Assembly: GCA_900472785.1 (NCBI GenBank)
Contig: UCJH01000009.1
Span: 10,382 to 74,381 of the forward strand
Origin: Hyphomicrobiales bacterium
Lineage (GTDB): Bacteria > Pseudomonadota > Alphaproteobacteria > Rhizobiales > Rhizobiaceae
Direction of reading: 5' to 3'
Length of the DNA: 64,000 nucleotides
The notes beneath the pieces were generated by a model. It saw only the letters and a list, made by a program, of their open reading frames with translations, ran no database searches and was not told the DNA's origin. Positions 1 to 64,000 of this stretch are shown in pieces (within the stretch, counting starts at the first letter, position 1; every line of letters starts with the position of its first letter). Position numbers and translations under genes: made by a program.

Positions 1-487
1 CGCTGACGGCAAGGCCATGGGCGCAGGCAAGGCCGGCCGGGCCGGCGCCGACCACGGCGATCGTCTTGCCGGTTGGTTCGGCGCGGGTGTAGAACTGCTT
101 GTTTTCGTCCATCGCGACATCGGTCGCATAACGTTGCAGCTGGCCAATCGCGACCGGCTTGCCTTCGGCGGTGTTGCGCACGCAGGCCTGCTCGCACAGC
201 GTCTCGGTGGGACAGACGCGAGCGCACATGCCGCCCAGAATGTTCTGATCGAAGATCGTGTTGGCCGAACCGATCGGGTTGCCTGTCGATATCTGCCGGA
301 TGAACAGCGGAATATCGATCGAGGTGGGACAGGCCGTCATGCAGGGCGCGTCGTGACAGAAGTAGCAGCGGTCGGCTGCAACCAAGGCTTCGTGGTCGTC
401 CAGCGGCGCGTGGAGGTCGGAAAAATTCGCCTCGTACTGCGCTGGAGACAGGCGGCCCTTGTGAATCCCGGATTCCATAGTTCCCAT
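1..487 (-). CDS. preT: PreT-like NAD-dependent dihydropyrimidine dehydrogenase subunit (partial)
   Basis: Read on the minus strand, this is the first ~162 codons; the rest lies beyond the left edge. The protein opens with a GltD/PreT-type Fe-S domain: YFCHDAPCMTACPTSIDIP at about residues 42-60, then CARVCPTETLCEQAC near 88-102, the Cys clusters that bind 4Fe-4S centres. It then reaches the FAD/NAD Rossmann start AVVGAGPAGLACAHG. PreT works with the flavoprotein PreA to reduce uracil and thymine with NADH in the cytoplasm. The start at 487 is preferred because GGGAG lies about 8 bases upstream; a second ATG at 478 is possible. Divergent from the SorC-type regulator. The partner preA would lie outside the window. 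A GltD-like glutamate synthase small subunit is the alternative, but the N-terminal motif order fits PreT better. Confidence 0.82.
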   Translation of the reverse strand, partial: MGTMESGIHKGRLSPAQYEANFSDLHAPLDDHEALVAADRCYFCHDAPCMTACPTSIDIPLFIRQISTGNPIGSANTIFDQNILGGMCARVCPTETLCEQACVRNTAEGKPVAIGQLQRYATDVAMDENKQFYTRAEPTGKTIAVVGAGPAGLACAHGLAVS

Positions 488-707
488 TTTTTTATCTCCC
501 AAATGTCGAGCTTTGGATGACGAAACGGTAACTCAGCTTTATTTTTTTATCAAATGGTAAAATTTCGAAATTCAATTTCTCTTAAACAACTGCATTTTCA
601 GGTCTTTACGGCGATATTTACCGTCTTTCGGCCTGCTGTCGTTTGACATGTTACCTGTAAAAATGTCAGCAATTCAGGAAGAATTGCCTTCAAGGGAAAA
701 AGGGTCG
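488..707. promoter_or_regulatory. Divergent AT-rich control region with inverted repeats
   Basis: AT-rich spacer between preT (minus) and the SorC-type regulator (plus). It holds a perfect 12-base palindrome, AATTTCGAAATT, at 561-572, and an ACGG-N9-CCGT inverted repeat at 608-624. Either could be an operator for autoregulation of the regulator or for control of preT. No clear sigma-70 promoter was assigned. Part of the right end (648-707) could be coding if the regulator starts at the upstream ATG 648 or 663. Confidence 0.35.
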
Positions 708-1661
708 ATGGCGAGACGGGCGGAGGCTAACAATCGGTTGGACGATGCGGCGCGCGCCGGATGGCTTTACTATGTCGCCGGCCGGACCCAGGACGAGATC
801 GCGTCGGCCATGGGCATTTCGCGTCAGTCGGCGCAACGCCTGGTTTCGCTGGCCGTTGCCGAAAAGCTGATCAAGGTCAGGCTCGACCACCCGATCGCCG
901 CCTGTCTGGAACTCGCCGAGCGTCTCAAGGAAAAATTCGACCTTCGCCATGTCGATGTCGTTCCAAGCGATCCGGCCTCGACGTCCACCACGGTCGGCAT
1001 CGCGGAGGCGGGGGCCGTCGAGATCGAGCGCTGGTTGAAGTCCGCCGATCCGATCGTGCTTGCGGTCGGAACCGGACGAACGCTGAAAGCGGCGATCGAC
1101 CAGCTGCCGCCGATGGAATGTCCGCTGCATCGGATCGTATCGCTGACCGGAAATATCGGGCCGGACGGTTCCGCCGCTTACTACAACGTCATCTTCTCGA
1201 TGGCGGATGCCGTCAAGGCGCGGCATTTTCCGATGCCTCTGCCGGTTCTCGTGTCGTCGGCAGCGGAACGTGAGCTGTTGCATCGCCAGGATCTCGTGCA
1301 GTTTGCATTGCAGCTCGGGCGCGAGGCGAATGTCGCTTTCGTCGGCATCGGCGAGCTTGGCTCGGATGCACCGTTGTGCGTCGATGGCTTTCTGGCGCGT
1401 GAGGAAATGGACCGGCTGACGGCCACCGGTGCCTGCGGCGAGATTTGCGGCTGGATGTTCGATCAGGACGGCCAGCTTCTCGCCGACGTGATCAACGATC
1501 GGGTGGCCAGCGTCCCCTTGCCGTCGCGCGAGACGGCAACGGTCGTCGGACTTGCCAAAGGTCGCAAAAAATATACGGCGATCCGGGCGGCGCTGACGGG
1601 GCGCATGATCAACGGAATCATCACCGACGAGAGCACCGCAGAGTATCTGCTCGGAGCCTGA
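708..1661 (+). CDS. smoC: SorC/DeoR-family sugar-binding transcriptional regulator of the polyol operon
   Basis: 317-residue regulator of the SorC family. An N-terminal helix-turn-helix spans about residues 25-46 (GRTQDEIASAMGISRQSAQR). A C-terminal sugar-phosphate-binding domain of the ribose-5-phosphate isomerase fold follows, with the effector-loop pattern VGTGRTL near residue 120. It lies directly upstream of, and in the same direction as, the sorbitol/mannitol ABC transporter, the usual position of smoC in rhizobia, so it is expected to sense a polyol or its phosphate and control that operon. In-frame ATGs at 648 and 663 would give longer forms. 708 is chosen because an AGGGAAAAAGGG stretch precedes it and the resulting length is normal for the family. 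The name is by synteny and family; the inducer is inferred. Confidence 0.82.
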   Translation: MARRAEANNRLDDAARAGWLYYVAGRTQDEIASAMGISRQSAQRLVSLAVAEKLIKVRLDHPIAACLELAERLKEKFDLRHVDVVPSDPASTSTTVGIAEAGAVEIERWLKSADPIVLAVGTGRTLKAAIDQLPPMECPLHRIVSLTGNIGPDGSAAYYNVIFSMADAVKARHFPMPLPVLVSSAAERELLHRQDLVQFALQLGREANVAFVGIGELGSDAPLCVDGFLAREEMDRLTATGACGEICGWMFDQDGQLLADVINDRVASVPLPSRETATVVGLAKGRKKYTAIRAALTGRMINGIITDESTAEYLLGA

Positions 1662-1872
1662 AAGCTTTTCATCTCTGCTGGCAACATTGGCCGACCTCTG
1701 TCCATGGGTGGCAGGGCACGCCTCTGGGTGAAAAATATTTCATAATAAAATCAAACGCATGAATAGATCCTTCTGCGATGCAGCATGGAATGCCGATTGA
1801 CTCCGTCGATGCTTTGGTGAGTAATTGCCCACGAGCGAAGCAAATGCTCATTACTCTTCTGGGAGGAAGATT
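1662..1872 (+). promoter_or_regulatory. smo operon promoter region with candidate SmoC operator
   Basis: Spacer between the regulator and smoE. A near-palindrome TGAAAAATATTTCA (1729-1742) is a candidate operator. A possible sigma-70 promoter is TTGACT (1797-1802), 17 bases, AGTAAT (1820-1825). A GAGTAAT/ATTACTC inverted repeat (1819-1825 and 1850-1856) flanks the presumed transcript start. A GGGAGGAAG ribosome binding site lies just before the smoE ATG at 1873. All assignments are by eye. Confidence 0.4.
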
Positions 1873-3183
1873 ATGAAATTGAAAACTTTCCTGCTGGGCA
1901 CGTGCTCGGCACTTCTTCTGTGCGGCTTTGCCAATGCAGAAACCCTCACCATCGCCACCGTCAACAATGGCGACATGGTGCGCATGCAGGGTCTGACGGA
2001 TGATTTTACCGCCAAGAACCCTGACATTCAGCTCGAGTGGGTAACCCTCGAGGAAAACGTCCTGCGCGAACGCGTCACCACCGACATCGCGACCAAGGGC
2101 GGCCAGTACGACATCATGACGATCGGCACCTACGAAGTTCCGATCTGGGCAAAGCAGGGCTGGCTCCTGCCGCTCGACAATCTGGGCGCCGACTACGACG
2201 CAGCCGACATCCTGCCGGCCATCTCCAGCGGCCTCTCGGCAGACGGCAAGCTCTATGCAGCACCGTTCTACGGCGAAAGCTCGATGGTCATGTATCGCAA
2301 GGACCTGATGGAAAAGGCCGGGCTGACCATGCCCGACGCTCCGACCTGGGAGTTCATCGGTGAGGCGGCCCGCAAGATGACCGACCGTGCTGCCGGCATC
2401 AACGGCATTTGCCTTCGCGGCAAGGCCGGCTGGGGCGAGAACATGGCGTTCCTGACGGCCATGTCCAACTCCTTTGGCGCGCGCTGGTTCGATGAAAGCT
2501 GGAAGCCCCAGTTCGACCAGCCGGAATGGAAGACGACGCTCGAAACCTACGTCAAGCTGATGAACGATGCCGGCCCTCAGGGCGCTTCGTCCAACGGCTT
2601 CAACGAGAACCTGGCGCTTTTCCAGCAGGGTAATTGCGGCATGTGGATCGACGCAACGGTTGCTGCGTCCTTCGTTTCGAACCCGAAGGAATCCACCGTT
2701 GCCGACAAGGTCGGTTACGCTCTGGCTCCTGACAACGGTCTCGGCAAGCGCGGCAACTGGCTCTGGGCCTGGAACCTCGCGATCCCGGCAGGCACGACAA
2801 AGGCTGCAGCGGCCGAGAAGTTCGTCGCCTGGGCAACGAGCAAGGAATACACAGCACTCGTCGCCTCGAAGGAAGGCTGGGCCAACGTTCCTCCGGGCAC
2901 GCGCACCTCGCTTTACCAGAATGCCGAATACACGAAAGCAGCTCCGTTTGCGAAGATGACGCTGGACAGCATCAACTCCGCAGACCCGACAAAGCCGACC
3001 GTCAAGCCGGTTCCCTATGTCGGTGTCCAGTTCGTCGCGATCCCCGAGTTCCAGGGTCTCGGCACCACTGTCGGACAGCTCTTCTCCGCCGCTCTGGCCG
3101 GGCAGATGTCTGTCGATGATGCGCTCGCTCAGGCGCAGGACGTAACCACCCGCGAAATGACGCGCGGCGGCTACATCAAGTAA
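1873..3183 (+). CDS. smoE: Sorbitol/mannitol ABC transporter substrate-binding protein
   Basis: 436-residue periplasmic binding protein of the family 1 extracellular solute-binding group. Residues 1-22 form a signal peptide (Lys-rich start, then LLGTCSALLLCGFANA), with cleavage likely after FANA. The mature part begins ETLTIATVNNGDMVRMQGLTD and carries the usual GLSADGKLYAAPFYGESSMVMYRKD segment of maltose/polyol binders. It delivers hexitols to the SmoFGK complex. An in-frame ATG at 1825 is rejected because the ATG at 1873 has a strong GGGAGGAAG site and gives a clean signal peptide. First gene of the operon; the stop is followed by two hairpins (3203-3285) that may raise its expression above that of the permeases. 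Substrate is inferred from the dehydrogenases downstream. Confidence 0.9.
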   Translation: MKLKTFLLGTCSALLLCGFANAETLTIATVNNGDMVRMQGLTDDFTAKNPDIQLEWVTLEENVLRERVTTDIATKGGQYDIMTIGTYEVPIWAKQGWLLPLDNLGADYDAADILPAISSGLSADGKLYAAPFYGESSMVMYRKDLMEKAGLTMPDAPTWEFIGEAARKMTDRAAGINGICLRGKAGWGENMAFLTAMSNSFGARWFDESWKPQFDQPEWKTTLETYVKLMNDAGPQGASSNGFNENLALFQQGNCGMWIDATVAASFVSNPKESTVADKVGYALAPDNGLGKRGNWLWAWNLAIPAGTTKAAAAEKFVAWATSKEYTALVASKEGWANVPPGTRTSLYQNAEYTKAAPFAKMTLDSINSADPTKPTVKPVPYVGVQFVAIPEFQGLGTTVGQLFSAALAGQMSVDDALAQAQDVTTREMTRGGYIK

Positions 3184-3202
3184 ACGTTCCTTCCCAAGGA
3201 CG

Positions 3203-3230
3203 GGCTGTCCGGATTTCGATCCGGGCAGCC
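3203..3230 (+). promoter_or_regulatory. Intercistronic mRNA hairpin with TTCG loop (smoE-smoF)
   Basis: Bases 3203-3214 pair with 3219-3230 around a TTCG tetraloop, giving a 12-bp stem with one G-U pair. No T-run follows, so this is unlikely to be a complete terminator. Placed 20 bases after the binding-protein stop and before the permease genes, it resembles the structures that protect the 3' end of binding-protein mRNA in sugar ABC operons. Confidence 0.6.
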
Positions 3231-3244
3231 AACTCGAACCGGAC

Positions 3245-3285
3245 GTCAGGCGTCGTGATGGCTTCGAGACTGTGATACGCCTGAC
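3245..3285 (+). promoter_or_regulatory. Second intercistronic inverted repeat (smoE-smoF)
   Basis: GTCAGGCGT (3245-3253) pairs perfectly with ACGCCTGAC (3277-3285) across a 23-base loop. It follows the TTCG hairpin in the same 192-base gap and may add to differential mRNA stability or partial attenuation between smoE and smoF. Confidence 0.45.
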
Positions 3286-3375
3286 AGCCAAGCTTTGAAG
3301 ACAAGAAGAAAAAAGCTGGTGTGCTGTCCTCCCGCCCGGAGCGCAGCTGCACGGTGGGAAGAGGGAGGAATTCCA

Positions 3376-4248
3376 ATGGCAACGCAGAATACACGGGCGC
3401 TTGCGCGTCTCATGCTGGCTCCGTCCGTCGGGCTGCTTCTGATCTGGATGATCGTGCCGCTCGTCATGACATTGTGGTTCTCGTTCCAGAACTACAACCT
3501 GCTCAATCCGACCAATGTCAGCTTCGCCGGTCTCTTCAACTACAAATATTTCTACACGGACCCGGCCTTCTTCCAGTCGATCTGGAACACCCTTCTTCTG
3601 GTTGTCGGCGTGCTTCTGATCACGGTGATCGGCGGTATCGCGTTGGCGCTTCTGATCGACCAGCCAATGTTCGGCCAGGGGATCGTGCGCATCCTGGTGA
3701 TCTCGCCGTTCTTCGTCATGCCGCCGGTCGCCGCGCTTGTCTGGAAGAACATGATCATGCATCCGGGATATGGCGTCCTTGCCGATATCAGCCGCTTCTT
3801 CGGATTGCAGCCGGTCGACTGGTTCTCGCAGTGGCCGTTGTTTTCCATCGTCATCATCGTCGCCTGGCAGTGGCTGCCGTTTGCGACGCTTATCCTGCTC
3901 ACCGCCCTGCAGTCGCTGGACGGCGAACAGAAGGAAGCCGCGGAAATGGATGGCGCCAATTTCGTCAATCGGTTCATCTACCTGACCGTGCCGCATCTGG
4001 CCCGCTCGATCACCGTCGTCATCCTGATCCAGACCATCTTCCTTCTGGGTGTCTATGCGGAAATCCTTGTCACCACCAATGGCGGCCCGGGCTACGCATC
4101 CACGAACCTGCCGTTCCTGATCTACCGCACAGCGCTCCTCGGCTATGACGTCGGCGGCGCATCCGCAGGAGGCATCATCGCCGTCATCCTCGCCAATATC
4201 GTCGCCTTCTTCCTGATGCGCGCCGTCGGCAAGAACCTCGACAAATAA
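3376..4248 (+). CDS. smoF: Sorbitol/mannitol ABC transporter permease 1
   Basis: 290-residue inner-membrane permease of the MalF/UgpA type. Six hydrophobic segments can be read, beginning ASVGLLLIWMIVPLV-like near residues 15-35 and including a long stretch VVGVLLITVIGGIALALLI. The EAA-loop motif that docks onto the ATPase appears as EAAEMDGANFVNRFIYLTVPH near residues 190-210. Start at 3376 because GGGAGGAATTCCA precedes the ATG; the upstream in-frame ATG at 3295 lies in the hairpin-bearing gap. Second gene of smoEFGK, 12 bases before smoG. It forms the channel with SmoG. Confidence 0.9.
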   Translation: MATQNTRALARLMLAPSVGLLLIWMIVPLVMTLWFSFQNYNLLNPTNVSFAGLFNYKYFYTDPAFFQSIWNTLLLVVGVLLITVIGGIALALLIDQPMFGQGIVRILVISPFFVMPPVAALVWKNMIMHPGYGVLADISRFFGLQPVDWFSQWPLFSIVIIVAWQWLPFATLILLTALQSLDGEQKEAAEMDGANFVNRFIYLTVPHLARSITVVILIQTIFLLGVYAEILVTTNGGPGYASTNLPFLIYRTALLGYDVGGASAGGIIAVILANIVAFFLMRAVGKNLDK

Positions 4249-4260
4249 GGAAGCACGACC

Positions 4261-5085
4261 ATGGCACGCGCAGTTTCCACCAGAAGAACCATCTTCTTCA
4301 CCATCGCCGCCTGGATCGTGGCCCTGATCATCTTTTTCCCGATCCTCTACACGATCATCACGTCGTTCAAATCCGAGACGGAAGCCATCCAGGGCTTCAA
4401 CCTGATCCCATCGGGCACGATCGAGAGCTATATCGACGTGCAGACACAGAAGGACTACTTCAAGCCCTTCATGAACTCGGTCATCCTGTCGGTCGGCTCG
4501 ACGATCCTCGCGCTTCTGATATCGGTGCCGGCCGCCTGGTCGATGGCGTTCTCGCCGACCAACAAGACCAAGGACATCCTGATGTGGATGCTGTCCACCA
4601 AGATGATGCCGGCTGTCGCCGTTCTGGTGCCGATCTACCTGATCTTCCGCGATTTCGGCCTGCTCGACAGCCGCATCGGCCTGATGTTCATGCTGATGAT
4701 GATCAATCTGCCGATCGTCATCTGGATGCTCTACACCTACTTCCGCGAAATTCCGGGCGAAATCCTGGAGGCCGCACGCATGGACGGAGCCTCGCTCTGG
4801 GGTGAGATCTGGTACGTGCTGACGCCGATGGCGGTGCCCGGCATTGCCTCGACCATGCTGCTCAACATCATTCTCGCCTGGAACGAAGCCTTCTGGACCA
4901 TCCGCCTGACGACCACCAATGCGGCGCCGCTGACCGCCTTCATCGCTTCGTTCTCCTCGCCGCAGGGCCTGTTCTGGGCAAAGCTGTCGGCCGCTTCGAC
5001 GCTCGCCATCGCACCGATCCTGATCATGGGCTGGTTCAGCCAGAAACAACTCGTGCGCGGCCTGACGTTCGGCGCCGTGAAATAA
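4261..5085 (+). CDS. smoG: Sorbitol/mannitol ABC transporter permease 2
   Basis: 274-residue MalG/UgpE-type permease. The first membrane segment is FFTIAAWIVALIIFFPILY (about residues 16-35), and six segments are visible overall. The ATPase-docking EAA loop is EAARMDGASLWGEIWYVLTPM (about residues 170-190). It pairs with SmoF in the hexitol transporter. AAGGAAG lies about 8 bases before the ATG, and the gene is 30 bases upstream of smoK. Confidence 0.9.
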   Translation: MARAVSTRRTIFFTIAAWIVALIIFFPILYTIITSFKSETEAIQGFNLIPSGTIESYIDVQTQKDYFKPFMNSVILSVGSTILALLISVPAAWSMAFSPTNKTKDILMWMLSTKMMPAVAVLVPIYLIFRDFGLLDSRIGLMFMLMMINLPIVIWMLYTYFREIPGEILEAARMDGASLWGEIWYVLTPMAVPGIASTMLLNIILAWNEAFWTIRLTTTNAAPLTAFIASFSSPQGLFWAKLSAASTLAIAPILIMGWFSQKQLVRGLTFGAVK

Positions 5086-5115
5086 GCAAACAATAGAAAA
5101 TACCGGGAGGCACGC

Positions 5116-6113
<998 letters not shown>

Positions 6114-6117
<4 letters not shown>

Positions 6118-6887
6118 AACGTCTCGACGGAAAAAGCGCCCTGATCACCGGATCGGCTCGCGGCATCGGGCGCACCTTTGCCGAGGCCTATGTCAGGGAA
6201 GGCGCGACAGTCGCGATTGCCGACATCAATCTGGAGCGGGCACAACAGACCGCGTCGGAGATCGGTCCCGCCGCCTATGCGGTCGAGATGGACGTGACGA
6301 GCCAGGCATCGATCGACAACGCGATCGCAAGAGTCGTCGAAAAGGCTCATGGGCTTGATATCCTGGTCAACAATGCGGCGCTGTTCGATCTGGCGCCGAT
6401 CGTCGAGATAACCAGGCAGAGTTACGACAAGCTGTTCTCGATCAATGTGTCGGGCACCCTGTTCACGATGCAGGCGGCGGCAAAGCAGATGATCGCGCAG
6501 GGACGTGGCGGCAAGATCATCAACATGGCAAGCCAGGCAGGACGCCGCGGCGAGGCGCTCGTCGGAGTCTATTGCGCAACCAAGGCCGCCGTCATCAGCC
6601 TGACGCAGTCGGCGGGCCTCAACCTGATTACGCACGGCATCAATGTGAATGCCATCGCGCCCGGTGTCGTCGACGGCGAACATTGGGACGGCGTGGACGC
6701 AATGTTTGCCAAATACGAAAACCGCCCGATCGGTGAAAAAAAGCGTCTTGTCGGCGCGGAAGTTCCCTTCGGACGCATGGCCACGGCCGAGGATCTCGTC
6801 GGCATGGCCATCTTCCTCGCTTCCGGCGAGAGCGATTATATTGTGTCCCAGACGTACAACGTCGACGGCGGCAACTGGATGAGCTGA
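6114..6887 (+). CDS. smoS: Sorbitol dehydrogenase (short-chain dehydrogenase/reductase)
   Basis: 257-residue classical SDR. The NAD-binding motif TGSARGIG is at residues 12-19, the structural motif NNAA near residues 85-88, and the catalytic pair Y153 and K157 in YCATK. In rhizobia this gene, next to smoK, oxidises D-glucitol (sorbitol) to fructose and galactitol to tagatose with NAD+. It starts within the smoK stop codon (ATGA). mtlK follows after a 32-base gap. Length and all catalytic residues are normal. Function is assigned by family and synteny. Confidence 0.88.
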
Positions 6888-6919
6888 GCCCAAGGCTCCG
6901 CTTGACGAAGGACAATGCG

Positions 6920-8404
6920 ATGACCACCAAACTTTCGCTCGCAACGCTGGACAAGGTCCAGGCGACGGCCTCCATTCCGGCTTATGACCGGGCCAAGCTT
7001 TCGGCGGGCATCGTCCACTTCGGCGTCGGCAATTTCCATCGCGCCCATCAGGCCGTCTATCTCGACGATCTCTTCAACAGCGGCCGCGATCATGACTGGG
7101 CGATCATCGGGGCAGGGGTTCTGCCCTCCGACGAAGCGATGCGTGCCAAGCTGGCCGAGCAGGATTTCCTGACGACGGTGGTCGAACAGGACAACAACAA
7201 GAGCGCGGCCCGCGTGACCGGCCCGATGATCGACTATCTGCGACCGGGCAACGCGACGGCAACCATCGCGCAGCTAGCGGACCCGGCGATCCGCATCGTT
7301 TCGCTGACGATCACGGAAGGCGGTTACTTCATCGACCCAGCCTCGGGGAAGTTCAATCCGGCGCATCCGGCGATCGTCGCCGACGCTGAGAATCCTGACG
7401 AACCGAAAACCGTTTTCGGCCTGATAATCGCCGGCCTCAAGGCCCGCAAGGCCAAGGGCCTCGTGCCCTTCACCGTGATGTCCTGCGACAATATTCCCGG
7501 TAACGGCGAGGTCACGCATGCCGCGGTCCGCGGGCTGGCACGTCTGTCCGATGGCGCGCTGGCCGACTGGATCGACGCGAATGTCGCCTTCCCGAACGGC
7601 ATGGTCGATCGCATCACGCCGGCGACCGGCCCCCGCGAAGTCGGCATCGTCGCCTCGGAATATGCCATCGACGACAATTGGCCGGTGTTCTGCGAGGAAT
7701 TCAAGCAGTGGGTGCTGGAAGATCATTTTCCGGCGGGTCGTCCGGCGCTCGAAAGCGTCGGCGTCCAGTTCGTGCCGGATGTCGCGCCTTATGAACACAT
7801 GAAGATCCGCATTCTCAACGGCGGACACGCGGCAATCGCCTATCCGGCCGCGCTGATGGACATCCACTTCGTCCATGAGGCGATGGAAGAACCGCTGATC
7901 CAGGCCTTCCTGCAGAAGCTCGAATTCGACGAGATCATTCCGGTCATCCCGCCGGTGCCGAATACAAATCTCAACGATTACTACAAACTGGTGGAGAGCC
8001 GCCTCTTCAACCCGAAGATCGGCGACACGATCCCGCGTCTGGCGCAGGACGGCTCCAATCGCCAGCCGAAATTCATCCTGCCATCGACAGCCGATCGTCT
8101 GGCCCGCGGCGAGGATGTCGTCGGCCTGTCTCTTGTCTCCGCTCTGTGGTGCCGCTATTTCGCGGGAACCACTGACAGCGGCAAGGCGATCGCTTTCAAC
8201 GACGCCAGCGCCGATCGTCTGCAGGCCGCCGCCTTGAAGGCCAAGGACGATCCACAGGCCTTTCTTGCGCTTTCGGATATCTTCGGCGAAGTTGCGAAAT
8301 CGGAGCTTTTCCAGCGCCGCTTTGCCCATGCGCTGAAGACGCTCTGGGAAAAAGGCACGCGCCAGACCCTGCAGCTCTATCTTGACGGCAAACTCGGAGA
8401 TTGA
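6920..8404 (+). CDS. mtlK: Mannitol 2-dehydrogenase, long-chain polyol type
   Basis: 494-residue polyol-specific long-chain dehydrogenase, oxidising D-mannitol (and D-arabitol) to the ketose with NAD+. The N-terminal dinucleotide loop is GVGNFHRAH (residues 35-43). The catalytic segment KIRILNGGH places Lys at 295, Asn at 300 and His at 303, the same positions as the known triad of the Pseudomonas fluorescens enzyme. Start at ATG 6920 because GAAGGA lies 8 bases upstream; an in-frame TTG at 6902 is less likely. Part of the smo operon, downstream of smoS. Confidence 0.9.
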   Translation: MTTKLSLATLDKVQATASIPAYDRAKLSAGIVHFGVGNFHRAHQAVYLDDLFNSGRDHDWAIIGAGVLPSDEAMRAKLAEQDFLTTVVEQDNNKSAARVTGPMIDYLRPGNATATIAQLADPAIRIVSLTITEGGYFIDPASGKFNPAHPAIVADAENPDEPKTVFGLIIAGLKARKAKGLVPFTVMSCDNIPGNGEVTHAAVRGLARLSDGALADWIDANVAFPNGMVDRITPATGPREVGIVASEYAIDDNWPVFCEEFKQWVLEDHFPAGRPALESVGVQFVPDVAPYEHMKIRILNGGHAAIAYPAALMDIHFVHEAMEEPLIQAFLQKLEFDEIIPVIPPVPNTNLNDYYKLVESRLFNPKIGDTIPRLAQDGSNRQPKFILPSTADRLARGEDVVGLSLVSALWCRYFAGTTDSGKAIAFNDASADRLQAAALKAKDDPQAFLALSDIFGEVAKSELFQRRFAHALKTLWEKGTRQTLQLYLDGKLGD

Positions 8405-8480
8405 TGCCATGCCCTTCAGCCGCTCGCGGAACGCTGCCGTCGTCAACAGCGGCTTCCGCGCGCTGGCACGGGCCTGATCG

Positions 8481-9170
8481 ATGGCGCACGCTCCCCACCT
8501 CCTGATTTTCGATTGCGACGGTGTCCTGGTCGACAGCGAACCCTTGTCCGTCGATGTGCTCGTTCGGGTCCTGCACAATGCCGGCGTCGAAATGGATGCC
8601 GAAGAGGCCTATGTCCGGTTTCTCGGCAAGAGCCTCAAGACCATGTCCGATATTTTGCATGAGGATTATGGGCTTGCCGTCGATGACAAGTTCCTCGAGG
8701 AAATGCGGCTTGACCTCTACAGACGGTTCCGCAAGGAGTTGCAGGCCGTCGACGGCATTGCCGAAGCACTGGATGGGCTGGATATCCCGCGTTGCGTGGC
8801 GTCTTCCAGCCAGATGGAACGCATCCGGCTTTCGCTGACCATTACCGGCCTGATTGGTCGTCTGGAGCCGCATCTGTTCAGCGCCTCCATGGTCTCGCGC
8901 GGCAAGCCGGCGCCGGATCTTTTCCTGCATGCCGCAGCGCAGATGGGGGTTCCAGCCGAAAACTGCATCGTTGTCGAAGACAGCCCTGCCGGCATCGAGG
9001 CCGCCAAGGCCGCAGGCATGCGCGTCTTTGCCTTCGCCGGTGCATCCCACGCCCGCACGGAGCGTCACAAGTCGGCCTTGCTGCAGCTCGAGCCTGATGT
9101 CCTGTTTGACGATATGCGGGAATTGATACACTTTGTCCGGCAAGAACAAAGGGACGGGAACATTCTTTAA
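8481..9170 (+). CDS. HAD-superfamily sugar-phosphate phosphatase, beta-phosphoglucomutase-like
   Basis: 229-residue HAD hydrolase. Motif I is DCDGVLVDSE with the nucleophile D11 and acid/base D13. Motif II is the Ser in VASSSQMER, motif III the Lys of RGKPAPDLFL, and motif IV VVEDSPAGIEAAKAAG. Members of this group dephosphorylate small sugar phosphates, which suits a position between a polyol dehydrogenase and a sugar kinase; it may remove a dead-end phosphate. The 76-base gap after mtlK holds no recognised site and the ribosome binding site is weak. Its TAA shares a base with the next ATG (TAATG at 9168-9172), so the two are translationally coupled. Substrate unknown. Confidence 0.8.
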   Translation: MAHAPHLLIFDCDGVLVDSEPLSVDVLVRVLHNAGVEMDAEEAYVRFLGKSLKTMSDILHEDYGLAVDDKFLEEMRLDLYRRFRKELQAVDGIAEALDGLDIPRCVASSSQMERIRLSLTITGLIGRLEPHLFSASMVSRGKPAPDLFLHAAAQMGVPAENCIVVEDSPAGIEAAKAAGMRVFAFAGASHARTERHKSALLQLEPDVLFDDMRELIHFVRQEQRDGNIL

Positions 9171-10753
9171 TGCGCGATTTGGTCGTGGCGGTCGACATTG
9201 GCACAGGCAGCGCACGCGCCGGTATTTTCGACAGGCAGGGCACGCTTCTGGCCAGGGCGGATTATCCGATCGCGATGAATCGGCCGGAAGAAAATCACGC
9301 AGAGCACGATTCCGAAAACATCTGGATGGCGACATGCATCGCCGTGAAGACGGCCCGTGCCAAGGCCGGTGTCGAGGCGTCCTCGATCGCAGCGATCGGC
9401 TTTGACGCGACCTGTTCCCTCGTCGTCCGCGATCGCGACGGTGCGCCGCTTTCCGTCAGCCGCAAAGGCGATTCGCGCTGGGACACCATCGTCTGGCTCG
9501 ACCATCGGGCACTCGACCAGGCTGATTTCTGCACGGCGACGAAACATCCTGTGCTCAATCATTCCGGACGGGTGATGTCGCCGGAAATGGAAATGCCCAA
9601 GCTCATGTGGCTCAAGCAGAATTTGCCGGAGCAATGGAAGAAGGCCGGGTATTTTTTCGATCTCGCCGATTTCATGTCGTGGCGGGCGACCGGCAGCGCA
9701 GCACGCTCTCGCTGCACGCTGACGGCGAAATGGAACTACCTGTCCCATGAAGCGAACGGCTGGCAGCACGATTTCCTTGAGGCGATCGGTCTGTCCGATC
9801 TTCTGGAGCGCGGCGGCCTTTCGGACGAAACCGTCGCCGTCGGTCGCTCGACCGGACGACTGACGCCGGCTGCCGCCGCCGATCTCGGCCTTGACGAGAT
9901 GTGCGAAGTGGCGACGGGCCTGATCGATGCCTATGCGGGGGCGATTGGCGCGCTCGGGGCGTTTGCCGGGCAGCCGGAAAAACTGGAACGCCAACTGGCC
10001 TTGATCGCCGGAACGTCGAGCTGCATCGTTGCCTTCTCCGGGCAGATGAGGCCCGGCTTCGGAATGTGGGGCCCGTATTTCGAAGCGGCATTCACAGGCA
10101 GCTGGCTGATTGAAGGCGGGCAATCGGCAACCGGTGCCCTGCTCGATCATATCGTCCGCAGCCACAGCGCCGGCGGCGAGCCGGATACGGAAGTGCATGG
10201 ATCGATCGTCAAGCGAATCCAGGAATTGAGAGCGGTCCACGGCCCGGATTTCGCGGGACGACTGCATGTGCTTCCCGATTTTCATGGCAATCGCTCGCCG
10301 CTGGCCGATCCGCATGCACTCGGCGTGGTCAGTGGCCTGACCCTGGATTCCTCGTTCGACGCCCTCTGCCGGCTCTACTGGCGGACCTGCGTTTCCATCG
10401 CGCTCGGCATCCGGCATATTCTGGAGATGATGAAGGATGCGGGCTACGATCTCGACACCCTGCACGTCACCGGCGGTCATGTCCGCAATCCGCTGTTGAT
10501 GGAACTCTATTGCGACGTCACCGGTTGCCGTGTCGTCGTCCCGGAAACCAGCGATGCCGTCCTGCTTGGCACCGCTATGGTCGCGGCCGTCGCCGGAAAG
10601 CTTTATCCGGATCTTGGCGCGGCCGGCCAATCGATGTATCCGGGCGGTCACGAGCGCCAACCCGATCAAGCGACGCGGGCGCGGTATGATCGTGATTATC
10701 GAAAGTTCCTGATGCTGTACCGGCATCGCGCGGAACTTGAAGCAACCGTTTAA
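9170..10753 (+). CDS. FGGY-family carbohydrate (pentulose) kinase
   Basis: 527-residue sugar kinase with both FGGY domains. The N-terminal phosphate loop DIGTGSARAGIFD starts at residue 9, and the C-terminal ATP-binding region holds LHVTGGHVRNPLLMELYCD. The long form with FDATCSLVVRD and HSGRVMSPEMEMPKLMWLK resembles the ribulokinase/YDR109C-type branch more than classical xylulokinase. It would phosphorylate a ketose made by the upstream dehydrogenases, such as D-ribulose or D-xylulose from pentitols. Last gene of the operon, starting inside the stop of the HAD gene; a terminator follows at 10941-10980. Exact substrate not assignable. Confidence 0.82.
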   Translation: MRDLVVAVDIGTGSARAGIFDRQGTLLARADYPIAMNRPEENHAEHDSENIWMATCIAVKTARAKAGVEASSIAAIGFDATCSLVVRDRDGAPLSVSRKGDSRWDTIVWLDHRALDQADFCTATKHPVLNHSGRVMSPEMEMPKLMWLKQNLPEQWKKAGYFFDLADFMSWRATGSAARSRCTLTAKWNYLSHEANGWQHDFLEAIGLSDLLERGGLSDETVAVGRSTGRLTPAAAADLGLDEMCEVATGLIDAYAGAIGALGAFAGQPEKLERQLALIAGTSSCIVAFSGQMRPGFGMWGPYFEAAFTGSWLIEGGQSATGALLDHIVRSHSAGGEPDTEVHGSIVKRIQELRAVHGPDFAGRLHVLPDFHGNRSPLADPHALGVVSGLTLDSSFDALCRLYWRTCVSIALGIRHILEMMKDAGYDLDTLHVTGGHVRNPLLMELYCDVTGCRVVVPETSDAVLLGTAMVAAVAGKLYPDLGAAGQSMYPGGHERQPDQATRARYDRDYRKFLMLYRHRAELEATV

Positions 10754-10940
10754 ATCTGCTTCCCGGCGATGCTGTTTTATTTTTTTCGCACGCGCAGAAA
10801 AAATTCGTTTCGGCTGGAACTTATTCTCCCGACGCCCGTTTATGGGATGTCCGGATGATGGTTTGCATCGCCCCCAATGCGAACCGGCCCCAACGTATCC
10901 GGTTTCCGACTCACACGCCCCCTCGGTGAGTTGTTGATAT

Positions 10941-10980
10941 CAGCCAGTGCCTTCCCCCGGCACTGGCTGTTTCTTTTCTC
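10941..10980 (+). terminator. Rho-independent terminator of the polyol operon
   Basis: CAGCCAGTGCC (10941-10951) and GGCACTGGCTG (10959-10969) form a perfect 11-bp stem around a 7-base loop, followed by TTTCTTTTC. The T-rich tail is on the plus side only, so it ends transcription of the kinase operon about 190 bases past the stop and shields the convergent kinase gene. The rest of 10754-11031 shows no gene. Confidence 0.88.
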
Positions 10981-11031
10981 CCATTCAGAACATGCCGATC
11001 GGTCCCTATTTTTATGGAACGGGACCGAAAC

Positions 11032-12051
11032 CTATTCTTCGACGCGGGTAATGATCTCATATTCGTGGGATGGCACGGTCAGGTGATATTCGATCCGGCC
11101 GCTATCCGTTATATAGATTGCCTTGCCGCCGATTGCGATCGGAACCACTCGTTCCAGCACGGTGCGCGCAAATGTATGTTCATCGGATTTCGGTACCGTT
11201 TTGCTGTCTGGGAGATGTTCGATCCAGTGCATTTCAATAGCCTTTTGGGCATTGAAAACCGTTTCGAAACAGTTGACCGTCAGCGAATTGACACCGGCAG
11301 CAATCGCGCCGTGCGAGGCGGAATTGACGATCAGCTCATGCAATGCGAGCCCGATATGCAAGGTTGCATTCGGGGATAGATGCGCATTGATGCCGGTCAC
11401 GGCAATCGGATTTTCCTGGTCGGGCCAATAGGAATTAAATTGCCGTTCGGCCAACGTGAAAAGATAGGCGCCGCGCCAGCTCGAATCCGTCACCAAATCC
11501 TGCGAGTAGGACAGTGACTGGATGCGGCCGCGAAAGGTGGTCAGGAAGCCGTCGAGCGACAGAGCCTGCCGGGCCGTCTGTGTCGCGATCCCCTGAATGA
11601 TGGCAAGCAGGTTTTTCGATCGATGGCTGAGTTCGCGCAAAAGCGTTTTGAGAATGCGCTCTCGGTGCAGCGTATCCGAAATGTCGGTAATCAGCGTTAG
11701 AACGCCACCGCCATCAGCCGCCGGTACCGGTTCGATCTCGATCCGATAGGAGATGGCGCCACCGTTGGATTGGGTCTCGACCTGCGTGGTCGTCGATTGC
11801 TGTTCCCGTAAAGCGGCACCTTTCAGGGCCGTCAACCGAACGCCTTCGTCACCGCCGAAGAGGTCGCCGTTTTCGGGAATTGCCGTGCCTGCAGGAAGCA
11901 ATCGGGCCGGTAGATTTCCGGAAAGCACGACGCTGAGATCGGCCGATTGGTAAATGAAGCCGACGCCGGTCTTCTTCAGTGCCATTTCCATCAAGACAGC
12001 CCGTGTCTCAGGGATGGCCCCGATCTGCCCTGATTTTTCTGCAGTGATCAC
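11032..12051 (-). CDS. HWE/HisKA_2-type sensor histidine kinase
   Basis: 339-residue soluble kinase with no membrane segment. The N-terminal ~125 residues look like a PAS-type sensor (FIYQSADLSVVLSGN, then an LTLITDISDT exit). The dimerisation/phosphoacceptor box is LRELSHRSKNLLAII with H143, and the ATPase N-box is ALHELIVNSASHGAI with N243. This kinase class feeds PhyR in the alphaproteobacterial general stress response, and the gene sits 165 bases downstream of phyR on the same strand, so it is a likely PhyR kinase or phosphatase. The signal is unknown. The C-terminal catalytic region is somewhat divergent. Confidence 0.82.
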   Translation of the reverse strand: MITAEKSGQIGAIPETRAVLMEMALKKTGVGFIYQSADLSVVLSGNLPARLLPAGTAIPENGDLFGGDEGVRLTALKGAALREQQSTTTQVETQSNGGAISYRIEIEPVPAADGGGVLTLITDISDTLHRERILKTLLRELSHRSKNLLAIIQGIATQTARQALSLDGFLTTFRGRIQSLSYSQDLVTDSSWRGAYLFTLAERQFNSYWPDQENPIAVTGINAHLSPNATLHIGLALHELIVNSASHGAIAAGVNSLTVNCFETVFNAQKAIEMHWIEHLPDSKTVPKSDEHTFARTVLERVVPIAIGGKAIYITDSGRIEYHLTVPSHEYEIITRVEE

Positions 12052-12216
12052 GCATACTTCCCGTCACAGGTTCGGAATTTCTGCCGTGGTTCAAGCGACA
12101 GCGAAAAGGAGTGCCTCCGCTCGCTTGCCGGCGAGTGGGACAGACGTTGCCAATTTTCCATTCGCCGTATCGAGGTGCCGCCTGTGTGCAGCGGCACCCT
12201 CAACGATTACCGGATC

Positions 12217-13011
12217 TTAAGCCGCAGCTTTCGTTGATTCATTGAAGAACAGGGCCTGACTGATCAACGCCTTCACCATGTCGGGATTGAAGGGCTTGGT
12301 CACCAGGAATGTAGGCTCGGGACGTTCTCCAGTCAGAAGGCGTTCCGGGAAGGCTGTGATGAAGATCACCGGGATTGCGGATGTTTTGAGAATATCATTG
12401 ACCGCATCGATCCCGGAGCTGCCATCAGCCAGCTGGATATCGGCGAGAACCATGCTTGGGCGGGTGGATTTGAACAGCGTCACGGCTTCCGCATGCGTTC
12501 TTGCGATTCCGGTGACCCGATGGCCGAGGCTTTCGACCATCTGCTCGATATCGATGGCGATCAGCGGCTCGTCTTCGATAATCATGATGTCGGTCGCGAC
12601 CTGGTGCGAGATTTCCTCGGACGCGCGCTCCAGAAGCTGGTGCATGCCGGGTTCGTCGAGCCCAAGAACCTCACCGGCCTCGGCAGGGCGAAAGCCCTCG
12701 ACGGAGACGAGCAGGAATGCCTGGCGCGCCATTGGCGAAACGGATGCAAGATTGATCGAGGCCCGCTTTTCCCAGGCAAAAGGGGAGACCGGCTCAGGGA
12801 TCATCACCGAAGACGACCCAAACAGCTTTGTGTAGAGCTGGAACAATGCGACCCTGTCATTGCTTGCTTCGGGAAATATTGTAACGTCCGCGATCAGGGC
12901 TTCGAGAACGGCGGCGACATAGGCGTCGCCGGATGTCTGAGATCCCGTAAGGGCACGTGAATACCGGCGCAGATAAGGCAAAAACGGCGCGATCCGGTTT
13001 GAAAGTGACAT
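12217..13011 (-). CDS. phyR: PhyR, anti-anti-sigma response regulator of the general stress response
   Basis: 264 residues: a sigma-factor-like domain (1-~135, with the sigma-4-like segment PMARQAFLLVSVEGFRPAEAG) joined to a receiver domain. The receiver has the acidic pair E146/D147, phosphoacceptor D191 in VLADIQL, T219 and K239 in LVTKPF. When phosphorylated, PhyR mimics EcfG and captures NepR. The gene diverges from nepR-ecfG. An exact EcfG-type promoter (GGAAC, 16 bases, CGTTAC; 13059-13085 on the minus strand) lies 48-74 bases upstream of the start, implying positive feedback. Confidence 0.95.
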   Translation of the reverse strand: MSLSNRIAPFLPYLRRYSRALTGSQTSGDAYVAAVLEALIADVTIFPEASNDRVALFQLYTKLFGSSSVMIPEPVSPFAWEKRASINLASVSPMARQAFLLVSVEGFRPAEAGEVLGLDEPGMHQLLERASEEISHQVATDIMIIEDEPLIAIDIEQMVESLGHRVTGIARTHAEAVTLFKSTRPSMVLADIQLADGSSGIDAVNDILKTSAIPVIFITAFPERLLTGERPEPTFLVTKPFNPDMVKALISQALFFNESTKAAA

Positions 13012-13058
13012 AGATGAACTCCCTCAAGCAGGCCATTGCGTATGACCTTCACCCCCCG

Positions 13059-13085
13059 GTAACGCCTGCGCAAAAAAAAGGTTCC
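13059..13085 (-). promoter_or_regulatory. EcfG-type promoter of phyR
   Basis: Read on the minus strand: GGAAC (13085-13081), a 16-base spacer containing a T-run, then CGTTAC (13064-13059). This matches the GGAAC-N16/17-CGTT consensus of EcfG sigma factors and points at phyR. Confidence 0.8.
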
Positions 13086-13092
13086 TTTCTGC

Positions 13093-13119
13093 GGAACAAA
13101 TTTTTCGCTCATGCATTAT
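13093..13119 (+). promoter_or_regulatory. Candidate divergent EcfG-type promoter of nepR-ecfG
   Basis: GGAAC (13093-13097), 16 bases, CATTAT (13114-13119), 30 bases before the nepR ATG. The -10 differs from CGTT at one base, so it should be weaker than the phyR promoter. The two -35 boxes form an inverted repeat (GTTCC-N7-GGAAC, 13081-13097) firing outward. Confidence 0.5.
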
Positions 13120-13149
13120 GCACCCTGATGAACGACCCAAAGGTAATGA

Positions 13150-13353
13150 ATGTACATGAGCTATAAAACAGGGGCAGAGCGCGGGACGATAAAACCGGTG
13201 CGCGCTGACGATCCGAATACGCAGATTGCAACGAAATTAAGGGCGCTTTACCTTTCTGTACAAGAGGAGGCCATCCCTGATCGCTTTCTTAATCTTCTCG
13301 AACAATTGGACGCTGTCGAGCAGCAGCAATCCGTTGTGGGTACGGCTGAATGA
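13150..13353 (+). CDS. nepR: NepR anti-sigma factor
   Basis: 67-residue cytoplasmic anti-sigma factor that sequesters EcfG until phospho-PhyR removes it. The core NepR segment is IATKLRALYLSVQEEAIPDRFLNLLEQLD (residues ~26-54), two amphipathic helices around a conserved PDRF turn. AAAGG lies 6 bases before the ATG at 13150; an in-frame ATG at 13156 is an alternative. Its stop overlaps the ecfG start (ATGA at 13350-13353), keeping anti-sigma and sigma in fixed ratio. Confidence 0.93.
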   Translation: MYMSYKTGAERGTIKPVRADDPNTQIATKLRALYLSVQEEAIPDRFLNLLEQLDAVEQQQSVVGTAE

Positions 13354-13916
13354 GTGGAGCAGTGAAATCCGAAGAGCCGAGCTTCAAGCGTGAAATGCTT
13401 GCGGCCCTGCCGAGTCTTCGCGCCTTTGCCATGTCTCTGATCGGCCGGCATGACCGCGCCGACGACCTGGTTCAGGATACCATCATGAAGGCCTGGGCCA
13501 AACAGGACCATTTCGAGATGGGCACCAACATGAAGGCCTGGTTGTTCACCATCTTGCGCAATGAGCTGTACAGCCAGATGCGCAAACGCGGTCGCGAGGT
13601 GCAGGATAGCGACGGCTATTTCACGGAATCGCTCGCGCAGCACCCGGCCCAGTACGGTTCGCTCGATCTGCAGGATTTCAAGCGGGCTCTCGACCAGCTG
13701 CCACCGGACCAGCGCGAAGCCATCATCCTTGTCGGAGCCTCAGGATTTTCCTATGACGAGGCGGCCGAAATATGCGGCTGTGCGCTCGGGACCATCAAGA
13801 GCCGGGTCAATCGTGCACGCCAGCGCCTTCAGGACATTCTCCAGGTGACAGGGGAAAACGAGTATGGGCCGGATGCAACCTCCGCCCCTTTGACCTCGCG
13901 TGCTTTCGTGTCCTGA
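13350..13916 (+). CDS. ecfG: EcfG-family general stress sigma factor
   Basis: 188-residue ECF sigma factor of the EcfG (ECF15) group. Region 2 is LRAFAMSLIGRHDRADDLVQDTIMKAWAK (about 22-50) followed by MKAWLFTILRNELYSQMRKR. Region 4 holds LPPDQREAIILVGASGFSYDEAAEICGCALGTIKSRVNRAR (about 116-156), recognising GGAAC -35 boxes such as those at 13081-13085 and 16652-16656. It directs the general stress regulon. Translationally coupled to nepR. Confidence 0.95.
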   Translation: MSGAVKSEEPSFKREMLAALPSLRAFAMSLIGRHDRADDLVQDTIMKAWAKQDHFEMGTNMKAWLFTILRNELYSQMRKRGREVQDSDGYFTESLAQHPAQYGSLDLQDFKRALDQLPPDQREAIILVGASGFSYDEAAEICGCALGTIKSRVNRARQRLQDILQVTGENEYGPDATSAPLTSRAFVS

Positions 13917-14110
13917 AACGACCGATGTTGACATTGCGCGTCGCTGAGCGTCGCGCAATCCTGTTTAAGATGAATGGGCCAGGCTAGTGGGTTTCGAATG
14001 ACGCCATGCGCGCAGGATGGAGCCATGCGAAGTATGGCGGAATGTTCGAATTTGATGCGGGACACGCAGTTGGCGACCACAAGCATGCCCGGTAACGGGG
14101 TTGGGGACTG

Positions 14111-15616
14111 ATGAACGATACAGTACCGGATCTGCCGGTCCCCGTGGCTGACAGTCTTGCTTCGGCGGCCCGTCTTGGCGTCTTGCAGTCCGTTGTTCCG
14201 GACATGCACTCGCTCGATTCCGAGTTCGATTCGATTGCACAGATTGCAGCTGATATCTTTGCTGCTCCGGTGGGGCTGGTCAGCCTTCTCAATGCCCACA
14301 CGCAATGGTTCAAGGCCCGTGTCGGAACCCACGAGACCCAGGCGCCGTCCGTAGAGTCCTTTTGTGCGCATACGATCGCAAGTCCGGACAATGCCCTCAT
14401 CGTCGCCGACGCGTCGATCGACCCGCTCTTTGCGCATCAACCGAAGGTGATCGGTGCGCCTTTCCTGCGTTTCTACGCCGGCGTTCCCATTGTCATCGAT
14501 GGCGAGGCGATCGGGACTGTCTGCGTGTTCGATGTCGTCCCGCGACCGCAGACGGATCCCGGGCTGACCAAACAGCTGCATCGTCTGGCAGCACTTGCCG
14601 CCTCGCTGTTCAAGCTCAAGGATGAGGCGCGCAAGCGCGCATTGAAGGAGGCGGCCCTGTCGCGCGACGGGCGCCGCCACGCCATGGCGCTCGATGCGGC
14701 CAATGTCGGCAGTTGGCTTTGGGATATCCGCGCCGGCAACGTCTCGGGAAACGGCGCCATGAACCGGCTGTTCAATCTGCCGACCAGCGGCGGCCAATTG
14801 CGTGCCAAGGATATCTTTGCGAGCATTCACCCCGAAGACCGCATCAAGACGTTGGGCAAATTGCGCGACGCCATGCTGCAGGACGAGGAGTATGACGGGC
14901 TTTTCCGCGTGCAATCCACGGGGAGATGGATTCTGGGGCGTGGACGGGTTCACGAGCGGGACGCAAACGGCAAGCCGATCGTGTTTCTCGGCATCAACCT
15001 GGATGTGACGGACGAACAGACGTCGATACAGCGGACCCGCCTGCTGCTGCGGGAACTCAATCATCGCGTCAAGAACACGCTGGCCATGCTGCAGTCCCTC
15101 GCGCGTCAGACTTTGCGGCAGACCAGCGATCCGCAGCAGTTCATGACGGCCTTTGCCGGACGGCTGCAGGCGATTTCCGAAGCTCACGGTCTGCTGTCGG
15201 ATCACGAATGGGGCCAGATACGCCTCTCCGCGCTGCTCTCGAAGCAGATCTCGCCTTATGTTCTCGACTACGCAACGCAGATCGAAATTCACAAGGACGA
15301 CATTTCGCTCGGTCCCGACCAGGCCGTCGGCCTTGGTCTCGTGCTTCACGAGCTTGCGACCAATGCGGCGAAATATGGTTCTCTGTCGGTTCGGGGCGGA
15401 AAGATTATTTTGACGGCCCGCAGCCTGACGGAGGAAACCGGCCAGGTACTCCATCTGACCTGGACCGAAGTCAACGGTCCTCCCGTTCAGCCCCCGTCAC
15501 GACGCGGCTTTGGTTCGGTGTTGATCGAGCGCAGCCTCGACAAGGTGCTTGGAAGTTCGGTGAAGGTCGAATATCTTCCGGCTGGACTGACGGCTATTGT
15601 CCGTTTACCGCTTTAA
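14111..15616 (+). CDS. HWE histidine kinase with GAF and PAS sensor domains
   Basis: 501-residue soluble kinase. A GAF domain spans about 30-170 (LDSEFDSIAQIAADIF to GTVCVFDVVPRP), a PAS domain with PAC exit about 185-300 (ANVGSWLWDIRAGN to FLGINLDVTDEQ), and the HWE kinase core follows: phosphoacceptor H318 in RELNHRVKNTLAML, N-box HELATNAAKYGSLS, and the W-x-E of the name in LTWTEVNGPP. Close to phyR-nepR-ecfG and thus a candidate second input to PhyR; GAF plus PAS suggests a small-ligand, light or redox signal. No EcfG box was seen in the 194-base region upstream. Starts after GGGGTTGGGGACTG. Confidence 0.88.
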   Translation: MNDTVPDLPVPVADSLASAARLGVLQSVVPDMHSLDSEFDSIAQIAADIFAAPVGLVSLLNAHTQWFKARVGTHETQAPSVESFCAHTIASPDNALIVADASIDPLFAHQPKVIGAPFLRFYAGVPIVIDGEAIGTVCVFDVVPRPQTDPGLTKQLHRLAALAASLFKLKDEARKRALKEAALSRDGRRHAMALDAANVGSWLWDIRAGNVSGNGAMNRLFNLPTSGGQLRAKDIFASIHPEDRIKTLGKLRDAMLQDEEYDGLFRVQSTGRWILGRGRVHERDANGKPIVFLGINLDVTDEQTSIQRTRLLLRELNHRVKNTLAMLQSLARQTLRQTSDPQQFMTAFAGRLQAISEAHGLLSDHEWGQIRLSALLSKQISPYVLDYATQIEIHKDDISLGPDQAVGLGLVLHELATNAAKYGSLSVRGGKIILTARSLTEETGQVLHLTWTEVNGPPVQPPSRRGFGSVLIERSLDKVLGSSVKVEYLPAGLTAIVRLPL

Positions 15617-15633
15617 CGGCAGTCGTCGCAAAC

Positions 15634-16059
15634 TCAGTCTTCGTGACGAGACTTTCTCGTCAGCCTGAGAAGCGCACCGATTCCCACGGCAAGACCGGCC
15701 GCCAGCAAGGGTTGTTTGCGAAACAACGACAGTGATGCGGCCATTGCCAGATTGGCCTGCGCCATCGAGCGACGGCGACGCTCGGCAGCAAGCCGCGCAT
15801 CCCTTGCGTTGAGCGCAAACATCACGCTGACGATCACGAGACCGATGAGCAAAGATGCACCGGCGAGAATGAGTGTCGCCTGGAGAGGGGTATAGATTGT
15901 GCTGAGATAGACTGCGCCTGCCACCAGCGCGAAAATATAGGCTGTCGCGAAGAACACGCCGGCAACAGCCCATAGCGCCGCATTGCGCTTGTATCGCGAG
16001 ACGGTATGACCGACATCGCTGACGAGCAGGGCAGAAACCAGTGCACCCAACGGACCCAT
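15634..16059 (-). CDS. Phage holin-like family (DUF1469) membrane protein
   Basis: 141-residue inner-membrane protein. Two adjacent hydrophobic helices (LWAVAGVFFATAYIFALVAGAVYL, about 29-52, and LILAGASLLIGLVIVSVMFAL, about 62-82) are followed by a basic stretch and a third, weaker helix near 112-130. This is the layout of the Actinobacterial holin-like/YqjE group, usually paired with a DUF883 (ElaB/YqjD) protein, as here. It is 110 bases downstream of that gene on the same strand, so probably transcribed from the same EcfG-type promoter. Likely an envelope stress protein; no phage genes are nearby. Confidence 0.75.
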   Translation of the reverse strand: MGPLGALVSALLVSDVGHTVSRYKRNAALWAVAGVFFATAYIFALVAGAVYLSTIYTPLQATLILAGASLLIGLVIVSVMFALNARDARLAAERRRRSMAQANLAMAASLSLFRKQPLLAAGLAVGIGALLRLTRKSRHED

Positions 16060-16169
16060 TCATCTTCTCCAGAAATCGATTGTTTCAGGCGCTAACGCGA
16101 CGGCTGGCGCCCTGTCGGAACAACGAGCAAAGGACGGCACCGCGATGCGACGCCGTCGATGCTGTTTTC

Positions 16170-16532
16170 CTAGCGGCGCAGAAGCGCTGCGAGGAAGATT
16201 CCGACAACCGCGGCGGCGCCCAGCGTTGCTACCGGGTGTTCTCGCACTGTGTGGCGGACCTGCTTTTCAGTGCTGGCGTAACGCGAGCGCAGTTCCGACA
16301 GAAGCTGTTCGCCGTTGCTCAGCAAATCATGCAGACCCGCTTCAGCGTGATCGCGAACATCGTGGGCCCGCGACCGGACATCACTGGAGGCATCGCTGCC
16401 GCGCTGCGACAGAAGCTTTGCCAAAGCCGCGATATCGTTGCGGATTTCGCTGATCTGGTCTTCGACCGGAGTGTCGAGGAATCCACCATTGTGCTTCTTT
16501 GTACGGGAGCTTGAAAAAAGACCTGTTGCCAT
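16170..16532 (-). CDS. DUF883 (ElaB/YqjD-like) membrane-anchored stress protein
   Basis: 120 residues: a flexible start, a long amphipathic region (EDQISEIRNDIAALAKLLSQ to ELRSRYASTEKQVRHTVREHP), then a single C-terminal anchor helix ATLGAAAVVGIFLAALL. This is the ElaB/YqjD layout, tail-anchored proteins that bind ribosomes in stationary-phase enterobacteria. Start at ATG 16532, behind TAGGAGT; the open frame extends to 16670 but that extension overlaps the promoter. An exact EcfG-type promoter lies 98-124 bases upstream. First gene of a two-gene unit with the holin-like protein. Confidence 0.8.
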   Translation of the reverse strand: MATGLFSSSRTKKHNGGFLDTPVEDQISEIRNDIAALAKLLSQRGSDASSDVRSRAHDVRDHAEAGLHDLLSNGEQLLSELRSRYASTEKQVRHTVREHPVATLGAAAVVGIFLAALLRR

Positions 16533-16629
16533 TGTGGGTACTCCTACATTCCGGGGCGGCTTGAAGGGCCGGACCTTTCCGTTGCATGCCGGCACGCAAC
16601 ATCGTTGCCGTACCAGCGGTTCACATCGG

Positions 16630-16656
16630 TAACGCGCGAAGTATGCTTTGGTTCCT
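16630..16656 (-). promoter_or_regulatory. EcfG-type promoter of the DUF883/holin-like unit
   Basis: On the minus strand: GGAAC (16656-16652), a 16-base spacer, CGTTAC (16635-16630). Identical in both boxes and spacing to the phyR promoter at 13059-13085, placing this gene pair in the general stress regulon. Confidence 0.8.
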
Positions 16657-16672
16657 TGAGCGGAACCCAAGT

Positions 16673-17461
16673 TCAGTGAGCGGCAGTGTGGGGAAGCACG
16701 AAGGGAACGGTTCCGTGTGGCGTGACATTGACACGCATCGCGCAGCCGAAAACCGCTTCCATGATCTCGTCCGTCATGACCTCCTGCGGCGAGCCCGCCG
16801 CATGGACGCGACCGGTCTTCATCATGATCATCCGGTCTGCGAACATCGCCGTCAGGTTAAGGTCGTGCATGATGGCAATGACACCGCCGCCTCGGCTGCA
16901 GAAATCACGCGCCAGCCGCATGATGGTCAGCTGGTGGCGGATGTCGAGGCTGGAAACGGGCTCGTCAAGCAGCAGGAAAGACGGTTCTCCGCTTGTGACA
17001 GGCTCCCAGATCTGACAGAGGACCCGGGCCATCTGCACGCGCTGTTGCTCGCCGCCGGATAATTCCTGGTAGAAGCGGCCGGAAAAGCCTGTGAGATCGA
17101 CGGCTTCCAGTGCCTCCTGGGCGATGCGGTCTGTCTGTGCTGCCCCTGCGGTACCGCCGATCGACAGACCCATGCGAACGATTTCCCGAACGGTGAAAGG
17201 AAACGAAATCACCGTCGATTGCGGCAGGACGGCGCGCTTCAATGCAAGCTCCCAAGGTTTCAGCGCGGCAATGTCGTGACCGTTGATGCGGACGGTGCCG
17301 TCATAGGCGACCTCGCCGGCGATGGCCTTCAGTGTCGTCGTCTTGCCGGAACCGTTCGGCCCGACGATGGCAGTCAGCTCGCCCGCCCGGGCTTCAACGG
17401 ACACACCATGCAGGACCGGTTTGTCCGAAAGCCGGACGGAGAGATTGGATGCACTGATCAT
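16673..17461 (-). CDS. hmuV: Heme ABC transporter ATP-binding protein
   Basis: 262-residue ABC ATPase of the FecE/HmuV type. Walker A GPNGSGKTT is at residues 34-42, the signature is ELSGGEQQRVQMARVL, Walker B is SFLLLDEPVSSLD, and the switch region is IAIMHDLNLTAMFADRM. It energises heme import through HmuU. Start at ATG 17461, 10 bases after the hmuU stop; the upstream in-frame ATG at 17533 lies inside hmuU. Last gene of hmuPSTUV. Confidence 0.92.
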   Translation of the reverse strand: MISASNLSVRLSDKPVLHGVSVEARAGELTAIVGPNGSGKTTTLKAIAGEVAYDGTVRINGHDIAALKPWELALKRAVLPQSTVISFPFTVREIVRMGLSIGGTAGAAQTDRIAQEALEAVDLTGFSGRFYQELSGGEQQRVQMARVLCQIWEPVTSGEPSFLLLDEPVSSLDIRHQLTIMRLARDFCSRGGGVIAIMHDLNLTAMFADRMIMMKTGRVHAAGSPQEVMTDEIMEAVFGCAMRVNVTPHGTVPFVLPHTAAH

Positions 17462-17471
17462 GATCGTTGTC

Positions 17472-18596
17472 TCAAAGGTCCATATGCGAGCGGCCGCGCA
17501 GCAATATCCACAGGAAGAAGGGCGCACCGGCAAAGGCAGTGATGATGCCGATCGGCAATTCTGCCGGTGGCACGATGGTGCGGGCGATCATGTCCGCAAA
17601 GATCAACAGCGTGCCCCCCAGTAGCGCCGAAGCCGGCAAGAGATATCGATGGTCCGGACCGATGACGAGACGCAAGACATGCGGCACGACGATGCCGACG
17701 AAACCGATGCCGCCGCTGACGGCAACCGATGCGCCGGTTGCGGCCGCGACGCTGACGATGGCAATGTTCTTCACCCTCTGGACCGGGATGCCCATGTGGA
17801 AGGCCGCTGCCTCGCCAAGCGTCAAGGCGTTGAGGCCGCGGGCCAGGAAGGGAACGACGGCCAGCGACAGAAGGATGATCGGGCCGGCAGCCACGATCTT
17901 CGTCCAGTTTGCACCGGCAAGTGACCCGAGGCCCCAGAAGGTCAGGTCGCGCAGTTGCTTGTCGTCGGCAACGAAGATCAGCACGCCGGTGACGGCTCCG
18001 GCAAGGGCTCCCAGCGCAATCCCGGCGAGAAGCATGGTTGCGACCGAGGTCTGGCCGCTGCGCGTGGCGATCCGGTAGAGAAGCAGCGTCGTTGCAAGCC
18101 CACCGAAGAAAGCCGCGACCGGCAGCGTGTAAAAGCCGAACACTGCAAACAGAGGCCCGAACACTGACGAGCCGAGCACGATCATCAGCACCGCACCCAG
18201 GCTGGCACCCGAGGAAACTCCGACCAGTCCGGGATCCGCCAGCGGATTGCGGAACAGCCCCTGCATGACCACGCCGGAGACGGCGAGCGACGCGCCGACC
18301 ATGAGACCGAGCACCGCGCGGGGGAGGCGGATGTCGAGGATGATGATCCGGTCGCGCACGCTCAGAACCTGCTCGATATCGTTCAGGCCGAGAACGCCCC
18401 GCATCACGTTCGACAACGAAGCATCGGCCGCGCCTGTCATGATAGAGGCGCAGAACATGATGGCCGTGACGAGGACCAGCACGCCGATCAGCAGACGAGC
18501 CAAGCGCGAACGATCGCCGGACAGCCAGTCTGATCTCAAGCGAACAAAAAAGCCGGCTCCATGACCATCAGCCATCATCGTATCACTGCGAGACAT
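17472..18596 (-). CDS. hmuU: Heme ABC transporter permease (FecCD family)
   Basis: 374-residue FecCD-type permease with about ten membrane helices, beginning LLIGVLVLVTAIMFCASIM. The family stretch LPRAVLGLMVGASLAVSGVVMQGLFRNPLADPGLVGVSSGA is intact, and GGIGFVGIVVPHVLRLVIGPDHR forms the ATPase-docking loop near the C-terminus. It moves heme across the inner membrane. Start placed at ATG 18596, behind GGAAAAG, overlapping the hmuT end by 14 bases; ATGs at 18620 and 18578 are alternatives. Confidence 0.9.
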   Translation of the reverse strand: MSRSDTMMADGHGAGFFVRLRSDWLSGDRSRLARLLIGVLVLVTAIMFCASIMTGAADASLSNVMRGVLGLNDIEQVLSVRDRIIILDIRLPRAVLGLMVGASLAVSGVVMQGLFRNPLADPGLVGVSSGASLGAVLMIVLGSSVFGPLFAVFGFYTLPVAAFFGGLATTLLLYRIATRSGQTSVATMLLAGIALGALAGAVTGVLIFVADDKQLRDLTFWGLGSLAGANWTKIVAAGPIILLSLAVVPFLARGLNALTLGEAAAFHMGIPVQRVKNIAIVSVAAATGASVAVSGGIGFVGIVVPHVLRLVIGPDHRYLLPASALLGGTLLIFADMIARTIVPPAELPIGIITAFAGAPFFLWILLRGRSHMDL

Positions 18597-19530
18597 TCGC
18601 TTTTCCATAGACGGCGGCATTCAATTCGCGCACTGCGGCAGCCGTCCGGGGACCGAAACCAAGCAGGTGCAAGCCGTCCATGCGGATGACGGTTTTTGTT
18701 TTGGCCGCAGGCGTCAGGCTAAGAGCCGGGTGCGCGAACAGATCGGCATCGCTCGCCGAATGATCTCCGCCGCGGGTCATCATCAACACGACATCCGGTT
18801 TCGCCTCGATGATCGCCTCGTCCGTGAGAGCCTTGTAACCCTTGAAGCTATCCGTGGCGTTGACCACGCCGGAGAGCTGGATGATACCGTCCGCTGCCGT
18901 ACCGGAGCCGGAAGCCATGATCTTTCCGCCCTGCGTGCTGAGGATGAACAGCACGCGCTTGCGCTCCGTTGCCGGACGCTTTGCCGCATCCGCGACGGCA
19001 GCGTCGAGATCGGCCTTGACCTGAACGGCAAGCTTCTCCGCCTTCTCCGGAACGCCGAGAAATGTGCCGACAGTCCTGATCTTTGCGATGATGCCGGCGC
19101 CGTCATAGGCATCCGGAACGGTTTCAAACGGAATTTTGGCGTTGTCGAGCAGGGCCAGCGCCTCCGGCGGGCCGCTGCCTTGGACGGCGATGATCGCACT
19201 CGGATTGGTCGCCATGACGCCTTCAGCGGAGAGCTGGCGCATGTAGCCGACATCCGGAATTTTTAGCGCCGCTTCGGGATAGACGCTGGTCGAGTCCCGC
19301 CCGACCAGCCGTTTTTCCTCGCCAAGCGCATAGATGATTTCCGTGATGGCGCCGCCGACTGAAACCAGCCGCGACGTATCGGGCCGCTGCATCTCCTGCG
19401 CAACGGCCGCGCGGACAAAGGATGCTGTGCCCGGCGCTGCGACCGGAAGGAAGAAGGGCGCCGACACGGCGATCACGGCGACAGCCAGCTCCCAGGACCG
19501 CAGCCTGCGGAAATCATATCCGTTCTTCAT
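18583..19530 (-). CDS. hmuT: Periplasmic heme-binding protein
   Basis: 315-residue class III (helical-backbone) binding protein. Residues ~1-45 form a long signal peptide (Arg-rich start, WELAVAVIAVSAPFFLPVAAPG, cleavage near AVAQ). The mature part starts with the typical RLVSVGGAITEIIYALGEEKRLVGRDSTS, where heme receptors place a binding Tyr shortly after (SVYPEA). It hands heme from the outer-membrane receptor to HmuU. GGAGCGCGGCTC precedes the ATG; hmuS ends 13 bases upstream. The TonB-dependent heme receptor itself is not in the window. Confidence 0.92.
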   Translation of the reverse strand: MKNGYDFRRLRSWELAVAVIAVSAPFFLPVAAPGTASFVRAAVAQEMQRPDTSRLVSVGGAITEIIYALGEEKRLVGRDSTSVYPEAALKIPDVGYMRQLSAEGVMATNPSAIIAVQGSGPPEALALLDNAKIPFETVPDAYDGAGIIAKIRTVGTFLGVPEKAEKLAVQVKADLDAAVADAAKRPATERKRVLFILSTQGGKIMASGSGTAADGIIQLSGVVNATDSFKGYKALTDEAIIEAKPDVVLMMTRGGDHSASDADLFAHPALSLTPAAKTKTVIRMDGLHLLGFGPRTAAAVRELNAAVYGKANVSQ

Positions 19531-19543
19531 GAGCCGCGCTCCT

Positions 19544-20599
19544 TCAAGCCGCTACGGTGGTATCGAGGCGTTGCAGGCCTTCCATGATCGCGCGCCATTC
19601 GGAGCGTTCGGCCACGCCCTCCTTGCGCTTGCCGAAGAACTGGATGACCATATCCCCCTTGGAATCCAGGGCCTCCAGCGAGGTCACGTGCCCATCGGCC
19701 GTCGGCTTGCGCACCGCCCAGATTTCGGCCAGGTGATCCGTGCGCAGGTGCAGATGGAAAGTGGGATCCATCACGTTCAGCCAGGGCCCCATGGTCTTGA
19801 TGCTGGCAACCGGTCCGGAATGAATCTGGATGATGCCGGGATTGCCGACGAAGCACATGATCGGCAATTCGATGTCCGCCGATTGCACCATCATCGTTTC
19901 GATGGCCGACGCGTCCAGCTTCCAGGCAAAGTCCTCGCCGATGCTGTTCAGCGCCTGGCGGCGGTCGAGCTTCAGCCGGCGCAGGATGCCGTGGAACTGA
20001 TGCGTATCGGTCATCTTTTCCCACTGGCTACGCAATTCGGCGTGGTCGACGATGCTTTCAGCCTCCGCAGCCGCAACCGTCTTCGGTTCAGCGCGGAAGG
20101 TCTGGCTCTGGTCTTCCAGCCGGAAGTCCTCGACGATCTTCTCATAGGCTGCAAGGTTCGAGGCGGCGCGCAGGTGCATTTTGTGCACGGCGGTTCCCTG
20201 CGCATCGAAGAATTGCAGGCTGCGGCGGATTTCCTCGCCATCGGTCTTGGTCACGGCAAAGCCATGCACCCAGGCGCCTGGAAAAACCCGAAGGTCAATG
20301 TCCGCGCCAAGCACGAGCGTTGCCTGTTTGCCCGGCGTGACATTGTCGTAGACGCCGACTTTTTCGTGCACGGCGCTTTCATTGCGGGTCAGCGCCATGA
20401 CTTCACCAAGCTCCTGCGCGCGTCCGAGGAACCTGTTGGCGTCGCCATCGATGCGCACCGCAGTCAGACCGCATTCCGCGGCAACGAGGGCCGCTTCGGA
20501 AATGCCGAGCTGGGCCGCGATGTCACGCTCGCGAAGCTTGGGGTTGGCGGCGCGGTAGGCGCGGATTTCGGCGGGGGAGGCAAGCGTATTCTCGGTCAT
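19544..20599 (-). CDS. hmuS: Hemin-degrading/heme-handling protein HmuS
   Basis: 351-residue HemS/ChuS-type cytoplasmic protein made of two similar halves (about 1-175 and 176-351). Repeated elements include VFPGAWVHGFAV in the first half and LHLRTDHLAEIWAVRKP in the second, the latter matching the heme-pocket region of the family. Members bind heme after import and degrade it or pass it on. It starts 7 bases after the hmuP stop. Confidence 0.93.
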   Translation of the reverse strand: MTENTLASPAEIRAYRAANPKLRERDIAAQLGISEAALVAAECGLTAVRIDGDANRFLGRAQELGEVMALTRNESAVHEKVGVYDNVTPGKQATLVLGADIDLRVFPGAWVHGFAVTKTDGEEIRRSLQFFDAQGTAVHKMHLRAASNLAAYEKIVEDFRLEDQSQTFRAEPKTVAAAEAESIVDHAELRSQWEKMTDTHQFHGILRRLKLDRRQALNSIGEDFAWKLDASAIETMMVQSADIELPIMCFVGNPGIIQIHSGPVASIKTMGPWLNVMDPTFHLHLRTDHLAEIWAVRKPTADGHVTSLEALDSKGDMVIQFFGKRKEGVAERSEWRAIMEGLQRLDTTVAA

Positions 20600-20606
20600 G
20601 GGTGGC

Positions 20607-20786
20607 CTATTTGTTCAGTATGAGTTTGCCCTGACGGGTGATTTTCATGCGGTAGATCGAACCGTCATGGGCGATCAGAATTTCGTTTTCCCCGCGAAAG
20701 AGATCGCGGCTTTCGACCACGCGCTGGGTCTGGCCCTGCATGGTCGATCGCGGGATAGCCTGTGCTGTGTCGGTGTCGGTTGGCAT
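20607..20786 (-). CDS. hmuP: Hemin uptake protein HmuP/HemP
   Basis: 59-residue small protein with the HemP core VVESRDLFRGENEILIAHDG then SIYRMKITRQGKLIL at the C-terminus. In rhizobia HmuP is needed for heme use and acts as a co-activator of heme receptor expression. The open frame continues to an ATG at 20882, which would give 91 residues. The shorter start is preferred because the extra N-terminus is not family-like and because a candidate iron-responsive operator (20867-20881) overlaps the longer start. First gene of hmuPSTUV. Confidence 0.82.
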   Translation of the reverse strand: MPTDTDTAQAIPRSTMQGQTQRVVESRDLFRGENEILIAHDGSIYRMKITRQGKLILNK

Positions 20787-20866
20787 AACAGGCGTGATGT
20801 CCTGATCATGGCGGCAGAAAGCAGGGCATTCCACCCGCCAGCGCCGTGTCGTTGCGATTAGTATCT

Positions 20867-20881
20867 TGACTTCATTACTCA
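20867..20881. promoter_or_regulatory. Candidate RirA iron-responsive operator (TGA-N9-TCA)
   Basis: TGACTTCATTACTCA fits the TGA-N9-TCA iron-responsive operator reported for RirA in rhizobia. It lies 81-95 bases upstream of the preferred hmuP start and between the two divergent heme-related transcription units. Short degenerate motif, so chance occurrence is possible. Confidence 0.4.
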
Positions 20882-20992
20882 TCTTTTATTATGGACGCAA
20901 TACCGGATTTTTAAGTCTAGTATCACGCGGTTGATATCCGCGGCGGGCGATAGGACCTCACTCGTCCAGGCGCCGATAAAGGGTGAAAAAAC

Positions 20993-21424
20993 ATGAAGAG
21001 ACTTCAGGAAATCGTGATGGGCGTCATACTTGCGTCCACCTGCTTGGGTGGTCCGGTGTTCGCGCAGAACGCCACCGGGGCGCTGAGCATCGAGTTGAAC
21101 GATCTCGTTGCCAGTGAAAAAGGCTGCAAGTTCACCTTCGTCGCCGACAATGGCCTTTCGCAGTCCTTGTCCAAGGTCTCGTTCGAATTCGTGCTGTTCG
21201 ATCAGAAGGGGCTGGTCGAGCGCATGGCCGTACTCGATTTCCGCGATCTGCCATCGGGCAAGGTGAAGGTTCGGCAGTTCGACCTGCCCGGAACGAAATG
21301 CGACGCGGTCAAGAGCTTGCTGATCAACGATACGCCGGTCTGCGCCGGCGAGGGTTTGGCGAAAGACGCCTGTATGAAGGCCTTGAAGACGGGTTCCAAA
21401 TCGCCCGTCGAGCTCAAGGGCTGA
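20993..21424 (+). CDS. Secreted protein of unknown function next to tonB
   Basis: 143 residues with a signal peptide (VMGVILASTCLGGPVFA, cleavage before QNATGA). The mature protein is a small, probably all-beta domain with three Cys (KGCKF, GTKCD, PVCAG), likely oxidised in the periplasm. GGGTGAAAA precedes the ATG. It diverges from hmuP and lies 31 bases before tonB, so it is probably co-transcribed with tonB and iron regulated. I do not recognise a characterised family; a role in heme uptake or TonB function is inferred from position only. Confidence 0.7.
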   Translation: MKRLQEIVMGVILASTCLGGPVFAQNATGALSIELNDLVASEKGCKFTFVADNGLSQSLSKVSFEFVLFDQKGLVERMAVLDFRDLPSGKVKVRQFDLPGTKCDAVKSLLINDTPVCAGEGLAKDACMKALKTGSKSPVELKG

Positions 21425-21455
21425 CAACGCCTGCGCCGACAGAACTGGTATTGAT

Positions 21456-22388
21456 ATGAAATCCACGCTGAAATGGACTGTCGCGATCGCCTTGTCGCTT
21501 CTCGCGCATGCGGGGGCTGCAACGCTCTTCGAGGCGCCGCCGGAACAGGCAGAGATTGCCGGCGGCGAGGCGATGGAAGTCACGCTACTCGGAAATGCAT
21601 TCGAGGATACGCTTCAGGCGGGCGATCCGACCGAGCCCGTCGATCCTGTGGAAGAGGAGCCGGAAGAGGTCGAGCCGATCGAATCGGAAGTCGCCGAGGC
21701 CGTGCCCCAGGAAATCCCGCCGATCCAGTCGGAAGTTGCCGCGGAAACGCCAACCGACGTGCCGCCCGTCGAGGCGGATATCATCCTGCCTTCCGATGAA
21801 CTGCCGCCTGTTGCCGTTGCACAAGCAGAGGTGACGGCGAGTGTCCCGCCCGTGGAGACCGTCGTGCCGGAGGAGAAGCCCGAGCAGAAGCCGGAGCCAG
21901 AAAAGGTCGAGAAGAAGGAAATCAAGAAGCCTGAGCCCAAGAAGGAAAAGCCCGTCAAGAAGAAGGTAACGCGCCGGAAGACGGGTGACGACGGTTCAAA
22001 CGTTGCGTCACAAAGCAAAGGGCAGGCGGACGGTGCCGAGAATGCAAAGGTGAGCACCTCTCAAGGCAAGAAAGGTGCGCAGTCGCGGCAGTCGGGCAAC
22101 GCTGCAGTTTCCAATTATTCCGGGAAGATCCGCTCCAAGCTGAACCGGGCGTTTCGTTATCCCGCCGCCGCCAAGCGCGAGGGGCTGCGTGGGATTGCGC
22201 AGGTGCGTTTCACGGTTTCCGCAAGTGGGTCGGTCAGCGGCGTCAGTATCGCAAGAAGCGCCGGTTCGCCCGTTCTCGATCAGGCGGCAATTGAAGCGGT
22301 TCATCGCGCATCTCCGTTTCCCGCGATCCCGGAGGGCGCTGGCAGGAGCAACTGGTCGTTTACGATTCCGCTGGCGTTCACGCGCTAA
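21456..22388 (+). CDS. tonB: TonB family energy transducer
   Basis: 310 residues. An N-terminal membrane anchor (WTVAIALSLLAHAGAATLFEA, about 5-25, with the SxxxH-type pattern that contacts ExbD) is followed by a long Pro/Glu then Pro/Lys linker (about 50-175), and a TonB_C domain at 215-310 (YSGKIRSKLNRAFRYPAAAKREGLRGIAQVRF to SFTIPLAFTR). It couples the proton gradient to outer-membrane receptors, here most likely the heme receptor. exbB and exbD are not in the window. Confidence 0.9.
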   Translation: MKSTLKWTVAIALSLLAHAGAATLFEAPPEQAEIAGGEAMEVTLLGNAFEDTLQAGDPTEPVDPVEEEPEEVEPIESEVAEAVPQEIPPIQSEVAAETPTDVPPVEADIILPSDELPPVAVAQAEVTASVPPVETVVPEEKPEQKPEPEKVEKKEIKKPEPKKEKPVKKKVTRRKTGDDGSNVASQSKGQADGAENAKVSTSQGKKGAQSRQSGNAAVSNYSGKIRSKLNRAFRYPAAAKREGLRGIAQVRFTVSASGSVSGVSIARSAGSPVLDQAAIEAVHRASPFPAIPEGAGRSNWSFTIPLAFTR

Positions 22389-22561
22389 AATACGGATTTT
22401 CCGATTTCGGAAAAGGCAGGCGTTAAAATATGATAAAAAAACTCATGTTTATACTTTACTCGATTTATCAAGTTTTATAGGGTCGCCTTATCGAAGAATC
22501 GAAACGGACGATTTTGCGCCGGAAGCCGGTGTGAGCGAACGCAAGGGCGGAGACGACAGGC

Positions 22562-22987
22562 ATGCACGACAAGAAGCGTCAGCAGCGGACGAAAGCCCGT
22601 TACGACCAGCCATCCGCTGCGGTCGAAAAGTCCGTGGATGTCGCCCGTCCGGCGCTGGCCTCGACGCTGGAGGGTCGAAGCTTTCTCTATGTCGGCGGGC
22701 GCGATTGTCAGGTGGCGCATCTGCGCCAGATCGCCAGTTCCTATGGTGCGGAGCTGATCCACCACGACGGCGGCCTGCGTGAGGCGGTGTCGCGGATCGA
22801 CAATGTCCTGCCCTCGGTCGATTGCGTTTTCTGCCCCATCGATTGCATCAGCCATGACGCGTGCTTGCGCGTGAAAACCGGCTGCAAGAAGTGGGGCAAG
22901 GCCTTCGTCCCATTGCGCAACGGCAGCAAATCCAGCCTGGAGCGGGCGTTCCAGGAACTGAGCACCAGCCAGACCCGCGCCAGCTGA
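22562..22987 (+). CDS. DUF2325 domain protein
   Basis: 141 residues. After a charged, disordered start the DUF2325 domain spans about 40-130: SFLYVGGRDCQVAHLRQIASSYGAELIHHDGGL, with SRIDNVLPSVDCVFCPIDCISHDACLRVKTGCKK. Five Cys/His positions (C49, C88, C92, H95, C98) could bind metal or heme. DUF2325 genes are common near heme and iron uptake loci in alphaproteobacteria. It lies 174 bases after tonB; the AT-rich gap (22389-22561) contains an inverted repeat TTTTCCGA/TCGGAAAA at 22397-22414. Function unknown. Confidence 0.78.
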   Translation: MHDKKRQQRTKARYDQPSAAVEKSVDVARPALASTLEGRSFLYVGGRDCQVAHLRQIASSYGAELIHHDGGLREAVSRIDNVLPSVDCVFCPIDCISHDACLRVKTGCKKWGKAFVPLRNGSKSSLERAFQELSTSQTRAS

Positions 22988-23042
22988 TCCATCAGAGTTT
23001 TCGGCGCGCCAGACTTGCGCTCGCGCGGCGACGGAGGAAGAC

Positions 23043-23312
23043 ATGCACGAAGAGCGTCCGGATCGATACATAATGATCGGGCTTCATAAGATGGCTGCGC
23101 AGGTCGGCGACGGCCTTGTTCCTGAGATCTACGAGCTTTTGATGTCTCGTAGCCGCCATCTTGAGGAAAATCCGAATGTCGTGGAATTTCCGGCCTGGCA
23201 GGCACGTCCGCCGGTTCGCGAAGGATTTGCAGTTGCGCCGATTGCGCAGAACAATATCCTTTCCTTCCCAGTTGCGGCCGATATGCCAGCCGCACAGATC
23301 AATGGAAGGTAA
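23043..23312 (+). CDS. Small conserved-looking protein in the heme locus, function unknown
   Basis: 89 residues, no signal peptide or membrane segment. It starts MHEERPDRYIMIGLHKMAAQVGDGLVPEIYELL and has a Pro-rich tail. A strong GGAGGAAG site precedes the ATG, so it is surely translated. It lies 55 bases after the DUF2325 gene and 7 bases before the monooxygenase gene, on the same strand, as part of an apparent tonB-linked iron operon. No known family recognised. Confidence 0.65.
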   Translation: MHEERPDRYIMIGLHKMAAQVGDGLVPEIYELLMSRSRHLEENPNVVEFPAWQARPPVREGFAVAPIAQNNILSFPVAADMPAAQINGR

Positions 23313-23319
23313 GCGCCCG

Positions 23320-23634
23320 ATGTTTTATGCAATGAACCGTTTCCGGATCGCGATCGGCCATGAAGAGGCGTTTGAAGCCGTCTGGAAGAACCGCGATTCC
23401 AGCCTGGCGGAAATGCCTGGTTTCATCGAGTTCAAGCTGCTGCGCGGCGAAACGGTTGCCGACGAGGGTTATACGCTGTTCGTCTCCAGTTCGATCTGGC
23501 GCGACCGCGACGCCTTTGGCGCCTGGACAAAATCCGAAAATTTCCGCGCGGCCCATAAAAATGCCGGCGACAACAGGGCGATGTATCTCGGTCCGCCGAA
23601 GTTCGAGGGCTTTTCGGTCGTCGAGGGCGCGTGA
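23320..23634 (+). CDS. IsdG-like antibiotic biosynthesis monooxygenase (candidate heme-degrading enzyme)
   Basis: 104-residue ABM-fold protein: FYAMNRFRIAIGHEEAFEAVWKNR, LRGETVADEGYTLFVSSSIWRDRDAF, WTKSENFRAAHKNAG. The catalytic set of IsdG-type heme monooxygenases (Asn near residue 6, Trp near 66, His near 76) appears matched by N6 in AMNRF, W67 in FGAWTKSENF and H77 in FRAAHK. In this locus a heme-cleaving role is likely. Start at ATG 23320 with GGAAGGTAA upstream; the open frame extends to 23161 but that overlaps the preceding gene. Its TGA overlaps the start of the next gene. Confidence 0.75.
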   Translation: MFYAMNRFRIAIGHEEAFEAVWKNRDSSLAEMPGFIEFKLLRGETVADEGYTLFVSSSIWRDRDAFGAWTKSENFRAAHKNAGDNRAMYLGPPKFEGFSVVEGA

Positions 23635-24005
23635 TGTCGGCACGGTCGGAGGATGACCGCATCGAGGTTTTGCCCGTCCTGCCGTCGCTCAATCTGAGCG
23701 AGACGCTCAATTTCTACCGAGGCAAACTGGGCTTCTCCACCGTGGTCCACCAGGACGACAGCTATCTCATCCTGCGCCGGGAGGAGATGGAAATCCATTT
23801 CTGGCTGGCCAAGGACCGAAGCCTTTGCGAGAGCACGTCAGTCTATCTGCGCGGCGGTGGAATTGGCGATCTGCATCGCGAGTTTACCGCAAGTGCGGTG
23901 CCGCGGCTTAGCCCGATGACTGTCCGGCCATGGAATATGGAAGAGTTCTACATCCACGATCCGCATGGCAATCTCCTGCGCTTCGGCCGGACCCCGCAGC
24001 TTTAA
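23634..24005 (+). CDS. VOC-superfamily (glyoxalase/bleomycin resistance-like) protein
   Basis: 123 residues of a single vicinal-oxygen-chelate module: VLPVLPSLNLSETLNFYRGKLGFSTVVHQDDSYLILRRE, and MEEFYIHDPHGNLLRFGR at the end, where His and Glu/Asp positions would bind metal. Bleomycin-resistance-like proteins bind small hydrophobic drugs; chromosomal copies are often of unknown substrate. ATG 23634 overlaps the previous stop; a GTG at 23631 is also possible. Last gene of the plus-strand run. Confidence 0.78.
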   Translation: MSARSEDDRIEVLPVLPSLNLSETLNFYRGKLGFSTVVHQDDSYLILRREEMEIHFWLAKDRSLCESTSVYLRGGGIGDLHREFTASAVPRLSPMTVRPWNMEEFYIHDPHGNLLRFGRTPQL

Positions 24006-24017
24006 CGCGCCGGATGC

Positions 24018-24386
24018 TCAAGCTTCCCGTCGCGGCAGGACGGCGCCGAGCGCAACCGCGAGCCAACCCGCCATCATCAGCACGCCGCCGGTCGGGGCGG
24101 ACATCGGGAACAACCCGTGTCCGAAAAAATGCCGCGTTGTCAGGTCGGCTGCAAACAGGGCGGTGCCGATGGCCAGGAGAATGGCGGCGGGCGCTGCGGA
24201 GCGGAATTGCGGCCAGGCGGCATAAAGCGCGATCAGGGCAGGGGCATGCGCGAGGCACATGGCCGATGCGCCCCCCAGCAGGCGTGGATCGGCCCCATGC
24301 GATGCCGCGGCTGCGCTGATGACGCCTGAAAGACCCATCAGGCCGGCCACGAACAGCATCGACGATCGCAACGATGTCGTCTTCAT
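24018..24386 (-). CDS. DUF423 small membrane protein
   Basis: 122 residues with four hydrophobic helices (LFVAGLMGLSGVISAAAASHG, AHAPALIALYAAW, AAPAAILLAIGTALFAADL, APTGGVLMMAGWLAVALGAV). The AASHG motif after the first helix and the final GG-x-x-x-x-x-GW are typical of DUF423 (YgdD) proteins. Function unknown. It starts 3 bases after the truncated hemoglobin stop, so the two are probably co-transcribed. Confidence 0.82.
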   Translation of the reverse strand: MKTTSLRSSMLFVAGLMGLSGVISAAAASHGADPRLLGGASAMCLAHAPALIALYAAWPQFRSAAPAAILLAIGTALFAADLTTRHFFGHGLFPMSAPTGGVLMMAGWLAVALGAVLPRREA

Positions 24387-24389
24387 ATT

Positions 24390-24785
24390 CTACTCTTCCC
24401 TGTTCTGCATATGGTGGGCAAGCCGGGTGACCGGTTCGAGAATGACATCGCGCAGTTGCGCATGAGCGACGGTCTCTTCCAGAGCCCTGCGGAAACAGAG
24501 CAGCCATTCGTCCCGTTCGATCGCACCGATGGATGCGCCGAAGTGACGGCGGCGCAGCATCGGATGGCCGCGCTTGTCGGTGTAGAGTGGCGGGCCGCCG
24601 AGCCAGCCGGTCAGGTATTCGTAGAATTTTTCACGGCTGCCCGACAGGTCGGCCGGGTGAAGGGCACGGCAGCGTGCAGCTTCGGGCAACGTGTCCATCA
24701 ACTCATAGAAGCGCGTGGTCAGCGCCGCGACCGTCGCGTCACCGCCGATGGCATCATAAAGAGTTGTCGATCCGGCGTCCGTCAT
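24390..24785 (-). CDS. Group II truncated hemoglobin
   Basis: 131-residue 2-on-2 globin: LYDAIGGDATVAALTTRFYELM, FYEYLTGWLGGPPLYTDKRGHPMLRRRHF, and DEWLLCFRRAL. The proximal His is in RGHPMLR, and the Tyr of FYELMD plus the Trp of DEWLLC are the distal-pocket residues that mark group II. Such proteins bind O2 or NO and protect against oxidative or nitrosative stress. ATG 24785 is chosen (GGA six bases upstream); ATG 24800 would add five residues. Divergent from the TetR gene. Confidence 0.88.
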   Translation of the reverse strand: MTDAGSTTLYDAIGGDATVAALTTRFYELMDTLPEAARCRALHPADLSGSREKFYEYLTGWLGGPPLYTDKRGHPMLRRRHFGASIGAIERDEWLLCFRRALEETVAHAQLRDVILEPVTRLAHHMQNREE

Positions 24786-24904
24786 CCTGCATCCATCCAT
24801 TGTCGCTACTTTTTACTTGGGCGAAACCGGCTTCACAATGGCTTTCCGGTCCGCCGGGCGGCTTGCGGCGTTTCACCGCGGAACCCAGATTACCGAAAAT
24901 GTCG

Positions 24905-24933
24905 TTGACAAACCGTCCAGACGGTATCTTTAT
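24905..24933 (+). promoter_or_regulatory. tetR promoter with an operator between its -35 and -10 boxes
   Basis: TTGACA (24905-24910), 17 bases, CTTTAT (24928-24933). An inverted repeat ACCGTC-CA-GACGGT (24912-24925) fills the spacer, the ideal position for repression, and fits TetR-family operator size and symmetry. Transcription would begin close to the TetR ATG at 24939, which has no ribosome binding site. Confidence 0.6.
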
Positions 24934-24938
24934 GTTTT

Positions 24939-25526
24939 ATGTCCATCGCGCATCACAGAAAAAAACAGCCGGAACAGGTTCGCCAGCAGTTGCTGCAGGT
25001 GGCGGCCAGGCTCGCCTATGACCACGGCCTGGGCAATATCACGCTGGATGCGGTGTCTCAGGCCGCCGGTGTCAGCAAGGGCGGCCTGCTGCATCATTTT
25101 CCCAACAAGATGGCGTTGCTCAATGGTCTGTTCGACGACATGACGGAGAAATTCGATACGGCCATCGCCGATGCAATGCGCAGCGATCCGGTTTCACAGG
25201 GACGGTTTACGCGCGCCTATGTCTCGACCGTCTTTGCCTTCGACGAAGCGGAAGCGAAGACTGCCGAAACCGAGACCGGCGACGCCCATGCCTGGCGCGT
25301 GCTGACGATCGCGCTTCTGGCCGAACCGTCGTTGCGCGATCGTTGGCGACAATGGGTTGCGGACCGCGCCGATGAGTATATCGGCACGGATTCCTCGGCC
25401 GATTGCCAGCTTGCGCGCTTTGCCGCGGATGGCATCTGGCTCGCCGACCTTCTACATAGCCACGACCTTTCCGCAGATATTCGCCGCACAATGCTTTCGC
25501 ATCTCAAAGCGATGTCACTGCGATAA
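24939..25526 (+). CDS. TetR-family repressor of the adjacent SMR efflux gene
   Basis: 195 residues. HTH: RQQLLQVAARLAYDHGLGNITLDAVSQAAGVSKGGLLHHFPNKMALL (about 14-60), the standard TetR recognition helix pattern. The C-terminal ligand domain ends with LARFAADGIWLADLLHSHDLSADIRR (TetR_C type). It is 21 bases upstream of the SMR pump and should repress it and itself through the palindrome at 24912-24925; quaternary ammonium or similar cations are likely inducers. The ATG lies at or near the predicted transcript start, suggesting a leaderless message. Confidence 0.85.
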   Translation: MSIAHHRKKQPEQVRQQLLQVAARLAYDHGLGNITLDAVSQAAGVSKGGLLHHFPNKMALLNGLFDDMTEKFDTAIADAMRSDPVSQGRFTRAYVSTVFAFDEAEAKTAETETGDAHAWRVLTIALLAEPSLRDRWRQWVADRADEYIGTDSSADCQLARFAADGIWLADLLHSHDLSADIRRTMLSHLKAMSLR

Positions 25527-25547
25527 TTCCTTTTCCGGAGCGCTTCC

Positions 25548-25889
25548 ATGAACCACACCATGCTCTATGCGATGCTTGTTGCTGCCATCATCTTCGAAGT
25601 GCTGGGCACTTCGGCGATGCAGGCCGCGCAGCATTTCACGCGTCTCGTGCCGACGCTGGTGATGGTAGGTTGTTACGCCATCGCCTTCTATTTTCTGTCC
25701 TACACGCTCAAGGTCATTCCGGTCGGTATCGCCTATGCCATCTGGAGCGGTCTCGGCATCGTGCTGATTTCGCTGGTGGGCGCCTTCTTCTTCGGGCAAA
25801 AGCTTGATTTGCCTGCTATTCTCGGTCTTGGGCTGATCATTGCCGGGGTTGTGGTTCTAAATCTCTTCTCCAAATCCACCTTCCACTAG
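25548..25889 (+). CDS. Small multidrug resistance (EmrE/QacE-like) efflux protein
   Basis: 113 residues with four membrane helices and close overall similarity to EmrE. The essential membrane Glu is E17 in AAIIFEVLGT, equivalent to E14 of EmrE. VIPVGIAYAIWSGLGIVLISLVG, FFGQKLDLPAILG and LNLFSKSTFH are near-identical family blocks. It exchanges protons for lipophilic cations at the inner membrane. GGAG precedes the ATG. Cotranscribed with the TetR gene. Confidence 0.92.
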   Translation: MNHTMLYAMLVAAIIFEVLGTSAMQAAQHFTRLVPTLVMVGCYAIAFYFLSYTLKVIPVGIAYAIWSGLGIVLISLVGAFFFGQKLDLPAILGLGLIIAGVVVLNLFSKSTFH

Positions 25890-25944
25890 CTGAAAATCCT
25901 TTTGAATTTTTCCTTGCAAAAGTCATGTTCCGACTTTATCGCTG

Positions 25945-25968
25945 AAAATTGAAAGCGGTTTCAATTTT
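25945..25968. promoter_or_regulatory. LacI-type operator upstream of thuA
   Basis: TTGAAAGCGGTTTCAA (25949-25964), extended by AAAA and TTTT, gives perfect 10-base arms around GCGG with the central CG typical of LacI-family operators. It is 75-98 bases upstream of thuA, and a LacI-family gene lies at the end of the thuAB unit. Candidate binding site for that repressor. Confidence 0.65.
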
Positions 25969-26042
25969 AGCGTCTGCTTGTGTCCAACACGCTTTCGGCT
26001 TTGCTGAAAGAGGCCGGCGCGCGGCAAAAGAGGAAGTTGATC

Positions 26043-26828
26043 ATGACTATACGAACCGTCGTCTGGGGCGAGAATATCCATGAGCAGACCAACGATGTCG
26101 TGAGAGGCATCTATCCGAACGGCATGCACAATACGATTGCCGCTTCGCTGAATACTGATGTCGGCCTCGAGGCAACGACCGCCACGCTGCAGGAGCCGGA
26201 ACACGGCCTGAGCGTCGAGCGCCTCGCCAACACCGACGTGCTGCTCTGGTGGGGGCATAAGGATCACGGCGCCGTTTCCGACGAGATCGTCGAGCGCGTC
26301 GCCAAGCGCGTCTGGGAAGGCATGGGCCTAATCGTCCTGCATTCCGGCCATTTTTCGAAGCCTTTCAAACGGTTGATGGGCACGCCCTGCGCATTGAAAT
26401 GGCGCGAGGCAGGCGAACGTGAACGCCTCTGGGTGATCAATCCTCGCCACCCGATCGCCGAGGGGCTGGACGAGAACTTCGTGCTGGAGAACGAGGAAAT
26501 GTACGGCGAGCAGTTTTCGGTTCCCGAGCCTCTCGAAACCGTCTTCATCTCCTGGTTTGCCGGCGGCGAGGTGTTCCGCTCCGGCCTGACCTGGCGCCGG
26601 GGCGCGGGCAATATCTTCTACTTCCGCCCGGGTCACGAGACCTATCCGACCTATCACGACGGCAATGTCCAGAAGGTTCTGCGCAATGCCGTGAAGTGGG
26701 CCTACAATCCGCAGGGGACCTACAGCGCCATTCACGATGCACCGAACGTGCCGGTGGAAAACGCTCTGGAGCCGATCGTCGAGCGCGGTCCGAAGCTGCA
26801 CCAGGCCGGTGAAGCCGGATATAAGTGA
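26043..26828 (+). CDS. thuA: ThuA trehalose utilisation protein
   Basis: 261-residue ThuA-family protein (class I glutamine amidotransferase-like fold): [36 protein letters not shown] at the start, [39 protein letters not shown], and [22 protein letters not shown]. In Ensifer meliloti ThuA and ThuB act in breakdown of trehalose, maltitol and sucrose via 3-keto derivatives. Start at 26043 with AGAGGAAG upstream; an in-frame start at 25980 is rejected. thuB starts 8 bases after the stop. The thuEFGK transporter genes that usually precede it are absent here. Confidence 0.92.
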
Positions 26829-26836
26829 GGTCAGCC

Positions 26837-27880
26837 ATGCGTCTTCTCATTCTCGGAACCGGCGGCATGGCGAACACCCATGCCATGAATTTCTCGACCA
26901 TCAAGGGCGTGGAACTGGTGGCTGCGGTCGATGTCGATCTCGCCACGGCACGCGCCTTTGCGTTGCGTCACGATATCGCCAACACCTTCACCTCGCTCTC
27001 CGAGGCGATCGCATGGGGCGAGTTCGACGCGGTCGCCAACGTCACGCCCGACCGCATACATCACCTGACGACGCTGGCGCTGCTTGCGGCCGGCAAGCAC
27101 GTGCTTTGCGAAAAGCCGCTGGCGGAAAACTATGCCAAGGCCGACGAAATGGCCGCAGCCGCGGAAAAATCCGGGCTGGTCGCCATGGTCAACCTGACCT
27201 ATCGCAACGTCGCCGAAATCCAGAAGGCCCGCCAGATGGTGCTCGCCGGTGAGATCGGCACCGTGCGCCATGTCGAGGCCTCCTATCTGCAGAGCTGGCT
27301 CGTCTCCAAGGCCTGGGGCGACTGGTCGACGGAAACGCAGTGGCTGTGGCGGCTGTCGACCAAGCACGGCTCGAACGGCGTGCTCGGCGATGTCGGCATC
27401 CATATTCTCGACTTTGCCGGTTACGGCGCCGCAACCGATGTGGAGCATGTCTTCGCGCGGTTGAAGACCTTCGACAAGGCGCCGGGAAACCGGATCGGCG
27501 ACTACGATCTCGACGCCAACGACAGCTTCACCATGACGGCGGAATTCGCCAACGGTGCCATGGGCGTGATCCATGCCAGCCGCTGGGCGACCGGCCATCT
27601 CAACGAACTGCGCCTGCGCATGCACGGCGAAAAGGGGGCGATCGAGGTCATCCACACGCCGGAAGGCTCGACGCTTCGCGCCTGCCTCGGTGCTGACGTC
27701 GAAACGGGGGCCTGGAAGGACGTCGATGCCGGCAACGTGCTGACGAACTACCAGCGTTTCGCCGATGCCGTCCATGCCCGCAAGAGCGTCGAACCGGGTT
27801 TCCGCCACGCCGCCAACCTGCAGAAGGTGCTGGATCTCGCCATGCTGACGGAAAAGCAACGGCGCGAGCTAACGGTCTGA
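26837..27880 (+). CDS. thuB: ThuB oxidoreductase (Gfo/Idh/MocA family)
   Basis: 347 residues. N-terminal Rossmann fold LLILGTGGMANTHAMNF, the family motif LCEKPLAENYAKADEMA (Lys of EKP is catalytic), and a C-terminal alpha/beta domain with KHGSNGVLGDVGIHILDFAGY. It oxidises disaccharides at C3 with NAD(P). GAGGTC precedes the ATG. Its last 12 bases overlap the end of the convergent LacI-type gene. Confidence 0.92.
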   Translation: MRLLILGTGGMANTHAMNFSTIKGVELVAAVDVDLATARAFALRHDIANTFTSLSEAIAWGEFDAVANVTPDRIHHLTTLALLAAGKHVLCEKPLAENYAKADEMAAAAEKSGLVAMVNLTYRNVAEIQKARQMVLAGEIGTVRHVEASYLQSWLVSKAWGDWSTETQWLWRLSTKHGSNGVLGDVGIHILDFAGYGAATDVEHVFARLKTFDKAPGNRIGDYDLDANDSFTMTAEFANGAMGVIHASRWATGHLNELRLRMHGEKGAIEVIHTPEGSTLRACLGADVETGAWKDVDAGNVLTNYQRFADAVHARKSVEPGFRHAANLQKVLDLAMLTEKQRRELTV

Positions 27881-28891
27881 CGGACAGACCCCCGTCGAGT
27901 TGCGGATCACCAGTTCCACCGGCCAGACCTCACGCAGGTCGCTGGCCGGTATTCCCTGCAAAAGCTCCAAAACCATCTCGCCGATCCGGGCGCCTGCCGC
28001 GCGGATCGAGGACCGCGTCGTCGACAGCGTCGGCACGAGATTGTCCGGGCTGATGTAGGGAAAGACGTCGTCATGGGCGATCAGCGAGATGTCCTCGCCC
28101 ACTTTCAAACCCGAAATCCGGATGGCGCGCATGGCGCCGAGCGCCGACATCATGGAACCGGCGAGAACGGCCGTCGGGCGTTCATCCAGCTTGAGGAACC
28201 CCTGCATCAGGCGAAAGCCCATCTCGTCGGTGAATTCGCCATTGCCGGACAGGTCCGGATCGACAGCGATGTCGCGGGCTTCAAGCGCCGCCCGGTAGCC
28301 TTCGTGCCGATGATCGGCGAAGACGCGTCCGCGATGGCCGTTGAGAAAGCCGATGCGGCGGTGCCCGAGATCGAGCAGATGGCTGGTCGCCTGGCGGATG
28401 GCGCCGAAATTGTCGATGTCGAGCCAGCCGAAATCGCCTTCCGCTTCTGTGCGACCGTGTACGATGAAGGGCAGGCGCAGCTTGGTGAGCAAGGCGATGC
28501 GCGGGTCTTCGGTAAACGGCGAATGCAGGATGACGGCATCGACGCGCTTGCTCGCCGCGAGCCTGCGATAGGTGTTGAGTTCGGCTTCGGGCGAATCGAC
28601 CGTCGATACGAGGATATCCACCTCGTCCTGCTGCAGCCGTGTGCCGAGGCCACCCATGAATTCGCTCGTGTGCGGGCCGAATTGTCCGCCCCCGCGAAAG
28701 ACAATGCCGATGGCGCCGACGCGGCCGGTCGCAAGACCAAGCGCGCTCGTGTTCGGGCGGTAGCCGTATTCGAGAGCAGCCTTCAGCACCCGCTCGCGTG
28801 TTGCCTGCTTGACCTCGGGATAACCGCTCAGCGCACGGCTCACCGTCGTCTGCGACAAGGCAAGCCGGCTTGCAAATTCCTTGAGGTTCAT
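27869..28891 (-). CDS. LacI-family transcriptional regulator (probable thuAB repressor)
   Basis: 340 residues. The LacI HTH MNLKEFASRLALSQTTVSRALSGYPEVKQATRERV opens the protein, with the hinge ALEYGYRPNTSALGL, and the periplasmic-binding-like effector domain ends ...ELLQGIPASDLREVWPVELVIRNST, a standard LacI/GalR C-terminus. Start at 28891; the open frame upstream to 29038 is Arg/Pro-rich and overlaps the next gene's end. Tail-to-tail with thuB (12-base overlap). It matches the usual ThuR partner of thu genes and likely binds 25945-25968. Confidence 0.85.
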   Translation of the reverse strand: MNLKEFASRLALSQTTVSRALSGYPEVKQATRERVLKAALEYGYRPNTSALGLATGRVGAIGIVFRGGGQFGPHTSEFMGGLGTRLQQDEVDILVSTVDSPEAELNTYRRLAASKRVDAVILHSPFTEDPRIALLTKLRLPFIVHGRTEAEGDFGWLDIDNFGAIRQATSHLLDLGHRRIGFLNGHRGRVFADHRHEGYRAALEARDIAVDPDLSGNGEFTDEMGFRLMQGFLKLDERPTAVLAGSMMSALGAMRAIRISGLKVGEDISLIAHDDVFPYISPDNLVPTLSTTRSSIRAAGARIGEMVLELLQGIPASDLREVWPVELVIRNSTGVCPSDR

Positions 28892-28940
28892 GCGTGGTCG
28901 TCCTTGTGTGCTTCTCCTTTTAGGACGCTTTTGGCAACGA

Positions 28941-29981
28941 TCAAAGGGGGAGGGGCGGGATGCCGTCGCGGATGCGGGCCGAAAAGTCTGGTGCTGTGTC
29001 GGCGGCCTCTGCCCGCGTGCCGATCCGTCCCGCGGCACGCAACTGCTCCACGGTGAAGCCGGGCGTCAGGCCTTTCACTGTTTCGATGTACTCGGGCAGG
29101 TAACCGGAAAAGATCAGCCTGTAGTCGAGCGGCAGGTCGGGGACGATGCGGGCGACCATGTCGTAGACGATCGTCGTACAGTTGGCGGTGATCGTGTTGT
29201 AGAAACGCGGCGTCTCGGTCAGGCTGTTGGCTTCATCGACATAGGCCATGAAGAGCGAGCGCATGGCCGGTTTGGCCATTCTGATCCGGTAGAGATAGAC
29301 GTCTTCCTTGCGGACATTCGTGCGCAGCCGGACGATGTCGCGCTCGTCGGCGGCGATCACGCTGGTCTCGAATTCCTTGAAGAAGCCGCCGATTTCCGAA
29401 AACCGTTCGTGTTTCTCCTTGCGGATTTCCACTGAAAAAGTCACGAAGCGACCATCCGTGAAGCCGAACGAGACGAGCGTGTGGGCAATCGCCGGGCTCG
29501 ACCAGTAGGATAAAAGCAGATCAACGGAAGCCAGCGTGTCGAGGTCGTAGCTCCGGGTTTCCCATTTCGCCGTGTAGTCGCTCTCGGTGCGCCAGTCGAA
29601 GTTTCTGACATTGGCCAGCGTCACTTCCGGGCCGTTGACGACGGCGGCGGTCATGTGCGCCAGTTCGTCCGCCCAGTCGCGATCGTTGCTGGCCGGGATT
29701 GCACCCCACCAGGAGAGAAGGCCGGCGATCGCCAGCGGATAGACCAGCGCTGCCAGCCGGGACATACGCCGCAGATAGACGATCAGGCAAAGGAGGGACA
29801 GAAGCACCCAGACGCACGCTGCTGCAATGCGCAGGGCCGGCCCTGCTGGCATCTGGTAGTAAAGGGCAAACGCGCCCCAGACGGCAAAGCCCAGAATGGC
29901 CAAGGCGAAGATTCCGCGCAGCACGGTGCCGAGGACATGCCGGCGCATGTGCGCCGGTTCAGCCGACTTCTCCTGCGTCAT
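28941..29981 (-). CDS. DUF4105 membrane protein
   Basis: 346 residues. Three N-terminal helices (GTVLRGIFALAILGFAVWGAFALYY, LRIAAACVWVLLSLLCLIVYL, LAALVYPLAIAGLLSWWGA) anchor a periplasmic DUF4105 domain from about 100 on, with RNFDWRTESDY, FGFTDGRFVTFSVEIRKEKHE, and FYNTITANCTTIVYD, where the conserved N-C-T near residue 272 resembles a papain-like cysteine active site. Function unproven. It starts inside the stop codon of the hydrolase lipoprotein (ATGA at 29978-29981). Confidence 0.8.
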   Translation of the reverse strand: MTQEKSAEPAHMRRHVLGTVLRGIFALAILGFAVWGAFALYYQMPAGPALRIAAACVWVLLSLLCLIVYLRRMSRLAALVYPLAIAGLLSWWGAIPASNDRDWADELAHMTAAVVNGPEVTLANVRNFDWRTESDYTAKWETRSYDLDTLASVDLLLSYWSSPAIAHTLVSFGFTDGRFVTFSVEIRKEKHERFSEIGGFFKEFETSVIAADERDIVRLRTNVRKEDVYLYRIRMAKPAMRSLFMAYVDEANSLTETPRFYNTITANCTTIVYDMVARIVPDLPLDYRLIFSGYLPEYIETVKGLTPGFTVEQLRAAGRIGTRAEAADTAPDFSARIRDGIPPLPL

Positions 29982-31249
29982 TGCCCCACCGTGGAGCTGA
30001 TTGTGCCGCCCAGGCTGCGACCGAACTGATCGACCTGTCCCCTGTAGTTTTCCCGGGTCTTCGGATCGAAAATCAGGATGGGCGTGCTCACCGCGATGCT
30101 GGCAGCGCTGCCCACCGTCTGCGCTGTGCCGAGCGCCACGGCGCCGACGCGCTCGCCGATGCCGATATCGGAATCGGTCACTGTCTGGCCGGCGATCAGT
30201 CGGTTTCCGATCAGTTTGACCACCTCCGGGCTTTCGGCGAATTTGCCATGGTTCAGCTGGTCACCGCCCTTCAAGGCCGTGAGATCGAGGATCGTGATGT
30301 CGCCCGCCTTTTCCAGGGCGCTGCGATAGGGCTCCTGCGAAGGGTCGATCTGGCCCAACCGCTCGACATTGCCGGAAATCCGCCGTGATATGTTCAGCGC
30401 ACGATCGTCGCGAGACACGAAGATCGTGAACTTCGGCTTGTTCTTGCCCATCGCTTCCCACTGCTTGTGGAAAACATCGACGTCGAGATCGGGCGAAGCG
30501 AGTATGACATTCTTTATCTTCGGCGCCACACGCCCGTCGCGAATCGCCATCTGCCGCAATGCCTCGACCGTCAGCCACGATCCCATCGAATGCGCCATGA
30601 CTGTGACTTCGCCGATTGCCGGATCCTGCGATGCACGGCGCAACAACTCTTCCAGCGCATCGCGCGAGTAGTTGGTGCTTTCCTTGTCGTAATTATAGTC
30701 GAAGATCGAGGCGCGCGAGGGCCAGGTGAACATGACCGGCGCGACGTCCGTATTGGAATCGTGGACGATCTGCGCAAATCGATAGACCGCATCCTCATAG
30801 CGATTGTTGAAGCCATGCACGAAAATCAGGATGCGCCGGCTCTTCGGCAGGTGCGCCTTGAGCCAGGTTTCGGCTTGCGCCGGGGATTGCAGCGGTTTGA
30901 CGCTGACGGTCGAAAATTCCTTGGAGGGATCGGCCGGCAGTTTCTTCGGCCACTGGACCTGGCCGATCTCGCGGCCTGCGTCCGGCGGGATCGAAACCGT
31001 TATCTCCGCTGCCGACAATTGTTCGGCACGTTCGCCACCGTAGAGCACGCCCGGCTGATCGGAGGGTGCGCGGGTGGTGGCGACGAGAAGATCGACCTGA
31101 CTGGCGCCGGGGCTGGTTCCAGAAGGAATAAGGACACCCACCGGCTTTCCCACGCAGCCTGCCGCAAGCGCCATGAAGAGCAGCATTGCCATCTTTCGAA
31201 CATATGCCCTGGGAGCACGGACATCGCGGAGAATCCGATCATCGGTCAT
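29978..31249 (-). CDS. Alpha/beta hydrolase lipoprotein (DUF900)
   Basis: 423 residues. A lipoprotein signal (basic start, MAMLLFMALAAGC) has its lipid-attachment Cys at about residue 32. The hydrolase domain shows LIFVHGFNNRYEDAVYRFAQI, the nucleophile elbow VMAHSMGSWLTVEAL (Ser of HSMGS), and an Asp-containing ILASPDLDVDVF. DUF900 hydrolases are predicted esterases. Start at 31249 (GAGGA 11 bases upstream); ATG 31192 would also keep the lipobox. Operon with the DUF4105 gene downstream. Confidence 0.82.
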   Translation of the reverse strand: MTDDRILRDVRAPRAYVRKMAMLLFMALAAGCVGKPVGVLIPSGTSPGASQVDLLVATTRAPSDQPGVLYGGERAEQLSAAEITVSIPPDAGREIGQVQWPKKLPADPSKEFSTVSVKPLQSPAQAETWLKAHLPKSRRILIFVHGFNNRYEDAVYRFAQIVHDSNTDVAPVMFTWPSRASIFDYNYDKESTNYSRDALEELLRRASQDPAIGEVTVMAHSMGSWLTVEALRQMAIRDGRVAPKIKNVILASPDLDVDVFHKQWEAMGKNKPKFTIFVSRDDRALNISRRISGNVERLGQIDPSQEPYRSALEKAGDITILDLTALKGGDQLNHGKFAESPEVVKLIGNRLIAGQTVTDSDIGIGERVGAVALGTAQTVGSAASIAVSTPILIFDPKTRENYRGQVDQFGRSLGGTISSTVGQ

Positions 31250-31591
31250 TCTATTCTGCGTCCTCACAACTGGTCGCACGGTGCCCATTTCATTCGGGCA
31301 GCCGGATTGTCTGGGCCGCACCCTTGCCAGATTTTCCCGGGCGGCAACATCGGAATTATCAAGGAGCGTGCCGACTTTTCGCAATCCGCCCGGAAGTGTT
31401 GCATATTTTCTTGCTGCGCTTCGTGTCGCTTCCGTTTTAATTTGCGTCTTCTGATATATCAGTTTGTGTGGAAATCGTCTTCTGCCTCATTGTCAGGCGG
31501 TGATGAATTCAATAGCATTTATATGGATTTCTTCTGCACGACAGGTGATCGTGCCAGTTAATTGTCGGGATTTTAAAAGGAATTTTTCTTT
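31250..31591. promoter_or_regulatory. Divergent region with a perfect palindrome upstream of the dipeptidase operon
   Basis: This 342-base gap separates the hydrolase lipoprotein (minus) from the dipeptide operon (plus) and holds no gene I can support. It becomes AT-rich after about 31430. CTGATATATCAG at 31451-31462 is a perfect 12-base palindrome, like sites bound by GntR-type regulators, about 130 bases before the dipeptidase ATG. A poly-A/GGAA stretch just before 31592 serves as ribosome binding site. Confidence 0.4.
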
Positions 31592-32647
31592 ATGCAGGCG
31601 GTTTTCGATGGTCACAACGATGTCCTTCTGCGTCTGTGGAGCCATGCGAAGGCCGGGGCAGATCCCGTTGCCGAGTTCGTCGAGGGTATCTCCGAAGGGC
31701 ATATAGACGGCCCGCGGTCGCTGAAGGGCGGCCTCGTCGGCGGTCTCTGCGCAATCTACATTCCGTCCGGTGATCTTGTGCTGAAGCAGCCGGATGAGAA
31801 CGGCCACTATGCGACGCCGATGTCGGCGCCGCTGGAACGCCAGCCCTCGCTCGATATCGCGCTTGAGTTTTCAGCCATTGCCTTGCAGTTGGAGCGTGCG
31901 GGCGCCTGGAACCTCTGCCGCAGCACCGGCGAGATCCGGCAATCGATCGCCGAAGGCGTGTTTGCCGCCGTTCTCCATATGGAAGGGTGCGAGGCGATCG
32001 GTGCGGATCTTTCAGCGCTGGAAACCTTCTATGCCGCCGGCCTGCGCTCGCTCGGGCCGGTCTGGAGCCGCCACAATATCTTCGGTCATGGCGTGCCTTT
32101 CGCCTATCCGATGGATCCCGATACCGGACCAGGCCTGACCGCCGCGGGTTTTGATCTCGTCAAGGCATGCAATCGACTCGGCATCCTCATCGATCTCGCC
32201 CACATCACCGAAAAGGGCTTCTGGGACGTCGCCAAAACCTCCGATCAGCCGCTGATCGCCAGCCATTCCAATGCCCATGCGCTGACGCCGGTTGCCCGCA
32301 ACCTGACCGACCGGCAGCTCGACGCCATTCGCGACAGCAAGGGTCTTGCCGGCCTCAACTACGCGACGACCATGTTGCGCCCCGACGGCCAGGAAAATGC
32401 CAAAACGCCGCTCAGCGACATGGTCCGCCATGTCGACTACATGGTCGAGCGCATGGGGATCGACTGTGTCGCACTCGGATCGGACTTCGATGGCGCAACC
32501 ATTCCGGAAGAGATTAGCGATGCGGCCGGCAACCAGAGCCTGATTGCAGCACTTCGGGCCGCCGGATATGGTGACGCCGAATTGACAAAAATATGCCGGG
32601 AAAACTGGCTGAGGGTTTTGGCTCAAGCCTGGCATGAAGCCGACTGA
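31592..32647 (+). CDS. Membrane dipeptidase (peptidase M19, renal dipeptidase family)
   Basis: 351-residue zinc dipeptidase. Metal ligands are visible: H8 and D10 in DGHND, E131 in LHMEGCEAIG, His in IDLAHITEKG and His in LIASHSNAHALTP. No signal peptide, so cytoplasmic. It would hydrolyse dipeptides, possibly D-amino-acid-containing or dehydropeptides, imported by the ABC transporter encoded just downstream (48-base gap). AAAGGAA precedes the ATG. Confidence 0.88.
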   Translation: MQAVFDGHNDVLLRLWSHAKAGADPVAEFVEGISEGHIDGPRSLKGGLVGGLCAIYIPSGDLVLKQPDENGHYATPMSAPLERQPSLDIALEFSAIALQLERAGAWNLCRSTGEIRQSIAEGVFAAVLHMEGCEAIGADLSALETFYAAGLRSLGPVWSRHNIFGHGVPFAYPMDPDTGPGLTAAGFDLVKACNRLGILIDLAHITEKGFWDVAKTSDQPLIASHSNAHALTPVARNLTDRQLDAIRDSKGLAGLNYATTMLRPDGQENAKTPLSDMVRHVDYMVERMGIDCVALGSDFDGATIPEEISDAAGNQSLIAALRAAGYGDAELTKICRENWLRVLAQAWHEAD

Positions 32648-32695
32648 GCCGAAAGACAGAAGCCCATCATGGGCTGAAAACAAGGGAACAGAACG

Positions 32696-34336
32696 ATGAT
32701 GCACTCGATGAACAAGCACTTCCGAATGTTGACCGCAAGCGCCGCCATGTCGCTGATCCTGATGGCAGGCGCGCCGGCTTTTGCCGAAACGCCGGCCGAT
32801 ACGCTGGTCGAGGGTTTCGCCTTCGACGATATCATCACCATGGACCCGGGCGAGGCCTTCGAGCTTTCGACCGCCGAAATCACCGCCAATACCTACAGCT
32901 ATCTCGTCCGCCTCGATCTCAACGACACGTCGAAGATCGTCGGCGATCTTGCAGAGAGCTGGACGGTTTCCGATGATGGCCTGACCTATACGTTCAAGCT
33001 GAAGCCCGGCCTGAAGTTCGCCTCCGGCAACCCGATCACGGCGGAAGACGTTGCCTATTCGTTCGAGCGCGTCGTCAAGCTCGACAAGAGCCCGGCCTTC
33101 ATTCTCACCCAGTTCGGCCTGACCGGCGACAACATTGCCGAGAAAGCCAAGGCTGCCGACGCAAATACCTTCGTCTTCACCGTCGACAAGGCCTATGCGC
33201 CGAGCTTCGTCCTCAACTGCCTGACGGCAACGGTGGGCTCCGTCGTCGACAAGAAGCTGGTTCTCGAACATGTCGCCGCCGTTACCCCGTCGGACGAATA
33301 CAAGTACGACAATGATTTTGGCAATGCCTGGCTGAAGACCGGCTATGCCGGCTCCGGCGCATTCAAGCTGCGCGAATGGCGCGCCAACGAAGTTGTCGTG
33401 CTTGAGCGCAACGACAACTACTTCGGTGAGAAGGCGCCGCTTGCCCGTGTCATCTATCGTCACATGAAGGAAAGCTCCGGCCAACGCCTGGCACTGGAAA
33501 ACGGCGATATCGACGTCGCCCGCAATCTTGAGCCCGGCGATCTCGAGGCGGTCTCCAAGAATACGGATCTCGCCAGCACCAGCGCGCCGAAGGGCACCGT
33601 CTACTATTTCAGCCTCAACCAGAAGAACCCCAACCTTGCCAAGCCTGAAGTGGCAGAAGCTTTCAAGTATCTCGTCGACTATGACGCGATCGGCTCGACC
33701 CTGATCAAGGGCATCGGCGAAATCCACCAAACCTTCCTGCCGAAGGGCGTTCTCGGCGAACTGCAGGAAAACCCTTACAAGCTGGACGTGGCCAAGGCCA
33801 AGGAACTGCTTGCCAAGGCTGGCCTTGCCGATGGCTTCTCAGTGACCATGGATGTGCGCAACACGCAGCCGGTCACCGGCATTGCCGAATCCGTGCAGCA
33901 AACGTTGGCGCAGGCCAACATCAAGATGGAAATCATCCCCGGCGACGGCAAGCAGACGCTGACCAAATATCGCGCCCGCACGCACGACATCTATATCGGC
34001 CAGTGGGGACAGGATTATTTCGATCCGAACTCCAATGCCGAAACCTTCACCGTCAACCCGGACAATTCCGACGAGGGCAAGGTGAAGACGCTCGCCTGGC
34101 GCAACACCTGGGATGTTCCGAAGGAATGGACGGAACAGAGCAAGGCGGCACTTCTCGAGAAGGATGCCACGAAACGTGCCGACATGTACAAGGACCTGCA
34201 GAAGAAGGTGCTTGAGAAGAGCCCGTTCGTGATCGTCTTCCAGCAGACGGAAGTCGCGGGCTACAGCGGCAAGCTGAAAGGCTTCAAACTCGGCCCGAGC
34301 TTCGACACCAACTACGTCTTCACGGTTTCCAAGTAG
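32696..34336 (+). CDS. Peptide ABC transporter substrate-binding protein (family 5)
   Basis: 546-residue DppA/OppA-type binding protein. Signal peptide in residues 1-30 (MLTASAAMSLILMAGAPAFA, cleavage before ETPADT). The signature region VGDLAESWTVSDDGLTYTFKLKPGLKFASGNPITAEDVAYSFERV is intact. It would capture di- or oligopeptides in the periplasm for the following permeases. AAGGGAACAGAACG precedes tandem ATGs (32696, 32699). Confidence 0.88.
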   Translation: MMHSMNKHFRMLTASAAMSLILMAGAPAFAETPADTLVEGFAFDDIITMDPGEAFELSTAEITANTYSYLVRLDLNDTSKIVGDLAESWTVSDDGLTYTFKLKPGLKFASGNPITAEDVAYSFERVVKLDKSPAFILTQFGLTGDNIAEKAKAADANTFVFTVDKAYAPSFVLNCLTATVGSVVDKKLVLEHVAAVTPSDEYKYDNDFGNAWLKTGYAGSGAFKLREWRANEVVVLERNDNYFGEKAPLARVIYRHMKESSGQRLALENGDIDVARNLEPGDLEAVSKNTDLASTSAPKGTVYYFSLNQKNPNLAKPEVAEAFKYLVDYDAIGSTLIKGIGEIHQTFLPKGVLGELQENPYKLDVAKAKELLAKAGLADGFSVTMDVRNTQPVTGIAESVQQTLAQANIKMEIIPGDGKQTLTKYRARTHDIYIGQWGQDYFDPNSNAETFTVNPDNSDEGKVKTLAWRNTWDVPKEWTEQSKAALLEKDATKRADMYKDLQKKVLEKSPFVIVFQQTEVAGYSGKLKGFKLGPSFDTNYVFTVSK

Positions 34337-34350
34337 GCCGGGGACCGCCG

Positions 34351-35421
34351 GTGACCATTCCGGAAACCACGACACAACTGGCCGGGCGCTCGCGCGCCCG
34401 TGCCAAAGGGCGCGCGACGAGCATCCTCAAGTTCCTTGTGGTGATCGTCACCACCTATCTCGGCCTTCTGGCCGTGACCTTCTTCATCGGGCGCGTCATC
34501 CCCATCGATCCCGTGCTCGCCATTCTGGGCGACCGCGCGCCGACGCATGTGGTCGAACGCACGCGTGAACTCCTGGGCTTCAACGAGCCGCTCTACTACC
34601 AGTTCTACGTCTATCTGCGCGATGCCCTGACCGGAAATTTCGGCACCTCGGTGCTGACCACGAACCCCGTGATGGATGATATCCGCAGGGTCTTTCCGGC
34701 GACCATGGAGTTGGCGACCGTGGGCACGCTGATCGGCAGCCTCATCGGCGTGCCGCTCGGCGTGCTGGCCGCCGTGCGCCGAGGCTCGATCGCCGACCAG
34801 GTCGTCCGTGTCATTGGTCTGGTCGGCTATTCCGTGCCGATCTTCTGGCTTGGCCTTCTCGCACTCGTGCTGTTTTACGCAAAACTCCGCTGGGTCGCCT
34901 ATCCCGGCCGCATCGACATCGTCTACGAATATTCCTTTACCCCGGCGACGGGTTTCTTCCTTCTCGACTCGCTCTGGCAGGGGCAGTGGGAGGTCTTCAA
35001 GGATGTCTTCCGCCACATCATCCTGCCGGCCGGCCTGCTCGGCTATTTTTCGCTCGCCTATATCAGCCGCATGACCCGCAGCTTCATGCTCAACGAACTG
35101 CAGCAGGAATACATCGTCGCGGCGCGCGCCAAGGGCCTTTCGGAAACCCGGATCATCTGGGGTCATGCGTTGCGCAATGCGGCGGTGCCGCTGGTCACGG
35201 TCATCGCGCTATCCTATGCCGGCCTTCTCGAGGGCTCGGTTCTGACCGAAACCGTCTTCTCTTGGCCGGGCCTTGGTCTCTACATCACAAATTCGCTGCA
35301 GAACGCCGACATGAACGCGGTGCTGGGCGGAACGATCGTCATCGGCTCCGTCTTCATCGCCATCAACCTGCTCTCCGATCTCCTCTATCGCACTCTCGAT
35401 CCACGGACCCGCGCCCGATGA
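34351..35421 (+). CDS. Dipeptide ABC transporter permease (DppB type)
   Basis: 356 residues with six membrane helices, the first VVIVTTYLGLLAVTFFIGRVIP. DppB-type features include LGFNEPLYYQFYVYLRDALTGNFGTSVLTTNPV and the docking loop EYIVAARAKGLSETRIIWGHALRNAAVPLVTVI. It starts with GTG at 34351, 14 bases after the binding-protein stop, with GGGGA upstream. Its stop overlaps the next start (ATGA at 35418-35421). Confidence 0.88.
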   Translation: MTIPETTTQLAGRSRARAKGRATSILKFLVVIVTTYLGLLAVTFFIGRVIPIDPVLAILGDRAPTHVVERTRELLGFNEPLYYQFYVYLRDALTGNFGTSVLTTNPVMDDIRRVFPATMELATVGTLIGSLIGVPLGVLAAVRRGSIADQVVRVIGLVGYSVPIFWLGLLALVLFYAKLRWVAYPGRIDIVYEYSFTPATGFFLLDSLWQGQWEVFKDVFRHIILPAGLLGYFSLAYISRMTRSFMLNELQQEYIVAARAKGLSETRIIWGHALRNAAVPLVTVIALSYAGLLEGSVLTETVFSWPGLGLYITNSLQNADMNAVLGGTIVIGSVFIAINLLSDLLYRTLDPRTRAR

Positions 35422-36350
35422 GCCAGATCAGCGAAACACCGCCTTTGTCCAGACGCGAATGGCTGCTCTCCGACCGCCCGCAATCACGCATGCAGGCGCG
35501 GCTCGGGCGGGCCTACATGACCTGGCGGCGCTTCTCGTCCAATCGTCTCGCCATGGTCGGCCTCGGCATCATCCTGCTGCTCGTTCTGATCGCGATCTTT
35601 GCCGATCTGCTCGCCCCGCATTCCCCGGTGATCGGCAATCTCGCCGGAGCGCGGCTCTTGCCGCCGGGCAGCGAAGGCTACCTGCTGGGCACCGACGATC
35701 AGGGCCGTGATATCCTGTCGCGCCTGTTGCATGGATCACGCCTGACGCTGCTGGTCATCATTCTGGTGGCGATCATCGCCGCGCCTCTCGGCCTTCTGGT
35801 CGGCGCCGTCTCCGGTTATGCCGGCGGATGGGTCGATGCCGTCCTGATGCGTATCACCGATATCTTCCTCGCCTTTCCGAAGCTTGTCCTGGCGCTTGCC
35901 TTCGTCGCCGCCATGGGGCCGGGCATCGAAAACGCCATCCTCGCCATCGCCATCACCTCTTGGCCGCCCTATGCCCGCATCGCCCGGGCGGAAACGTTGG
36001 CGGTGCGCAATTCCGACTACATCGCGGCGGTTCGCCTGATGGGAGCCTCGCCGTTCCGCGTCGTGCTGCGCCATGTCATGCCGATGTGCATTTCCTCGCT
36101 GATCGTGCGCGTCACGCTCGACATGGCCGGCATCATCCTGACGGCGGCCGGCCTCGGCTTCCTCGGGCTCGGAGCGCAGCCACCGCTGCCGGAATGGGGC
36201 GCGATGATCGCGTCGGGGCGCCGCTTCATCCTCGACCAGTGGTGGGTGGCGACCATGCCGGGCCTTGCCATCCTCGTGGTCAGCCTGGGCTTCAACCTCC
36301 TGGGCGATGGCCTGCGCGATGCGCTCGATCCGCGGGAGAGCGGCCAATGA
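35418..36350 (+). CDS. Dipeptide ABC transporter permease (DppC type)
   Basis: 310 residues. A cytoplasmic start is followed by NRLAMVGLGIILLLVLIAIFADLLAPHSP and the DppC landmark LLGTDDQGRDILSRLLHGSRLTL, then four more helices and the docking loop DYIAAVRLMGASPFRVVLRHVMP. The open frame continues upstream to 34986, but that part overlaps the DppB gene and is not family-like. ATGA overlaps with both neighbours show tight coupling. Confidence 0.88.
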   Translation: MSQISETPPLSRREWLLSDRPQSRMQARLGRAYMTWRRFSSNRLAMVGLGIILLLVLIAIFADLLAPHSPVIGNLAGARLLPPGSEGYLLGTDDQGRDILSRLLHGSRLTLLVIILVAIIAAPLGLLVGAVSGYAGGWVDAVLMRITDIFLAFPKLVLALAFVAAMGPGIENAILAIAITSWPPYARIARAETLAVRNSDYIAAVRLMGASPFRVVLRHVMPMCISSLIVRVTLDMAGIILTAAGLGFLGLGAQPPLPEWGAMIASGRRFILDQWWVATMPGLAILVVSLGFNLLGDGLRDALDPRESGQ

Positions 36351-37180
36351 CGACGATGCTCACGGTCGACGACCTGCGGGTCAGCTTCCCGACGCGCACC
36401 GGTGTGATCGAGGCCGTGCGCGGTGTTTCCTTCACGCTCGGCCGCGAGCGGCTCGGCATCGTCGGCGAAAGCGGATCGGGAAAGTCGCAGACAGGCAGGG
36501 CGATCATGGGCCTGACGCCGGCGCATGCGCAGATCACCGCCCGGTCGCTCAATTTCGACGGCATCGAACTCCTGACTGCAACACCGAAGCTGCGCCGCAG
36601 CCTGCGCGGCAATCGCATCGCGATGATCCTGCAGGATCCGAAATATTCGCTCAACCCTGTGATGAGCATCGGCCGGCAGATCGTCGAGACGCTGCGCACG
36701 CACGAGAAGGTCAGCAGCGGAGAGGCGCGCGACCGGGCAATCGCCATGCTGGAGGCGGTGCAGATCCGCGATGCAGCCCGGGTCTTCGATCTCTACCCGC
36801 ATGAAGTCTCCGGCGGCATGGGCCAGCGCGCGATGATCGCGATGATGCTGATCGCCGGTCCCGAACTGCTGATCGCCGACGAGCCGACCTCTGCGCTCGA
36901 CGTCACGGTTCAGCTCGAAGTGCTCGGCATTCTCGACCGGCTGGTGGCGGATCGCGGCATGGGGCTGATCTTCATTTCACATGACCTGCGGCTGGTTTCG
37001 TCCTTTTGCGACAGGGTCATCGTCATGTATGCTGGGCGGGTCGTCGAGGAGATCGCGGCGAGCGACCTCTCGAATGCCAAACACCCCTATACGCAAGGAC
37101 TGCTCAATTGCATGCCGTCGATCGGCACCAGCCGGCATCCGCTTCCGGTGCTCGACCGCAAGCCGGAGTGGGCGCTATGA
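36347..37180 (+). CDS. Dipeptide ABC transporter ATP-binding protein (DppD type)
   Basis: 277-residue ATPase. Walker A is GESGSGKSQ (about 37-45, with the S-Q variant common in DppD), the signature is [16 protein letters not shown], Walker B is [16 protein letters not shown], and the switch is [11 protein letters not shown]. The C-terminal [14 protein letters not shown] oligopeptide-transporter motif is followed by only a short tail, and the usual Fe-S Cys quartet of DppD is missing. Coupled by ATGA to both neighbours. Confidence 0.88.
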
Positions 37181-37950
37181 CGGCCGCCGTTTCCGTTGAA
37201 AATCTGGTGGTCGACTATGACGGCTTTCTCGCGCTGGACACAGTGTCGATCGAGGTCGCCGCCGGCCAGTCCTTTGGCCTCGTCGGTGAATCCGGCTCGG
37301 GAAAATCCACGCTGCTGCGGGCGATTGCCGGTCTTGCGCCGGTCAGCGCCGGCACGATCACCGTCAACGGCCAGCGGCTTGCGGCCCGTTATCGCGACAA
37401 GGCGTTTTTCCGCAAAGTGCAGATGGTTTTTCAGGATCCCTACGGCTCCCTGCATCCGCGGCAAACGGTCGATCGGCTGTTGCTCGAACCGCTGGCCATC
37501 CATGGCATCGACAATGCGGAGCCCCGCATCCTTCGGGCGCTCGACGAAGTCGGCCTCGGCTCAAGCTTCCGCTTCCGCTATTCGCATCAGCTGTCCGGCG
37601 GCCAGCGCCAGCGCATTGCGATCGCCCGCGCGCTGATCATCGAACCATCGATCCTTCTGCTTGACGAACCGACCTCGGCGCTGGATGCGTCCGTGCAGGC
37701 CGAAGTCCTGAACCTGCTCGAACAGGTGCGACGCGACCGCAATCTCACCTTCCTGATGGTCAGCCACGATCTCGGCGTCGTCACCCATATGTGCGAACGT
37801 CTGGCGGTGATGAAATCGGGCAAGGTGGTCGAGCGCCTGTCTTCCGGCGATCTCGCACGTGGCGAGGTTTCGCAGACCTATACCAAGGACCTGATGGTCG
37901 CCAGCAAGGGCTTTGTGCGAACAGCGACCGACGCGTCGCCCGCCGGCTGA
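37177..37950 (+). CDS. Dipeptide ABC transporter ATP-binding protein (DppF type)
   Basis: 257-residue ATPase. Walker A is GESGSGKST (about 36-44), the MVFQDPYGSLHPRQTV block is typical of DppF/OppF, the signature is [15 protein letters not shown], Walker B is [16 protein letters not shown], and the switch is LMVSHDLGVV. Somewhat shorter than usual DppF because the C-terminal extension is reduced. Last gene of the operon; 22 bases separate it from the convergent SH3 gene, and no terminator is evident. Confidence 0.88.
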   Translation: MTAAVSVENLVVDYDGFLALDTVSIEVAAGQSFGLVGESGSGKSTLLRAIAGLAPVSAGTITVNGQRLAARYRDKAFFRKVQMVFQDPYGSLHPRQTVDRLLLEPLAIHGIDNAEPRILRALDEVGLGSSFRFRYSHQLSGGQRQRIAIARALIIEPSILLLDEPTSALDASVQAEVLNLLEQVRRDRNLTFLMVSHDLGVVTHMCERLAVMKSGKVVERLSSGDLARGEVSQTYTKDLMVASKGFVRTATDASPAG

Positions 37951-37972
37951 GCTGTCGCCGGGATGGTGAAGG

Positions 37973-38638
37973 TCATTCGCATTTCTGGAATGTGCCCGGC
38001 ATTTCCTTTCCGATCGGGCAGATGATGCCGCCCCACTGGTAACCGCTGCGATTGTCGGCGAAGCGGATTTTGAACCAAGGGTAACCGTTCATCTCGACGC
38101 CTGTCGATTGCTCCACCGTGATGCTGTCGCCTTCCGCAAGGCTCGCAACCTTCCGGTGTTCCATGCCGGGACCGTCACGGACGACGCCACCCCAGGATTT
38201 GGCCGGGAAACTGCCTGTGTTGTTGGTGGTGGCCACCGCGGATACGTCGTTCTTGATCGCTGCATCCGGCTTTGCACCGGGGGCGGACTGCGCCTGGATA
38301 TTGGCGTTTGCCCCACCGGGCGTGACCACGTCGGCCGGAATCGGGAAGACGCAGCCGATGGCTTCGTTTTCGCCCTGCAGAATCTGAATATTGTTGCCGT
38401 CGGCAGAGACCTCGATGGTGGTGTTACCAAACAAATACCGGTTCGTGTTGGGAAGTTGCCCCAACATGATCGTCTTGCCGCCGATAAGCCCGGCGCTGAT
38501 TGTCGTGGCGTCGATCGTGTTGACGGTCACGAAACTCTCTTCACCACAGTAATATTGCTTGGCCTGAGCCATCGCGTTCTGCGGCGCGCCAATGGCGGCA
38601 CAGGCTGCGATGATCGGTGCAAAAACAATCGTCCTCAT
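37973..38638 (-). CDS. Secreted SH3-domain protein
   Basis: 221 residues. Signal peptide MRTIVFAPIIAACAAIGAPQ to AMAQ, cleavage before AKQYYCGEE. A C-terminal bacterial SH3 domain starts near 140 with SWGGVVRDGPGMEHRKVASLAEGDSITVEQSTGVEMNGYPWFKIRF and ends in YQWGGIICPIG. The middle contains a small domain binding-like strand pattern (TTIEVSADGNNIQILQGEN). Probably periplasmic and cell-wall associated. Start at ATG 38638 with GGGGAGCGC just upstream; the frame continues to 38806 without a signal-like start. Confidence 0.75.
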   Translation of the reverse strand: MRTIVFAPIIAACAAIGAPQNAMAQAKQYYCGEESFVTVNTIDATTISAGLIGGKTIMLGQLPNTNRYLFGNTTIEVSADGNNIQILQGENEAIGCVFPIPADVVTPGGANANIQAQSAPGAKPDAAIKNDVSAVATTNNTGSFPAKSWGGVVRDGPGMEHRKVASLAEGDSITVEQSTGVEMNGYPWFKIRFADNRSGYQWGGIICPIGKEMPGTFQKCE

Positions 38639-39044
38639 GCGCTCCCCCGAATTCCCGCTCTGCCGGATCAAGCTGCAATTTTCCTTGCGGCATCCCGCGA
38701 TCCGAGAGGCGTTCCCCTGCCAAAGATGGCATGAAACGATAGTATCCGCCAGCGGCGTGGGACATGCGAGCTGAGTGCGTAGGGAAGAAGCTGTGGCGCT
38801 TGCCATCAGCGCACACTGGCCCCCATAGAAATCATTGAGCTTTCAAGATCGACCTCTTTTCGAAACGTACACCGCGCTTGCCAACAGCGTGCACCGAGGT
38901 CCACCTGCTTGGCATCAGCGGACACTGGACATTTCTGTATTCGACTGTGCATTCAGGCTACCGAATGAAGGTTGCTCAGGGCTGGCTATCTTTTCGCTTG
39001 ACCGCACACGGATTGGAAAATCGCGCAGCCTGGCATCTGGTAAG
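38639..39044. other. Gene-free junction between core and accessory DNA with three IS-end-like repeats
   Basis: 406 bases without a supported gene. Three copies of a motif of the form GCTTG(C/G)CA(T/A)CAGCG, followed by a CAC, lie at 38798-38819, 38876-38895 and 38907-38928. Read on the minus strand they are TG(T/C)-N-CGCTG-N-TG-N-CAAGC. Multiple copies of a ~20-base repeat at one end are a feature of IS21-family termini, so this may be a remnant of such an element. No transposase remains. Core-type gene order ends to the left and accessory genes begin to the right. Confidence 0.45.
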
Positions 39045-39974
39045 TCAGGTCGAAGCGGTAGAGGTGCGCTTTTCAACCATCTTTATCCAGTTTCGCACCA
39101 GAGCAAGCCCCGATTCTGGGTTGGCAGCGGCACCCCTCTTATCCAGCACACTACCATCTGGGTATAGGATCACCATCAAGCATTGCTCCAGGGGATCGGT
39201 TTCGGGAACAAGCTCTTGAAGGCTGGCGTCGCTCGATGGACCGACTAGCGTGACAAAGTGCTCGTCGACGAGCCGCTTTGTAAGATTGAACTCCATGAAG
39301 TAACCGAGCGAGTAGGCGAACTTTCCCCAAGACGGATGATCAGGATCGTAGATTACAGCGATGATGGGCAGACCGCGTGCACCGGCTTCATCCTTGGCTT
39401 TTTCAAGCTCTGTGTGAGGTTCTCTGATGAAGTACTGGAGCAACCCAGTCCTTTCTTCGAAAGGAGCAGTCTTCGCGGCCTGCCGGGTCCGCTCCATGTA
39501 TTCACCGAACGAGATAGGCATGAACCGAGCCGCCACCGACCGGCCCTCGGGTGTGTCCAACAGGAAGCGTTCGATACTGCCGGGATCGAACGGAAGATAT
39601 TCGAACGTCGGCTTCAATCCGTTCAGTATGTTCGCCAAGCCTGAGCTAGGAACCGCCGAGTAGAAAGAGATGAATCCTTGGCAGCCATGGGTGCCAAGTC
39701 GATCCCGAATGTTGGAGTCATCGGGCGGCTGCACGGACGACGTGCCATGTGCCTTGTGCTTGCAGCTCACTAGCCACCGGATAATGGTTGTTCCGCCAGG
39801 ACCTGACCGATCCTCTTCAAGTATCAGGTCCCGCCCGCCATCCGGACCACGGTCAGGATGCTCAACGATCCGGAATTTCTTCGCGGCGAAGAACTCTCGC
39901 GCAAAAATTTCGAAGCGATCTCGGTCGGGGCCTGTATGCGCCTCAGGTATTTCTTTGAAATTCAGTGCGGACAT
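39045..39974 (-). CDS. Mrr-like restriction endonuclease-fold protein
   Basis: 309 residues. The N-terminal ~80 residues form a PD-(D/E)XK nuclease of the Mrr_cat type: RFEIFAREFFAAKKFRIVEHPDRGPDGGRDLILEE, with catalytic Asp at D49 and WLVSCKHKA supplying K72. The rest (about 80-309) is unknown, with DSNIRDRLGTHGCQGFISFYSAVPSSGLANILN, a segment common in Mrr-like predicted defence proteins that may mediate sensing. Start at 39974 with GAGGTGACG before it; ATG 40031 is less likely. No methylase is adjacent, so it may act on modified DNA or as a stand-alone defence protein. Confidence 0.72.
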   Translation of the reverse strand: MSALNFKEIPEAHTGPDRDRFEIFAREFFAAKKFRIVEHPDRGPDGGRDLILEEDRSGPGGTTIIRWLVSCKHKAHGTSSVQPPDDSNIRDRLGTHGCQGFISFYSAVPSSGLANILNGLKPTFEYLPFDPGSIERFLLDTPEGRSVAARFMPISFGEYMERTRQAAKTAPFEERTGLLQYFIREPHTELEKAKDEAGARGLPIIAVIYDPDHPSWGKFAYSLGYFMEFNLTKRLVDEHFVTLVGPSSDASLQELVPETDPLEQCLMVILYPDGSVLDKRGAAANPESGLALVRNWIKMVEKRTSTAST

Positions 39975-40075
39975 CGTCACCTCGTATGCTGCTCTTAAAC
40001 TCCATCCTGGAACACCCCGCCCGTCAATCACAACAGTGAGGTGACGTCACGACTATGACATCATAGGATATCCCC

Positions 40076-40546
40076 ATGTCTGCGCCATTCCCCATCTACG
40101 CCGACGGCTCCTTCGATGCGGCCTCCTGCTCCGGAGGCTGGGCCTTCGTAGTTATGGACGCCTACCGCCAGATCCACGCTGCCGCAGGTGCCGCGACTGG
40201 CTCCTCGAACAACACCTTCGAAGTCCTGGCGGTCGTTCAGGCGGCATCCTGGCTAGCGCGCGAAGCGAAGACGGCCACGGCGCTCATCTGGACGGACTCC
40301 GCTCACGTGGTCGAAGGCTGCAGCCAATGGCGCCACATCTGGCGCGGCAACGGCTGGAAGCGGGTGAGAGCGAATTTACAAGACAGACGTCGGACGATTC
40401 CGGATGCGAAGCTATGGCAAGAACTCGATGCACTGCTGCAACGGAACCCGCGGATCAGGATTCATTTGTGCAAGGGGCACTCCGGGATTGCTGGTAACCA
40501 GATGGCCGATGAGGCGGCGAGGGCGGCTTCGCAACGTAGTCGCTAG
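40076..40546 (+). CDS. RNase H family protein
   Basis: 156-residue ribonuclease HI-like protein. All four metal-binding acids are in place: D10 (YADGSFD), E49 (NTFEVLAV), D74 (WTDSAHV) and D145 (QMADEAAR), with the flap His H135 in KGHSGIAGN. It would cut RNA in RNA-DNA hybrids. It lies alone between two minus-strand accessory genes; AGGATATCCCC precedes the ATG. Probably an accessory copy distinct from the housekeeping rnhA. Confidence 0.85.
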   Translation: MSAPFPIYADGSFDAASCSGGWAFVVMDAYRQIHAAAGAATGSSNNTFEVLAVVQAASWLAREAKTATALIWTDSAHVVEGCSQWRHIWRGNGWKRVRANLQDRRRTIPDAKLWQELDALLQRNPRIRIHLCKGHSGIAGNQMADEAARAASQRSR

Positions 40547-40594
40547 CGGCGGCCGAGCCCCTCTCATGAGCGCCACCGTTCCGAAGATGCCTCA

Positions 40595-41434
40595 TCATAC
40601 CAGGGCGCTGAGCAATCCATCTTGCCGGACATCGAGATGTATCTCTTTCCAGCTCTTCATGGCCAGCAGCGCCGGGTCGCAGTGGTCGTCCGCTACCAGT
40701 GATGTGTGGAAGAGGAAGACGTCCTGAGAGATCGGCTTCGCCACATCGTGCACCGTCATCACCATCTTCACTCCAAGGAGCCGCTCGGCTCGCGAATGCT
40801 TCGCCACCAACTCGCCCTCGGTACCGTCCTTCATCATGATCCTTACGCCATGAAGCAGCGCGACGATGTGTTTGGTTAGAAATGGTCTTGCGGCTTCGAA
40901 ACCGACAATGTCCTGATGCTCAAGGTATCGGCGGTCCTTCAGGAGCCGCACAAGTTCGTCGAAGACGGAGACGTCGTTGTATGCCGGCTGCCAAATCCAC
41001 GTGTTGCCGAGGTACTTCACGGCGAGCTCCTGCTTTTTGCTCAGCCTCTCTCCGTCCCTTAGCTTGGCAATACCCTTTCGAAAGGCGGACGTTGCCCCGC
41101 CTCGGTCAAGACGCATGGCGCTTTTCAGTTGCTCTTTCGAGGCGATCCTCAAGTTCGCTTCCCCGGCGTCCGCCATCGCGCTCACCGACGGTGGCTGTCT
41201 GGTAAGAGCCGGAATCGCCCAGTTCCGAAAGCTTGTCAGCAGATCGTGCACATGCTGGTTCACCAGCCCGCTGTCTCGTTTGTCGCGATGGGCGACGAAA
41301 TCGCCGATGTCCCGAACGCTGCTCTGCTTGTCCAGGGAGCCCCGCAGATGAAGGAATAGTCGATCGAAATCATCTGCCCGCTGTTCGCCCCGAGCAATGC
41401 GCTTAACCCGGAGGTGTATGTCGGTCTCAGTCAT
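40595..41434 (-). CDS. Hypothetical accessory protein
   Basis: 279 residues (283 if ATG 41446 is used). Soluble, rich in charged residues, no membrane segment or signal peptide. The middle reads FRKGIAKLRDGERLSKKQELAVKYLGNTWIWQPAYNDVSVFDELVRLL and the end VMTVHDVAKPISQDVFLFHTSLVADDHCDPALLAMKSWKEIHLDV, which hints at a folded C-terminal domain. Not recognised. It lies in the same strand direction as, and 105 bases downstream of, the WGSL-motif gene, in the run leading to the Druantia system. Confidence 0.6.
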   Translation of the reverse strand: MTETDIHLRVKRIARGEQRADDFDRLFLHLRGSLDKQSSVRDIGDFVAHRDKRDSGLVNQHVHDLLTSFRNWAIPALTRQPPSVSAMADAGEANLRIASKEQLKSAMRLDRGGATSAFRKGIAKLRDGERLSKKQELAVKYLGNTWIWQPAYNDVSVFDELVRLLKDRRYLEHQDIVGFEAARPFLTKHIVALLHGVRIMMKDGTEGELVAKHSRAERLLGVKMVMTVHDVAKPISQDVFLFHTSLVADDHCDPALLAMKSWKEIHLDVRQDGLLSALV

Positions 41435-41539
41435 GTCGTATCTCATCTAGTTTGCAAGAGCGGCGATCGCCGGTCCTGCATCATCAAGCCGACATGCGGG
41501 GAATGATGCCAGTCCGATGGAGGTGGTCGAGCGCGACCG

Positions 41540-42088
41540 TCATCCAGCAGCGGTCTCGGGTATCGCTCGTGCGATCTCGCGACGGTAGGCGGTATCTATT
41601 TGCGTCGGTGCCCTCTGAATGTATTCGATTGCCGCTGCCTTCGCCTCATCCGGCAGCGCGTCAAGATACGCCACAACTTCCTCGATGGTTGGAACCCGCC
41701 CGTCCTCTCCCTGAAACTTTGGTGGCAGATCGGTCCAGACTACGGCATCAATGTCGCGTGCAGCAGCCCACTCAGTCAGTCCCGGCAGCGACCTCGGATC
41801 AGGATTCCCGCTTTCCCACAGCCCGATATGGTGCCGATGCGGTTTTCCCTCCCGGATGCGGAGAGCCTCTTTGCCAGCGGTAGCATCGGCGCAGTTCATC
41901 TCCGCCCACAACGATGCCACCTGTTCCGCGGATGAAAGGATGACCAGAGTAATGCGCCCGTGTTCTCCACCTGATTGGCGAACGAATTCCACCCGGACCT
42001 GCGGCCCATCGGGATGCCACTGCGAACGGTGCGGTAGCTCCCCTGGATTCCAGACGAGTGATCCCCATCCCAAGCATGCGATTTTCAT
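41540..42088 (-). CDS. Hypothetical protein with gamma-glutamylcyclotransferase-like start
   Basis: 182 residues starting MKIACLGWGSLVWNPGELP. The LGWGSLVW block resembles the substrate loop of gamma-glutamylcyclotransferase/AIG2-like folds (usually YGSL), and a Glu at about residue 130 in GEDGRVPTIEEVVAYLD could be catalytic. This is a resemblance only. It is divergent from druM with a 155-base shared control region, so it could be part of or a regulator of the defence locus. Confidence 0.6.
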   Translation of the reverse strand: MKIACLGWGSLVWNPGELPHRSQWHPDGPQVRVEFVRQSGGEHGRITLVILSSAEQVASLWAEMNCADATAGKEALRIREGKPHRHHIGLWESGNPDPRSLPGLTEWAAARDIDAVVWTDLPPKFQGEDGRVPTIEEVVAYLDALPDEAKAAAIEYIQRAPTQIDTAYRREIARAIPETAAG

Positions 42089-42140
42089 TATTTCCTCACC
42101 AAAAGCGACGTCGATTTATTAGAGAAGGGCTCTCATCTAT

Positions 42141-42152
42141 CGTTATATAACG
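42141..42152. promoter_or_regulatory. Perfect palindrome upstream of druM
   Basis: CGTTATATAACG is a perfect 12-base palindrome in the AT-rich 155-base divergent region, 92-103 bases before the druM start. It may be an operator controlling the defence operon. No regulator gene of obvious type is adjacent. Confidence 0.4.
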
Positions 42153-42243
42153 TATCCGTCGTGCACGATGTGTGACTTGGTAAGTTTGGGTATCGCTGGA
42201 TGCGCCTCGCACTGCTAGTCTCATTGCAATGCATGGGGGAATC

Positions 42244-44058
42244 ATGGGCCAGACCGCAATCGATCTCTATTCTGGGTGTGGAGGCATGTCGGCCGGAGCT
42301 TCGGCAGCGATACCCGACCTCGAAGTCAAATGGGCGCTCGACATCGACAAGAACGCTTCCCGGACGTTTAAAAATGCTCATCCAGAAGCGATTGTCGATT
42401 GCTGTGACGTTTCGCTGGTTTCCGCGACAGATGTAGTGGCGAGGGCGGGGATCGACAAGATCGATTGGTTCTTCGCTGGGCCGACCTGCCAGGCCGTCAG
42501 CACAATGGGCGTGTTCCATCTCGAAGATCCGCGCAATGCGCTGTTCGTTCATTTCATCCGGTTGCTTGACGGGTTCACCGCCGTCGGTCGAAAGCCTCGC
42601 CATGTCGTGATGGAGAACGTTCCTGGCGTGGTCTACGGGCGCAATCTCATCATTGTGAAGGAGCTGTTTAAGCTCTTTGCCGAGCGCGGGTACCACGTCT
42701 TTGCCGACGTCGTGAACATGGCGGATTACGGTCTCCCTCAGCTCCGGAACCGCTTCATCCTCGTTGCCACCGTCGATGAGATTCCTCCCACCTTTCCAAG
42801 CCACACACACGCTCCTGTCGCTTCCAAGGATCTCCACGAGTATGTTTCGGTTCGGGAGGCGATTGCGGATCTCACGGAAGATCGAGTTGAGCCGACCGTG
42901 GCGAAACTTTCGGAGCAAGTCGAGGGAACGCCATTCCAGCGCTTCGTGAGAAACAACTATGGGCTCGCGCCAAACCATCACGCCAACAAGCTCTCAGAAG
43001 TCAACCGGAAGCGCGTCTCCCATGTGCCGCAGGGAGGTTGCTGGAAGGATATTCCGCCGGAGTGCCTTCCGGACAGGTTTCGCCGAGTTCGCTTGACAGA
43101 CTACGCCACGCTCTATGGTCGTCTTCACGAGGCTTCTCCGGCCTACACGATATCGGCCGGGTTCAGCAACGTGACATCTGGCTGCTTTACCCATCCGATC
43201 CACGATCGCGCACTTACGGTAAGGGAAGGGGCCCGATTGCAAGGCTTCCAAGACGCGTACGAGTTTCTCGGGCCCCGCGAGGCGCAGTATCGCCAGGTCG
43301 GCAACGCGGTGCCGCCGTTCTTTATGAAGCATCTGGTCGAACACATCCAAAGCGGAGCCACTGGCGAACCTGCCAGGATTACATCAGATGTTCTCGACAG
43401 CGGTCGGAAGCTGCCTCCGATGGTTAAGCGCTTCATGAACAAGAGAAACGACTCGGCAAGGTCTCGAGACGGATACGGTGGCGGGACATACTGGCCAGCG
43501 GGCTGGGGCGAGCCCATTCCGGCTGATGCCGTTGCAGCCAATGGCTATCGCCTTACAGACACGCCTCTGCGCTATCGCCGCCGCGACGAGTGGCGCGTGC
43601 ACCGTGATCGTTTCACGAACCAGAATATCATGGAGGTTTATGACGAGCAGCGCCTCAGGACAGTGCCGATCGGGTCGGTGGCTCTACCTCTTGTAAAGGA
43701 GGGCGACGTTGATGCGATCGATCGCGCCATCGTTCAGTTGCTGGCCATTGTGGGATCGAGAGGCGATCACCTGGAGATTGCCTCTCCGGTCCGCTACCTG
43801 CGCGCACGAATGAAGCTTCTCCACGAGGAGCTGGGTGAGAATGCAGCATCATGCCTGCCTGCGATGACCATCATCGATGAGACGGAGATCATCCGCTTCG
43901 GCCATTATGAAAACGAGACGTACTTCGGCCATCTGGCGTTTGAGGATCAAGCGATTGCTGGTGAACGTCTGATCGCAGGACCACATCTTGTTCTGCACTG
44001 GAGCTCGGTCGTTACAGGAAAGACTGGTTCGAGCGAACATATGTCCACTCAAGGTTGA
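42244..44058 (+). CDS. druM: Druantia type II cytosine-C5 DNA methyltransferase DruM
   Basis: 604 residues. The N-terminal ~375 residues form a C5-MTase: motif I DLYSGCGGMSAG (7-18), motif IV FAGPTCQAVS with catalytic C82, motif VI VVMENVPG (E124), motif VIII region QLRNRFILVA, and motif X VGNAVPPFFM. The usual PCQ is TCQ here. The last ~230 residues are an extra domain seen in no simple MTase. GGGGGAATC precedes ATG 42244 (ATG 42229 is the alternative). It heads the operon druM-druF-druG-druE and presumably marks self DNA; the next gene starts 64 bases later. Confidence 0.85.
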   Translation: MGQTAIDLYSGCGGMSAGASAAIPDLEVKWALDIDKNASRTFKNAHPEAIVDCCDVSLVSATDVVARAGIDKIDWFFAGPTCQAVSTMGVFHLEDPRNALFVHFIRLLDGFTAVGRKPRHVVMENVPGVVYGRNLIIVKELFKLFAERGYHVFADVVNMADYGLPQLRNRFILVATVDEIPPTFPSHTHAPVASKDLHEYVSVREAIADLTEDRVEPTVAKLSEQVEGTPFQRFVRNNYGLAPNHHANKLSEVNRKRVSHVPQGGCWKDIPPECLPDRFRRVRLTDYATLYGRLHEASPAYTISAGFSNVTSGCFTHPIHDRALTVREGARLQGFQDAYEFLGPREAQYRQVGNAVPPFFMKHLVEHIQSGATGEPARITSDVLDSGRKLPPMVKRFMNKRNDSARSRDGYGGGTYWPAGWGEPIPADAVAANGYRLTDTPLRYRRRDEWRVHRDRFTNQNIMEVYDEQRLRTVPIGSVALPLVKEGDVDAIDRAIVQLLAIVGSRGDHLEIASPVRYLRARMKLLHEELGENAASCLPAMTIIDETEIIRFGHYENETYFGHLAFEDQAIAGERLIAGPHLVLHWSSVVTGKTGSSEHMSTQG

Positions 44059-44122
44059 TATCGCTTGCGCCGATGGTGGTTGTGCTCGACCTTATATAGG
44101 GAGGGGCGATTCGGGGGGTACG

Positions 44123-46558
44123 GTGGCCAGTTTCGAAGAGGAATGTATCGAGAGGTACTTCCTTATACCAGGAAATAACGGTCCTGTTGGCAGCATCTAC
44201 ATTGCAGACGAGGATCTTCCGGAGCTTTTCGGGGTCACCGATCTGGATGAGGCGCGGCGTCTCTTTGTGCGATCGCTCCCGCCCATGTCCATCCTGCGTG
44301 ACTACCTGGCCGGGCATATGACCCTGCTGCCGGGTCGCATATCGCCGGCTCTCAAGATACTCCTTTTTCTTTGCTGGATGCAGACAACGAAGACCCGGGT
44401 GAAAGGAGACCGGGAGTTCCGTGAAATGTTCGAAAGCCATACCGGTTACAAACCAGCTAATATGAATGGTCTGAACGGTATGTGGGATCGTCTTCGCGAT
44501 CACCTAAAGGCAGTCTACGATGTCGATCTCGACCTTCCCGACATCTATCCGTACGTCCAGATCGGTCGGACCCTACGTATCGCGTTCCCAACGTGGCGGG
44601 ACAAGGAAGTACTCAGGAAGCTACGCGACGATCTCAGACATGACCTGCTTCTCGACCCTTTAACTGTTTCGGGAAAAGTCTCGACTTCCCGCCACGTGTG
44701 GGACGAAAAGATGCCTTCACTCGAATACAACTTTCAGATTTTCGAGCGGGCACGGAAGCGGGGTGGGCGCGAATTCGTTGATACGGCGTTCTGGCACGCG
44801 TGGTATTCTGTCGTGGCCGAAAAGAACACGCTAGAAGAGCTTGAGGTAGTTGAGAGTGATTTCGGCGAGTATCGGCTCTTCGTCGTATCTCCAGTCGGCG
44901 ACCGTAAACCGATTTCCGATCCAGAGCAGGCCAGCGCCGCGGTGCCGAAGCTTCTGGCAAAAGCCATCAAGGACGGAAAAGTATTTCTGGAGAGCCTGGG
45001 CTTCGGCAAGTTTCGTGCCCAGACCAAGCTAGCTTCGTCCACCGTCCTGATGCGGAAGTCGAAGCTGTCGGAACAGCTCTCGGACACAATCAGGTTCTCT
45101 GCTTCCATCAATCACACCTGGGTACTGGCTTCCTTCAGAGACAGCCTCGGACAAACCCCAGCCGCATCAGGTAGCAGAGAGTTCGGCTGGCACGATGGCA
45201 TCAGGGTTGGTGGCGGTTATCTGGGTCGCGCGCCACTGACGCCATTAATTGCCGGGCCGTTGCCGTCAGCAATCTCGGTCGTGGTTTCGGGCGAACCTGT
45301 CGATCTGATCCGGGTGGAGAACGCAATGGCGCTTGCGACGGGTACTTATTCCGGCATCGCGCTGGCGAAAGGACCCGGCGGCTCCCATGAAATACTTATG
45401 GTTCCCCGTGCCAGCGAAATCGGGGATGCACGAAGGTTGGCATTCGATCTTGCGAACGACATTCCTGAAGACGAATTCCATTTTGGCACCGCTCCATCCA
45501 TTCTGGCAGTATTTGAGCGATGGAAGGGAGAGCGATCAACACCGTCGCACGAGCTCATCACGATTTCCGAGGCGCTGTATGAGCGAACTGCTAGAGGACT
45601 TCCGCTTTCTGAAGCGGTTGAGATAGTTCGAAAGGGTATTTCACGGACCGACAGCGCTCCCTCCGAGTGGGAAATACTGCGCTCATTTGCGGATGCCGGA
45701 TGGTTCGAATCTACTTTCCAGCGACGGTACCCGGCTAGGCGCCTCTTGCAGCGTCAACTGTCACACTCCCTAGTCGGTGATGACGCGATCACGATCCATG
45801 GCCCGACACCATTGGCCGTCCTAGACCGGCTCCGAGTGGCAGCGATTGCGACAGGTGGCACCCTGGAAGAGTGGTTCGGGCCGTCGGAGTGGGTACTACC
45901 CCGATATCTCATCCGCACTCCGGATTTGCGCTCGCAGCAGGAATTTCTCGATCGCGCAGCGTTGCCGCCCGCTCCCTCATTTGTCCAGGCGGAAGCCGAC
46001 AAGGCCGATACTGGCGATGTCCACGGATATGAGATCGTCGGCAAACTTCGCGAAGATCGAGGGTATTTTGCAGCCAGCTTCGCCTCTGAGATGGTCGGTG
46101 GCCTTTATCGCCTCGACAGACCGGGATCGAACAGCCATTTTCTGTACCGCTCGGTCATCGATGGCAAACAGGATCAGAATTACTTGTCGCCTTCGGTGGC
46201 TTTACTATCCCACCGCCTTAGAACAGGTGGCGCGCTGTTTACGCTGGAAAGAAACGCACTGTCGGCGATTCGAGCGAGGACGTATCTTCCTTCCAGTTGG
46301 GCCCGGTGGCTCTCGAACTCGTGCCTCTGTAACGCAGGTCCAATGCGTGAGAAGGGTGGATGGCGCTACCAGTATCCGGTCGTCGGCCCCACTGTCTCAG
46401 CGATAGCGAAATTGCTCCCAGTTCAGACGTCTGAATCCACCACCACGCTCTGGATCGACAGATTCCTGCTCTCCGTATCGAACCGCGAGCGGGCCATTCA
46501 CGACAGTCGCGCAAGGAGAGTTCGTTCAGCAGCGCCGCGCATAAACGAGAAGAGTTAG
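44123..46558 (+). CDS. druF: Druantia type II protein DruF
   Basis: 811 residues if translation starts at GTG 44123 (behind GGGGGGTA). An open frame reaches back to 43988 but overlaps druM. No enzymatic motif or membrane segment is recognisable. The protein has a basic N-terminal part (RLRDHLKAVYDVDLD, ARKRGGREFVDTAFWH) and a C-terminal beta-rich part (YFAASFASEMVGGLYRLDRPGSNSHFLYRSVIDGKQDQ). Assignment rests on order and size: a large unknown protein between a C5-MTase and a second unknown plus a giant DUF1998 helicase is the type II Druantia layout. druG starts 3 bases after the stop. Confidence 0.7.
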   Translation: MASFEEECIERYFLIPGNNGPVGSIYIADEDLPELFGVTDLDEARRLFVRSLPPMSILRDYLAGHMTLLPGRISPALKILLFLCWMQTTKTRVKGDREFREMFESHTGYKPANMNGLNGMWDRLRDHLKAVYDVDLDLPDIYPYVQIGRTLRIAFPTWRDKEVLRKLRDDLRHDLLLDPLTVSGKVSTSRHVWDEKMPSLEYNFQIFERARKRGGREFVDTAFWHAWYSVVAEKNTLEELEVVESDFGEYRLFVVSPVGDRKPISDPEQASAAVPKLLAKAIKDGKVFLESLGFGKFRAQTKLASSTVLMRKSKLSEQLSDTIRFSASINHTWVLASFRDSLGQTPAASGSREFGWHDGIRVGGGYLGRAPLTPLIAGPLPSAISVVVSGEPVDLIRVENAMALATGTYSGIALAKGPGGSHEILMVPRASEIGDARRLAFDLANDIPEDEFHFGTAPSILAVFERWKGERSTPSHELITISEALYERTARGLPLSEAVEIVRKGISRTDSAPSEWEILRSFADAGWFESTFQRRYPARRLLQRQLSHSLVGDDAITIHGPTPLAVLDRLRVAAIATGGTLEEWFGPSEWVLPRYLIRTPDLRSQQEFLDRAALPPAPSFVQAEADKADTGDVHGYEIVGKLREDRGYFAASFASEMVGGLYRLDRPGSNSHFLYRSVIDGKQDQNYLSPSVALLSHRLRTGGALFTLERNALSAIRARTYLPSSWARWLSNSCLCNAGPMREKGGWRYQYPVVGPTVSAIAKLLPVQTSESTTTLWIDRFLLSVSNRERAIHDSRARRVRSAAPRINEKS

Positions 46559-46561
46559 TAC

Positions 46562-48637
46562 ATGTCAGTTTCCGAGAAACCCATATATCAGATCATTCGT
46601 CATGCTCGAGATGGTGTTGCTGTGATCGCTGCGGTCAAGGATGGCGACGGAGCCTCAGGACAGGTGCGCGAAACTAAAGATCCTCGAATGATGTTGGGTG
46701 CGGTCGGTTCATTTTGGCAGGTGACGGGCGAGAAAAAGGAACCGAAGCTTGCATTAGAGAATGGAGACGTCGCAGCGTCGAACCGATCTTGGAGACCGCA
46801 ACAACTGATCGTGCCCATTCGAGCAAGCTCGCAGTTCGAGCTGCCTGCGACAGTCGAGCAATTCCTCGATCCTGGTAGGCACGAGGCGCGATCATTCTCG
46901 TCTGCAGTTCAGCTCTCTGTCGGTTATAGCCCCAAAGACAAAGATTTCGAAGGAACTGTCGCTCTTCTCAGGACCGGCAATCTCCCCATCCCTGGGAACG
47001 CCACCATCACCGCCATTGAAGTGAGACCTGGAGCCTGGGTCACATCTCAAATCTCACGACACAAGTCTGACCTTTACGGCTTCGACGCCGGGGCCTCCAT
47101 CCGGTCAATCACGGTTTCCGGCATCGCCAACCGGGTGGAGACCATCAAATTGCCGAACGGCCTTGTGGTGTTCGCAACCCAGCCGAACTGGTCCGTTGGC
47201 GAGGCAGTGGATCTTCGATCTTCGAGCGAGATAGTAGAAGCGGCGGAGATGTGGCTGTCTCGAGCGCGCCAGTCAGTAGGCTCCGCCCCAGGCTCCGAGG
47301 ACGACCTCGCGGAGGGACTGCGGAAACACCTCGCAAGCACCATCGAAGCGAACGAGAAGGCCGACTTAATTGCTTCGATCAAATTGCTGGCGGGCAGAGA
47401 GCCGCTTCTCGATATCCTCCCACAGATCATGCTTCGTGAACCTCTGTTGCAGGAACGGCTGAAAGCGTTCGAGCACGAAGAGCGAGACCGTGTAAGGAAC
47501 TCCACACGCGCCAGGGTGGATGCCGAGCTTAAAGAGGAGCAGCTCCGCCTGACCGCGATAAGGAACGAGTTGGCCGAGGCAGAGAGCAGGCTCTCCCTTG
47601 TTACCCATCGAGAGGCGCTCTTGCGTGTCGAGAGCGAAAAACACGACGAGAGCATACGAGAGAGGGTGGCAGAGGCTGCTCGACAGATTACGGAGGCATC
47701 CAGCACCCAGTCGCGCGATATTCGTGCCGAGGTCGAAAAGCTCAAAGAAATGATCGTGGGCATCGCACGTCCGACACCAACGCCGGAGGCATCCAGTTCG
47801 GCCGATGTCGGGAGCGCAAGGATGGAGCCGGATCCGAGTTCTGAACCCGTAACGGCCGAAGTAGTCGGACGTGTGGAAATGGTGGCAGACGAAGGGCGAA
47901 GCGGCATCATCGCAGCTCTCCGCCAGGCCAGCGGTTTGCCAGCGGGCCACGTTGCCGGGATCGTTATGCAAGCAACGGACGGCATTCCCGTTCTAATCGG
48001 CACGAAGGCATCCGCGTTTGCCGCTGATCTCGCGACAGCCATCGGTGGCGACGATGCCGCGGTGGTATTTTGTGACCCAACGCGAATATCCTGGCAGGAT
48101 CTTCTCCAAGATGAGTCTTCAGGGTTGGCTGCAGCAGTCTCCCGAGCGAGGGCGAATCCGGAAATACTGATGCCAGTTGCCATATGTAATATTACCAGCG
48201 GTCCATGCGAGTACTGGATCCCGCAGTTCATGGAATCCAGGCGCATCGGACGGATACCACGAAACCTCGTAATTTTTGCGAGTGCGGGCGTAGACGGGAT
48301 GCGCGTATCGATGCCCGACTCCATCCTGCATCACCTGATGCCTGTGCTGGTTCCAGAGGTCGCGAAGCCAGTGCGGAAGCTGTATTCCGGACCATGGCCT
48401 GCAGAGCTGGAACCAAACAGGGGCAGGCTTGCTGAAGCAAGGGACCTCCTGTCAGACCGAGGCGATATAGATGGTGCTGTCCTGGACAGAAATACTCGAG
48501 CGCTGTCTCGTATTCTCCCCGGGGCAGAAATGGCTGCCGTAGCCGACCTGTTCGCCAGCAATGCCCTCTGGCTCGCTTCACTCGGAGCGGAAGGCAAGCA
48601 CGAGTTCAATAAATACTTCAAAAACATCGAGGGCTGA
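46562..48637 (+). CDS. druG: Druantia type II protein DruG
   Basis: 691 residues. The middle (about 310-400) is a long charged coiled coil (RARVDAELKEEQLRLTAIRN, and EVEKLKEMIVGIARPTPTPE before a Pro-rich break). The C-terminal half holds an alpha/beta domain with VLIGTKASAFAADLATAIGGDDAAVVFCDPTRISWQDLL and NLVIFASAGVDGMRV that looks like an ATPase-type sheet but lacks a Walker A loop. GAAGAG precedes the ATG. Two bases separate its stop from druE, so it is surely in the same operon. Role in the complex unknown. Confidence 0.7.
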   Translation: MSVSEKPIYQIIRHARDGVAVIAAVKDGDGASGQVRETKDPRMMLGAVGSFWQVTGEKKEPKLALENGDVAASNRSWRPQQLIVPIRASSQFELPATVEQFLDPGRHEARSFSSAVQLSVGYSPKDKDFEGTVALLRTGNLPIPGNATITAIEVRPGAWVTSQISRHKSDLYGFDAGASIRSITVSGIANRVETIKLPNGLVVFATQPNWSVGEAVDLRSSSEIVEAAEMWLSRARQSVGSAPGSEDDLAEGLRKHLASTIEANEKADLIASIKLLAGREPLLDILPQIMLREPLLQERLKAFEHEERDRVRNSTRARVDAELKEEQLRLTAIRNELAEAESRLSLVTHREALLRVESEKHDESIRERVAEAARQITEASSTQSRDIRAEVEKLKEMIVGIARPTPTPEASSSADVGSARMEPDPSSEPVTAEVVGRVEMVADEGRSGIIAALRQASGLPAGHVAGIVMQATDGIPVLIGTKASAFAADLATAIGGDDAAVVFCDPTRISWQDLLQDESSGLAAAVSRARANPEILMPVAICNITSGPCEYWIPQFMESRRIGRIPRNLVIFASAGVDGMRVSMPDSILHHLMPVLVPEVAKPVRKLYSGPWPAELEPNRGRLAEARDLLSDRGDIDGAVLDRNTRALSRILPGAEMAAVADLFASNALWLASLGAEGKHEFNKYFKNIEG

Positions 48638-48639
48638 AC

Positions 48640-51600
48640 ATGTTTGATCCGATTGGTGGCTTCGACAGAATGATCGAGCAGTTCCTAGTGTATCTCGATA
48701 CGGCGTACCGCATCGATGACCCAACAGTGTCAGCTACCCGGAGAAGCCTTCTGACCAGCGCAGGTCAGCTCGCTCTCGACCCGATCTTTGAAACAGTGCC
48801 CCGATATCGTGGCGCGGGGCATGGGCTCGAAACATTGATAGACACACCCGATGGAAAACTCCCGGGCTTCGAGCGCCATCAAAGAGAGGCTTTCGTTGAA
48901 CTGGCTTTGGCGGGGCTCTTCGACCGCGATAAAGAGAGCAAGGTTCTTAAGGGGGCCTACGAGCCGTATCTCCATCAGATCCAGATGCTCACCAAGGGCG
49001 TGTCCGACGGTACGCCGGGGATCGTGACGTCTGGAACTGGCTCCGGGAAGACAGAATCTTTCATGCTTCCGATCCTCGCCCAGCTCGCTAAGGAGGCGAC
49101 AACCTGGCCAGCTCCGAACGCGCCTGTTGATGACACCTGGATCGGAGACGACGGTAAGTTCGTTCATCATCGCAGGCACGAGCATCCGGGCCGCCCCAAA
49201 GCAATCCGCGCGCTCATCCTTTATCCGCTCAACGCACTGGTCGAGGATCAGATGGTCCGCCTTAGGAAGGCTTTGGACTCCCAGGATGCCCAGGAGGTCA
49301 TGGCAAAGCACTTCAAAGGCAACCGTATCTTTTTCGGCCGCTACACAGGAAAGTCGCCTGTTACAGGCTTCGAGACGCACCCACGGAGAAGCAACGACAA
49401 AGGTTGGAAAAAGCGGAACAGGCGCGCTCGTACCGAACTGCGGGATGAGCTTCGACGCTATCAGTCCATCCATGCACGGCTCGATGCAGATACTGATCCT
49501 GACCTCCGCTACATATTCCCCAGCACAAACGGCAGCGAATTGATCACGCGATGGGACATGCAGGCGACGCCGCCGGACATTCTCGTAACCAACCAATCGA
49601 TCCTAAATGCAATGTTGGTACGCGAGGTTGAGAGCCGTATCCTATCAGATACGAGGGAATGGCTGACCGCCGATGACAATGCCCGTTTCTATCTCGTTCT
49701 TGACGAACTCCACCTCATCCGCGGTTCCGCGGGCGCAGAGATGGCTGGTATGCTCAAGGTGCTCCTTGAACGGCTAGGGCTTGCGGATCCGGCACACGCC
49801 CACAAACTCCGGATCCTATCGTCATCCGCGTCGCTCCCTGTGGACGGCGATAACACCGCCGCGAGCATCGAGTATCTTAAGAACATGTTCGGCGATGCGG
49901 GCACTGCCGGCGCCAAGGATTTGGATGAGGCATGGAAAGGTAGCGTGGTTACGGGCGTCACCGTTCCCGTTGACCACCCAGAGCGTCGACCGTCGCGGGA
50001 AGCGTTGGTCGAACTGGCTCAAGCTCTCAAGACTATCGACTACAAGAAAGATCCAGCAGGCATCCTGGAAAAGTTCATCGCGGCGGCACGCTCGATCGAC
50101 GGCGGTGCGCAGGATGTGTCGGCCGACCTCATGCTCGAAGCCACTTCGGTTGCCTCCTCCATGCTCGACTTCGCAATGCAGGACAAGAGCAAGCCTGGTA
50201 GCAAGCGCCCCCGGTCCGTGAAGGAGATCGGTGAAATCTTATTCGAGGAAGACGACCGCGATGCTGTTCGGGGTCTTCTTGCGCTTCGGGCAATTCCCGA
50301 TCTTCCTGAAAGTGTACTGCCGCCACACCTACGTCCCTCGGGACGGGCGACTGTCGGCCTGCCGGGTTTCAGGATGCATACGTTTGTTAGAAACATCGAG
50401 GGCTTGTTTGCTTCTGTCGCCATGGGCGATGGCGGGCGTGTGGCATGGGGGAAACCCAGTATCGAGCGCGGGCAAGACTACGATTGGACGCTTGGCTCAA
50501 GAAAGCGCCTCTTCGAGATGCTTTACTGCGAAGCGTGTGGTGACCTATATCTCGGCGGCAAGCGCGGAGAGGTGGAACCTGGGAAGTCGGCACGCGTATC
50601 CCTTCTCCCAGCGCCCCAAGAACTCGAAAAACTCCCAGAGAGCGCATCGTCGCTAAGGTTCGAGGATGCCAGCTATCGGGAGTTCGCACTCTTCTGGCCC
50701 TATCAGAGCACGCCCGAGCGTGAGATCCGGCACGAGCGCTCGCCCTATGAATGGAAACCGGGATATCTCGATCCTCGTACGGGCATTGTCAGCGACACAC
50801 CGCATGACGACGCCGTTCGCGGCCATCTTCTTCGATGGAGGGGACCCGATAAGTTCCAGTCCCGCGATATGGAAGATGATGGAACCGCGGTTCCGTTCTG
50901 CTGCGCGAAGTGCGGAACCGATTACTCCGGCCGATATCGGCAACCGAACTCGAAGAAGCGGGAGGGACGTCTCTCTCCGATCCGAAGCTTCCGAACCGGC
51001 TTCGGAAAGACGTCGCAGCTTTTAGCAACCGAACTCGTGGCGGCTCTGAAATCGCAAGGGGGCGACGGGAAGCTCGTCGCATTCTCCGACAGCCGTGAAG
51101 ATGCTGCCACGCTAGCTCTGGATGTGGAGGTTCAACATCAGCGCGACCTACGACGAGAAATTCTCGTGACTGCTGCAACACGGATGGCGAACGATCTCAG
51201 TTTCACTGAGGACGATGCGGCCGAGCTCGCGCAACTGAAGGCCACCATCGGTGCTTTGATGGGTGCGGACGAGGACTACGACCACCTTGTACCAAAGGAG
51301 AAGGAACTGAAGAGGAGAAAGGCGGCGGCCGGACATCCTCCTAGCGTTCCCTTAAACCAGTTGTTCGAATTCGCTCGAGAGAGTGTGAGTTATGACGCCC
51401 GGCCCATCCTTTCAGAGTTGATGAAGCTTGGCTCGACCCCTGTCGAGGGGGCTGACACGATTCACACACGGGTGAAAAACAGGCCGTGGTTCGAATTCTT
51501 TGAGAAGAAGGGCATCCATGTATCCTGGAAGCAGGAGCACCTTCTTGAGAGGGTTTCGCTTATCAACCGCGCCCGCGAGAAGGTCCAGGAGGGGCAGCCA

Positions 51601-54495
51601 CCCGAGGCGACCGACCTGCTTTTCAGCAAGACGTACTTTGCGCTGGAGGAGACAGGCCTCGGTTGGCCAAGCTTCTATGGGCCGCGCGAATATACCGCAG
51701 AGATGTCGCGCGATGATGCTATGCTTAGAATCTTCGCGGACGCGTATCGAATTACACCCAACCAGTTCCAGGAGGAGGCACGCACGGACTGGCGCACGGC
51801 CTTTGATATGTTGGGCGGCCCAGATAGCCGCATGCGTCGCCTTCTATCGAAAATCTTCCAGCATCCAGAAAAAGAGTGTGACGATTTCCTAAACAAGCTT
51901 CGCACTGAACTCAAGCAAACCCGAGCGGCAGGCTCGATCGACATAAGCATGCTGTTCTTTCGAGCGGCCCCGCCATCGGGGAAGGCATGGAGATGCGAAC
52001 GGTGCGGGCGAGTGCACCTCCATGAGGGATTCGGGAAGTGTACTAGGTGTGGCGAAACCCTCACCCGTCCAGAAGACCTGAATGCGTCAACGATTGCAGA
52101 TGCCAACTTTCTTGGACGGAGGGTAATCCGCTCTGTTAGCGGTGAGGAACCCCTATTTCGGTTGAAGTGCGAGGAACTGACGGGGCAGACCAACGATCCC
52201 GCCGAGCGTTTGCAACAATTTAAGGGCGTGTTCGTTAAAGGCGATGGAGAGGGCGACGATGAGTTCGAGTGGCGAAAGCTCTTTGACACGGTTGATATGC
52301 TTTCAGTCACGACGACCATGGAGGTAGGCGTCGATATCGGGTCCCTTCAGGCCGTGTATCAAGGCAACATGCCGCCGCAACGTTTTAATTACCAGCAGCG
52401 TGTCGGTCGCGCTGGCAGAAGAGGGCAGGCGTTTTCGACGGTACTGACAGTCTGCCGAAGCAAGAGTCACGACATCCACTACTTCCATAACCCGATCGAA
52501 ATCACCGGGTCGGCTCCGCCTCCGCCGTTCATTACGACTGGACTAATCGATATTCCATCTCGCCTTCTGCGGAAGTTCTGGCTGGTGGAGGCCTTCCAAC
52601 TACTCAGGAATAGCGCCGACGGTGACTGGGCTGGTGACGATGTGGTGCCAGGCGATATCCACGGAGAATTCCTGTACTGCAACGAGTACTTCCGTGACGA
52701 TCGACAGTGGCCGAGCAAGCTGTCGGTTGCGCTCGTACAGACTGACCACCGACGCCTCCGGCTTGCGCGGATACTCGCCGATATTTCCGGATGCGAAATA
52801 GAGAAGCTTGAATCGGCCGTCACTGCGGGAACCGTTCTTGCAGCGATTGAGGGCTTAAGGGAGGAGTTCGCTCTTCAGAGCGTTGGCATCGCTGCTGCCC
52901 TGGCCGAGCGAGGAATGGTTCCACTTTACGGCATGCCTACCCGTACACGTAATCTCTATGTCGACCTCAAGAAGGAAAAGGGCGGCTATCAACCGGAGTG
53001 GGATACGATCGACCGAGACCAGGACATGGCGATCTTCGACTTCGCTCCGGGTAGCGTTAGAACGCGAGAAAAATTGCGTCATCGTTGCATCGGCTTCACG
53101 GGAGTGCTGCCTGACGTCCATGAACACGGAACGGATTTTAACGCGCCAGTCTCGCCATTCAGTCCGTGGTGGAAAGACGACTTCAGACTCCGTTTCTGTG
53201 CAGGTTGCGGCGCTTGGAGCAGAGGAGGCAACGAGACGACAACATGCCAGTCGTGCGGGCTACCAACAAGTGAGCAGGGAATCCGGTGCGTCACACCTGC
53301 GGCGTATCGAACCGAGTTCAGACCAACCGACGAAAACCTGTCGGGTAAGGTCGGACAGCGAATGACGCTGGCTAGCATGGGAAAAATCGACAATCAGAGG
53401 ACCGATGGGAACCTTCGGGTGAATTTTGCTGAGCAGTCCGAGATATTCCTGGTCAATCCCGGCTTCAGGGATGAGAACGAGTTCACTGGCTTTCAGATTC
53501 AAAAGGCTACCGATACCAGTGCAAAGCGAATTGCCTGGTGGCCCAAGTCCAAACCCCTCTTGAAGCTAGGCGGCCAGGCAGTAAGCGAAGAAGTGCTGGC
53601 CGAGGATCAGGATAACCGCTTTAAGGCTGAGGACGAGGAGCCGATCAGCGCGTGGCTCGCATCTACGAAGATAACGAACTCCCTGCAGATCAGCCCGATC
53701 AAGTTGAACGTTCACCTACGTCTGCTCGATATGGACGTCGGACTTTCAAATCGCCGCGATCCTTCTCGCACAAGCGTGCGTGCAGCAGCGATCTCCGCCA
53801 CCGAGCTGTTGGTGCAACGGGCTGCGCTTGAACTTGACATCGCCCCCGAGGAGTTCGACGCGCTCGCTCCAAACATCATGGTATTGGGATCAGGGGAACG
53901 CCTACCTTACCTGCAGATATCAGATGCCCTGCCCAATGGCTCGGGCTTCTGCCGCCATCTTCTCGGGGACAGCACGATTCCTGTTTCGGGTCTCATAAGA
54001 AGCATCCTCGATGACCCTGCGGAGTGGCCAAGGACAGCAGTTGGAAGCGTCGAGCACATGGGTAAATGCGGCTCGTCTTGCTACAAATGCGTCCAGCGAT
54101 ACAACAACCGAAATTTCCACGGGCTGCTCGACTGGAGACTTGGTCTTTCGTATCTCAGGGCTATATCCGACCCGACGTATGAATGCGCATTCGATGGGAA
54201 TATCAGCTACTTCGAACTCTGCGATTGGATCATGACGAGCTACGATCTTGCTCAGCAGACGCGAACGTTCATACCTGGTAACATCGCTGCCAGCATCGAC
54301 GGGAGACCGGATCTCGCGACCTTCTCGCTCGATGATCGCCAAACAAAATGGGGTGTTGTCGTCCACCCACTGTGGGACACGAAAGCTCTCTTCTCGCAGC
54401 TAGGCATCGATCGAAACTATGTAGCCGTCGACAGTTTCGAACTATCACGCAGGCCGCTGATCGCCCTGCAGAGAGCCCGATCGATCGCTAAGTGA
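48640..54495 (+). CDS. druE: Druantia helicase DruE (giant SF2 helicase with DUF1998)
   Basis: 1951 residues. The SF2 core includes Walker A TSGTGSGKTESF (130-141, K137), DELH box (D355-H358), SSSASLPVDG as motif III, and motif VI QQRVGRAGRRGQ starting at residue 1252. Several Cys pairs look like zinc ribbons: CEACG, CCAKCG, CERCGR with CTRCGE, and CAGCG with CQSCG. The DUF1998 part near the C-terminus has KCGSSCYKCVQRYNN (C1810, C1814, C1817). Size and architecture match DruE, the subunit shared by all Druantia types. It starts 2 bases after druG and ends directly against the convergent vsr. Confidence 0.88.
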   Translation: MFDPIGGFDRMIEQFLVYLDTAYRIDDPTVSATRRSLLTSAGQLALDPIFETVPRYRGAGHGLETLIDTPDGKLPGFERHQREAFVELALAGLFDRDKESKVLKGAYEPYLHQIQMLTKGVSDGTPGIVTSGTGSGKTESFMLPILAQLAKEATTWPAPNAPVDDTWIGDDGKFVHHRRHEHPGRPKAIRALILYPLNALVEDQMVRLRKALDSQDAQEVMAKHFKGNRIFFGRYTGKSPVTGFETHPRRSNDKGWKKRNRRARTELRDELRRYQSIHARLDADTDPDLRYIFPSTNGSELITRWDMQATPPDILVTNQSILNAMLVREVESRILSDTREWLTADDNARFYLVLDELHLIRGSAGAEMAGMLKVLLERLGLADPAHAHKLRILSSSASLPVDGDNTAASIEYLKNMFGDAGTAGAKDLDEAWKGSVVTGVTVPVDHPERRPSREALVELAQALKTIDYKKDPAGILEKFIAAARSIDGGAQDVSADLMLEATSVASSMLDFAMQDKSKPGSKRPRSVKEIGEILFEEDDRDAVRGLLALRAIPDLPESVLPPHLRPSGRATVGLPGFRMHTFVRNIEGLFASVAMGDGGRVAWGKPSIERGQDYDWTLGSRKRLFEMLYCEACGDLYLGGKRGEVEPGKSARVSLLPAPQELEKLPESASSLRFEDASYREFALFWPYQSTPEREIRHERSPYEWKPGYLDPRTGIVSDTPHDDAVRGHLLRWRGPDKFQSRDMEDDGTAVPFCCAKCGTDYSGRYRQPNSKKREGRLSPIRSFRTGFGKTSQLLATELVAALKSQGGDGKLVAFSDSREDAATLALDVEVQHQRDLRREILVTAATRMANDLSFTEDDAAELAQLKATIGALMGADEDYDHLVPKEKELKRRKAAAGHPPSVPLNQLFEFARESVSYDARPILSELMKLGSTPVEGADTIHTRVKNRPWFEFFEKKGIHVSWKQEHLLERVSLINRAREKVQEGQPPEATDLLFSKTYFALEETGLGWPSFYGPREYTAEMSRDDAMLRIFADAYRITPNQFQEEARTDWRTAFDMLGGPDSRMRRLLSKIFQHPEKECDDFLNKLRTELKQTRAAGSIDISMLFFRAAPPSGKAWRCERCGRVHLHEGFGKCTRCGETLTRPEDLNASTIADANFLGRRVIRSVSGEEPLFRLKCEELTGQTNDPAERLQQFKGVFVKGDGEGDDEFEWRKLFDTVDMLSVTTTMEVGVDIGSLQAVYQGNMPPQRFNYQQRVGRAGRRGQAFSTVLTVCRSKSHDIHYFHNPIEITGSAPPPPFITTGLIDIPSRLLRKFWLVEAFQLLRNSADGDWAGDDVVPGDIHGEFLYCNEYFRDDRQWPSKLSVALVQTDHRRLRLARILADISGCEIEKLESAVTAGTVLAAIEGLREEFALQSVGIAAALAERGMVPLYGMPTRTRNLYVDLKKEKGGYQPEWDTIDRDQDMAIFDFAPGSVRTREKLRHRCIGFTGVLPDVHEHGTDFNAPVSPFSPWWKDDFRLRFCAGCGAWSRGGNETTTCQSCGLPTSEQGIRCVTPAAYRTEFRPTDENLSGKVGQRMTLASMGKIDNQRTDGNLRVNFAEQSEIFLVNPGFRDENEFTGFQIQKATDTSAKRIAWWPKSKPLLKLGGQAVSEEVLAEDQDNRFKAEDEEPISAWLASTKITNSLQISPIKLNVHLRLLDMDVGLSNRRDPSRTSVRAAAISATELLVQRAALELDIAPEEFDALAPNIMVLGSGERLPYLQISDALPNGSGFCRHLLGDSTIPVSGLIRSILDDPAEWPRTAVGSVEHMGKCGSSCYKCVQRYNNRNFHGLLDWRLGLSYLRAISDPTYECAFDGNISYFELCDWIMTSYDLAQQTRTFIPGNIAASIDGRPDLATFSLDDRQTKWGVVVHPLWDTKALFSQLGIDRNYVAVDSFELSRRPLIALQRARSIAK

Positions 54496-54909
54496 CTACC
54501 TCTGCTCCTGAGCCTTCCTGAAGGTGGCGACGATCGTGTCAACGATCGTCGCCACCTCTTCATGTTCCCAGAATCGCAGCACGATCCAACCCAGCGCTTC
54601 AAGGTGCTTGCAAACTCGAGCATCTCGAGTGCGGTTCTTTTCAATCTTATCCAACCAGAAATCGGAGTTTTTCTTAACCGAAGGGGGATGTACCGGACAT
54701 CCGTGCCAGAAGCACCCATCAAGAAATACCAGGATCTTTCTGCCCGGTATGGCAAGATCACAAGTGATCCGCCTCATTTCTGGAGCGGGATAGTGAATGC
54801 GATATCGAATGCCGCGCGCGTAAAGCGCCGACCGAACGGATTTTTCGAAAGGGTTGTCCCGGCCATGCGTGTTCTGCATTCGTCGACGGACAGATGGTGA
54901 TGTCTCCAT
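54496..54909 (-). CDS. vsr: Very short patch repair endonuclease
   Basis: 137-residue Vsr. D51 in TCDLAIPGRKI is the catalytic Asp and H69 in FWHGCPVHPP the second active-site residue, matching E. coli numbering. The metal-binding PSVRRRMQ-type N-terminal helix and KIEKNRTRD are present. It nicks T:G mismatches left by deamination of 5-methylcytosine, so it would limit mutations caused by DruM. Its stop directly abuts that of druE with no base between; the two genes are convergent. Confidence 0.92.
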   Translation of the reverse strand: METSPSVRRRMQNTHGRDNPFEKSVRSALYARGIRYRIHYPAPEMRRITCDLAIPGRKILVFLDGCFWHGCPVHPPSVKKNSDFWLDKIEKNRTRDARVCKHLEALGWIVLRFWEHEEVATIVDTIVATFRKAQEQR

Positions 54910-54977
54910 CCGTGCTATTTAATTTCGCGACGTGTCACCAAAAAGGCGGACCATCAGCGCTTGACGCCATCCTGCGT

Positions 54978-54992
54978 GTTCTATATTCGTTC
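54978..54992. promoter_or_regulatory. LexA (SOS) box between vsr and the TnsA-like gene
   Basis: GTTCTATATTCGTTC is an exact GTTC-N7-GTTC site, the alphaproteobacterial LexA operator, with the AT-rich middle usual for real sites. It lies in the 184-base divergent region, 102 bases before the TnsA-like ATG and 69 bases before the vsr ATG. Confidence 0.65.
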
Positions 54993-55093
54993 CCGCCCAT
55001 GAACACCCTCGCGCGCCACTCGATACGAATACGCTGACGCACTCCGGCTAGTCCGGTGTCGCCCTGTTCTGCGTTTCATTTTCGAGGGATGCC

Positions 55094-55708
55094 ATGAAGG
55101 TAGTCTCTGATGACCGAAGGGACGATGCTGTCCCTCACAAGGTCACGCTTTCACCGATTTACACACCGATGGCGACCATCAAGTGCGATGGCCGCGCACA
55201 ATTCCGATCCCAGCAGGCGAGGGACTTCGCTTGCCTGCTGGATCTCGACCCCGACGTCGCCCGATGGAGCACGGCACCGCCGCTGCTCCGGAACGGCGAC
55301 GACGAGTACCAGGTCGATTTCGTCGTCCTGACAGAGGGCGGATCCTTCCTGATCGACGTCGGCCAGGAGGAGCCGATGCCGCCGATCTGGCTGTCCGCCG
55401 AGATCGAATCCATGGGGCATCGATACCGATCTGTGGCGATGATCGACTTCGCCGACAGCGTCCGCCTCCGGAACGCGAAGGATCTTCTGCGGTATGGATT
55501 CTACCGCCCGCCGCTTGGCGACAGGATTCGTCTGTTGGCCGGCCTCGATGAGATGGGGTCGCTCACCATCGCGGAATGCCTGTCAGCAATTCAAGAAGGA
55601 CGGCCGATGCCGACGCTGGCATCACTAATCCTTCAAGGATTCCTGGAGGTCGATCTCGACGATGACCTGCTGAGTCCGGAGAGCCAGGTTCGCCGGATAC
55701 GAGGATGA
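55094..55708 (+). CDS. TnsA-like protein with degenerate nuclease site
   Basis: 204 residues. Residues ~36-100 follow the TnsA endonuclease layout: SQQARDFACLLDLDPDVARW, then YQVDFVVLTEGG and FLIDVGQEE. In active TnsA-like enzymes the first block carries a catalytic Glu (SxxER) and the last ends in a Lys (VEVK). Here they are Ala and Gly, while the middle Asp (VDF) remains. This suggests a TnsA fold used for binding rather than cutting. The C-terminal third (LTIAECLSAIQEGRPMPTLASLILQGFLEVDL) looks like a winged-helix remnant. It is 52 bases before the FtsH-like gene and 102 bases after a LexA box. Confidence 0.65.
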   Translation: MKVVSDDRRDDAVPHKVTLSPIYTPMATIKCDGRAQFRSQQARDFACLLDLDPDVARWSTAPPLLRNGDDEYQVDFVVLTEGGSFLIDVGQEEPMPPIWLSAEIESMGHRYRSVAMIDFADSVRLRNAKDLLRYGFYRPPLGDRIRLLAGLDEMGSLTIAECLSAIQEGRPMPTLASLILQGFLEVDLDDDLLSPESQVRRIRG

Positions 55709-55760
55709 CGCAACGCGCCCATGAGCGCCGACCTCATCATCTTCAATTCGGGATCACACA

Positions 55761-57674
55761 ATGAAAAACGTACTTCGCGACCGCGCAGGCTTCTCGCTGC
55801 CGGAATTTCTCGCCTATGCAAGCATCAGTCGGGCCATGCGGCCTTACAGACGCGTTCCGCATTTCGCAATCGGCCTCGTCCTAGAGAACTGGGAACGCAA
55901 GACCAGCTACGTACAGGCTGCGGTCATGTTCATCGATAGGAAGTCGGACTACCGCTACCAGGATCACGTCAAGATCTTCGATGAGACCCGTTCGGACCAC
56001 CACATCGAGGCGGTGATGGACATGCTGGAGCACAAGCAGACCATCATCTTCTTCCGGTCGGAGGATGCTATCCCGCATGATCTCCGCTTCGCTCTCGACA
56101 CCGTCGTTAAGATCGAGCCACCCGACATCCGCCAGGCACGCGGGGTGGTCAGATGGGGCTACAAGACGACGGTCACTGACGACCAGGCTGAAGCCCTGAT
56201 CAATTGCGACTGGCGGCGGCTGAAGCTAGCGATGACATGGGGCCGTCCCATGCCGCGCGTTCTCGCGATCGTCGAGAAGATGGTACAGGCAGGCGCACCA
56301 CGTGTACCAAGCGCACCAACTCGAGGTGGCGAGGCCCTTGCCGATATCAGGCTCGAAGATATGGAGGGATACGGTGACGCGAAAACGTGGGGTCTCGATC
56401 TCGCTCGGGATCTCGAGGAGTGGCGGGCAGGGAAGATCACGTGGGACGACGTCGACCGCGGTGTGCTCCTTTCGGGGCCACCCGGAACTGGGAAGACGAT
56501 CTTCGCGAAGGCCTTGGCCGCCTCCTGTGATGCAAGTCTCGTAGTCGGCTCATATGCGAAATGGCAGGCGAAGGGCCACCTCAACGACTTTCTCAAGGCG
56601 ATGCAGAGAAGCTTCCAAGAGGCTAGGAAGAACGCACCCGGCATCCTGTTCATCGACGAGATCGACGCTTTCGGGTCGAGGGACAACGTCAGCACGCAGA
56701 ATGAATCCTACGACACCAAGGCAATCAACGGCCTGCTTGAGCAGCTCGATGGCCTCGAAGGGCGCGAAGGGGTCATTGTCGTCGCCGCCACCAACAATCC
56801 GCACAAGATCGACGCCGCGATCCTCCGCTCCGGTCGCCTAGATCGGCAGGTGAGGATTCCGCTTCCGGATCTGAAAGCTCGGACGGCCATCTTCCGAATG
56901 CACTTGCGGGGCGCGTTCGATGAAGGCCGCTGTGGGGACTTTGCAGAACTTTCTGAGGGAGCCTCTGGCGCCGACATCCAGAAGATCGTCCGCAACGCCC
57001 GCCGTCGGGCAAGGGGGCTTCGAAGGCCCGTCTCGCTTGCGGACGTCCTGCTGCACCTTCCGATCCCGGCGCAGATCCCTCCGGAGACGTTGAGGGTCAA
57101 TGCCGTTCACGAGATCGGTCATGCGGTCGTGGGCGTCGTTCTCGGCATGGAACTGGTCAGCGTCGAGATCTCATCACGGATCCTTTTGACGGCGCAGAAC
57201 CAGCCCGTCGGCAAGGCGACATTCGGTCGCCGCCCCTGGGCGCGCCGCACCAAGGCGCACTATCTCGATGCCATCGCCATGGGGCTGGGAGGTATGGCAG
57301 CGGAACAGTTGCTGATGGGATGTCACGATGATGGCGTCGCGGGAGGCCGGGGTTCAGATCTGTACGACGCGACCCGCACCGCAATCCTGCTGGACCGCTC
57401 GTTCGGGATGGGCGACGGGCTGGCATCGCTCGGCGATATTTCAGAAGCACCGCTGGTCGATATCAGTCGGATGGATCGAAGTCTCCTCGCAAGGGCGGAC
57501 AAGATCCTGCGGGAGCAGCTTGAGCGCGCCACGGAAATCCTGGAGCGGCATCGGCCAGTCTGCGAAAGGCTGGTGGATGCCCTGGTGGCGGGGCTCGAAC
57601 TGTCGGGGCAGGAGGTTCTGGATGCACTCGATGCCGATGGTCACATCGAGCCTTGGGCACTGCGATCAGGCTAG
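55761..57674 (+). CDS. Soluble FtsH-like AAA+ protease with M41 domain
   Basis: 637 residues. A unique ~200-residue N-terminal domain with no membrane helix replaces the FtsH anchor. The AAA+ module shows Walker A GPPGTGKT (239-246), Walker B ILFIDEIDAFGSR (D299, E300), SRH with ATNNPHKIDAAILRSGRLDRQ, and the sensor-2 region. The M41 peptidase has HEIGH (450-454) and a third zinc ligand D533 in GRGSDLYDAT, all as in FtsH. An active cytoplasmic ATP-dependent protease is expected. Paired with the TnsA-like gene (52-base gap) and probably SOS controlled. Confidence 0.85.
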   Translation: MKNVLRDRAGFSLPEFLAYASISRAMRPYRRVPHFAIGLVLENWERKTSYVQAAVMFIDRKSDYRYQDHVKIFDETRSDHHIEAVMDMLEHKQTIIFFRSEDAIPHDLRFALDTVVKIEPPDIRQARGVVRWGYKTTVTDDQAEALINCDWRRLKLAMTWGRPMPRVLAIVEKMVQAGAPRVPSAPTRGGEALADIRLEDMEGYGDAKTWGLDLARDLEEWRAGKITWDDVDRGVLLSGPPGTGKTIFAKALAASCDASLVVGSYAKWQAKGHLNDFLKAMQRSFQEARKNAPGILFIDEIDAFGSRDNVSTQNESYDTKAINGLLEQLDGLEGREGVIVVAATNNPHKIDAAILRSGRLDRQVRIPLPDLKARTAIFRMHLRGAFDEGRCGDFAELSEGASGADIQKIVRNARRRARGLRRPVSLADVLLHLPIPAQIPPETLRVNAVHEIGHAVVGVVLGMELVSVEISSRILLTAQNQPVGKATFGRRPWARRTKAHYLDAIAMGLGGMAAEQLLMGCHDDGVAGGRGSDLYDATRTAILLDRSFGMGDGLASLGDISEAPLVDISRMDRSLLARADKILREQLERATEILERHRPVCERLVDALVAGLELSGQEVLDALDADGHIEPWALRSG

Positions 57675-57686
57675 CATGGAACAGCG

Positions 57687-58379
57687 TCAGCGCCCGAACA
57701 GCCAGCCGAGTATTCCGCGTCGCTTCTTCTCAGGCGGTGACGCGGACGGCAAACTTTTCTCGGCGATCTCGCGGTATAGATTGCCAAATAGACGTTCGCT
57801 CCTCTCGTCCCGTTCCTGCTCCTCATCCGCTTTGATCCTCTGTATGTCAGCGGCCAGCATGTCCTCGTAGAGTTCAGAGGCTGTGGATTGGTCTTCGGCC
57901 TCGCCCCAGAGCTCCCGCATCCATTTGCAATCGGTGACACCGAGAAGAGATAGGCGATCGCATCCGACACGGTCATATGAGAGGTCGAGCGCGGCAAGAC
58001 GAGCGTAAGGAACCCGCTGGATGTGGCCATACCCGGCATAGCTGTCCATCGCTGCCAGGTGATGTAGTTCCCGCAGCTCAGCCTCGTATCCCGTCTTCGC
58101 TTTCCGTGCGGCCCGTATCTTCATTCGTAGCGAGACAGCCATCTTGCGCCAGGCAGCGGGCAGCGGAAGGTGGCGACGTGCCATCGCGTACCGTTTGTCG
58201 GGATCGTCCTTTATGCGGTTAAGCGCGTCGTACCAGAATTCACCGTTCTCAGGAGCTGGCCCCGCAGCCTGCGCAACCAAGGTACCGTCGGGTTGCTTGC
58301 TGCCCACCATCTCCCACATCCCGCGATCAAGGGCGCGAGCCTCCTCATCTGTCGTGGTGTCGACCCAGAGCATATCCAT
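57687..58379 (-). CDS. Hypothetical protein of the accessory region
   Basis: 230 residues with the start at ATG 58379 (GAGAAG upstream; the frame extends to 58433 over the preceding gene). Mostly helical and charged, no signal peptide. Contains WYDALNRIKDDPDKRYAMARRHLPLPAAWRKM and a basic C-terminal end KKRRGILGWLFG that may touch the membrane. Its C-terminus converges on the FtsH-like gene, 12 bases apart. Ten bases downstream of the two-helix membrane protein gene, so probably an operon. Not recognised. Confidence 0.6.
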   Translation of the reverse strand: MDMLWVDTTTDEEARALDRGMWEMVGSKQPDGTLVAQAAGPAPENGEFWYDALNRIKDDPDKRYAMARRHLPLPAAWRKMAVSLRMKIRAARKAKTGYEAELRELHHLAAMDSYAGYGHIQRVPYARLAALDLSYDRVGCDRLSLLGVTDCKWMRELWGEAEDQSTASELYEDMLAADIQRIKADEEQERDERSERLFGNLYREIAEKSLPSASPPEKKRRGILGWLFGR

Positions 58380-58389
58380 CACTCGCTTC

Positions 58390-58854
58390 TCATGCTCGGA
58401 AGCCAAGCAATGCCCACCGTATCGCCAAGCCAAGCATCAATAGGATGACAGGAGGCAGAACGGCACCCCACAGAGCATCCTGCAGGGTCTCGAACCGAGC
58501 CTTCCTTATCTTTGCGTCCTGGATTGCCGTGGCCTTGGGAATGTAGGCCTCGATAGCCTTCAGGTTATCCTCATGAACCGAGGTCGCTGGGAAGAAGAAT
58601 GCTGTTTCCCGGAGCGCGGTCTTATCGTAGGCAATCTCGTATTCAACGAGCAGCTTTCTCGATTTGAGCTCGCGCGCGGCAGAGATCTTCTCGCCGTATG
58701 GCTCGAGATATTCGGGTTCTCCCTGGCCCATCTTGAAGCCGCCCCAGGCGATGTAGGGGTTCGCCACGCTCTGCCACATGAAAAGCGTCACGACGATGAT
58801 CCAGAGGATGGTCAGAACCACCCAGACCCTGAAAAGACCTCTGCCCCACGTCAT
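58390..58854 (-). CDS. Two-helix membrane protein, function unknown
   Basis: 154 residues. Helix 1 is FRVWVVLTILWIIVVTLFMWQSV (about 8-30) and helix 2 WGAVLPPVILLMLGLAIRWALL (about 129-150), with a ~95-residue soluble loop between them (YGEKISAARELKSRKLLVEYEIAYDKTALRETAFFF). The ATG at 58854 has GGGGAAC upstream; the frame extends to 58911. The pair with the 230-residue gene is unrecognised and may have co-moved with the island. Confidence 0.6.
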   Translation of the reverse strand: MTWGRGLFRVWVVLTILWIIVVTLFMWQSVANPYIAWGGFKMGQGEPEYLEPYGEKISAARELKSRKLLVEYEIAYDKTALRETAFFFPATSVHEDNLKAIEAYIPKATAIQDAKIRKARFETLQDALWGAVLPPVILLMLGLAIRWALLGFRA

Positions 58855-58997
58855 CACAGTTCCCCACCCACACGCCGACGCGATCATGCTCAAAACGACG
58901 TTGATCGGCAATAGACACAGATGCTTGTTGCGGCCCCTGGATTCACTTCGCTCAAGATCCCATCTCTCTAGGTATCAACTAGATCAGGGAGGTTGCG

Positions 58998-59216
58998 ATG
59001 CCCGGACCCTCCGCGCGCGCCGTCGAACATCTTCTCATGGAAATTCTCGTGCCTGTCCGGCGACCATGCAGAAAGACAGTCGTCTGCGACTGTTGCCGAC
59101 TTCCTAGAGAAGCGACCGATTTCGATGAGGACGGGTGCGGCATCTGCCTAACTTGCCTGGAGAGCGACGACATCGTGGTGATGATGGAGGCGGAACCGCC
59201 GCGGCACGAAAATTAG
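58998..59216 (+). CDS. Small Cys-rich (zinc-ribbon-like) protein
   Basis: 72 residues with CDCCRLPREATDFDEDG followed by CGICLTC, giving two CxxC-type knuckles about 15 residues apart, a likely zinc site. Acidic C-terminus. An excellent GGGAGG ribosome binding site precedes the ATG, supporting expression. The 86-base gap upstream is promoter-like but holds no clear box. Flanked by minus-strand genes. Function unknown. Confidence 0.6.
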   Translation: MPGPSARAVEHLLMEILVPVRRPCRKTVVCDCCRLPREATDFDEDGCGICLTCLESDDIVVMMEAEPPRHEN

Positions 59217-59275
59217 CCTGCACGTTTTCGCGTCCATGAGCGGCAAAGGTCGACCCGCGCGCGAAATAGCTGGTG

Positions 59276-60454
59276 TCAGCCCGGAAGGTCGATGGCACGC
59301 AATTCATTTAGCCGCTGATCGTATACGGCGTTCAGGCATCTCGCGTCGCCGCCGCAATCGTTCCGGTCTTTGAGCCATCTTCGCTGCACATCGAGCAGAC
59401 GTTTGCGAACGTTCTTCTCCACGTTGTTGCGAACCCACATGTAGATGGAATTCATGGCCCGGTCTTTCGACCAGAGCTCCGTCTGTCGGCACAAGGACAC
59501 CTCGGTGGGCGTCGCGGCTGCAGTGCACGAAAAGCTTGGCCCATCGATGCCAGTTGCCAGCCCCTGTCCTCGCAGGTGCGCCTCCGTCTCGATGCAGAGT
59601 ATGAGTGCGCCTTTCTTGTTCAATTCCGCCTTCACTTCATCGAGGAGCGGTGTCCATAGATCGACCCACTTCTCAGCTCCGACGAGCTTGTTGCCTTCTG
59701 CGAACACGGCCTCATGGGCACGTTTCACCATCGCTACGTCTGGTTGAAGAAACGGTGCACACCGAGACTGCAGCAGCGATAGCGATACGAACTGATCGGC
59801 ATAGACGTCGACCGTGGGGTTCGCCGACGGCGTGGTGACGTTGCCACCATCCACCTTGTAGGTTTCGATGCCCAGCATCCGGGCGCGGTCTGGCGTGAGC
59901 AAAAGGAAGTCGTTCGGCCCCGCAGTCGTGAAATACCGGATAGCCTCGATGCGAAGGCCGAGATGGGTGAGGTAGGAGCCGATCTCAGCATTCGCCACAC
60001 CGCTCTCGCGATACTCGCCGTTTTCTTCTCGGTATGCCGCGTGGAAACCGATGAGGGAAGTGTCGGACATATATCGCCGAACACCGGATACCCATATCAG
60101 TCCACAGGCGGAGAAACATTCCTGATCAGCGGCGACCATCGTCGAGAAGCCCGACATCCTTATCGTCGCCCCGATCTGCAACGCCTCCTTCACCAATCCG
60201 CCTGGGCTTTTCAGGATAACGGACGCTCGGTTCAGCCCTTCAGCCAGTTTTGAGAACCTGTCGCCATCACCTTCCTCGATCGGACCCCGGAGGCTGATCA
60301 GCGGAACGGGAATTCCTGGAAGATCTATCTTCTCTATTTCTGCGCCCTTCGCGGACACGCTGCCGCAGAGCACTATCCCGACCAGCAGGCCCAGCCACTT
60401 TGTCCCTGCCACAGACACCCCCAAAGCTCGCGCTGATCTCGACAACCTCGTCAC
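59276..60454 (-). CDS. Secreted ClpP/crotonase-fold protein with LprI-like C-terminal domain
   Basis: 392 residues starting with GTG at 60454. Signal sequence WLGLLVGIVLCGSVSAKGA. A ClpP-like fold follows: VILKSPGGLVKEALQIGATIRMSGFSTMVA, with a serine in DQECFSACGLIWV and a His in GFHAAYREENG as likely catalytic pair, the layout of COG3904 periplasmic proteins. The last ~90 residues match the DUF1311/LprI pattern (FSCTAAATPTEVSLCRQTELW, then RWLKDRNDCGGDARCLNAVYDQRL). A periplasmic peptidase-like role is probable. Start uncertain; GTG codons slightly downstream also fit. Confidence 0.65.
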   Translation of the reverse strand: MTRLSRSARALGVSVAGTKWLGLLVGIVLCGSVSAKGAEIEKIDLPGIPVPLISLRGPIEEGDGDRFSKLAEGLNRASVILKSPGGLVKEALQIGATIRMSGFSTMVAADQECFSACGLIWVSGVRRYMSDTSLIGFHAAYREENGEYRESGVANAEIGSYLTHLGLRIEAIRYFTTAGPNDFLLLTPDRARMLGIETYKVDGGNVTTPSANPTVDVYADQFVSLSLLQSRCAPFLQPDVAMVKRAHEAVFAEGNKLVGAEKWVDLWTPLLDEVKAELNKKGALILCIETEAHLRGQGLATGIDGPSFSCTAAATPTEVSLCRQTELWSKDRAMNSIYMWVRNNVEKNVRKRLLDVQRRWLKDRNDCGGDARCLNAVYDQRLNELRAIDLPG

Positions 60455-60481
60455 GCAGTATGCCCATCTTCGTAAGAGCCG

Positions 60482-60781
60482 CTACCTCTCAAGACACGGA
60501 AAGCGCGTTCCACACCGATCGTCATCCTCGACCATCCGGTCGCACCCCATTGCCGCCATCCTGCGTAGCCGTGCGAAGGTCACACTGGCCCCGTGCTTCT
60601 TCACAACAGCAGTCCGATCGAGCGAACCGGATCGCCCGCAAGCTCGGCATTCTACCTCAATGACAGTGTCCCGCACCTGACGCAGCGTGGATGCCAAGCC
60701 GAGAGGCGGTTTACTCCGGTTCGAGCGCACGCTCCTCTCCCTTTTGGTGTCAACAAAAATTTCTTCAATAAAGCCGGTCAC
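60482..60781 (-). CDS. Small Cys-containing conserved hypothetical protein
   Basis: 99 residues. The core is VIEVECRACGRSGSLDRTAVVKKHGASVTFARLRRMAAMGCDRMVEDDDRCGTRF: a CxxC pair, then two later Cys, likely one zinc site joined to a basic helix. Small proteins of this pattern are common in rhizobia without known function. It lies 27 bases upstream of the secreted ClpP-like gene on the same strand and 189 bases from imuA on the other side. Confidence 0.6.
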   Translation of the reverse strand: MTGFIEEIFVDTKRERSVRSNRSKPPLGLASTLRQVRDTVIEVECRACGRSGSLDRTAVVKKHGASVTFARLRRMAAMGCDRMVEDDDRCGTRFPCLER

Positions 60782-60888
60782 TTATGATGCGTTCCTAGCG
60801 ATCTGATTCAAAACGAAAATCGGCAGATTCGCTCAGATAACGTGAAGATCCCTCAGTTTCTGACCGGCTTGACTCAGCTTCTATGAAG

Positions 60889-60903
60889 GAACAGAAGAAG
60901 AAC
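60889..60903. promoter_or_regulatory. LexA (SOS) box of imuA-imuB-dnaE2
   Basis: GAACAGAAGAAGAAC is an exact GAAC-N7-GAAC site, the reverse complement of the alphaproteobacterial GTTC-N7-GTTC LexA box. It is 68 bases before the imuA start, as expected for the SOS-controlled mutasome cassette. Confidence 0.8.
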
Positions 60904-60970
60904 ATCAAGCATTCTGGGCGACATGATGTCGTCATTTCCTACCACGCGAACCGAGAGGATTCCGCGAACG

Positions 60971-61726
60971 ATGTCGGCTGTCCTGCGTGATCAAGTCCTT
61001 GCTGATCTACGCGAACGCATCTCGTCCATCGAGGGAGAGGGCGCGAAGAAGTCAGGCTGTCTTCCGTTCGGAGTAACGGAGATCGATGACATTCTGCCCG
61101 GCGGGGGTCTGGCCCATGGAGCGCTGCACGAGTTCGCGGGTGGTGGATCCGGAACGGTCGATGGCGCTGCCGCGGCGCTGTTCGCCGCCGGGATCGCCGC
61201 CCGGACGAAGGGGCCGATCGTATGGTGCCTGACGCGACCGGATCTCTTCTTCCCGGCACTCGCGCAGGCAGGACTGCATCCGAAACGAGTCATCTTCGTC
61301 GAGAGCGACAAGGAGGAGGATGTTGCGGCCAATATGGAGGAGGCGCTGTCGTTCGGTGGCTGTAGTGCTGTCGTCGGAGAGTTGGTCAGGCTGCCGATGG
61401 TCGTGAGCAGGCGGCTTCAGCTTGTCGCGGAGCGTACAGGGACTATCGCGCTGGCTGTGAGGAGATGGCGGCGGCAGACCGAAGCCAATGATTTCGGCCA
61501 GCCCACGGCATCGACCACCAGGTGGCGGGTCAGCGTGATGCCGTCGGAGGAGCTTCCGGTGCCCGGTGTCGGGAGACCAAGGTGGCTGCTTGAACTGATG
61601 AGATCGCGTGCGGGCGAGTGTGCTGAGTTTTACGTCGGAGCGTGTGATGGCCAGGGTCGTATCAATATTTCTTCCCGATCTGCCGACCGACCGAGTCAGG
61701 CGGGACGATCCCGCCATTCCGGCTGA
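60971..61726 (+). CDS. imuA: ImuA mutagenesis protein
   Basis: 251-residue SulA/RecA-like protein: LPFGVTEIDDILPGGGLAHGALHEFAG opens the core, GPIVWCLTRPDLFFPALAQAGLHPKRVIFVE and AERTGTIALAVRRWRRQ follow, all typical of ImuA in alphaproteobacteria. It lacks a proper Walker A motif. It works with ImuB and DnaE2 in damage-induced mutagenic bypass. Start at ATG 60971 (GAGAGGA 9 bases upstream); an upstream ATG at 60923 is weaker. Its last 80 bases overlap imuB. Confidence 0.88.
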   Translation: MSAVLRDQVLADLRERISSIEGEGAKKSGCLPFGVTEIDDILPGGGLAHGALHEFAGGGSGTVDGAAAALFAAGIAARTKGPIVWCLTRPDLFFPALAQAGLHPKRVIFVESDKEEDVAANMEEALSFGGCSAVVGELVRLPMVVSRRLQLVAERTGTIALAVRRWRRQTEANDFGQPTASTTRWRVSVMPSEELPVPGVGRPRWLLELMRSRAGECAEFYVGACDGQGRINISSRSADRPSQAGRSRHSG

Positions 61727-63158
61727 GCAGGCGATCGCAGTGATCGGGAAGTCGGGATCGAAGAGATGGGTCTCTGCCGCCGATGCCGCAGCGAGAAAGG
61801 CTGGCCTGCGCGTCGGAATGCCTGCAGCTAAAGCGCAGGCTCTGTTCCGGGGCCTGATGATGGTCGACGCAGAACCTATTGCAGATGCCGAGGCGCTCGA
61901 GAAGATCACGTTGTGGGCGCTGACCCAGTATTCCCCGATCGTCGCCGTCGATGGCACGGACGGGATCGTCATGGACACCGAGGGCGCGGACCATCTGCAA
62001 GGTGGCGAGGCGCCGATGCTGACCGGAATTGCCAACCGTTTCCGCGGCAGGGGCCTGACGGCACGCGTCGCGATTGCCGATACGTGGGGAGCCGCCCATG
62101 CCTGCGCCCGCGCCATTACCCGCGACACCGTCATCGTTCCACGCGGTGAGACCGTCCGTGCCGTCGAAAGGCTTCCGATCTCGCTGCTGCGGCTGCCGGA
62201 TAAGGTCGTAGGCGATCTGCGCACGCTCGGCTTCCAGACCATCGGAGAACTGTCGAACAAGCCCCGTGCGCCACTGACGCTGAGGTTCGGGCCGGAGATC
62301 GGACGAAGACTGGATCAGATGTTCGGTCGAGCCGGAGAGCCGATCGATCCCATCCGAGGGCCGGAAATCATTTCCGTCACCAGATCCTTTCAAGAGCCAA
62401 TTGGGGCTGCGGAGACGATCAACAAGTATGTCGGCCGCCTTGTGATCCAGCTTGTCGACGAGCTTCAAAAGAAGGGTCTGGGTGCCCGGCGCGTCGACCT
62501 CATCGTCGACAAGGTCGATAACACCCGGCAGGCCATACGAGCGGGAACTGCGAAACCCGCCCGCGACGTCGCGTGGCTGACGAAGCTGTTCAAAGACCGC
62601 ACAGAGAAGATCGAACCCGGATTCGGCATCGAGAAGCTGACGCTGGTCGCGGTGTGGGCGGAGCCGCTCGACGAGACACAGAAGGTGTCGTCGCTCGTCG
62701 AAGAGGAGGTGGCCGACATCACGCCGCTGATCGACATCTTCGGCAACCGCGGGCAGCGGGTCTATAGGGTCGCACCGTTCGCATCCGACGTTCCGGAGCG
62801 TTCGGTTGCGCAGGTCGATGCCGCGTCGGAACCGGAGGAGGCCACCTGGTCAGGCCATTGGCCACGCCCGATACGGCTGCTTCCCTATCCGGAGCTTGCA
62901 GAGGTCATCGCCCTCATGCCCGATCACCCGCCAGTTTCCGTTACCTGGCGTGGCAAGCGCCGGAAGGTGAAGCGTGCCGACGGACCTGAGCGCATATTCG
63001 GCGAATGGTGGCAGCGTACATCGGAGTGGGCAGCCGTGCGCGACTACTTCGTCATCGAGGATGAATCGGGAGAAAGGCTCTGGGTTTTCCGGTCGGGTGA
63101 CGGGGTCGACGGTGAGACCGGATCCCATCGGTGGTTTGTCCAAGGGATCTTTGGATGA
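61647..63158 (+). CDS. imuB: ImuB, Y-family polymerase-like mutasome subunit
   Basis: 503 residues: MARVVSIFLPDLPTDRVRR, AQALFRGLMMVDAEPIADAEALEKITLWALTQYSPIVAVDG, and the little-finger-like region LRFGPEIGRRLDQMFGRAGEPIDP. The catalytic acidic residues of active Y-family enzymes are not evident, as usual for ImuB, which acts as a clamp-binding hub for DnaE2. The open frame extends to 61608, but ATG 61647 with GGAGCG matches family starts. Its stop overlaps dnaE2 in ATGA (63155-63158). Confidence 0.9.
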   Translation: MARVVSIFLPDLPTDRVRRDDPAIPAEQAIAVIGKSGSKRWVSAADAAARKAGLRVGMPAAKAQALFRGLMMVDAEPIADAEALEKITLWALTQYSPIVAVDGTDGIVMDTEGADHLQGGEAPMLTGIANRFRGRGLTARVAIADTWGAAHACARAITRDTVIVPRGETVRAVERLPISLLRLPDKVVGDLRTLGFQTIGELSNKPRAPLTLRFGPEIGRRLDQMFGRAGEPIDPIRGPEIISVTRSFQEPIGAAETINKYVGRLVIQLVDELQKKGLGARRVDLIVDKVDNTRQAIRAGTAKPARDVAWLTKLFKDRTEKIEPGFGIEKLTLVAVWAEPLDETQKVSSLVEEEVADITPLIDIFGNRGQRVYRVAPFASDVPERSVAQVDAASEPEEATWSGHWPRPIRLLPYPELAEVIALMPDHPPVSVTWRGKRRKVKRADGPERIFGEWWQRTSEWAAVRDYFVIEDESGERLWVFRSGDGVDGETGSHRWFVQGIFG

Positions 63159-64000
63159 GGTACGCAGAGCTCCAGGTCACGACCCATTTCAATTTCCTCC
63201 GCGGAGCGTCCTCGGCCGCCGAGCTTTTCGAGCGTGCCAAGGAACTCGGCATCGACGCCATCGGCGTGGTCGACCGTAACTCTCTGGCAGGAATTGTCCG
63301 CGCACTGGAGGCTTCCCGGGCAACTGGGATCAAGCTCATTGTCGGCTGCCGCCTTGATCTCCAGGACGGGATGTCCGTACTCGTTTATCCGACCGATCGC
63401 GCAGCGTATTCCCGGCTGACGCGCCTGATCACGCTGGGGAAGTCCCGTGGCGGAAAGAACAACTGCATCCTGCACTGGGACGACGTCATCACCTACTCGG
63501 CGGGCATGATCGGGATCCTTGTGCCGGATCTCGCCGACGATACCTGTGCCGTGCATCTCAGGAAGATGTCAGAAGTGTTCGAGGATCGAGCCTATCTGTC
63601 CCTCTGCCTGCGCCGTCGGCCGAATGACCAACTCAGGATCCACGAGCTTTCGAACATGGCGACGCGGTTCAAGGTGAAGACCGTCATAACCAACGATGTG
63701 CTATTCCATGAACCTGGACGGCGGCAGCTTCAAGACATCGTCACCTGCATCCGCATGGGCACGACGATCGATGAGGTCGGTTTCGAACGCGAGCGCCATG
63801 CCGATAGATATCTCAAGCCTCCGGAGGAGATGGATCGTCTCTTTCCCCGGTATCCGGAAGCGCTGGCCCGTACGATGGAGATCGCCAGCCGATGTAAATT
63901 CTCGCTGGAAGAACTCACCTACCAATATCCTGAGGAAGCCATCATTCCCGGCAAGACGCCACAGGAATCCCTTGAGCATTATGTATGGGAGTGCATCCCG
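63155..64000 (+). CDS. dnaE2: Error-prone DNA polymerase DnaE2 (partial)
   Basis: First 282 codons; the gene runs off the right edge. It begins with the PHP domain: YAELQVTTHFNFLRGASSAAEL, LGIDAIGVVDRNSLAGIVRAL, GCRLDLQDGMSVLVYP, and continues with EDRAYLSLCLRRRPND. THFNFLRGAS with HxN rather than HxH is characteristic of DnaE2. It performs translesion synthesis in the SOS response with ImuA and ImuB. Start at the ATGA overlap with imuB. Confidence 0.92.
   Translation, partial: MRYAELQVTTHFNFLRGASSAAELFERAKELGIDAIGVVDRNSLAGIVRALEASRATGIKLIVGCRLDLQDGMSVLVYPTDRAAYSRLTRLITLGKSRGGKNNCILHWDDVITYSAGMIGILVPDLADDTCAVHLRKMSEVFEDRAYLSLCLRRRPNDQLRIHELSNMATRFKVKTVITNDVLFHEPGRRQLQDIVTCIRMGTTIDEVGFERERHADRYLKPPEEMDRLFPRYPEALARTMEIASRCKFSLEELTYQYPEEAIIPGKTPQESLEHYVWECIP

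Follow-up and report, generated by a model that had tools for sequence, protein, structure and literature searches.

A co-conserved TnsA-like protein and soluble AAA+/M41 protease in relatives of root-nodule rhizobia, with a predicted LexA-type promoter and a probable attenuating leader

Introduction

The closest described counterpart of the first protein treated here is TnsA of Tn7 (PDB 1f1z, 1t0f; PF08722; NF033179), with which it has in common a two-domain fold, the order of those domains and a conserved Asp. In contrast to Tn7 TnsA, the family to which the protein in the window belongs (by the window we mean the whole 64,000-nucleotide stretch of DNA that was analysed) lacks the catalytic Glu and Lys positions in all 65 aligned rows, and the window protein has a protease, not TnsB, as its direct partner, together with a LexA-type promoter. 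The second protein shares with the FtsH/M41 metalloproteases their AAA+ and M41 domains and all active residues. Unlike FtsH it has no N-terminal membrane segment by hydropathy and begins with a domain of some 180 residues; against the FtsH equivalog model it scores 174 bits where 600 are required, a wide shortfall.

The IetAS anti-phage system likewise combines an AAA+ ATPase with a protease in defence islands, and its ATPase matches the AAA domain found here. The partner of the AAA ATPase in IetAS is a subtilisin-like protease, whereas the window protease is of another class, is fused to its ATPase and comes with a TnsA-like partner, a boxed promoter and a leader. ClpX removes the Mu transposase, MuA. 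That process would be alike, as the action of an AAA+ unfoldase on a transposition complex, if the explanation favoured below holds, but ClpX is a housekeeping unfoldase whereas here a dedicated, element-linked protease would work with a decoy TnsA.

We know of no system that joins a dead TnsA to a protease, although the parts of the pair are known folds. The pair is not a named system in the system and family libraries searched (Pfam, PADLOC and NCBIfam), and no description of a dead TnsA with a protease was found among titles and opening lines of abstracts in the open-access PMC literature.

Results and discussion

A TnsA fold with a putatively dead nuclease

The two open reading frames that an earlier note on this DNA placed after a LexA box are both present on the forward strand, the first (55094-55708) encoding the TnsA-fold protein of 204 residues and the second (55761-57674) a soluble AAA+ ATPase fused to an M41, FtsH-like metalloprotease, of 637 residues. 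For the first, structure prediction bears out the TnsA layout that had been claimed. The AlphaFold2 model (mean pLDDT 92) contains, as judged by structure matches, both the nuclease-like and the winged-helix domains of the TnsA fold, and the only four of 930 listed PDB matches to reach E ≤ 1e-3 come from TnsA itself or from one chain of a TnsABCD transpososome. At the sequence level, the NCBIfam 'TnsA-like' entry NF033179 scores 25.9 bits against the window protein, below its cut-off of 110, and matches 51 of 57 relatives at E ≤ 0.01. The window protein matches no Pfam family, PF08722 included, and the latter was found in just four of 65 relatives (best E 0.0017). When profiles are compared, the similarity to two sets of TnsA-like proteins from neighbouring elements extends over both domains (97% and 93%).

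Conservation was assessed in 65 rows drawn from 73 non-redundant sequences, eight fragments or sequences of uncertain start being left out. At the position presumed to be that of the catalytic Glu of TnsA, all 65 rows have Ala, Ser or Val, and at the presumed Lys position none has Lys; in the window protein the replacements noted earlier are Ala and Gly. The presumed catalytic Asp, Asp75, is retained in every row and, along with Trp58, is invariant, while position 88, close to a second acidic site, carries Asp in 60 rows, Glu in one and Gln in one. These patterns suggest a protein that keeps both TnsA domains, is nuclease-dead and may serve as an adaptor.

Among the weaker Foldseek matches of the model (E above 0.01) are MarR-type winged-helix regulators. 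They would fit a protein acting through its winged-helix part as a DNA-binding regulator of the operon or of a transposon, with the protease acting alone. The retention of a dead nuclease domain, with no variation at W58 or D75 in any of the 65 rows, speaks against such a role, as does the joint history with the protease (see below), and we consider it highly improbable.

A soluble relative of FtsH

The protease alignment comprises 59 rows, taken from 61 non-redundant ORFs over 480 residues with broken copies excluded. Residues K245, D299, E300, N345, R356, R359, H450, E451, H454 and D533 are invariant throughout, so that the full set of active residues reported earlier, the HEXXH motif and third ligand among them, is a feature of all 59. 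The predicted structure (pLDDT 88) finds its best PDB matches in FtsH; by sequence alone, the AAA domain is best matched by Cdc48/p97 chains. As to the membrane anchor, said earlier to be lacking, a hydropathy scan finds none at the N-terminus of the window protein, whose most hydrophobic 19-residue stretch, at 452, is within the protease domain. A stretch above 1.6 occurs in 22 of the 59 relatives; among the eight such relatives listed, seven have it at 436-514 and one (L097) at 97.

The first 180 or so residues match no Pfam family. Their order of strands and helices suggested a decayed AAA domain, a candidate set aside when profile comparison did not support it. Searches of the protease with PADLOC 2023 returned matches to its AAA domain only (IetA, TRIP13 and others), the resemblance to IetA of the defence system having an E-value of 1.9e-24 over the AAA part only.

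Co-conservation and phyletic distribution

Relatives of the TnsA-like protein were collected in two ways. A tblastn search found it in 17 plasmid records, 15 of them from Rhizobium or Sinorhizobium; pSymB of Sinorhizobium meliloti USDA1021 is one replicon that bears a relative of the pair. A scan of genome contigs with a 13-row alignment gave 123 relatives, 80 of which were taken on. The 93 loci analysed are the window, L006, 12 plasmid loci and 79 genome loci, several of them from the same genome or from close relatives; L108 (broken), L007-L009 (partial or with a stop) and L001 and L005 (the window itself) were dropped before this count, and L061 was left out of the protein sets, leaving 92.

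The pairing proposed in the earlier note is kept across these gene neighbourhoods: the protease adjoins the TnsA-like gene in 81 of the 87 loci with at least 2.2 kb of downstream sequence, as a same-strand AAA/M41 ORF next to the gene in 77 and by tblastn in four. It is absent downstream in L028, L041, L078, L082, L083 and L107. In L033, L037, L061 and L092 it is spread over two reading frames, and in L032 the match is limited to its first half. Distances among the TnsA-like proteins correlate with those among the proteases (Mantel r 0.79 over 74 loci, against 0.09 for the best of 2000 permutations), and do so among diverged pairs (r 0.63), a correlation that could also stem from simple joint inheritance.

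In whole genomes the TnsA-like profile finds relatives in 29 of 199 genomes of the family. Across the class it matches six of 385, the five outside the window's own genome weakly (E 3e-10 to 9e-4). A single-protein query matches four of 199 genomes of the order, all in the same family. The nearest relative among the 80 of 123 listed, at 98%, belongs to a record carrying the name Agrobacterium vitis CG118. Taken as computed from these sequences, the data support a dead TnsA and protease co-inherited as a pair in soil-dwelling relatives of the root-nodule rhizobia.

A conserved promoter and LexA-type box

The exact GTTC-N7-GTTC claimed in the earlier note, GTTCTATATTCGTTC, is present on the forward strand at 54978-54992 and is conserved upstream of relatives. 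The pattern is described in PMC3323433 as an alpha-proteobacterial LexA motif. A single match is weak evidence by itself: the window holds four against 2.2 expected, a number reached in 21 of 100 shuffles, and the genome holds 180 against 100 for a reversed control pattern. The exact box, though, lies no more than 350 nt upstream in 82 of 93 TnsA-like loci, as against 161 of 6000 random 300-nt stretches, and this conservation rules out a chance match. The 11 loci in which it is absent are L015, L028, L052, L063, L067, L080, L085, L089, L093, L101 and L103. As a control, none of nine AAA/M41 loci devoid of the TnsA-like gene has the exact box upstream, one of these offering 180 nt only.

When the 82 boxed loci are aligned on the box, a TTGAC appears at a fixed distance from it (88-95% per base) and TAT occupies the centre of the box (87-95% per base). 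In the window the corresponding predicted elements are a -35 hexamer TTGACG at 54961-54966 and a -10 TATTCG at 54984-54989, both on the forward strand; this is a conserved candidate promoter with 17-nt spacing whose -10 lies inside the LexA-type box. The combined pattern of promoter and box occurs once in the 5.4-Mb genome, at the pair. Boxes are also found upstream of recA and lexA of this genome and of the imuA-like gene in the window, in each case in an orientation relative to the gene opposite to that at the pair.

Among near relatives, homology around the pair starts at -133 to -139, which is the -35, in 10 of 11 comparisons, and inside the gene in the eleventh (L053). Since homology starts at the -35, it is as if the promoter moves with the genes, and the promoter and both genes appear to travel together. 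With its -10 within a conserved LexA-type site, the pair's promoter is likely to be under LexA control and to be opened by DNA damage.

A leader ORF complementary to the ribosome-binding site

The 21 nt following the box were inspected and contain an ATG in all 82 boxed loci, at 3-8 nt in 81 of them and at 13 in the other. It opens a small ORF of 8-14 codons in 78 loci, 18 in one and 27 in three, the encoded peptides frequently ending IRIR, RIG or LIR. In the window this leader ORF is MNTLARHSIRIR, at 54999-55037 on the forward strand. Judged from the position of the -10, transcription would start at the leader ATG or a few bases before it, giving a near-leaderless start. In the predicted fold of the window leader a G+C-rich hairpin (55038-55061, forward strand) adjoins the leader stop, and the Shine-Dalgarno region of the TnsA-like gene, CGAGGG, follows at 55083-55088 on the same strand. 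By eye, similar hairpin letters can be seen 3' of the leader stop in relatives.

For pairing calculations the three 27-codon leaders were left out (82 to 79) and near-identical ones merged, leaving 66, among which the window leader is merged with that of a near relative. The duplex formed between the leader 3' end and the stretch preceding the TnsA-like start has a mean energy of -18.9 kcal/mol, compared with -14.2 for swapped and -12.3 for shuffled partners, and the observed mean was reached in none of 5000 permutations. Partition-function folds agree: the Shine-Dalgarno region has a mean probability of 0.65 of pairing with the leader ORF, against 0.18 in dinucleotide shuffles, and the probability exceeds 0.5 in 54 of 66 leaders but in 14% of shuffles. 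It is 0.0 in six leaders, where the start codon may have been wrongly chosen. For the window leader, with a minimum-energy fold of -30.5 kcal/mol, CTCGA in the ORF pairs with TCGAG of the Shine-Dalgarno region.

Codon usage in the leaders is unusual. AUA makes up 77% of their Ile codons (n=117), against 4.4% in the genes of the pair and 11.6% in five window ORFs, and AUA, CGA or CUA is found in all 66. Automatic alignment of 70 leaders with RNAalifold yielded no consensus structure, and Rfam, at default and permissive thresholds, found no family in the leader; its one sub-threshold match, on the other strand, was taken as chance. Given that the RNA of the ORF is computed to pair with the downstream ribosome-binding site, as expected of an attenuator, the leader is probably a translation attenuator paced by rare codons, in which occupancy by the ribosome would do the switching.

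Neighbouring defence and repair genes

The earlier description of the pair as lying between a defence system and a mutasome is accurate. One flank carries Druantia type II-like genes, namely DruE (2065 bits), a weaker DruF, a C5 methylase and Vsr, with a 691-residue ORF between them; the other carries imuA/imuB-like genes. Directly downstream is a convergent 248-residue ORF (57687-58433, reverse strand) seen only in the window, L014, L031, L034 and L035. In 12 of 93 loci, the window not among them, a same-strand metallophosphoesterase gene comes next.

The neighbours bring to mind anti-phage or abortive-infection cargo of Tn7-like elements and defence islands, in which the TnsA-like protein would sense phage DNA or nucleoprotein, the protease would destroy a phage protein or an essential host protein, and the double lock would shield the cell from a harmful protease. 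Besides the Druantia-like genes here, a DruE-like ORF occurs in six of 92 loci and CBASS and a Kiwa-like gene in others; such neighbours are as expected of defence cargo and count against a role in transposition. The patchy presence in the family and the resemblance of the AAA domain to IetA point the same way. Against this, no single described anti-phage system in PADLOC 2023 fits both proteins, none of the PADLOC models fits the TnsA-like protein (three single weak matches among 57 rows), and a single-protein query of viral contigs, in which 15 stretches fit a pattern, found no relative. SOS-type control is, besides, unusual among known phage defences. This cargo role seems to us doubtful.

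The SOS-type promoter and the imuA/imuB-like flank, together with nearby genes of the window's genome presumed to be dnaE2- and Ku-like, would instead suit a part in clearing sites of damage. The dead TnsA would bind DNA ends, gaps or crosslinked sites and bring in the protease to break down proteins that have stalled or become covalently trapped, as in DNA-protein crosslink repair, the link to Tn7 being one of carriage. TnsA is a DNA-end enzyme, its nuclease here removed, and a HEXXH protease joined to an AAA+ motor is in keeping with such a task. Yet 29 of 199 genomes is too patchy for housekeeping repair, DNA binding by the TnsA-like protein is putative, and the Tn7 association is left to carriage. 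We regard this possibility as unlikely.

Association with Tn7-like elements

Flanking genes, mostly within some 6 kb on each side, were searched with neighbour-gene HMMs. TniB and TniQ were named by Pfam, TnsB by its match to an annotated Mu-type transposase of Bosea (E 7e-110) and neighbouring TnsA by weak PF08722 matches and profile links. Of 92 loci, 29 have a TnsB-like ORF and 33 a Tn7-like gene of any kind; that no TnsB-like ORF was found in the same flanks of the other 63 counts against a function in transposition. Across 199 genomes, TniQ is present in 23 of 29 with the pair but in 33 of 170 without it (Fisher p 6e-10), the six genomes with the pair and no TniQ match again counting against that function. 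In 17 of the 29, TniQ lies on the pair's contig within 45 kb, a limit set after the distances were seen, where about 2% would be expected for one locus. All six genomes matched by a TnsB query have the pair, a figure biased by the query having come from a pair-bearing locus. On the window's own contig a tniQ-tnsC-tnsB-tnsA set (C139:85133-91971) lies 17-24 kb from the pair (C139:65475-68055). The statistics support an association of the pair with Tn7-like elements beyond chance. Only two of 26 regions upstream of tnsA have the box, which makes the pair, not the transposase, the SOS-type part.

The earlier note had read the pair as a sensor of DNA ends or structures delivering targets to the protease. 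Co-conservation and the TnsA fold, the absence of either of which the note had named as refuting, lend that reading partial support, but it had missed the leader ORF with its pairing and the Tn7 link, and in view of the Tn7-like association transposition proteins are no less probable a target than DNA ends in general. TnsA binds TnsB, and PDB 1t0f is, by its title, a complex of TnsA with TnsC. That both TnsA domains are shared, that TnsA binds these partners and that tnsA is mostly unboxed together favour the removal of transposition complexes. We tentatively propose, at somewhat less than an even chance, a mobile two-gene adaptor-protease, gated by SOS and by translation, which clears Tn7-type transposition proteins off DNA. 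LexA on the -10 would keep the promoter shut until DNA damage opens it. The message would begin with the tiny rare-codon ORF, the end of which masks the ribosome-binding site of the first gene; because of this pairing, efficient synthesis of both proteins would require a ribosome sitting on, or slowed along, the leader. The non-cutting TnsA-like protein would then bind TnsB, TnsC or their complex with DNA and deliver them to the cytosolic AAA+/M41 protease, which would pull them off the DNA and degrade them. Adaptor role and target are what we infer from the TnsA fold and the company that the pair keeps.

We thus rank removal of transposition complexes first, followed by phage defence, damage-site clearing and, last, a plain regulator. 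A narrower version of the favoured reading, doubtful in our view, makes the pair a Tn7-like element's own off-switch, in which the decoy TnsA, made only under DNA damage combined with slow translation of the rare AUA/CGA codons, would take hold of transposition complexes and hand them over to the element's private AAA+ protease in the cytosol; transposition would then be reversed at times of trouble for the host genome.

If removal of transposition complexes is correct, a dedicated proteolytic partner has been built from a dead transposase subunit, these bacteria have a new branch of SOS-type control, and the pair offers an experimental way into the handling of transposition complexes on damaged DNA by Tn7-like elements and their hosts. 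The pair points to an undescribed route for clearing proteins off DNA, and the proposed switch deserves attention in its own right for its two layers, a LexA-type box over the -10 and a rare-codon leader acting on the ribosome-binding site.

Two minor observations concern the elements themselves. A rare-codon leader upstream of tnsA is clear in few of them and, since random stretches pass the loose test at 42%, it is a lead only. No matching second end was found for L047, where two 22-nt-spaced repeats lie beside a tRNA, and similar letters are seen in L043.

The protease and its relatives

The first ~180 residues of the soluble AAA+/M41 protease (window 55761-56330) form a domain that structure prediction modelled with confidence and for which a Pfam search gave no match; the TnsA-like protein may dock here. 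The window's own genome encodes a second AAA/M41 relative, without TnsA, on another contig (C65; locus L158, 4351-7408). Both there and in a further TnsA-less relative on a Neorhizobium plasmid (locus L026, 5726-8525), the AAA and M41 parts are split between two adjoining genes.

Neighbouring genes

On one side of the unit lie, at window 42229-54909, a Druantia type II-like cluster comprising a C5 methylase, a weak DruF match, a 691-aa ORF and DruE, and beside it, on the opposite strand, a gene for a Vsr-type nuclease. Further genes recur among the loci compared. In 12 of 93 loci (L011, 12570-13337, and 11 others) the gene after the protease encodes a metallophosphoesterase of the calcineurin type. 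A PIN-like protein, so named from a sub-cut-off Pfam match of the one representative tested, is found in the vicinity of the unit in 25 of 92 (for example L040, 3820-4434).

In the window, a LexA-type box in reverse orientation (60889-60903) precedes an imuA-like gene, and further along are one dnaE2-like and two Ku-like genes (locus L160, 38-8660).

One and the same tRNA gene with a CAU anticodon lies close to the unit in three loci, namely L043 (8897-8972), L047 (8967-9042) and L050 (1416-1491). In the first two, some 0.3 kb separates it from the protease gene, towards which its 3' end points. The tRNA gene may be an insertion site. The tRNA appears from its features to be tRNA-Ile2, the reader of AUA codons; AUA is the codon characteristic of the unit's leader ORFs.

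Neighbouring Tn7-like elements

In one group of neighbouring Tn7-like elements, the TnsA-position proteins (cluster 8; L043, 4028-4822, and relatives) seem, from one profile alignment, likewise to lack the usual Lys. In some Tn7-like elements tnsA too has an upstream short ORF with an AUA-CGA-AUA run, for example MLILRIGGFDFSERG. These ORFs occur ~430 nt before tnsA in L052, L065 and L085, and in L167, C139:92078, on the - strand (contig C139 is from the window's own genome). They are a lead only, since 42% of random stretches pass the loose control applied.
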